This document shows, in pieces, positions 1 through 24,314 of a stretch of DNA of 24,314 nucleotides. Made by a program: the position numbers and the translations under genes. The DNA is from a virus. Under the pieces are notes generated by a model. The model ran no database searches. It saw nothing but the letters and a program-made list of their open reading frames with translations, and was not told where the DNA came from. The first letter of the stretch is position 1. The number at the start of each line of letters is the position of its first letter. The DNA lies in IMG/VR virus record IMGVR_UViG_3300029397_000035, positions 1 through 24,314 of that record; one strand, given 5' to 3'.

Positions 1-939
1 AAGCCAGGGCATCAGGGTGTAGATCACGAACTGGATCTGGAGGTTTTCCACGTTGTTGTACGTGGCGGCCTCCATCATCCCGACCATGGGTGGCGGCATC
101 TTGTAGATGCGGGTGATGTCCACCGCAGCCAGCTTGAGCGCCCCGATCAGCTCCGCGTCCACGTTGTTCATGGACAGGGCCTTGAAGGTCATGCCCTCTT
201 GCAGCAGCGCCACCTTGCCCGCATTGGGTGCGCCCCCGAACTTGGCCTGCCAGTTGTTGGTCAGCGCATCAATGGCGCTTTGCTCCTTGATGGCCGCGGC
301 TTCCTTGGGACGCTCCAGCACGCCGGACAGCGCGGTGCCATGTAGGAAGGACTTGCTGCCGTACTCTTCCAGCGCCAGCGCATAGCCAATGCTGTTGGCG
401 TGCAGGGCGATGGGCGACAGGCCTGTGTACTTGTCCAGCGATACCCAGCGCACGTGGTGAACAAAGCGCGCAGGCACCGGCTCCTTGCCATCAATCGAGT
501 AATACGGCTTGAGGTCCGGGCCCTTGAACACCTGAACATCGCCCGGGTTGAGCGGGATCAGCGCCGTGGGGTTGCCGCGGCCGTCGCGCTCAATGAAGCT
601 GTAGGCGTTGCCGCGCAGCCCCAAAGCCGTTTGCGCATACTCACGCGACTCGAACGGTGTCTGCCAATCATTGGGAGCAAACTTGAGCAACGCATAGGCC
701 GGGTGAGCTTCGGCAGACTTGCGGGAGCCATCTTCCAGGCGCTCGAACACTTCGAGCGGCAGTTGAGCCACAGACTCGGCCAACAGCGACACACAGTTCT
801 GCAGCACAGGCAAAGCCAAGGCCGTCTGCGGCGTAACCAGCTGGCCGGCTGCCGATTGCTTGGCACCACCAATCATGGATGACAGCCAGCCAACGCGGGT
901 GCCCGCCTGCTCGGCGGTGTCTCTTTTGTTGAACAGCAT
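1..939 (-). CDS. HK97-family phage portal protein (partial, C-terminus outside window)
   Basis: Open minus-strand frame of 313 residues from ATG at 939 to the left edge of the window, with no stop. The portal forms the dodecameric channel at the capsid vertex through which the terminase packages DNA. Recognisable HK97-type portal segments are a Gln-rich start followed by LPVLQNCVSLLAES (about residues 35-48), an LPLEVFERLEDG stretch, HPAYALLKFAPND, and the hallmark ITRIYKMPPPMVGMM then YNNVENLQIQFV near the end of the visible part. HK97-type portals are usually about 400 aa, so roughly a quarter is missing. Its ATG shares one base with the stop of the small membrane-protein gene upstream (TGATG), implying translational coupling. 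The order TerS-TerL-small membrane protein-portal fits an HK97-like head module. Confidence 0.93.
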   Translation of the reverse strand, partial: MLFNKRDTAEQAGTRVGWLSSMIGGAKQSAAGQLVTPQTALALPVLQNCVSLLAESVAQLPLEVFERLEDGSRKSAEAHPAYALLKFAPNDWQTPFESREYAQTALGLRGNAYSFIERDGRGNPTALIPLNPGDVQVFKGPDLKPYYSIDGKEPVPARFVHHVRWVSLDKYTGLSPIALHANSIGYALALEEYGSKSFLHGTALSGVLERPKEAAAIKEQSAIDALTNNWQAKFGGAPNAGKVALLQEGMTFKALSMNNVDAELIGALKLAAVDITRIYKMPPPMVGMMEAATYNNVENLQIQFVIYTLMPWL

Positions 940-1112
940 CAGCTCATCCGATCAATGGCAACGCCTGCAACCAGCAGCAGGCAACCGCCCACCATGGCCG
1001 CGACCGCCAGAGAGAAGTGCGCGGCAATGCCGGCCAGCAAACAGACAAAGCCCACCACCATGAATGCCAGGCCAACGAGCTCGCGGGTAATGAGGTTGAG
1101 GAGGTTTTTCAT
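939..1112 (-). CDS. Small two-helix membrane protein between terminase and portal
   Basis: 57 aa starting MKNLLNLITREL. It has two hydrophobic segments, about residues 14-31 (LVGLAFMVVGFVCLLAG) and 34-52 (HFSLAVAAMVGGCLLLVAGVA), with a short connector, so it is predicted to be a small inner-membrane hairpin. The frame is open further upstream to an ATG at 1202. That would overlap the end of terL and a stem-loop, so the internal ATG at 1112 was preferred although no clear Shine-Dalgarno precedes it. Small membrane ORFs of unknown role are common between terL and the portal gene in HK97-like phages. No specific function can be assigned. Confidence 0.6.
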   Translation of the reverse strand: MKNLLNLITRELVGLAFMVVGFVCLLAGIAAHFSLAVAAMVGGCLLLVAGVAIDRMS

Positions 1113-1153
1113 GCGGCGGTTGAGAAGCCACCATGGCGCAAGTCCAGGCAGCG

Positions 1154-1182
1154 TGAATAAATAAGCCACCCGAAGGTGGCTA
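1154..1182 (-). terminator. Stem-loop with UUCG tetraloop at the end of terL
   Basis: Read on the minus strand, the TerL stop codon TAG opens a 7-bp stem AGCCACC / GGTGGCT closed by a UUCG tetraloop and followed by TTATTTATTC. The tail is T-rich but not a pure U run, so it may be a weak terminator or an RNA stabiliser/processing hairpin between the terminase and portal cistrons. The plus-strand stem positions are 1164-1170 and 1175-1181. Confidence 0.5.
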
Positions 1183-2892
1183 AATACCGACTCCACTGTC
1201 ATAGATGCTGGCCTCCTGCTCTGCCTGCTTTCCAGGCATTGCGCGGCCAATCGCCATGATCAGTGCTACGGCTCCGTCAATCTTGTTGTCGTTACCTTGC
1301 TTGATCGGCCGCACGATGTCGTCGTTGCCAACCAGGTGCTTGCCGATCACATTGCCCATGCACCAGGTCATGAGCGGGTTGCCGTCATGATGAAATCGCC
1401 CTGACATGATGGCGGCCTCCAGCTCCTTCATCGGATCGCTCATGTTGGTGTAGTTCTGCACGATGGTGATCGGCAGCAAGCCTTCATCGTCAAGCTGGTG
1501 CGCCAGATTGGTAGCCCCGTGCGGATCCATGGGCGAAGCTTCGACAGGATTGAGCCTTGCAGCATCCTTGGCTTCCTCCAGAATTTCGCGGTAGTCAATC
1601 TCGGCACCGTCGGTGGTCAGCAGGTGTCCTGTGTTGACCCACTTCTGCAAGCGCTCGGCCATGCGGCGGTTGTCACTGTTGTTGACCGTATCCTCTGGCA
1701 CCCAGAACCGTGGAGCGATGCTGTAGTAGTGCCGTCTTCCGTCAATGTCGCGCCAGAACAGGCGGGCCATGCTGTTCATGTCCAACTTGCGAGCCAAGTC
1801 GAACGACAACACCACCGACTGGCCTTCGAATTCCGCTAGGTTCAGCGTTTCATCCTCACACGCATCCCACTGGGTCATGTTGAAGTAACCGGCTTTGGCC
1901 GTTACCCAAAGACCCAGGTGCTTGGTTTTGAAGGTGTTGGTGAAGCGCGCCTGCTGGATGGCTCTTCGCTGCTGGCTCTCCAGGTACTCCTGATAGACCG
2001 ACACGCCGATATTGGGGTTGGCCTTGGCCAGCACCTTTGGATCTTTCCAGTCATCCTCAGGATCAACGGTCCAGATCCAGCCGAACAGCTCGTCGTTGGG
2101 AACGGTGCCGTCGAGCATCTCCACCACTTCGCGGCGTTTGTCGTAGCAAGGGCCTTCGATGTTGTAGCCAGCCGTGGTGATGATGAACATCAGAGGCTGT
2201 TTGCGCGCGCCCATGCCCGTGAGCATGGTGGTGTAGAGCGCATCACTATCGTGCTCGTGGTACTCGTCCACGATGGAGCATGATGGACTGGCACCGTCAC
2301 CAGGGTTGCCAATGATGGGCTCAAAGCGACTGCCATCGCCTGGCTTGTTCAGGTTGGAGGCATTGACCTCGATGCCCGCAGCCTCCAGCAACATGGGCGA
2401 TCGCATTGCCATCAGTCGCGCCGGCCTAAACACCTCCCATGCCTGCTTTTCTGTGGTGGCCCCGGAGTAAACCTCGGCGCCAAACTCGTTGTCAGCCGCA
2501 AACATGGCCAGGCCCACACCAGCGGCAATGACACTCTTGCCGTTCTTGCGATTGACCTCCCAGTAGCTTTCACGAAAGCGGCGAAGACCATCCTTTTTGC
2601 GCTTCCATCCAAAGGTGCAAGCCAGACCGAACTTCTGCCACGGCTCCAAAGTGATCAACTGGCGCTTGAAGCCCCATTCCCCTTTGGTGTGCGGCAGTAG
2701 CTCAATCAGAGCGATCTTCTTCTGCGCCTCCTTCGCATCGAACTCGTAGGTGTAAGTCTTGCTTTTGCTGGCCAGCAGATCATCCAGATGACGCTGACAG
2801 GCCTGCCGGACATATCGACACGCCGGGATCTTGCCGGCAACAACGGCCTTGGCGAACTTATTGGCTGCATCCACCGCCGGATATTTAGCCAT
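1180..2892 (-). CDS. terL: Phage terminase large subunit (HK97/Terminase_1 type)
   Basis: 570 aa from the ATG at 2892 ([13 protein letters not shown]). It is the ATPase-nuclease motor that cuts concatemers and pumps DNA through the portal. Visible motifs are an adenine-binding region around [18 protein letters not shown] (79-96), Walker A-like RKNGKS (115-120), and Walker [10 protein letters not shown] (206-214). A coupling segment [13 protein letters not shown] follows. The C-terminal RNase H-like nuclease has [15 protein letters not shown] (first Asp), [19 protein letters not shown] and a final [16 protein letters not shown] Asp. The frame is open further upstream to 2988, but this start is preceded by AGGGG with good spacing. 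It overlaps the terS stop by 8 nt (ATGGCTAA), a typical coupled terS-terL junction. Length and motif order match intact Terminase_1 proteins. Confidence 0.95.
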
Positions 2893-3367
2893 TGATGACC
2901 CCTGCAAATGGGTTGTCGCTCTGCTTCTTCTTGCCTGTCCCCAACATTCGCTGTCGACTGGACGGATCCAGCCCCAGCATCCCGCCATAGCTGGCCATCA
3001 TGGCCGTCGCCTCTTTGAGGGCCGTCGCGGCGGGGTTCTTGATCACGCCGCCCATGGCTCCAGAGACCGTCACTCCGTTCTGGGCGATATCCGCCTGGGC
3101 CATCCGGAACTGGTCATAAGCGGAGCAGTACACCTCAAGGTTCTGAATATCTGTCGCCGCCAAAATGCGCTCTTTGCACAACTGCGGCGCCACAGTCTCC
3201 CAGAGCACTCGACCGTGATCGCCCATCCAATCTGGACAATCGATGTTCAGAACCAGCTCGAAGTCCGGTTCAGCTTGATTGAGAGCTCGCTTGCCTGGGT
3301 TACCAGCCAACAGCTTCTTTGCCGTGGGTTTGGGGCGACGGCCAGAGCGCCCAGCAGCACCTGCCAT
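2885..3367 (-). CDS. terS: Phage terminase small subunit, P27 family
   Basis: 160 aa. TerS recognises the packaging site on phage DNA and recruits the large subunit. The N-terminus, [22 protein letters not shown] (8-27 and following), is the strongly conserved opening of P27-type small terminases. It is followed by the [20 protein letters not shown] segment and helices around [18 protein letters not shown]. The C-terminus carries [13 protein letters not shown], also typical. The start is supported by GGAGG five bases before the ATG. It overlaps terL by 8 nt and lies 146 bp downstream of the HNH gene; that gap is a candidate cos region. Confidence 0.93.
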
Positions 3368-3513
3368 CGGGCCTCCAGTTAAATTTCATATTTCGCGGGC
3401 GTAAAAATTCGACGAACCGGTCGGTCTAGAGGGCGGTGGCGCCCTGGTTTCGACCCTCCCCCTCCCCGCGCTGAACCACCCAAGCAGCAAGCTGCAGCCC
3501 GCCTGCTAGGCGA
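3368..3513. other. HNH-terS intergenic region, candidate cos/packaging site
   Basis: The only non-coding gap in the left packaging module, directly upstream of terS and downstream of the HNH gene. HK97-type phages keep their cohesive-end site at this location. On the minus strand it contains a purine-rich block (GGGGAGGGGGAGGGTCG) followed by the dyad GGGCGCC, then GACCGACCGG and an AT-rich stretch before the TerS Shine-Dalgarno. No overhang sequence can be read from a prophage, so the assignment rests on position and composition only. Confidence 0.35.
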
Positions 3514-3912
3514 TCAGGCCAAGAGTGAGGTGAACAAACCTCTCGACTCCCGAGACGTTTTGACGGTGTGACAAGCCTTGCAGATCGCCTGCAGGTTTTC
3601 TCTTGCGTCCATCTGTTCTCGGGTCCAGCCCAACCGCGTTGCCTGAGCCTTCGGGACAATGTGATCAACCTCTTGCGCGGTCGACAGTGCGCCGAGCTTG
3701 AGACATGGCTGACACAAGCCCGTGTCACGTTGCATCACCCACTCTCGAATCTTTTGCCATGCATAGTCATAGCCACGCGCCTTGGCTGACTCACGTTTCG
3801 GATGATTCCAGCCGCTGGCTTCGGACTGATGGGCCTCGCAGAACCCCGAGGACGAGCGCGACAGGGTGTTGCAGCCTCGATGGCGACAAGGCTTGTTAGG
3901 GCGCTGAGGCAT
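3514..3912 (-). CDS. HNH endonuclease adjacent to terminase
   Basis: 132 aa from the ATG at 3912. A TTG six bases upstream keeps the frame open, but it would sit directly on the Shine-Dalgarno GGGAGGGG that is well spaced for the ATG. In HK97-like phages an HNH nuclease next to the terminase is needed for cos cleavage during packaging. Visible elements (numbered from the ATG) are an N-terminal CRHRGC knuckle, Cys pairs LCQPC (about 67-70) and ICKACH (about 110-115), and the core HNH residues in EVDHIVPKA (D83, H84) and ARENLQAICKACHTVK (N106, H115). The two Cys pairs should bind a structural zinc. Its 5' leader holds a 7-bp hairpin (3933-3952). Confidence 0.9.
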   Translation of the reverse strand: MPQRPNKPCRHRGCNTLSRSSSGFCEAHQSEASGWNHPKRESAKARGYDYAWQKIREWVMQRDTGLCQPCLKLGALSTAQEVDHIVPKAQATRLGWTREQMDARENLQAICKACHTVKTSRESRGLFTSLLA

Positions 3913-4348
3913 TACCAACCCCTCCCTGATACTGCATCGCCTTTTCGATGCACATCCCTACAAAACACCCAAGGGATAACACCTAGCAACCTCCCGTACC
4001 AGAAGATCAGAATGAAATCACTCACCAGAAGCTCCATCCAGAGAGAGATCACGACTGAAGTTCATTTACACCCTCTTCTATCGGCAAGTTTCAGTGAGTG
4101 AAGGGCCTACCTAGTAGGCCCTTTCTGTTTTTGTCACAGACGTAGGTACCGCCACCAAGTTGTCTGCCTCTACTGCAATGTGCGTGACAGTTGGACGCGC
4201 TCAATGGTGGTGGAAAAGGAAAAGCTCACTAAAGCGAGCAGAGATTGGAGTAAGTCAATCGAGAGCAACTTGCGAGAAACATAAACTTACAATTGTCAAA
4301 GGAGGAGTCATACAGACACCCGCTGCGAATTCAACCAACACGGACAAC
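3913..4348. other. 436-bp stretch without a confident gene
   Basis: This stretch contains a hairpin in the leader of the HNH gene (3933-3952), a weak 29-codon plus-strand ORF (4012-4101, MKSLTRSSIQREIT...) ending at a strong terminator, and the first copy of a repeated coding-like segment (about 4168-4210). A good Shine-Dalgarno (GGAGGAG, 4301-4307) is not followed by a usable ATG, GTG or TTG at normal spacing. The frame continuing into the next gene is open from 4160, so this may be the decayed 5' part of a longer gene. Confidence 0.5.
4101..4136 (+). terminator. Strong rho-independent terminator
   Basis: Perfect 10-bp stem AAGGGCCTAC / GTAGGCCCTT with a 3-nt loop, followed by TCTGTTTTTG on the plus strand. 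It begins at the stop codon of a 29-codon ORF and has no convincing plus-strand gene upstream, so its transcript is unknown. Confidence 0.8.
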
Positions 4349-4714
4349 ATGAATTACTTTGCATTTGTGATTTTGGGCGCGCTTTCTCTCTTGGCATCCA
4401 TCTCGACAGCGGCGGCAGCACTTGCCATGGAGAAAAGTACCTTCCTCTTCAACGGTGCATGTACGCTGGTTCTTTTGTTCTTCTTTTACCCGCATCTAAG
4501 CCGCTTTCTGTACCTAAGACGGCTGCGGGCACGCAATTTCGACTGGTACAGGTCTAGCTACCCTGAACATTTTGTCCGGGGCAATGTTCAGTGCTCGCAC
4601 TGCAATTCGGCCAGAGTGCATAACCGTCCGGTCCAATATGCGCGCTTCATGCGTGAACATTACTGCGGTCAATGCGGAACGACGCTCTATTACAGCGAGC
4701 AGCTAAACGACTAA
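4349..4714 (+). CDS. Membrane protein with C-terminal zinc ribbon
   Basis: 121 aa from MNYFAFVILG. Residues about 4-27 (AFVILGALSLLASISTAAAAL) and 32-50 (STFLFNGACTLVLLFFFYP) are two hydrophobic spans. A basic stretch LRRLRARNFDW follows, then a cytoplasmic-looking zinc ribbon CSHCNS (Cys-X2-Cys) and CGQCGT (Cys-X2-Cys) about 25 residues apart. I do not recognise the family. A membrane anchor plus zinc ribbon could sense or scaffold at the membrane, but no function is claimed. The gene lies on the plus strand inside an otherwise leftward phage region, with lower GC than its neighbours, which suggests an acquired cassette. The start is uncertain because no Shine-Dalgarno sits at this ATG. Confidence 0.6.
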   Translation: MNYFAFVILGALSLLASISTAAAALAMEKSTFLFNGACTLVLLFFFYPHLSRFLYLRRLRARNFDWYRSSYPEHFVRGNVQCSHCNSARVHNRPVQYARFMREHYCGQCGTTLYYSEQLND

Positions 4715-4967
4715 ATATTTCCCCAGGGTGTAGAGGGAACTGCCCCGATTGATCCGCCCCTGAAGCAATTTGCGTGATCGTCGGGCGTGCTCGATGGCAG
4801 CTAGCCGTGAATAAAAAGCAGCCGAGGCGATCAAAAAAGTACCCGCGGCACAGCGATAGAGAACACAAATCGTCTTGGACGGAATGTTGGCACATCCACC
4901 TACACCAACACTATGTTAGCAAGCACCCAATTGATAGTGAGCTTTCACATACTCTCAGGAGAAGTCA
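4715..4967. other. Intergenic stretch with second copy of a coding-like repeat
   Basis: No gene supported. Positions about 4757-4800 repeat about 4168-4210: both translate in one frame to SAxxA-[I/M]-CVxVGRAxW, and most base differences are synonymous. The promoter of the Cys-rich gene downstream must lie here or further upstream. No clear -35/-10 pair was found. Confidence 0.45.
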
Positions 4968-5300
4968 ATGAACTCAGCCTATCAATACTTAGGGTGCATC
5001 GATGCTTGCAACGCCTGCATCACTGCATGTAACGCTTGTATTGCCGAGTGCCTTAAAGAGCAGGACGTAAGCCCCATGGCTGGTTGCATTGCAATGAACA
5101 TGGATTGCGCGGCCGTATGCGCACTTGCTTCAGGCGCTATGGCTCGCAACAGTGAGATGGCCAAGCACTTTTGCAAGCTGTGCGGCGAGATCTGCCTAGC
5201 ATGTGCCAACGAATGTGAGCAGCACCTTCGCGAACATACCAGGAGGTGCGCAATTGATTGCCACGCTTGTGCCAAGGAATGTCATGCACTAATCAATTGA
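4968..5300 (+). CDS. Four-helix-bundle copper-storage protein (Csp / DUF326-type)
   Basis: 110 aa with 18 cysteines (positions 10, 14, 17, 21, 24, 28, 40, 47, 51, 69, 72, 76, 79, 83, 94, 98, 101, 105), spaced CxxxCxxC as if lining the inside of helices. This is the signature of bacterial copper-storage proteins. They form tetramers of four-helix bundles and bind many Cu(I) ions through thiols. There is no Tat or Sec signal, so it resembles the cytosolic Csp3 type rather than the exported Csp1 type. The start is fixed by AGGAG eight bases before the ATG, and a terminator follows directly. It is not a phage structural or regulatory gene and is best seen as cargo (a moron) that could give the lysogen copper tolerance. 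The family call is strong; the role in the lysogen is inferred. Confidence 0.88.
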   Translation: MNSAYQYLGCIDACNACITACNACIAECLKEQDVSPMAGCIAMNMDCAAVCALASGAMARNSEMAKHFCKLCGEICLACANECEQHLREHTRRCAIDCHACAKECHALIN

Positions 5301-5315
5301 CCAATGCGGATTGCA

Positions 5316-5352
5316 AAAAGCCCCAGCGATTAAGCTGAGGCTTTGGAATTTT
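5316..5352 (+). terminator. Terminator after the copper-storage gene
   Basis: Stem AGCCCCAGC / GCTGAGGCT (one C-A mismatch), loop GATTAA, followed by TTGGAATTTTT. It is preceded by AAAAA, so it could also act on leftward transcripts. It isolates the cargo gene from the leftward operon that converges on it. Confidence 0.7.
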
Positions 5353-5461
5353 TGAGCGCAACTCTCCATCAACTACCTGAAGTCATAAGGCTCCACGCCT
5401 AAAGACCGTTTAGCGATGATGGCAAGGCGGTTTAATTGCGCCTGCGCTATTCCTGCGCATT

Positions 5462-6160
5462 CTATACCACCTTTTTGCCAGCTGCAAACTCCTTGTACCG
5501 CTTCATGCACTGAAGGTTGCTTTTTGTGAGCTGGCGTGATCGATCCACGTGCCGCGCGATGTGCTCCGAGATCTTCAGTCCTTCCACGCCATGCGGCACA
5601 TCCCGGGTTCCGAAACCGTGGCACGCCTTGCAGGTCTTACCTCTGGCAAGGTTTGTTCCACCGCACTCATGGCAACGGCGATCGCACCACCAGAGCAGCA
5701 CATCCGACAGCTTGGCCAGCCCTTCCTCGATGCCCTGCGCAAGAACCCACGGAGTGAAGCCAGCATGTTGGTCTGTCAGCTTGATGAAGCTGGGCAGCTT
5801 TGCCAGGATCTCGCGCCGCGTCTGCACCTGCCATTGGGCCGCTGCCGCCTGGGCACCAGCAATGTCCAGCACCTCCGTCACCCGCTCACCCCGCCTGTCC
5901 TTGGTCTTCTTGGCCAGCCGGGGCATGCCTTCGGCAACGCGCTCAATGTCGGCCGCTGTCAGCATGCGCGGCTTTAGGCGAGAGTCCCACTCAGCCATGA
6001 GCTGGTACACCAGTCGCCCCAGCTTGGCGGGCTGCATACCGGAGGCGATCAGGAAATCAGCATCACCTCGAAAATCAAGGCTTACAGAAAGGTCAGAGCT
6101 GTTGCTGGCGCTGGTCATGCGTTCAATTAGGGTTGGTTTGGTGGGGTCGCTACTCATCAT
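5462..6160 (-). CDS. Unknown phage protein with Cys-4 zinc finger; candidate late antiterminator (Q-like)
   Basis: 232 aa, last gene of the leftward early operon. The C-terminal half has a DnaJ-like zinc finger, CHECGGTN (C163, C166) and CKACHGFGTRD (C177, C180). It is followed by a basic helix-rich tail (HIARHVDRSRQLTKSNLQ). Phage late antiterminators of the Q families often carry such a finger, and the gene occupies the position of lambda Q, last in the early operon and before the late terminase genes. N-terminal similarity was not recognised, so the Q role is inference from position and finger. The start is either of two adjacent ATGs behind AGAGAGG. If it is not Q, it is a DNA- or RNA-binding accessory protein. 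Confidence 0.6.
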   Translation of the reverse strand: MMSSDPTKPTLIERMTSASNSSDLSVSLDFRGDADFLIASGMQPAKLGRLVYQLMAEWDSRLKPRMLTAADIERVAEGMPRLAKKTKDRRGERVTEVLDIAGAQAAAAQWQVQTRREILAKLPSFIKLTDQHAGFTPWVLAQGIEEGLAKLSDVLLWWCDRRCHECGGTNLARGKTCKACHGFGTRDVPHGVEGLKISEHIARHVDRSRQLTKSNLQCMKRYKEFAAGKKVV

Positions 6161-6170
6161 TTCCTCTCTA

Positions 6171-6431
6171 TCAATTTCCCATCAGGCGTCGCACAGTCAC
6201 ATTCAGTGCGTCTAGTTCGCTCATCTTTTTGATTGCCCACATCCGGCGTTGACCGTGCAACCCCATCAACGGGCCACGGTGGCAGCTCTCACACAAGGCA
6301 ACGACCGTGTATTGCTGGCGCTGCTCAATGTGGTGCGCCTCGCTGGGCCCGGCCTGGTCGCAGACACTGCAGGGCAGTTCCTTGACCGCTGCGAGGTGCT
6401 CGCGCTCTTTGTCAGTCAGCCTATTGAGCAT
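6171..6431 (-). CDS. Small HNH-type nuclease, Ref-like
   Basis: 86 aa from MLNRLTDKEREHL. Zinc-finger/HNH features are CSVC (C21, C24), the catalytic-looking AHHIEQRQQ (H33, H34), ALCESCHRG (C47, C50, H51) and MGLHGQRRMWAIKKMSELDAL. This last block is very like the C-terminal core of P1 Ref (a RecA-dependent HNH nuclease) and its phage relatives. It overlaps the DUF4406 gene by 11 nt. A role in recombination or replication processing fits its place beside the DUF1064 nuclease and the O/P-like genes. Confidence 0.72.
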   Translation of the reverse strand: MLNRLTDKEREHLAAVKELPCSVCDQAGPSEAHHIEQRQQYTVVALCESCHRGPLMGLHGQRRMWAIKKMSELDALNVTVRRLMGN

Positions 6432-6735
6432 GGGCCACCTCCGCGAAGTCGCAGACCTCAAGGCCGAGGTCCAGCGCCAACCCATGCTCGATGCGTGCAC
6501 CCCGCGAGCTGCGGCAGCCCGGCAGCATGTAGAGGCAGTCGCAGGCCGCGATCTGCCGCAAGGACATCCGCATGTAGCCCTGCCAGCTCCCGCACGGCGG
6601 CATGGGGTTCTCTGCCGGGTTCTCGACGTGATGGCCGTGGGAGCGCAGTGCTGCAGCAGCTGCATGAAAGGCCGGATAGTTGAAGTCCGGAAGCCCTGAC
6701 ATGGGCCCGGCGATATAGATGCGCTTTACCACCAT
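6421..6735 (-). CDS. DUF4406 protein, nucleoside 2-deoxyribosyltransferase-like
   Basis: 104 aa from MVVKRIYIAGPMSG. The opening IYIAGPMSG and the later SSRGARIEHGLALDLGLEV (active-site-like Glu in ARIEHG) are the conserved ends of the DUF4406 / deoxyribosyltransferase-like fold. A PMPPCGSWQGYMRMSLRQI stretch lies between them, typical of phage members. Enzymes of this fold cleave or transfer the deoxyribose-base bond. The phage members are untested, but a role in nucleotide salvage or base modification is plausible. The frame is open upstream to 6825, but the family begins at this Met. It overlaps both neighbours by about 10 nt in a tight early operon. Confidence 0.82.
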   Translation of the reverse strand: MVVKRIYIAGPMSGLPDFNYPAFHAAAAALRSHGHHVENPAENPMPPCGSWQGYMRMSLRQIAACDCLYMLPGCRSSRGARIEHGLALDLGLEVCDFAEVAHAQ

Positions 6736-6983
6736 GCGCGCCCCCTGTCCTCTACAGCTACCAGATTGCCGTAGTCGTCGACCACGCAAACACTGCTGCT
6801 GCCCACCTGAACCCGGTTGCAGCATCGGTTCTCCATCCAGTGCTCGATCAGGTAGCGGCCATCGCTCAGGCGGTCATAGGTCGGCCACACCAGCCGCGTG
6901 ATGCGCGAGGTGCTGGGCGGCTTGCGCTGGCCGGCCAGCGGCACAACCTTGCCAAAAAATGCCGGGTTGAGTGCCCGGGTCAT
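6726..6983 (-). CDS. Hypothetical phage early protein
   Basis: 85 aa, MTRALNPAFFGKVVPLAGQ onward. It is coupled on both sides: its ATG overlaps the DUF1064 stop by 4 nt (ATGA), and its end overlaps the DUF4406 gene by 10 nt. The middle, WPTYDRLSDGRYLIEHWMENRC, and the Trp-rich end look like a small folded protein. I recognise no family. The reading frame is supported by its operon fit rather than by homology. Confidence 0.68.
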   Translation of the reverse strand: MTRALNPAFFGKVVPLAGQRKPPSTSRITRLVWPTYDRLSDGRYLIEHWMENRCCNRVQVGSSSVCVVDDYGNLVAVEDRGRAWW

Positions 6984-7372
6984 TTGATCACCTGCACTTC
7001 CAGACCCAGCAGGGCCTTCATCAGATGGCGCTTGATCTTGAATTCAGGGGTCTCCACGCCCTTCACATCCTCAATCACCTCGATGCCCTTCTCCAGGTAC
7101 ACGAAATCAGCGATGTAGCGAATCGCGGGCCGGGCGCGCGCAGCGCCAGCAAACTTCACCGATGGGACCATCTCGAACACAACCTGGCGGCGCAGCTCAC
7201 TGATGTGGCCGCCACGCTGCAGCATCTGCAGGTGTGACCAGCGGTGGAGCTCGGCCAAGCTGTCGAACTTGGTGCCATCCCCCGCCACGATCTTCTTGTT
7301 TCGGTACTTTGAGCCTGACGCATTCGGAACCAGCTTCAACGCATAGCTTGTCAACTTCATTGCCTTGCTCAT
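6980..7372 (-). CDS. DUF1064 protein, predicted PD-(D/E)xK phage nuclease
   Basis: 130 aa. The sequence follows the DUF1064 pattern: NKKIV (25-29), KFDSLAELHRW (35-45), LRRQVVFEMVPSVKF (60-73), RPAIRYIADFVY (81-92) and IEDVKGVETPEFKIKRHLMKA (100-120). E41, D89, D102 and K104 fit the metal-binding and lysine positions of a PD-(D/E)xK nuclease. These proteins sit in phage replication operons and are suspected Holliday-junction or branch resolvases, functionally like RusA. The first ATG is used because it overlaps the P-like stop by 4 nt. A second Met four residues later is possible. Confidence 0.82.
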   Translation of the reverse strand: MSKAMKLTSYALKLVPNASGSKYRNKKIVAGDGTKFDSLAELHRWSHLQMLQRGGHISELRRQVVFEMVPSVKFAGAARARPAIRYIADFVYLEKGIEVIEDVKGVETPEFKIKRHLMKALLGLEVQVIK

Positions 7373-7935
7373 GCAGCCGCACCCCGCTGGTTCATGCCCA
7401 GGGTCTCCATTGCCGCTATACGGGTGTGGCGCGTCACGCTCTGGTCGCCATGATTGATGCGAGCAACGATCTTCCGAGCCCAGTCCTTGCCATCGCCCTG
7501 GAGCTCGACCGGCACGTCCAGCAGGCGCTCCACCTTGGGCGCAGGCAGCGCCAGTAGGCCGCTCTCTTCAAAGTAGGTCTTGCGGGGCGTCAGGGCCTCA
7601 CAGACCTTTTCAAACTGGGGGAGGCTCGGCGGAAACTCCGGGCATTCGCGCTTGATGTTCTGGAAAGCTGCCTCGATCACGTCATCCGCGAACTTCGCCA
7701 AGTCCGCATCCCAAACCAGCTGCGCAGCCCGCACCCCTTTGTCCTCACGGCGTTCGTTCAGCTCGCCGCTGCTGAACTTGGCCAGGAATGCTGTGCCGTA
7801 GGCGCCCTGCAGCACCACAAACAGCTTGCGGATGCGCTGCGATGCTTCGGGGCGCGGCGCCAGATGGCCTTGCTGCTGTCCGGCGCTGTGCACGGCACGA
7901 GATGCCAGGCTGGAGATTTCGTGGCTGCTTCTCAT
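7369..7935 (-). CDS. Lambda P-like replication protein (helicase loader candidate)
   Basis: 188 aa, immediately after the O-like gene with a 4-bp ATGA overlap. The segment RIRKLFVVLQGAYGTAF (about 34-50), the Trp in AAQLVWDADLAKF (71-82) and ECPEFPPSLPQFEKVCEAL (97-115) follow the lambda P-family pattern. In that pattern a hydrophobic LF..L...YG is followed by W...L and then a PPSLPEF..LC motif. Lambda P recruits the host DnaB helicase to the O-bound origin. The match is from recalled family pattern rather than an alignment, and the C-terminal third has no recognised features. Confidence 0.68.
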   Translation of the reverse strand: MRSSHEISSLASRAVHSAGQQQGHLAPRPEASQRIRKLFVVLQGAYGTAFLAKFSSGELNERREDKGVRAAQLVWDADLAKFADDVIEAAFQNIKRECPEFPPSLPQFEKVCEALTPRKTYFEESGLLALPAPKVERLLDVPVELQGDGKDWARKIVARINHGDQSVTRHTRIAAMETLGMNQRGAAA

Positions 7936-8789
7936 AGCTCAATCCCTTCAAAGATGGCCTTGCCGGCACCGGCGTATTTGCCAGCTGCTGCGGATGCAGG
8001 TGCCATGGATGGACGGCGCGCTGCGGGCATTTCGGTGGCGCGGCGGATCCAGTTGCGCCAGGTCGCACCCCAGTCAGCCTTGCGCCCGTCCTTACCCGCC
8101 TTGGCGCGCCAGTGGTCGGCAAACATCGCGGCCTGGCGGCGCACCTCTTCCTCGGTCAAGCCGGCATGTTCGGCAATGGCCCAGTCACCCCAGCTCTTGG
8201 GCAGCTTCCAGTCTTCGGGCAGGCGTGTTCCTGTCGCAGTCTTGCCCCTTCCCTTCGCCTCTTCTGGCTGAGCCGGAGGCGAAGTGTCACGGTCAGCAGC
8301 ACCTACAGCCTTTGAATAGTTAACTGTCTCTTCTTTATCTATATCTGTATCTGTATCTGTATCTGTACGCGTGACATCCGTACCCGTCACGCGTGACTCA
8401 CCCGTGACCTGATCGTGACCACCCTCTTGGCCCTCTGAAACTGCGTCTTTTTTGCGCTGGCGCTGGCGGCGTTTGCGCTCTGCTGCAGTGGTATCGGTGT
8501 CGCTGCGCATCTGCAAAGTGGCCCACTTGGAAGGCTGCAGGGTGGCCTGTTCGATCAGTCCGACCTCAGCCAGGCGGCGGGCCACCTCTTCCAGGCTGCG
8601 CACGTCCAGCCCCAGCTTCACGGCCACCTTGCGCATCAGCAGCGCAGGGGCGTCGCCCTTGTCCAGCAGACCCTCGCCCTTGAGGCACAACAGGGCGACA
8701 AAGTGCCAGCGATCCTCAAAGGCCAGCAGCTTGAGCTTGTCGTCATCGACCATCCGCGTATAGGTGCGGAACCATGGCAGTTTGCTCAT
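7932..8789 (-). CDS. Lambda O-like replication initiator with DnaT-like C-terminal domain
   Basis: 285 aa. Residues 1-95 (MSKLPWFRTYTRMVDDDKL... RRLAEVGLIEQ) look like a winged-helix DNA-binding domain, as in phage replication initiators. A basic AAERKRRQRQRKK linker and a low-complexity Thr/Asp region (128-151, including TDTDTDTDID) follow. The C-terminal block, LPEDWKLPKSWGDWAIAEHAGL...WGATWRNWIRRA (190-251), is the conserved DnaT/primosome-type domain of phage initiators. The low-complexity stretch is encoded by a repeat cluster that may be the origin itself, as in lambda O. It overlaps both neighbours by 4 nt. The function, binding the phage origin and recruiting the loader/helicase with the P-like protein, follows from family and position. 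Confidence 0.8.
   Translation of the reverse strand: MSKLPWFRTYTRMVDDDKLKLLAFEDRWHFVALLCLKGEGLLDKGDAPALLMRKVAVKLGLDVRSLEEVARRLAEVGLIEQATLQPSKWATLQMRSDTDTTAAERKRRQRQRKKDAVSEGQEGGHDQVTGESRVTGTDVTRTDTDTDTDIDKEETVNYSKAVGAADRDTSPPAQPEEAKGRGKTATGTRLPEDWKLPKSWGDWAIAEHAGLTEEEVRRQAAMFADHWRAKAGKDGRKADWGATWRNWIRRATEMPAARRPSMAPASAAAGKYAGAGKAIFEGIEL
8311..8420. repeat. Candidate replication origin inside the O-like gene
   Basis: Three adjoining elements: an AT-rich stretch (8311-8345), a tandem hexamer tract of four perfect ATCTGT units plus one degenerate unit (8337-8366), and five GTGAC-type pentamers at 8371, 8386 (inverted), 8393, 8404 and 8415. The last three are spaced exactly 11 bp, about one helical turn. 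Iterons plus an AT-rich unwinding region within the initiator gene is the lambda ori layout. No binding data can be inferred from sequence. Confidence 0.5.
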
Positions 8790-9271
8790 CGCTCAGACCT
8801 CGCGGCTTCGGGCTTGCCTGCGGCGTTCACAGCGCGCGCGGCCTGGCGCAGCTTGCGCAGCACTTCCTCGGCCTCGGCAATCTCACGCTCGATCTGCACC
8901 AGCTCGTTGTCTGAAATCACGCCATCCTGCATGGCATCAATCACCGCAGTGGTGACATGCGACGTCTCCAGCACCAGCTTGGACACCTTGGCCACCGGGC
9001 TCGGCGCGTCGGCCATGGGGCCCGTCACCAACTCAAACCGGCCGCCGCATTCCTGGGCCACCACGGATGCGTAGTCATAGCAGTGGGGGCGGCCCTCTTC
9101 GCAGGCAATGCGGGCAATGGTCAGGGCGTCTACCGCGCCCAGCTTGTGAGAGGCCGCGCCAGACAGCTCCTTGCGCAGAACCTCGCCAGTCTTGCCAATA
9201 CGAACGGCCACCACTTCGCGGCCGCCAGGATAGTTATCTACGCCACGGCGCAGGGCATCAAGTGTGCTCAT
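8786..9271 (-). CDS. Phage regulatory protein of the CII/CP76 family
   Basis: 161 aa from MSTLDALRRGVDNYPGG. The N-terminal half follows the CP76 (phage 186 CII-type) pattern: ALRRGVDNYPGGREVVAVRIGKTGEVLRKELS, then SHKLGAVDALTIARI, then ALxxE-like YASVVAQECGGRFELV. It ends in a long coiled-coil-like helix (ELVQIEREIAEAEEVLRKLRQAARAV). Such proteins activate the lysogenic promoter after infection. Here the gene lies in the early leftward operon between Cro and the O-like gene, the map position of lambda cII. The upstream open frame to 9406 was rejected because GGAG sits eight bases before this ATG. Its stop overlaps the O-like start by 4 nt. Confidence 0.75.
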   Translation of the reverse strand: MSTLDALRRGVDNYPGGREVVAVRIGKTGEVLRKELSGAASHKLGAVDALTIARIACEEGRPHCYDYASVVAQECGGRFELVTGPMADAPSPVAKVSKLVLETSHVTTAVIDAMQDGVISDNELVQIEREIAEAEEVLRKLRQAARAVNAAGKPEAARSER

Positions 9272-9433
9272 GTCCGGATCTCCAGAAAAAGGACGTTGCG
9301 GGCTGGGCCGCTGCAAAAGACACTGCCTGCATGCAAATGACAACAGGCCAAAAGAGAGGAAAAGGTGCCCGCCGCACCCTGGGCTATGCTGGGAGCTCCT
9401 ACACAACCAACACCAGAGAGGGCGGACAAGAAA

Positions 9434-9904
9434 ATGGACTGGACAGCAATCGGCGGCATTACTGCTTCAATCTCCGCGGCAAGAGACATTGCCAAGGGAT
9501 TGAGTGCAACCCGCGACGCCGCCCTCATCAACGAAAAGACCTCTGCCCTGTTGGAGCAGTTGCTCAAGGCGCAGGAGGGACTCCTCGCTCACAACACCGC
9601 TCTTTTGCAGCTCCAATCGGATCTGGCCAAGGTGCAAAAGGAAAATCTGGAACTGAAGGCAACCATCGATGAGCGCGGCAAATACACGCTGGTCACGCTC
9701 GCTAGCGGTGCCGTTGCGCTGCGCCGCAATCCCGCCAACAACCCCGCTGGGGCCGCAGAGCCAGGAATCGATGAGGCGCCCCACTATGTCTGCCAGCCCT
9801 GCTTCTCCATTGGCAGGTCTGTTGTGCTCCAGCGCCACAGGATTTGGGGCGCCGACAACGGGCTCATTTGCCCTGCGTGCAATGCCCAAGTCTTCGATAA
9901 GTGA
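9434..9904 (+). CDS. Prophage protein: helical N-terminus plus zinc ribbon, antisense within the early operon
   Basis: 156 aa from MDWTAIGGITASISAARD. Residues about 1-100 are helical and coiled-coil-like (ALINEKTSALLEQLLKAQEGLL, LAKVQKENLELKATIDERG). A short beta-type segment YTLVTLASGAVALRR comes next, then a zinc ribbon with CQPC and CPAC pairs (about 30 residues apart). Proteins of this build occur near repressor genes in many proteobacterial prophages, with no known function. It is convergent with cro (2 nt between stops) and divergent from the CII-like gene. The leftward early transcript therefore crosses it in antisense, and its own expression is more likely in the lysogen. GAGGG lies upstream of the start but with long spacing. 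Confidence 0.75.
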   Translation: MDWTAIGGITASISAARDIAKGLSATRDAALINEKTSALLEQLLKAQEGLLAHNTALLQLQSDLAKVQKENLELKATIDERGKYTLVTLASGAVALRRNPANNPAGAAEPGIDEAPHYVCQPCFSIGRSVVLQRHRIWGADNGLICPACNAQVFDK

Positions 9905-9906
9905 CA

Positions 9907-10161
9907 TCACTCCACCTCCTTGGTTGAGGTGGATGGCTGCGCCAGCGCCTCTGAGCCTTGCCGCGACCTTTGGGCTGTAGCTGCCTGCAGATCTATGCGA
10001 GCCAGCGCCTTCTTGTGAGCAAGGCGCAGGTACATCATTCGCGCGGGTGGAATCCCAACTTCCTTCCAGGCGGTAACGCTCGGCATGGCGATTTTGAAGA
10101 TTCGAGCCACGGCTGCGGTGCCGCCAAGGGCCTCAATAACTTGGACTGCAGGTGCGTTCAT
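9907..10161 (-). CDS. Cro / YdaS-type HTH repressor
   Basis: 84 aa. An N-terminal helix-turn-helix runs VQVIEALGGTAAVARIFKIAMPSVTAWKEVGIPPARMMYL (about 7-46), with the turn and recognition helix in VARIFKIAMPSVTAWK. This is the YdaS/Cro pattern. The C-terminal 35 residues are polar and probably disordered. It diverges from ci across three operator-like palindromes, so it should be the lytic repressor acting on the same sites. No Shine-Dalgarno precedes the ATG, and the predicted pR start point falls at or next to the A of the ATG, so the mRNA may be leaderless. Confidence 0.85.
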   Translation of the reverse strand: MNAPAVQVIEALGGTAAVARIFKIAMPSVTAWKEVGIPPARMMYLRLAHKKALARIDLQAATAQRSRQGSEALAQPSTSTKEVE

Positions 10162-10167
10162 GCACGA

Positions 10168-10196
10168 ATATTAGCTCAGGCTACTGATTAAAACAA
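10168..10196 (-). promoter_or_regulatory. Predicted early leftward promoter pR
   Basis: On the minus strand, TTGTTT (10196-10191), a 17-bp spacer and TAATAT (10173-10168). Operator OR1 (10171-10184) lies inside the spacer and -10 region. The expected start point, about 7 nt past the -10, is at about 10161, the first base of the cro ATG. Confidence 0.7.
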
Positions 10197-10232
10197 GCCA
10201 AGGCTAATGAATATATTGTTAGGCTACGCTAA
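10171..10232. promoter_or_regulatory. Right operator cluster (three CI/Cro sites) and pRM
   Basis: Three 14-bp imperfect palindromes: TTAGCTCAGGCTAC (10171-10184), CAAGCCAAGGCTAA (10194-10207) and TTAGGCTACGCTAA (10219-10232, abutting the ci ATG). The consensus is approximately TTAGCYnRGGCTAA. Centre-to-centre spacings are 23 and 25 bp. A rightward TATATT (10212-10217) with only a weak -35 (TTAAAA, 10188-10193) would be pRM, consistent with a promoter needing activation by bound CI. It would give a leader of about 8 nt with no Shine-Dalgarno. Confidence 0.75.
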
Positions 10233-10921
10233 TGAGTACGTTACAAGATCGAATGGCCTACTGCTTCCCGCTGCCGCACAAGCGGGGGTTGCGCGCGGCC
10301 ATTGCGCACGCCTGCGGCGTATCGGCGCCAACGGTCACCGCTTGGTTCAGCATGCCGGAAAAGGTTGCCAGCATGGAAAGGTCGTACGCCGAAGCGCTGT
10401 GCCGCGCATACAACCTAAATGTCTCGCCAGCATGGCTTGCTGAAGGAATAGGCCCTAGAGAGTTGCCCCCGGGCGACCGCCTCGTGATCGCAGAGCACTC
10501 AAATGTAGAGCCAGCCCTAGAACTTAAGAAGTCAAGAAGAGTGCCAATTACAGGAAGCGTGCGCGGCGGAGACGATGGCTATCTGGTGCAAGACACCACA
10601 CCGGATGGATGGGTCGAATACTGGACCGGAGATCCCCAGGCCTATGCTCTGCGCATCAAGGGAGACTCCATGCATCCGCGATACCGCGCAGGGGAGTTCG
10701 TGGTTGTCACGCCAAGCATCGAAGCCCAGCCAGGCCGCGATGTTGTCGTCAAGCTGCACAACGGCAAATGCCTCCTGAAGGAGCTCAACTGGGTTCGCGG
10801 CGACGAAATCCAGCTGCTGAGCATCAACAACGGCTATGCCCCCATGACCATCTCCAAGGAAGAGGTGGAATGCATCTGTCGTGTGGCAGGCTCAGTCGGG
10901 CCGGATTCGATGGTGTTTTAG
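10232..10921 (+). CDS. CI-type prophage repressor with S24 (LexA-like) autoprotease domain
   Basis: 229 aa. N-terminal DNA-binding domain: HKRGLRAAIAHACGVSAPTVTAWFSMPEKV (16-45), with the recognition helix around SAPTVTAWF, followed by ALCRAYNLNVSPAWLAEGIG (55-74). C-terminal S24 peptidase fold: YALRIKGDSMHPRYRAGEFVVV with nucleophile Ser146 in GDSM and general base Lys183 in CLLKEL. The spacing of 37 equals that of S119/K156 in E. coli LexA. The scissile bond is probably in GSVRGGDD (about 108-115), where a Gly-Gly replaces the usual Ala-Gly or Cys-Gly. It should keep the prophage silent by binding both operator clusters and be cleaved upon RecA activation. It is the first gene of the lysogenic transcript. 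Confidence 0.92.
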   Translation: MSTLQDRMAYCFPLPHKRGLRAAIAHACGVSAPTVTAWFSMPEKVASMERSYAEALCRAYNLNVSPAWLAEGIGPRELPPGDRLVIAEHSNVEPALELKKSRRVPITGSVRGGDDGYLVQDTTPDGWVEYWTGDPQAYALRIKGDSMHPRYRAGEFVVVTPSIEAQPGRDVVVKLHNGKCLLKELNWVRGDEIQLLSINNGYAPMTISKEEVECICRVAGSVGPDSMVF

Positions 10922-10963
10922 CGCTGCGTCGTTGATTAATAGAGCTGCACAAGGAAGCGCACT

Positions 10964-11428
10964 TTGGATTCAGTCACAGAAGAGGAAGCCAGGGAGTTAC
11001 TGGCCACATTGCATGTCTGCGAAGATGCAGACTTGGACGACTGGCAGGTGCTGGAGAAGCCTTTCGGCGCATACACTTTCGAGCAAGGGCTGGTTACAGA
11101 AAGTGGCAGTAACTCCGGCCTGGTGGTACAACTGAACTTCTATCGCTCACCAGAAACAAACCTCATCACAGTGAAGATGAGTGTTTTTCGGCAAGTGCGA
11201 AAACAGCCGAAAGTTAGGGTTTACCAACTTCATATCACAACGAAGAGCTACAACCCTGACAATTGGCACGACGAGGCTCACGAACATTACGGTAGGGGAC
11301 GCAATCCGGTGCCTCAATGGCGCGACTGGCGCTCTTTCGGGGACGTTCTAGATTTTTTTTGTAAACAGACCAACATTGAATTCAGGCCGGAGCTCGACGA
11401 CCCTGAGCAACTGAGGCTAAAGCCATGA
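10964..11428 (+). CDS. Uncharacterised immunity-region protein (rexA position)
   Basis: 154 aa with a TTG start at 10964 preceded by AAGGAAG seven bases upstream; no better in-frame start was found. It has an acidic N-terminus (VTEEEARELLATLHVCEDADLDDW), a predicted beta-rich core (FGAYTFEQGLVTE, SGLVVQLNFYRS, LITVKMSVFRQV, KVRVYQLHITTK) and a conserved-looking end (AHEHYGRGRNPVPQWRDWRSFGDVLDFFCKQTNIEF, then LDDPEQLRLKP). No catalytic motif is evident. It follows ci by 42 nt with no terminator seen, and its stop overlaps the next start (ATGA), so it is probably made in the lysogen as a pair with the DUF1828-type protein. Toxin-antitoxin, exclusion or anti-phage function are all possible; none is shown. 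Confidence 0.72.
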   Translation: MDSVTEEEARELLATLHVCEDADLDDWQVLEKPFGAYTFEQGLVTESGSNSGLVVQLNFYRSPETNLITVKMSVFRQVRKQPKVRVYQLHITTKSYNPDNWHDEAHEHYGRGRNPVPQWRDWRSFGDVLDFFCKQTNIEFRPELDDPEQLRLKP

Positions 11429-12183
11429 TCTGCAAAGACTTACTCAACATGACCGGGTTTGCATGCCAACCCATCAGCGAGCAAGGAGACCTTGCAAGGA
11501 TCAGCACGCCCTTTTGTTTTGCAGACGGGGATCCTGTGCCGGTCTATGTGCAGTCGTTTGCGAATGATGTGCATAGGTTTTTCGATGACGGGCAGACGTT
11601 GCTGCACTTCATTGGCAGAGGCATGCAGCTAAACAATGGCCACAAGCTCAGGTTCGTGAGCAACATTGCCCAGAAGCACGGCGCAGCGATGAATGACAAC
11701 GGTGTGTTAGAGCTATTCTCTAAGGGATCATCCCCGTCGGATGCCTTTGCTCAGTACATCACATGCATGATTGCCATTAGTCAATGGGAGCATGAGCATC
11801 AAGGCCTCGATGCCGGTGCCGCTGCGTTCGCCGACGAAGTTGCGCATGCCTTGCTCAGCCTCTACCCAGCTAGCGCCAATACCTTCATGCCAAAGCCTGT
11901 CTATCTTGGAAGCTCCGGCAAGAGGCACGAGCTTGATTTCAGCTTTGAAGGCAAAGGCTACATCGCTGTAAGGCCCAATCAACAATCTGCCGCTCCGGCC
12001 CTATACAAACTTGTCGACATCACCAACAGGCAAACAAATGAAGATGCGCAACTGGTGGTTGTCATTGATGACAGGTATGACAAAACAGCGGCAAAAAGTA
12101 CAAAGCAAGTATTCAGAAGTATTGCTAGCGATGTGATCAGCTTTAGCAAACTTGAAGGGCCAAGCCAAGTCGTGATGCATTGA
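11425..12183 (+). CDS. DUF1828-type protein in the rexB position
   Basis: 252 aa, coupled to the preceding gene by a 4-bp overlap. The N-terminal third (ARISTPFCFADGDPVPVYVQSFANDVHRFFDDGQTLLHF, about 24-62) matches the DUF1828 pattern of beta-strands with a DDG turn. The C-terminal half (ELDFSFEGKGYIAVRPNQ..., ALYKLVDITNRQTNEDAQLVVVIDDRYDKTAAKS) resembles the DUF1829 region that often follows. Neither domain has a known activity. Co-transcription with ci in the interval between the two operator clusters places it where lambda has rexB. A canonical terminator starts five bases after its stop, ending the lysogenic operon. Confidence 0.7.
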   Translation: MICKDLLNMTGFACQPISEQGDLARISTPFCFADGDPVPVYVQSFANDVHRFFDDGQTLLHFIGRGMQLNNGHKLRFVSNIAQKHGAAMNDNGVLELFSKGSSPSDAFAQYITCMIAISQWEHEHQGLDAGAAAFADEVAHALLSLYPASANTFMPKPVYLGSSGKRHELDFSFEGKGYIAVRPNQQSAAPALYKLVDITNRQTNEDAQLVVVIDDRYDKTAAKSTKQVFRSIASDVISFSKLEGPSQVVMH

Positions 12184-12187
12184 TCTC

Positions 12188-12210
12188 AGCCCGCCTCGAG
12201 CGGGCTTTTT
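12188..12210 (+). terminator. Terminator closing the ci operon
   Basis: AGCCCGC / GCGGGCT 7-bp stem, loop CTCGA, then TTTTT. It lies just after the DUF1828-type stop and before the separate 67-aa gene. Confidence 0.85.
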
Positions 12211-12227
12211 CATGGCGCTACCCCCTT

Positions 12228-12431
12228 ATGGACGCTCCAGCCCCTCTCCTTCAGTTCACGAGCATCCGCACCCGCGCTGAGGACGGAAAGCTACTGATCG
12301 GCCTTAAGCACACCGCCAAGACTTCATCCGGCCTGCCCGTCTCAACCGCATGGATCGAGATGCCTCCTGAGGATGTGGAGCGACTCATCAAGTCGCTGCA
12401 AGGAGCTCTTGACGAGCTAGCCACTAAGTAG
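12228..12431 (+). CDS. Hypothetical small protein between two terminators
   Basis: 67 aa from MDAPAPLLQFTSIRTRAEDG. It is a compact beta-beta-beta-alpha-looking sequence: KLLIGLKHTA, GLPVSTAWIEMP, then helix PEDVERLIKSLQGALDELATK. It sits between two near-identical GCGGGCT terminators and just before the left operator cluster. The ATG at 12228 lacks a clear Shine-Dalgarno; the only alternative in-frame ATG (12180) would place the upstream terminator inside the gene. No family recognised. Because it is bounded by terminators it probably has its own promoter or depends on read-through from ci. Confidence 0.55.
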   Translation: MDAPAPLLQFTSIRTRAEDGKLLIGLKHTAKTSSGLPVSTAWIEMPPEDVERLIKSLQGALDELATK

Positions 12432-12450
12432 CCTATCGGCCTGTAACGCC

Positions 12451-12475
12451 AGCCCGCCACGTGCGGGCTTTTTTT
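12451..12475 (+). terminator. Terminator before the left operators
   Basis: AGCCCGC (12451-12457), loop CACGT, GCGGGCT (12463-12469), then a run of T. It separates the lysogenic region from pL. Confidence 0.85.
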
Positions 12476-12505
12476 CGTCCGCCGCATCTAACTGTCTTCA
12501 ATAAA

Positions 12506-12565
12506 TTTGCTCAGGCTTCAAATTTATTAGTCAAGGCTATTGATCTATAAATTAGCTTGAACTAA
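12506..12565. promoter_or_regulatory. Left operator cluster (three CI/Cro sites)
   Basis: Three 14-bp sites of the same type as at oR: TTTGCTCAGGCTTC (12506-12519, 12 of 14 identical to OR1), TTAGTCAAGGCTAT (12527-12540) and TTAGCTTGAACTAA (12552-12565, a TTAG...CTAA palindrome). Centre spacings are 21 and 25 bp. The cluster centre is about 2.33 kb from the oR centre. This is the oL position of lambda and a length suited to repressor-mediated DNA looping. Confidence 0.75.
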
Positions 12566-12568
12566 GAT
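12540..12568 (+). promoter_or_regulatory. Predicted rightward promoter pL
   Basis: TTGATC (12540-12545), a 17-bp spacer and TAAGAT (12563-12568). The outermost left operator lies within the spacer and overlaps the -10, exactly the geometry of pR at the other cluster. It would drive the right arm toward xis-int, with a start near 12575. Confidence 0.65.
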
Positions 12569-12596
12569 TGATCCATCGCGGCAACAAACCGCTGCG

Positions 12597-12830
12597 ATGG
12601 GTGCCAAGCGATCGAGCCGCGTGCCACGGGTCTTTAAAAAGCCAAGCACTCACCGTCAGCAATCGGGCTCCAGCTCGCCAAAGAGCGAGATTCAAGGGGC
12701 AATTTGCTTGAGGGATCGCGTCACCAAGAGAAGCAAGACGCCAATCAAGCAGCCGCGCGCTGCGAAGGAGAACACATGCGCGATGAATAGGCCGGATGCC
12801 CCGGCCCAGCAACTGCGGAAGCAGCGTTAG
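12597..12830 (+). CDS. Very basic small ORF in the position of lambda N
   Basis: 77 aa, first ORF after predicted pL. It has about 20 Lys/Arg, beginning MGAKRSSRVPRVFKKPSTHR, and almost no hydrophobic core, so it is probably disordered, like phage N antiterminators with an Arg-rich RNA-binding start. There is no sequence similarity I can point to, no Shine-Dalgarno, and the ATG lies in a stem formed by CCATCGC and GCGATGG. A boxA-like TCTTTAAA (12631-12638) and a hairpin CTCGC-CAAAGA-GCGAG (12674-12689) lie inside the ORF, but 35 nt apart rather than adjacent. The region may instead be an untranslated leader. The N-like call is positional inference only. Confidence 0.35.
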   Translation: MGAKRSSRVPRVFKKPSTHRQQSGSSSPKSEIQGAICLRDRVTKRSKTPIKQPRAAKENTCAMNRPDAPAQQLRKQR

Positions 12831-12968
12831 AGCCGCACGAAAGCCGGCACGGGATCAAAGTTGGCCGATGGTTTGAGGAGTCGCCCGCCCTCTTACACCA
12901 GATGACGCCGCCACACGCATATGACTGCGCAAGCAGCGCCAGCCCCTGAGCGAGATCAGGGCACAAAT

Positions 12969-13000
12969 CAAAGCCTTGCTTGCAGGGCTTTGGTTTGAGT
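12969..13000 (+). terminator. Possible terminator upstream of the SOS-box gene
   Basis: CAAAGCCTT pairs with AGGGCTTTG (9 bp including one G-T, loop GCTTGC), followed by GTTTGAGTT. The stem is strong but the T-tract is poor. It lies in the 231-bp gap between the basic ORF and the next gene; a smaller hairpin CCCTGA-GCGAGA-TCAGGG sits just before it (12944-12961). Confidence 0.4.
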
Positions 13001-13028
13001 TGACCTACAGACCTAACTCGCTCAAAAA

Positions 13029-13048
13029 TACTGTATAAATAAACAGTT
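13029..13048. promoter_or_regulatory. LexA (SOS) box
   Basis: TACTGTATAAATAAACAGTT contains CTGT-N8-ACAG with an all-A/T core. It matches the E. coli LexA consensus at 17 of 20 positions. It ends 13 bases before the ATG of the following gene and overlaps a potential TATAAA -10 element; no good -35 was found. Confidence 0.8.
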
Positions 13049-13061
13049 ATCAAGGAATGCC

Positions 13062-13619
13062 ATGAACTGTCGTCTCGGTGATCTGGCCATCGTGGTCAAC
13101 GATCTTGAATACCCCAACAACAACGGCTGTCTTCTGGAGATTCTCTGCCGCGCCACACCGGGAGCCCATTCAATCCCAGCCGACTGGGAAGGGCGCCCTC
13201 TCTCCACCTTCAAGTTTGGCAACCTTACTTGCCCTCCTGACCCGCGAAACACTGTCGTCTACAGGGATTGCGAGCTGCGCCCACTGCGAAACAGTGACAG
13301 CGCCGACGAAACGCTTGCATGGGCTGAGCTGCCCAAGAAGGTGGACAACCTGACTCCCGCCACAAAGCAGGACGAGGTGGTGACAGCCACCCTGCAGACC
13401 TCTTTCCTGGGCGCCACAGTGCAATGCGCCGAGCAATTCGTCAGCGGAGCCTGGAGCCTGACTGTGCGCAGTGGAGACATGGGATTTGACGTTCGAGTGG
13501 ATGCCCATATCGCGCCGCCTGGTGGCTTCCACCCTGGCGACCGCATCCGCCTGGAATACAAAAAAGGCGACAACCCATTTTTCGGACCCTTCATCAAGGC
13601 GCACTTGCTGAATGCATAG
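13062..13619 (+). CDS. Unknown phage protein under a LexA box
   Basis: 185 aa; AAGGA lies seven bases before the ATG. The N-terminal half (MNCRLGDLAIVVNDLEYPNNNG, NTVVYRDCELRPLRNSDSADETL, about 1-85) resembles a small family of phage proteins that start with CxIGDLAIVV and end with LRPLRDSDGxDE. The C-terminal half (about 95-185) is a separate predicted beta-rich region (VVTATLQTSFLGATVQC, WSLTVRSGDMGFDVRVDAHIAPP, GDRIRLEYKKG) without recognised relatives, so the gene may be a fusion. No function known. The SOS box suggests derepression on DNA damage, in step with prophage induction. Confidence 0.75.
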   Translation: MNCRLGDLAIVVNDLEYPNNNGCLLEILCRATPGAHSIPADWEGRPLSTFKFGNLTCPPDPRNTVVYRDCELRPLRNSDSADETLAWAELPKKVDNLTPATKQDEVVTATLQTSFLGATVQCAEQFVSGAWSLTVRSGDMGFDVRVDAHIAPPGGFHPGDRIRLEYKKGDNPFFGPFIKAHLLNA

Positions 13620-13650
13620 GCGCCTCTCATTACCAACGGACTTCAAAGCC

Positions 13651-13872
13651 ATGGAAACAGTCAACACCACCCAGCAGCCTCCCAACCCAAACAGCCCCAA
13701 CGGATGCTGGGCGCGGCACGGCTACCGAGTGGAGCGCACAGAGCGCGCCATGGGTTCCCCGAAGCGAGACATTTACGCCCCTGACGGCACGCTGGTGCTG
13801 GAGGATTCCGACTACGACGAAGAGATGGCCTATTGCCGCGAGCATGGGCTCCTGCAGCCTGCAACGGCCTGA
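13651..13872 (+). CDS. Hypothetical small phage protein
   Basis: 73 aa from METVNTTQQPPNPNSPNG. An earlier ATG at 13612, overlapping the previous stop, is equally possible and would add 13 residues. After a Pro/Asn-rich start comes a compact region: GCWARHGYRVERTERAMGSPKRDIYAPDGTLVLEDSDYDEEMAYCREHGL. The pattern of GYRV...IYAPDGTLV...YCREHGL suggests a small beta-sheet domain. No family or function recognised. It probably shares the transcript with the upstream SOS-box gene (31-nt gap). Confidence 0.6.
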   Translation: METVNTTQQPPNPNSPNGCWARHGYRVERTERAMGSPKRDIYAPDGTLVLEDSDYDEEMAYCREHGLLQPATA

Positions 13873-14299
13873 TGGAGATTGAGATGTGAGTGATTTGCCA
13901 GCATGCGGCCTGCATGCGCCCTCCCCCGCAGGGCTACAGCGGGGCCATCAAGAAAGAGCGCGGCACTGAAAAACTAAACCGGGCGTGGAGTTTGGCAATC
14001 CGAGATGCCGCCACCGACAGACCGCATGCCGGGTGATCCGCTCTTTTTCTTGATGGTGTCGGGGGTCGGCTCCCCGGTTCTTACAAACCAGGCCTGCAAG
14101 GCCCGGCTGGAATACTGCAAGAGGGTAATTGCGCCGGTCTTAGGCGCCCATCATGAACACCCCGGGAAAGTAACGGGGGCTATCTGGCGTGACTGCTCGA
14201 GCAGGTACGGCAGTTCAGGAATGGGCCTGGGCTGGCGGCAATCAGGAACACGGCGCTTGCGTCGTGGCGACAGTGGTCACGCCAGATAGCAAGTCAGAT
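13873..14299. ncRNA. Highly structured gene-free segment with two long inverted repeats
   Basis: No supported ORF. Elements in order: GCATGC-GGCCT-GCATGC; CCCCGC (13924-13929) with GCGGGG (13939-13944); a long-range stem between 13945-13960 (CCATCAAGAAAGAGCG) and 14039-14056 (CGCTCTTTTTCTTGATGG; two extra bases) enclosing 78 nt; and a perfect 15-bp stem between 14179-14193 (GCTATCTGGCGTGAC) and 14276-14290 enclosing 82 nt. The last extends by four more pairs if two G-U pairs are allowed. Local hairpins such as CCCCG-GGAAAGTAA-CGGGG lie between them. The pattern fits a structured RNA or a miniature inverted-repeat element; strand and identity are unknown. Confidence 0.4.
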
Positions 14300-14560
14300 C
14301 TACTTCTTCCCACCGCCGACAAGGTAGACCTTGCCCTCAGCCACGTTGTTGAGAAGCTCGCGATATGCATTCACTAAGTGATCGCGGCCAAGCCTGAATG
14401 CGGGGTCCGTCCTATCAGGTCCGTCCTGATGCTTGGCATCCAGCTGTGCAGCGCGTAGTTCTCTCGCAACCTGATGCGCGGTCTCTGGCGGAAGCGCCTT
14501 GACTACTGCCGTCACGATCATCGACAGCGCAGCGAATGCGCCACATTCCTCCTGGGTCAT
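14300..14560 (-). CDS. Hypothetical phage protein, helical
   Basis: 86 aa; GGAGG lies seven bases before the ATG. The start MTQEECGAFAALSMIVTAVVKALPPETAHQVARELRAAQ is the shape of a common small prophage family (MTPEEC..F.AL..I...LV..LP...). The rest, GPDRTDPAFRLGRDHLVNAYRELLNNV, is helical. No function is known for these proteins. It is on the minus strand, against the direction of the pL arm, and follows the structured segment tail to tail. Confidence 0.7.
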   Translation of the reverse strand: MTQEECGAFAALSMIVTAVVKALPPETAHQVARELRAAQLDAKHQDGPDRTDPAFRLGRDHLVNAYRELLNNVAEGKVYLVGGGKK

Positions 14561-14602
14561 ATAGCACCTCCAGTCTGTTGACCCATTCTAATTTCCAGCC
14601 GG

Positions 14603-14702
14603 GCCTGGGAGCCGCCCTCCTCCCTCCAATCCTTCTTACCCAGGCATGACCCGAAAGGTCACCGGCTCTTTATCTGAGCACAACTACCCCATCTACAGGT
14701 AG
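14603..14702 (+). repeat. Structured direct-repeat element, left copy
   Basis: A 28-nt core (14639-14666, CCCAGGCATGACCCGAAAGG and following) recurs at 15869-15896 with one mismatch. Both copies can form GCCTGG...CCAGGC followed by TGACC-CGAAA-GGTCA. Here it is followed by a hairpin GCACAACTACC / GGTAGCTGTGC (one mismatch, 14677-14707). The repeats flank the SGNH cassette. Confidence 0.6.
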
Positions 14703-14726
14703 CTGTGCGTTCTTGGTACCGATCGT

Positions 14727-15530
14727 TTAAATCAAGCCAGCCAGTTTTAGCGGGCTCACCCAAGCGGCTTTGACGACCTTGTCGAAGCCTTTTCCAGTGG
14801 GATGCAGTTCGTTGGCCCAGTCTTTAGGGCCAAGAGTGTTTCTACTATCAATAAACACGAAGCGGCCTGGCAATGAACTCTGCAACTGCGCCAATGTATT
14901 CGAGTGACCATCGATGATCAGTTTGACGCAGGCATTGTGGAGTTTCTTGGGTACCCGGGCATCCTCTAGTGCCGGGCGAATCCAGGCCTCGCCTCCCATA
15001 AAGCCCTTGCCTGTAACTGGCGCGTAGTCATAGTTGTGCGCGAAAAACTTCGCTGAACCAGGGATGGTGAGCGATGCTTCAGTGATTAGCTGAGCATAGG
15101 CTGCACGTACTTGTTGCTGAAGTCTGATGATGGTGTCTTCCCCGTCTCCTTCTCTAAAACACTCCTCTGCCGTGGTTGCATTCGAGCAATCGCCTTTGAG
15201 AAGGGGTCGGAGATCATCAAACCCAGCGAAGTCATTACCACCGCCGCTCAGCAATATGGCGTCGCAAGTTTGCCCATAAAAGCGAATCACACTTCGAAAG
15301 CGCTGCAGCCAGTAGCCTTCCGCAAACTTTCGAATTTCGACACCGTTTTTGCCGGTGACCAGGATCTTCCGACCTGTCGGCTTGACCAAATCCCCAATGT
15401 TGTTGATCAACGATCCACCCAACATTGGATAGTGGAACCAAGAGTCTCCAAATGCCAGAACTTGAGCATTACTCGGAACAGACTCCTGCAGCTCTTGCAT
15501 AGACCAATAGACCACATCGTTATGCGCCAT
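14727..15530 (-). CDS. SGNH/GDSL-family hydrolase
   Basis: 267 aa from MAHNDVVYWSMQ, chosen over an upstream ATG at 15584 because AGGAG lies just before it. SGNH blocks: VLAFGDSWFHYP with nucleophile Ser30; GGSLINNIGDL; AILLSGGGNDFAGF with Asn99 (block III); and DWANELHPTGKGF with His243. The acid residue is probably D237 or its neighbour, since the textbook DxxH spacing reads NELH here. SGNH hydrolases act on esters and on acetyl groups of polysaccharides or lipids. There is no signal peptide, so the enzyme is predicted to be cytosolic. It stands on the minus strand between two copies of a 28-nt direct repeat, which suggests a cassette inserted into the right arm. Confidence 0.85.
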   Translation of the reverse strand: MAHNDVVYWSMQELQESVPSNAQVLAFGDSWFHYPMLGGSLINNIGDLVKPTGRKILVTGKNGVEIRKFAEGYWLQRFRSVIRFYGQTCDAILLSGGGNDFAGFDDLRPLLKGDCSNATTAEECFREGDGEDTIIRLQQQVRAAYAQLITEASLTIPGSAKFFAHNYDYAPVTGKGFMGGEAWIRPALEDARVPKKLHNACVKLIIDGHSNTLAQLQSSLPGRFVFIDSRNTLGPKDWANELHPTGKGFDKVVKAAWVSPLKLAGLI

Positions 15531-15584
15531 GCCGTCTCCTAAAAGTGGAGCAATCAGGCTATGTGTTTCGATCTGTAGCGTCAA

Positions 15585-15833
15585 TTAGAGCAAAGGCTCA
15601 CATCCACCTATGCATTGACTGGTAGTGGCAATGCAACCCCTGGAGCCGCAGCAATCGCTCGCGGGCATTTTCTTTTGCTGATGGCCGATCCATGCAAAGC
15701 GCGACCACTCATCGCGCTGATGAGTACCCGTAGCTGGCTCGGTCATACAAGCCAGAGCTGCTACCCCTTTTGGTGTAAGCCGAACTCGTCTTGTTTGCCC
15801 TTTATGCGTCATGCAGAATTCAACGCAATTCAT
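15585..15833 (-). CDS. Weakly supported Cys-rich ORF upstream of the hydrolase
   Basis: 82 aa if started at MNCVEFCMTHKGQ; other Mets are possible and none has a Shine-Dalgarno. It contains TRRVRLTPKGVAALACM, which has a winged-helix or ribosomal flavour, and a Cys-rich tail (DCCGSRGCIATTSQCIGGC). It lies 54 bp upstream of the hydrolase start inside the repeat-flanked cassette. It may be a gene remnant rather than a functional gene. Confidence 0.3.
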   Translation of the reverse strand: MNCVEFCMTHKGQTRRVRLTPKGVAALACMTEPATGTHQRDEWSRFAWIGHQQKKMPASDCCGSRGCIATTSQCIGGCEPLL

Positions 15834-15846
15834 CAGTTTTTGCCGA

Positions 15847-15896
15847 GCCTGGCCCCCCCTCAACCTTTCCCAGGCATGACCCGAAAGGTCATCGGC
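15847..15896 (+). repeat. Structured direct-repeat element, right copy
   Basis: Core 15869-15896, 27 of 28 bases identical to the left copy (14639-14666). An upstream GCCTGG (15847-15852) can pair with CCAGGC (15870-15875) as in the left copy. It is followed 10 nt later by a terminator. Confidence 0.6.
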
Positions 15897-15906
15897 GCTC
15901 TATTCA

Positions 15907-15936
15907 AGCCCGCAGCAACCGCTTGCGGGCTTTTTC
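15907..15936 (+). terminator. Terminator abutting the next gene's RBS
   Basis: AGCCCGCA (15907-15914) pairs with TGCGGGCT (15924-15931), followed by TTTTC. The Shine-Dalgarno of the small membrane protein begins about 15 nt later. Confidence 0.85.
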
Positions 15937-15955
15937 TTTGCCCTCAGGAGATTTC

Positions 15956-16093
15956 ATGCATTCAACTCCATCCCCTGCCCACACCACAAAGCTGCTGCTC
16001 GCGGCGCAATGGGCTCTCACCGGCTTCGGCCTCTTCTGCCTAGTCGGCGCGGCCGTGGTGATCGCACTCACGCCAGAAGCCTGGCCCCTCTGA
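15956..16093 (+). CDS. Tiny single-span membrane protein
   Basis: 45 aa, MHSTPSPAHTTKLLLAAQWALTG onward, with AGGAG six bases before the ATG. One hydrophobic span covers about residues 14-38 (LLAAQWALTGFGLFCLVGAAVVIAL). No family recognised. It is first of a pair with the next small exported protein, 47 nt downstream, and both have strong ribosome-binding sites. Confidence 0.6.
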   Translation: MHSTPSPAHTTKLLLAAQWALTGFGLFCLVGAAVVIALTPEAWPL

Positions 16094-16140
16094 GCATTCA
16101 GCTTGGATAGCTGGACACGATTTTTGAACAGGAGATCTTC

Positions 16141-16338
16141 ATGCTGAAGACGATTGTTGACTCCCTGCTGGTCATCGTTGGCGCTCTGCTTCTCGCAGCC
16201 TGGCTGTCCGCGCCTGATGCCCAAGCCGATGAACCCCAATCCTTCACCCAAAGCCTGCGCGATGAGTTCGCTTGCCCGGGCATGCATGCCGAGTGGCTTG
16301 ACGAGAAGACCGTGCAATGCCTGAAAGAGCAACCTTAG
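16141..16338 (+). CDS. Small exported protein with CPGM...VQC motif
   Basis: 65 aa; AGGAG precedes the ATG. Residues 1-29 form a signal peptide or anchor (MLKTIVDSLLVIVGALLLAAWLSAPDAQA), with a possible cleavage after AQA. The mature part ends CPGMHAEWLDEKTVQCLKE. The two cysteines are spaced 17 apart and may form a disulfide in the periplasm. The same end occurs in the protein encoded at 16563, so these are two members of one phage family of unknown function. Confidence 0.7.
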   Translation: MLKTIVDSLLVIVGALLLAAWLSAPDAQADEPQSFTQSLRDEFACPGMHAEWLDEKTVQCLKEQP

Positions 16339-16562
16339 ATTGGCCATGACATGACCTTCTTGTAGGAAGTCTTTTCGCTCTTTTTGCACAGAAGGATAGA
16401 GAATAGCCATTGCAGATTTCACTGTCATAGCTTGTCTTCAGACAGCGCTGTTGCCTTTGCTACGCAGATGTCCATTCGAGGTCATCAACATGCGAGCTCT
16501 AGAGTGCCAAAGGGTGCAGCAGCGGCTTATGCGTCCGCATCCATCAACATAGACTAAGGCGT

Positions 16563-16832
16563 ATGGCAAAGCCACCAATCCAGCTTGAGCATCTACCCAA
16601 GAGGCGAAGCAGGAGCAACCACCTCCTTTGGAGGGTAGGATTCTTCTTGAGCGCCTCGGTGGTTTTGCTGACTTGCCTGCTCATCGGAGGCTGCAAATCC
16701 GAATCGGGAAAGAACCTTGAGGAAGCTGCTGTTGCACTCAAAATTTCAGCGCTTAGCGCTTGGCATTGCCCAGGAATGACAGCGATTTGGGTTAGCGAAA
16801 ATATTGTGAAGTGCGTCAGAGAAGAGCATTGA
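16563..16832 (+). CDS. Small lipoprotein-like paralogue with CPGM...VKC motif
   Basis: 89 aa. A basic N-terminus (PKRRSRSNHLLWR) is followed by a hydrophobic span (VGFFLSASVVLLTCLLIGGC, about 25-44). That span ends in a lipobox-like LIGGC, so it may be lipidated and inner- or outer-membrane anchored. The C-terminus HCPGMTAIWVSENIVKCVREE repeats the motif of the protein at 16141 (CPGMxAxW...VxC[LV][KR]E). AAGG lies close to the ATG. A bidirectional terminator follows. Function unknown; exported membrane-associated phage proteins made in lysogens can act in exclusion, but nothing in the sequence proves that. Confidence 0.65.
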   Translation: MAKPPIQLEHLPKRRSRSNHLLWRVGFFLSASVVLLTCLLIGGCKSESGKNLEEAAVALKISALSAWHCPGMTAIWVSENIVKCVREEH

Positions 16833-16852
16833 GCTCGACAATTTAAGAATGC

Positions 16853-16886
16853 AAAAAGCCCACACCTTTAGAGATGTGGGCCTTTT
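16853..16886. terminator. Bidirectional terminator
   Basis: GCCCACA (16858-16864) / TGTGGGC (16875-16881), preceded by AAAAA and followed by CTTTTT. It serves both the rightward lipoprotein gene and the leftward RRM gene, which converge here. Confidence 0.85.
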
Positions 16887-16902
16887 TACGCCAAGTAAAA
16901 AA

Positions 16903-17154
16903 TTACTTGCGTGTGTTGGCTAGCGATACAGAGATCACTCGACCACCCAATGACTGATCATTGAGGGAGTCGATCGCGGCTTTTGCTTGGGCAGCCGTGC
17001 CCATTTCAACAAAGCCGAAGCCGCGCGATTGACCTGTATTTCGGTCCGTTATTACTTCGGAGGACAGCACATCCCCGCAGCTTGAAAAATGTGATTTCAG
17101 CGTTTCGCGATCGATGCCATAGCCAAGATTGGAGACGTAGAGATTGCTTTGCAT
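16903..17154 (-). CDS. RRM-domain RNA-binding protein
   Basis: 83 aa, a single RNA-recognition motif with little else. RNP2 is LYVSNL (5-10) and RNP1 is RGFGFVEM (44-51), with aromatic positions Y6, F46 and F48 intact for stacking on RNA. The beta-alpha-beta-beta-alpha-beta order is complete (ALGGRVISV-type end as SLGGRVISVSLANTRK). Bacterial single-RRM proteins (cyanobacterial Rbp type, and proteobacterial relatives) bind single-stranded RNA and are often stress- or cold-responsive. A prophage copy is unusual. It lies opposite to the pL arm with its own terminator, so it is an independently expressed cargo gene. Shine-Dalgarno AAGG lies about six bases before the ATG. Confidence 0.92.
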   Translation of the reverse strand: MQSNLYVSNLGYGIDRETLKSHFSSCGDVLSSEVITDRNTGQSRGFGFVEMGTAAQAKAAIDSLNDQSLGGRVISVSLANTRK

Positions 17155-17287
17155 GGATTACCTTCTAAGTGAATTTCGCTACTTATTTTTCGGAGCGAAA
17201 GATGATTCCCAAGAGAACCACGGGAGTGCTTTGGTGAAGATTAGTCAGTAGCCAAAGCTTCTACTGAGGGATGAAAAATGATGCAGC

Positions 17288-17506
17288 TCAATTCAGCTGG
17301 TGACCAAGCACCATGCTCCGACCTTCAGCCAAAGCATATTTAGAGGCAAGCGACTCATCAGAAAAATGTGGGATGAACCGAAAGATTCGGTCATAAGTAC
17401 CACGACGAATAGAGACAGCAGCAGTGAATTGACCACTTGCGTCAGTCTGGGTGAGAGGTGTGACCACGTAGCGGCCAATCTGCTCTGTAGTGTTTTTGTG
17501 CAGCAT
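17288..17506 (-). CDS. Small protein resembling chromosomal 'VTP...FRFIP' family
   Basis: 72 aa from MLHKNTTEQIGRYVV, or 78 from a Met six residues earlier; no Shine-Dalgarno decides. The pattern of YVVTPLTQTDASGQFTAAVSIRRGTYDRIFRFIPHFSDESLASKYALAEGRSMV recalls small beta-proteobacterial proteins of the DUF6566-like type: two or three beta-strands, then a helix with A..YAL..G. Function unknown. It is upstream of the RRM gene on the same strand, so the two may form a cargo unit of chromosomal origin. Confidence 0.55.
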   Translation of the reverse strand: MLHKNTTEQIGRYVVTPLTQTDASGQFTAAVSIRRGTYDRIFRFIPHFSDESLASKYALAEGRSMVLGHQLN

Positions 17507-17524
17507 GAAAGCGGACGATCGCAT

Positions 17525-17897
17525 GCACGATTGCGCAGACCGTCAAATGAGATAGGGAAGGCCCTTGCTAAGTGCAGGGGGCAACGCAGATCCGGGATGA
17601 TGTTCAGGATCTGGTGAGTTCGCCTAGAGGGGTGTGACCACCGCGTGCTTTGCTAGAAGAGCGGCTACCTGCGGCCAAGGGGCGGCATTGGTGTCAGACA
17701 GGCACTGTTGGGGCGAACGGCCTTAACAGCGAGTGAGGCCAGTATAGGTGACCCGAAAGACCTTTGGTTGGAAATCTTCCGCGACCCCGGCCTGACGCTC
17801 CTCACATCAAAGCCTTCAAAAAATAAATTGATAGACCACTAAGGATTAACCATGTACTGTGGGCCTAGCGTTCGGATATTTACAGAGAGCCTCACCA
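17525..17897. other. 373-bp stretch without a gene
   Basis: No supported ORF on either strand. A GTGACCCGAAAGACC stretch (17742-17756) echoes part of the 28-nt repeat element. AT-rich DNA around 17815-17860 (including TTGATA) may hold the promoter for the next gene, but no well-spaced -10 was found. Confidence 0.5.
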
Positions 17898-18080
17898 ATG
17901 ACCAAAACTAAAAAATCAACAGTTCACCATGTCGTGGAGGCCAAGCGATGGGAGCTCAGCCGCGAAAAAGAGCGCATCACCTACCCTCCTGAACATGCCG
18001 GCCCCGTGCAAATGGAATGGCGCAAGCGAGAAAACTACTCCGCCACCGACCTCGACTACCGAGGCCGCAGCAAGATTTAG
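17898..18080 (+). CDS. Hypothetical small basic protein
   Basis: 60 aa from MTKTKKSTVHHVV. It is polar and basic throughout, and the end, QMEWRKRENYSATDLDYRGRSK, looks conserved in style (aromatic and charged). No family recognised. GAGAG lies upstream of the ATG and a GCGGGC terminator follows 23 nt after the stop. An in-frame start 13 codons upstream (17859) is possible but lacks a ribosome-binding site. Confidence 0.5.
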   Translation: MTKTKKSTVHHVVEAKRWELSREKERITYPPEHAGPVQMEWRKRENYSATDLDYRGRSKI

Positions 18081-18103
18081 AGAGCCTCCACAGAATTGCC
18101 TTT

Positions 18104-18127
18104 GCCCGCCATTGAGCGGGCTTTTTT
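18104..18127 (+). terminator. GCGGGC-type terminator
   Basis: GCCCGC-CATTGA-GCGGGC followed by TTTTTT. An ATG starts on the very next base (18128). Confidence 0.85.
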
Positions 18128-18244
18128 ATGAGTATCACCAGCATTACAAATACCACCACCGACAAGCGCTGCGGAAGCTGCGGCGCGCCTCTTCCTGAAG
18201 ACCTCAAAGAAGAGCAAGGTCAACCACTTCCTTGCGGCCACTAA
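18128..18244 (+). CDS. 38-aa ORF with zinc-knuckle-like cysteines
   Basis: MSITSITNTTTDKRCGSCGA then PLPEDLKEEQGQPLPCGH and stop. Cys-X2-Cys and a C-terminal Cys-Gly-His could bind zinc. The ATG follows directly on the T-run of a terminator, and a second terminator lies 25 nt after the stop, so the ORF exactly fills one terminator-to-terminator interval. There is no Shine-Dalgarno. It is supported only by this framing and the Cys pattern. Confidence 0.35.
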   Translation: MSITSITNTTTDKRCGSCGAPLPEDLKEEQGQPLPCGH

Positions 18245-18269
18245 CGGCCTCCACTCTCTCCACTTCACG

Positions 18270-18292
18270 GCCCGCCAATCAGCGGGCTTTTT
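18270..18292 (+). terminator. GCGGGC-type terminator abutting rdgC RBS
   Basis: GCCCGC-CAATCA-GCGGGC followed by TTTTT; CTGGAG and the rdgC ATG follow within 22 nt of the stem. Confidence 0.85.
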
Positions 18293-18309
18293 CTATTTCT
18301 GGAGTTCAG

Positions 18310-19521
18310 ATGTTCAAGAGCATGATCATTTACCGCATTGCCAAGAGCTGGCAGGGCGATCTGCAGGTGCTGGAGGATGCCCTGCAAAAGACAGTGTTTG
18401 AAGAGTGCGGCCCGACCCAGGAACGTTCCGTGGGCTGGGTGCCGCCGCGCGGCGAACCGCATGGCCCGCTGGTCGAGTCCGTGGCCGGTCAATGGGTCAT
18501 GCGCTTCATGACAGAGGCCAAGGTGCTGCCGGCCAGCGTGCTCAATCGCAAGGTCAACGAGAAGACCGAGCATATTGAAAAGACCGATGGCCGCAAGCCC
18601 GGCAAGAAGGAAAAGCGCGACCTCAAGGATGAAGCCAAGCTGGACCTGCTGCCCATGGCCTTCACCAAGCAAGGCAGCATGTGGGTCTGGATTGACCCGC
18701 AGGCCCGCACCCTGGTGCTCGATACCAGCGCGCAAGGCCGTGCCGACGAGGTGGTAACGCTGCTGGTCGAAGGCCTGCCCGGCTTTGCTTTGGCCCTGCT
18801 GGGCACCCATACCAGCCCGCAGGCCGCCATGGCGCATTGGCTGATGACGCAGGAGCCGCCCACCGGCTTCACCGCAGATCGCGAAACGGAGCTGAAGGCC
18901 ACGGACGAGTCAAAGGCTGTCGTGCGCTACGCCCGGCATCCGCTGGATATTGATGAGGTCCGCAAGCACATCGAGCACGGCAAGCTGCCCACCAAGCTGG
19001 CCATGACCTGGGATGACCGCGTGAGCTTTGTGCTGACCGAAGGCCTGCAGATCAAGAACATCACGCTGCTGGATGCGGTAATGGACGGCAACAGCAAAGA
19101 CGATGGCGGCTTCGATACGGATGTGGCCATTGCCACCGGCGAGCTGTCGCGCCTGATCCCCGATCTGATCGATGCACTGGGCGGCGAAGGCCGCACCGCC
19201 TTGGGCGACCTGCCCGCCTCGCTTCAGAACGCGCCTGCTACGGAAACTCTGCCAGCAAGCACTGCCAGGACCGCGCCCGCGCCACACTGCGAGGCCGCCG
19301 GCGATGGCCCAGACCCGCTGTATGCCGAAGCCGTTGAAGTGGTGCGCAAGGACCGGAAACCCAGCATCTCCTATTTGCAGCGCAAACTGTTGATAGGTTT
19401 CAACCGCGCCGCCGCGCTGCTGGAGCGCATGCAGGCAGAGGGGCTGGTGTCGCGCATGGATGCCAGCGGGAAACGCGCGCTCCTGACGCCCGCCACCCAG
19501 GCCCCCAGCGCCAGCAACTGA
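18310..19521 (+). CDS. rdgC: RdgC recombination-associated protein fused to an FtsK-gamma winged helix
   Basis: 403 aa from MFKSMIIYRI, with CTGGAG upstream; an earlier in-frame ATG at 18232 would span a terminator. Residues 1 to about 305 are RdgC: FxGW-type region SVGWVPPRG, WVMRFMTEAKVLPASVLNRKV, KEKRDLKDEAKLDLLPMAF, WVWIDPQARTLVLDTS, and the later MTWDDRVSFVLTEGLQIKNITLLD. RdgC forms a ring on duplex DNA and limits RecA; the normal length is about 300 aa. After a Pro/Ala-rich linker, residues 335-394 read DPLYAEAVEVV...SISYLQRKLLIGFNRAAALLERMQAEGLVS. This is the DNA-reading winged-helix gamma domain of the FtsK translocase, including the LQRKLLIGFNRAA recognition region. The fusion would give RdgC sequence-directed DNA binding, probably at KOPS-like sites. 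The domain calls are firm; the consequence is inferred. Confidence 0.92.
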   Translation: MFKSMIIYRIAKSWQGDLQVLEDALQKTVFEECGPTQERSVGWVPPRGEPHGPLVESVAGQWVMRFMTEAKVLPASVLNRKVNEKTEHIEKTDGRKPGKKEKRDLKDEAKLDLLPMAFTKQGSMWVWIDPQARTLVLDTSAQGRADEVVTLLVEGLPGFALALLGTHTSPQAAMAHWLMTQEPPTGFTADRETELKATDESKAVVRYARHPLDIDEVRKHIEHGKLPTKLAMTWDDRVSFVLTEGLQIKNITLLDAVMDGNSKDDGGFDTDVAIATGELSRLIPDLIDALGGEGRTALGDLPASLQNAPATETLPASTARTAPAPHCEAAGDGPDPLYAEAVEVVRKDRKPSISYLQRKLLIGFNRAAALLERMQAEGLVSRMDASGKRALLTPATQAPSASN

Positions 19522-19578
19522 CAATCTATTCATAGATTTGCATGAACTGGGCCACGCGCCCACATCAATGAATCTACT

Positions 19579-19601
19579 GCCCGCCACTGAGCGGGCTTTT
19601 T
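19579..19601 (+). terminator. GCGGGC-type terminator abutting methyltransferase RBS
   Basis: GCCCGC-CACTGA-GCGGGC then TTTTT, followed by CTGGAG and the ATG at 19617. Confidence 0.85.
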
Positions 19602-19616
19602 GCTTTCTGGAGCCCT

Positions 19617-21023
19617 ATGCAATATCAGTTGAAGCTCGGTGACTGTCTTGACGTACTGAGAACGCTTCCAGACAACAGTGTGGACGCTATCGTCACTGAT
19701 CCACCCTATGGACTCACCGCCGGGAAAAAGGGCGGCACGGGGACGGCATCCGTGAACCTTGAAAATCCCTACGGCCGTTCGCGCATCGGTACCGGCAACG
19801 GTGCAGGCGGATTCATGGGCATGAAGTGGGACAGCGACGTTCCACCCGTTGAGGTCTGGTCCGAATGCCTGCGTGTGCTCAAGCCCGGCGGCCATCTGTT
19901 GGCCTTCGCCGGCACGCGCACACAGCACCGTATGGCATGCCGCATCGAAGATGCCGGTTTCGAGATCCGCGACATGATCGCTTGGGTGTATGGCAGCGGC
20001 TTCCCGAAGTCGCTTGATGTGAACAAGGCCATTGACAAGGCGGCCGGCGCCGAGCGGGAAGTTCTGTCCGAGGGAAAGGCCGTTAAGCGCATGATCCCAG
20101 GCGCGGACCAGAGCGCCACGGGGAGCTGGATCAAGGACAACGGCCGCGAGTTCGTGCCGAAAGTTACCGCGCCCGCCACCGATGCCGCCGCACAATGGCA
20201 AGGCTGGGGCACCGCCCTGAAACCCGCCCTGGAGCCGATCACCGTGGCTCGCAAGCCGCTGGTTGGGACAGTGGTAGCGAACGTGCTGGAGCATGGCACA
20301 GGGGCGCTGAATATTGACGGGTGCAGGATTGGCGACTTTCAGAACACAACGCCGAGTGGAGCTGATAGGCGGAATGCAAAGCTGGCAGCGATGGGCTACC
20401 GCCCCGGCACGTACCAGATGGGCAAAAAAGAACCAAGTGGTGCGCCCGGACGCTGGCCGGCCAACCTGATCCACGACGGCAGCGACGAGGTGGTGGCGCA
20501 GTTTCCTCACAGCACCAGCGGCGCGATGAAGTCGGGCACCCGACGCGCCGCACAGGATGGTCCGGGCAGCGTCTGCTACGGAACCTTCGGCGGAAACATC
20601 ACCGGAAGCGATATCGCTGCCAGCTCAGGGAGCGCTGCCCGCTTTTTCTACTGCGCCAAGGCCAGCCGTGCCGACCGCAACGAGGGCACGGCCAGCGGCA
20701 GTACTCCCGCCGTCGGCCCCAACGCCACCATGCGCGAGCGTGAGCAAGCCGACTGGCCCGCGCGCAACGGCAACCACCACCCCACCGTGAAGCCAACGGA
20801 CCTGATGACCTACCTGTGCCGCCTGGTAACCCCACCGGGCGGTACCGTGCTTGATCCATTCATGGGCAGCGGCAGCACAGGCAAGGCCGCCATTCGTGAG
20901 GGCTTCCGTTTCATCGGCATTGAGCGCGAGGTCGAGTATCTGGCTATCGCCAAAGCGCGGATAGAGCACGAAACGAGAGAACTACCGAAAGAGTCAGCAC
21001 AGCGCGGACTTTTCTCTGTTTAA
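19617..21023 (+). CDS. DNA (adenine-N6 or cytosine-N4) methyltransferase, beta-type order
   Basis: 468 aa, CTGGAG before the ATG. The catalytic motif DPPY lies at 28-31 (VDAIVTDPPYG) and the SAM-binding motif DPFMGSGST at 413-421 near the C-terminus. DPPY before FxGxG is the beta-class order. Between them are VWSECLRVLKPGGHLLAFAGTRTQHRM, ARFFYCAKASRADRNEG and HPTVKPTDLMTYLCRLVTPPGG, typical of phage and type III-like N4/N6 methyltransferases. A large central insertion (about 130-350) may carry target recognition. No partner endonuclease is nearby, so it is an orphan enzyme, likely protecting phage DNA from host restriction or altering expression. Specificity cannot be read from sequence. Confidence 0.92.
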   Translation: MQYQLKLGDCLDVLRTLPDNSVDAIVTDPPYGLTAGKKGGTGTASVNLENPYGRSRIGTGNGAGGFMGMKWDSDVPPVEVWSECLRVLKPGGHLLAFAGTRTQHRMACRIEDAGFEIRDMIAWVYGSGFPKSLDVNKAIDKAAGAEREVLSEGKAVKRMIPGADQSATGSWIKDNGREFVPKVTAPATDAAAQWQGWGTALKPALEPITVARKPLVGTVVANVLEHGTGALNIDGCRIGDFQNTTPSGADRRNAKLAAMGYRPGTYQMGKKEPSGAPGRWPANLIHDGSDEVVAQFPHSTSGAMKSGTRRAAQDGPGSVCYGTFGGNITGSDIAASSGSAARFFYCAKASRADRNEGTASGSTPAVGPNATMREREQADWPARNGNHHPTVKPTDLMTYLCRLVTPPGGTVLDPFMGSGSTGKAAIREGFRFIGIEREVEYLAIAKARIEHETRELPKESAQRGLFSV

Positions 21024-21036
21024 GAACCAACACCCC

Positions 21037-21058
21037 AGCCCGCCGCCGCGGGCTTTTC
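21037..21058 (+). terminator. GCGGGC-type terminator
   Basis: AGCCCGC-CGCC-GCGGGCT then TTTC, followed by AGGGAGCCACCTAT and an ATG at 21079. Confidence 0.8.
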
Positions 21059-21078
21059 TCATTCAGGGAGCCACCTAT

Positions 21079-21141
21079 ATGCAAGACAAGCAAGAAATCA
21101 CCGCAGCAGAGCAAGCAGCATGGCATGCAGGCCTGCCCTGA
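21079..21141 (+). pseudogene. Truncated cassette gene (20 codons)
   Basis: MQDKQEITAAEQAAWHAGLP then stop. It has a full terminator-Shine-Dalgarno-ATG lead-in like its neighbours, but is cut short where the insertion-sequence remnant begins. It is probably the 5' stub of a gene disrupted by that insertion. Confidence 0.4.
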
Positions 21142-21149
21142 GCATCCAT

Positions 21150-21307
21150 TCATTCCAGGCGTTGGCTGATGGTCACGGAGTACCGAGCCTTGAGCGCAGC
21201 GTTGTATTGCTCCCAGTTGGTGCTGCTGTAGCGGGGTTTGGGTGACGAACACTGACTCAATGTCCGAGGCTGTCTGTCTCAGGGGGCCTATCTATGCAAC
21301 AACACCC
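21150..21307 (-). mobile_element. Relic of an IS5-family (IS903-like) insertion sequence
   Basis: On the minus strand a terminal-repeat-like sequence GGGTGTTGTTGCATAGATAG (from 21307 inward) resembles IS903-group ends (GG-TTTGTTGCATAAATC). Downstream, from a TTG at 21260, a 36-codon fragment reads SPKPRYSSTNWEQYNAALKA then RYSVTIS and a stop at 21150. The KPRYxxxNWxxYNxALxxRGSxTxW pattern is the N-terminus of IS5-group transposases. Only the first tenth or so of the transposase remains, so the element is dead. Confidence 0.65.
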
Positions 21308-21313
21308 AATAAA

Positions 21314-21838
21314 TTAGAGCTCACTTTCCAATGCCGGTTTATGCAAAAAATCTCTTAATGATAGAGCCAATAATCCCAATCCATCACCCACAATCAAATT
21401 ATCTACATAGTATCGCCAGTGAAATATATTCCTGTAGGTGGGAGATTCAGGCCTCACATCATAAATAATATATGCGTCACCATCATCATCATATTCTGAA
21501 CCAATTGCAATTAAGCCATTAGTTAGCAATGAGCGATGATCATAGACTGACTCCTGTAATAATTTGGTTGAGTTCACAACTCTATCTGTAGAAGATAAGG
21601 TAGCCATAATAGCCACCCTAGTAAATCCATTATATGTTGCTATAAAATTAGCCAGCTCATCCCGTGGGCTACATGCTTGATCGCCGACCAGATGAATAAA
21701 ATCTAAATACTCATCTGGCAAGCTAATCACAAGCGCATTTTCTACATCAGCAATTCTCTTCTTTAGAAAGAGTGAATCAACCATTAAACCCGGTTCATCT
21801 GTTTCCCATTTTTCCAAGTCTTCTTTTTCTATATTCAT
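21314..21838 (-). CDS. SMI1/KNR4 (SUKH)-family protein, candidate immunity protein
   Basis: 174 aa from MNIEKEDLEKWETDEPG; GAGG precedes the ATG with eight-base spacing, so the longer frame to 21880 was not used. SUKH features: IADVENALVISLPDEYLDFIHLVGDQ (about 29-54, the conserved helix with LPxxYxxF), GLIAIGSEYDDDGDAYIIYDV (about 107-127) and a final helix GLGLLALSLRDFLHK. SUKH proteins are widespread immunity partners of contact-dependent and other polymorphic nuclease toxins. No toxin gene is visible nearby. The gene is AT-rich (by eye about 38% GC in a sampled line) against a GC-rich phage, is minus strand, and adjoins an IS relic: signs of recent acquisition. Confidence 0.82.
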   Translation of the reverse strand: MNIEKEDLEKWETDEPGLMVDSLFLKKRIADVENALVISLPDEYLDFIHLVGDQACSPRDELANFIATYNGFTRVAIMATLSSTDRVVNSTKLLQESVYDHRSLLTNGLIAIGSEYDDDGDAYIIYDVRPESPTYRNIFHWRYYVDNLIVGDGLGLLALSLRDFLHKPALESEL

Positions 21839-22173
21839 ACTAAAAATCCTCACCACGCCACATTGAGCCACCGCATACATGGTGGTGTCCCATTATTAGC
21901 AGCACCCGACTCACTATTCTTGATTCGCATGACATGCGCTCACATGAACTTCGCGACATCAGTTGATGTTGCGCGCTTGGAGGATAAGCCAGGCGGCGCG
22001 ATCACTGGATGGCCTGGAGACAAGGATTGCCATCCGCGCTGAAGGATCTCGCCCCAATCCAAATCAGCGCATGGCTTATGCCATCACGAACCATCCGTCC
22101 TAGCAATCACTGGAATCTTTATCCACCCCACACACCCGCCACTCGGCGGGTTTTCTCTTTTGGAGCCACCAAT
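21839..22173. other. 335-bp stretch without a supported gene
   Basis: It holds the upstream region of the SUKH gene and several short broken frames (for example a plus-strand read VARLEDKPGGAITGWPGDKD ending in a stop near 22040). It ends with a GGCGGGT-type terminator and the RBS of the next gene. It looks like a decayed gene or recombination scar. Confidence 0.45.
22134..22156 (+). terminator. GGCGGGT-type terminator abutting methyltransferase RBS
   Basis: ACCCGCC-ACTC-GGCGGGT then TTTTC, followed by TTTTGGAGCCACCAAT and the ATG at 22174. Confidence 0.8.
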
Positions 22174-22671
22174 ATGAACACTACGCCCCGCGTCCTTGAT
22201 GCCTGCTGCGGCAGCCGAATGATGTGGTTCAACAAGTCGGACCCACGCGCGGTATTTATTGACCAGCGCAGCGAAGCCATCACCGTGACCGACAACTCGC
22301 GGGGCAATGCATCTGGCCAGCGTGTTCTGCGAATCGAACCCGACTGTCTTATGGACTTCCGCGCGCTGACCTTCCCGGACGGTGCCTTCAAGCTGGTGGC
22401 GTTTGATCCACCTCACCTTGTCCATGCGGGACCGAAATCATGGCTTGGAGCCAAGTACGGAAAGCTGGGGCCAGACTGGCGCGAAGACTTGCGCCAAGGC
22501 TTTGGCGAGTGCTTCCGCGTGCTGGAGCCAGGTGGAACATTGGTGTTCAAGTGGAACGAAACGCAGGTGAAAGTGAAAGAGGTCCTAGCCCTGACACCAG
22601 AGAAGCCACTGTTCGGTCAAGTCAGTGGCCGCTCGGGAATGACTCACTGGCTTGTTTTCATGAAGCCATGA
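22174..22671 (+). CDS. Small SAM-dependent methyltransferase (DPPH type)
   Basis: 165 aa from MNTTPRVLDACCGSR. The SAM-binding motif I is RVLDACCGSRMMWF (6-19), followed by AVFIDQRSE (acidic loop), and the catalytic motif IV reads VAFDPPHLV (DPPH at 78-81). The end of the domain, ECFRVLEPGGTLVFKWNET, completes a class I fold. DPPH instead of DPPY is typical of a phage family close to adenine methyltransferases; the substrate is unproven and may be DNA or RNA. TGGAG lies about ten bases before the ATG. Its stop overlaps the next gene by 4 nt. Confidence 0.85.
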   Translation: MNTTPRVLDACCGSRMMWFNKSDPRAVFIDQRSEAITVTDNSRGNASGQRVLRIEPDCLMDFRALTFPDGAFKLVAFDPPHLVHAGPKSWLGAKYGKLGPDWREDLRQGFGECFRVLEPGGTLVFKWNETQVKVKEVLALTPEKPLFGQVSGRSGMTHWLVFMKP

Positions 22672-22907
22672 CCCTGGCAACCAGCGCCAGCACCGTGGGC
22701 CTGCCAGAAGACAAGGCCTACATCGCCCACCACTTCAACTGCCCAACCTGCTGCGCGGCCGGCCTTTCCGGTGGCAAGCAGGCGCGCTGTGCCCATGGTC
22801 AGCAGCTCTGGGAAACCTACCTCCAGGCTTTTGATGCCCACGCACAACCGCAGGCCTCGCGCTCATATCGAGCCGCCGTCCAGCCCCTCCACAACCCCCT
22901 GAACTGA
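22668..22907 (+). CDS. Small Cys-rich phage protein coupled to the methyltransferase
   Basis: 79 aa starting in the ATGA overlap with the methyltransferase stop. The core HHFNCPTCCAAGLSGGKQARCAHGQQLWETYLQAF follows a common small phage pattern (F.CPTC..AG.....RC..G..LW..Y) that probably binds one zinc. Function unknown. The longer open frame from 22440 is a shadow of the methyltransferase. Confidence 0.7.
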   Translation: MTLATSASTVGLPEDKAYIAHHFNCPTCCAAGLSGGKQARCAHGQQLWETYLQAFDAHAQPQASRSYRAAVQPLHNPLN

Positions 22908-22917
22908 GCCTTGACCC

Positions 22918-23172
22918 ATGAAACATTCAGATACACGAGCCGTAAACCCTGCCGCCCATGATGAGTCCGTCAATGCACCCGAGTGGGTGCTGGCCTCCAA
23001 GTTCGAAGAGCTGACCGGCGTCACCCGCGAAACCGTCAAACAGCGCAAGAAGTGCGGCGTGTGGCGCGAAGGCCAGCAGGTCGCCGTCGTCCACCGCCGC
23101 CTCTACGTCAACATCAAAGCAGCCGATCAATGGATAAAAGACCACCTACCCAAGCAACACCGCCCGGCGTGA
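22918..23172 (+). CDS. xis: Excisionase (Xis-like, winged-helix/MerR-like)
   Basis: 84 aa. The core EWVLASKFEELTGVTRETVKQRKKCGVWREGQ...VAVVHRRLYVNIKAADQWIKDH (about 21-77) matches the phage excisionase pattern, where a KFxxLTG..xxTVxxRKxxGxWxEGxx block recognises DNA and I..AxxxWI closes the domain. It lies directly upstream of and overlapping the integrase, the usual xis-int arrangement. It would bend attachment-site DNA and bias integrase toward excision. The ribosome-binding site is weak, so translation may depend on the upstream gene, whose stop is 10 nt away. Confidence 0.85.
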   Translation: MKHSDTRAVNPAAHDESVNAPEWVLASKFEELTGVTRETVKQRKKCGVWREGQQVAVVHRRLYVNIKAADQWIKDHLPKQHRPA

Positions 23173-24314
23173 AGATTCGCCATCTCGTCTCAGGCGACAG
23201 GCTGCAAATTGCCTTCACCTGGGAGGGCCAGGAGTGCCGTGAGCTGCTCCCAGCCTGTGCAATCAACAAGAGCAGCATTCAGCGCGCTGCCTCATTGCGC
23301 GACGAAATCCGCCGCAAGATTGCCGAAGGTGGCTTCTCCTATGCCGATTACTTCCCGGGCAGCCCGAGGGCCGCATCGCCGTCACAAAGCAACCCGCTCA
23401 TGGAAACGCTGCTGCAAAAGCAGCTTGACACTTATGCCCGCCAGGTCAAGAACGGGCAAATGTCCCCGTCCACCTACAACGGCTACGCCAAGGCCATCAC
23501 AGGCGAGCGCATGCGCCGTTGGCATGGGCTGCGGGTGGGCGAAGTACTGCCCAGTCTGCTGCGTGACTGGGTTTCAGAAATGGACTGCACCAGCAAGGCC
23601 ATACGGAACATGCTCACCCCGCTGCGCAGCTTGTTTGAGGATGCGCTCAATGATGAGCTGATCGACTTCAATCCCTTCGAGCGCATCGCTCTATCCAAGC
23701 TCATTCGGCAAACGGCAAAGGCCAGCGACTATGTGGTGACGCCGTTCAGCGCGGCTGAGCGCGAGACCATCCTCAAGGCCTGCCGCCCCGACGAAAGGCT
23801 CATGCTCCAGTTTTGGTTTGAGACGGGCCTGCGCCCAGGCGAGCTGCAAGCGTTGCAGTGGAGCCACATCGATTGGGAGCGGTCCGTTGCCCGGATAGAG
23901 CTCAATCAGGTCGCAGGCGTGATCAAAGGGCCCAAGACAGCCGCCGGCATCCGAGATGTGGAGCTATCCGCCGAGGCGCTCGCGGCGCTGCACGCCCAGC
24001 GCCCTATTTCCGAGCTCAAGGGCGAGCGCATCTGGCTCAACCCCCGCACGGGCGAGCCATGGAGCACAGACGCCCAGATCCGCAAGACGCTCTGGCAGCC
24101 GGTCTGCAAACGCGCCGAGGTGGAGTATCGGAATCCCTATCAGGTCCGCCACACCTATGCCTCGGCCTTGCTGACGGCCGGCGCCAATCCATGGTACGTG
24201 GCAAGCCAGTTGGGACATGAGGACGTGGAGATGGTTTTTCGCACCTATGGCAAATTCATCAGGGACGACTACCAGAAGCCCAAGCCTGAATTTCGCATTG
24301 TGAAAGAAAAATGA
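23130..24314 (+). CDS. int: Tyrosine-recombinase phage integrase
   Basis: 394 aa from the ATG at 23130, which overlaps xis by 43 nt. A GTG at 23169 in a GTGA overlap is the alternative, but phage relatives begin with a PPGV...I.F.W.G.ECRE block that the ATG start preserves. Arm-binding region 1-60; core-binding region about 85-185 (LLQKQLDTYARQVKNGQMSPST, IRNMLTPLRSLFEDAL). Catalytic residues: R235 in TGLRPGEL, K269 in KGPKT, R340 in YQVRHTYAS (the usual upstream His is replaced by Tyr, as in many phage integrases), H363 in LGHED, and nucleophile Y373 in RTYGKF. The stop codon is the last base of the window, so the attachment site and host junction probably lie just outside. Confidence 0.95.
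   Translation: MDKRPPTQATPPGVKIRHLVSGDRLQIAFTWEGQECRELLPACAINKSSIQRAASLRDEIRRKIAEGGFSYADYFPGSPRAASPSQSNPLMETLLQKQLDTYARQVKNGQMSPSTYNGYAKAITGERMRRWHGLRVGEVLPSLLRDWVSEMDCTSKAIRNMLTPLRSLFEDALNDELIDFNPFERIALSKLIRQTAKASDYVVTPFSAAERETILKACRPDERLMLQFWFETGLRPGELQALQWSHIDWERSVARIELNQVAGVIKGPKTAAGIRDVELSAEALAALHAQRPISELKGERIWLNPRTGEPWSTDAQIRKTLWQPVCKRAEVEYRNPYQVRHTYASALLTAGANPWYVASQLGHEDVEMVFRTYGKFIRDDYQKPKPEFRIVKEK

Follow-up and report, generated by a model that had tools for sequence, protein, structure and literature searches.

The window analysed here, a 24,314-base IMG/VR virus record that is a fragment of a temperate phage, very probably carries a lambda-type dual-operator immunity switch, judging from its sequence and that of its relatives. 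Six sites of 14 bp, similar in sequence, form two triplets, one in the gap between cro and ci (10171–10232) and the other past the ci operon (12506–12565), and the two clusters mirror each other around ci (Table 1).

Layout of the immunity region

The repressor gene ci is followed by three more plus-strand ORFs, which end before the second operator triplet. The encoded CI combines an N-terminal helical DNA-binding domain with an S24/LexA-type C-terminal domain. The O-like and P-like genes complete the early part of the pR operon, and the gene order ci-cro-cII-O-P is the same as in lambda; the excisionase-like and integrase genes are found at the far right of the window, on the plus strand and on the pL side, which is also the side of int in lambda. 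For Cro, the Pfam matches (P22_Cro and YdaS) were weak and fell under the curated cut-off.

The sites are spaced by 23 and 25 bp at oR and by 21 and 25 bp at oL, and the distance from middle site to middle site is 2333 bp. These six sites, their spacings and both promoters had been put forward in a first-pass annotation of this DNA, and all of them were found to be in place. The same annotation had the outermost site of each cluster occupying the 17-bp spacer of a promoter; this holds, but each of these two sites also covers 3 bases of the -10 hexamer. The -35 hexamers, in turn, share 3 bases with oR2 and 1 base with oL2, the two middle sites. The weak member of the set is oL3 (12506), with 3 mismatches, and the relative L001/L014 is nearly identical to the window there (TTTGCTCAAGCTTC).

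Table 1 Features of the immunity region in the window, as assigned from sequence.
Feature	Coordinates	Strand	Basis or remark
O-like replication initiator and P-like helicase loader genes	7369..8789	-	PHROG 1408 and 109
cII-like gene (Phage_CP76)	8786..9274	-	Pfam PF06892 2.7e-13, PHROG 101
cro-like lytic repressor gene, 84 aa	9907..10161	-	PHROG 8008/409 DNA-binding/transcription regulator
pR, TTGTTT-17-TAATAT	10168..10196	-	sequence
oR1, TTAGCTCAGGCTAC	10171..10184		inside pR spacer and -10
Possible pRM, TTAAAA-18-TATATT	10188..10217	+	weak match
oR2, CAAGCCAAGGCTAA	10194..10207		overlaps pR -35
oR3, TTAGGCTACGCTAA	10219..10232		last base is the A of the ci start codon
ci, 229-aa repressor	10232..10921	+	Pfam PF00717 1.8e-18, PHROG 4 2e-29
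Cargo interval, co-oriented with ci	10964..12431	+	ORFs 10964–11428, 11425–12183, 12180–12431
Predicted intrinsic terminator at the end of the ci operon, directly before oL	12451..12476	+	terminator prediction
oL3, TTTGCTCAGGCTTC, weak	12506..12519		conserved in L014
oL2, TTAGTCAAGGCTAT	12527..12540		adjoins pL -35
pL, TTGATC-17-TAAGAT, outward	12540..12568	+	sequence
oL1, TTAGCTTGAACTAA	12552..12565		inside pL spacer and -10

Recovery of the distal triplet from the proximal one

Scanning the window for TTAGCYNRGGCTAA with up to 3 mismatches gave 17 matches compared with 13.2 expected, and 20 of 100 shuffles reached 17. As single-site matches are near chance, isolated sites mean little, and it is the clustering that carries significance. 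For the triplet test, we built a symmetric matrix from the three oR sites only and sought three sites 19–28 bp apart. The best triplet in the 24 kb was 12506/12527/12552, which scored 33.8 bits, compared with 15.4 ± 2.4 (maximum 25.9) in 200 dinucleotide shuffles and 12.6 for the runner-up triplet in the real window sequence. As a control, an OR matrix applied to 16 kb of lambda returned the annotated OL1, OL2 and OL3 exactly (48.3 versus 13.8 ± 2.7). The leave-one-out ranks of the six sites in the 24 kb were 3, 7, 6, 9, 7 and 5, and their isolated rivals were chiefly at 17248 and 12137. The former, an operator-like lone site at 17248–17261 (GTAGCCAAAGCTTC), outscores oL3.

Operator clusters in related phages

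Relatives were collected by scanning IMG/VR with CI and Cro. Two further scans of genome contigs yielded no relative in the first and one Delftia acidovorans locus in the second, which has another DNA-binding domain and a contig too short for oL. The oL test took in loci with at least 3.3 kb after ci (n = 18 including the window, or 17 relatives). Left out were L019–L022 and L025, whose contigs end 1.2–2.0 kb after ci, and three loci with C-terminal domains 66–67% identical and operators that were unclear by eye. The automated register search for oR shifted, and the oR sites of the relatives were set by hand (offset from ci and inspection by eye); the distal clusters were found by the matrix and not chosen by hand.

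In all 18 loci, the top-scoring distal triplet of the oR-only matrix lay downstream of ci, and 17 of the 18 beat all 200 shuffles, with L023 marginal (2 of 200). These loci represent fewer than 18 independent cases, because L033/L035 and L029/L030 are close and L016 and L017 come from one source genome. The comparison with related prophages suggested at first pass thus returned a matched distal cluster in every relative tested and, together with the matrix, it supports the view that a lambda-style double operator set surrounds ci, with pR and pL as mirror images. Across the relatives, pR and pL are positioned alike, and pL has TTGACA- or TTGACT-like -35 and TAACAAT or TATACT -10 elements, of which the TTGACA/TATACT-like versions are nearer to consensus than the pL of the window. 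In L013, L023 and L032 the inner sites are poor, and for two of these loci, L023 and L032, the number of good sites at oL is only two. A triplet found upstream in L022 was taken as chance.

By sequence comparison, the operator motif follows the DNA-binding domain of CI at both clusters, and not its C-terminal domain, which makes the family a natural domain-swap test. When each oR motif was scored on the oL of other loci, the mean was 36.2 for loci that share a domain type and 10.4 for loci of different types. For type II (GGCTAGnATTnCTAGCC) and type I (TTAGnnCAAGCTAA) loci, neither motif reads the other's oL, with several of the C-terminal domains almost identical; of all the motifs, that of type III (L023) is the least specific. 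The swap can be seen from both sides: L002–L008 have a C-terminal domain near-identical to the window's, other DNA-binding domains and a different motif (alignment A1), while L036 has a DNA-binding domain of the window's type, a different C-terminal domain and the same motif (alignment A3). Co-change of both clusters is expected if the DNA-binding domain of one protein must recognise both, and it argues, more strongly than any other evidence short of experiment, for a single protein doing so.

A further combination occurs in L032 (reverse strand), where a Cro much like that of L033 accompanies another CI DNA-binding domain, and where the operators retain TTAG...CTAA ends around an altered core (TTAGCCTCTCCTAA). 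Cro may recognise the operator ends, and CI the core. We also considered that the sites might be read by Cro only, which is unlikely, as these two loci have similar Cro proteins yet differ in CI domain and operator core.

Cargo between ci and oL

The distance between the middle sites of oR and oL ranges from 1418 to 5175 bp across the 18 loci (3.6-fold), with L032 (1.4 kb) and L016 (5.2 kb) at the extremes. The cargo between ci and oL differs in almost every relative (L014, L016, L017, L028 and L036 among them). In the window, the ORF at 11425–12183 matches DUF1828/DUF1829 and is the PADLOC candidate PDC-M24B; a search of viral contigs with it found no relatives. Candidates elsewhere in the family include PDC-M18A (L017), parts of PD-Lambda-2 (L016), a Schlafen/AlbA-type protein (L036) and DUF3800. 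From this predicted gene content, the interval is a variable slot for candidate defence genes, and a place in which to seek prophage defence genes. The first-pass annotation had given weight to the lambda-like distance of about 2.3 kb, which we do not retain, as the same layout spans 1.42–5.18 kb in relatives: because the length of the interval is set by its varying cargo, 2.33 kb is no argument for a loop.

Proposed switch and the case for looping

In the switch that we propose, the CI encoded by ci would bind both sets of three operators. At oR1 and oR2, in the core of pR, it would block cro and the replication operon, and oR3, which lies against the ci start, could shut off ci's own promoter. 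At oL1 and oL2, in the core of pL, it would block the early operon toward the excisionase and integrase genes, with oL3 as the inner, weaker site. Cro would probably act at these same sites when the switch turns to lysis. The two-turn spacing of the sites would suit cooperative dimers, and we propose cooperative binding at this spacing. What this scheme takes from the sequence comparison is the sites, their placement on pR and pL, and the co-change of the triplets with the DNA-binding domain. In the pRM region, 3 promoter-like sites were found compared with 1.7 expected, and as the possible pRM would have oR2 in its spacer, we make no case for CI as an activator of its own promoter; lambda-like activation of pRM is not supported.

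We consider it rather probable that CI bridges oR and oL in a functional loop, because all three of the lambdoid repressors tested elsewhere loop: those of lambda, HK022 and phiKO2 do so between OL and OR in a direct assay (PMC8053113). For the wider proposition, that the CI domains and both operator triplets shuffle as modules, with the two operator sets always re-matched around a slot of 1.4–5.2 kb for defence genes, and that CI loops across any cargo in this slot and looping is hence tolerant of its varying length, we would put the chances at about even. The span itself would be no obstacle, since the lambda clusters still form a 20-kb loop at about 16% efficiency (PMC8053113). A real but tentative possibility is that both clusters bind CI and Cro independently, so that pR and pL are repressed locally and no functional long loop forms. 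The 3.6-fold variation in oR–oL distance would fit this, as would the lack of a good oL3 in some relatives and the precedent of phage 933W, in which, according to PMC5977221 and its reference 28, there are dual operators but OL3 is absent, and a loop plays no part at PRM; dual-operator architecture alone, therefore, does not prove looping. Against purely local repression, two to three sites are kept in each cluster at a spacing of about two turns, though oL1 and oL2 would be enough for pL, and the three-of-three record of the tested repressors again points to a loop.

Two other readings concern the reality and the origin of the layout. The reading in which oR is the sole real operator and the distal match is due to chance or degeneracy draws on the near-chance frequency of single-site matches and on the weakness of the 12506 site; it is negligibly probable, given a triplet score beyond all 200 shuffles and the same place, geometry, promoter overlap and co-changing motif in 17 relatives. 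The first-pass annotation had also raised an independent instance of looping control, which we find doubtful, and we regard it as improbable that the layout arose by convergence with that of lambda. In its favour, a PDB sequence search with CI returned no lambda repressor at E ≤ 0.01, Cro has only the weak P22_Cro and YdaS matches, and the operator sequences are unlike lambda's. However, sequence distance says little where DNA-binding domains swap freely within the family, and the order ci-cro-cII-O-P with int on the pL side matches lambda. The predicted C-terminal domain of CI (whole monomer pTM 0.53) superposes on the lambda CI fragment 2ho0 with a TM-score of 0.76 by target and on the octamer crystal 1kca with 0.68, a fold that is also common to LexA and UmuD. 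With both the predicted C-terminal fold and the gene order shared with lambda, the simpler account is that the module shares its ancestry with lambda's.

Comparison with known systems

The lambda switch layout is already known, and is here extended, on the evidence of sequence, to a family of phages whose repressors have swapped domains. As in lambda, ci and cro are divergent with three operators between them, three more lie at pL beyond ci and its cargo (rexAB in lambda), cII-O-P follow cro, and the C-terminal domain has a predicted S24 fold. The spacings are 24/20 (OL) and 24/23 (OR) in lambda versus 25/21 and 23/25 in the window, and the clusters are about 2.3 kb apart in both. Lambda differs in operator sequence, including the 14-bp core, and in its type of Cro; the window, unlike lambda, has a CII of the CP76 family, an apparently leaderless cro and, at the cleavage position of CI, Gly-Gly where lambda has Ala-Gly. 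That position is Gly112-Gly113 in the window's CI clade (codons at about 10565–10570), while Ala-Gly is kept in L028, L036 and L058. Although Ser146 and Lys183 are invariant (alignment A3), this replacement makes cleavage by the RecA route uncertain.

HK022 and phiKO2 likewise have a repressor gene flanked by operator clusters at both early promoters, but their operator sequences differ and their clusters are about 700 and 630 bp apart, respectively (PMC8053113), versus 1.4–5.2 kb in the window's family. The likeness to 933W lies in dual operators around an S24 repressor, and it differs from the window in the missing OL3 and in a loop with no role at PRM (PMC5977221); phi24B, annotated with a 933W-like immunity region, was one of the phage records that matched, with 34% identity across 90% of CI. 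The best Foldseek E-value match of the predicted CI monomer was the CI of phage 186, with a low whole-chain TM-score. The 186 repressor is nonlambdoid and forms a 14-mer wheel with distal flanking sites, not two operator triplets (PMC8053113).

The family amounts to a natural experiment, in which one C-terminal domain is joined to various DNA-binding domains, each with matched operator triplets at 1.4–5.2 kb. It would allow loop-dependent repression to be measured as a function of the natural spacing, and would show how both of two distant operator sets come to be exchanged when the phage changes its immunity specificity. With its modular exchange and variable distance, the family is less a surprise than a useful test bed.

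Transcript starts and the cro–cII gap

In the window, at 10159–10173 on the minus strand, the ATG of cro lies 6 nt past the pR -10 element, and the distance is 6–7 nt in 17 of 18 loci, so that the cro mRNA is probably leaderless in these 17. In lambda, the leaderless transcript is that of cI from pRM. The pL transcript would start with a strong hairpin (12571–12602; 12 pairs in the minimum-energy fold), followed by a conserved GTGCCAAGYGATCGAGCC and then by about 460 nt without a clear gene. The pL leader is a possible put- or nut-like antitermination element; it showed little covariation, and an Rfam search gave no match, the leader included.

Between cro and cII, a 156-aa ORF (9434–9904) lies on the plus strand, in the opposite orientation to both; it matches PHROG 1244, a group of unknown function. 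Different ORFs occupy the equivalent place in L001, L006 and L007. A similar stretch, GGTGCCCGCCGCACCCTGGGCTATGCTGG, lies upstream and may contain a CII-activated pRE.
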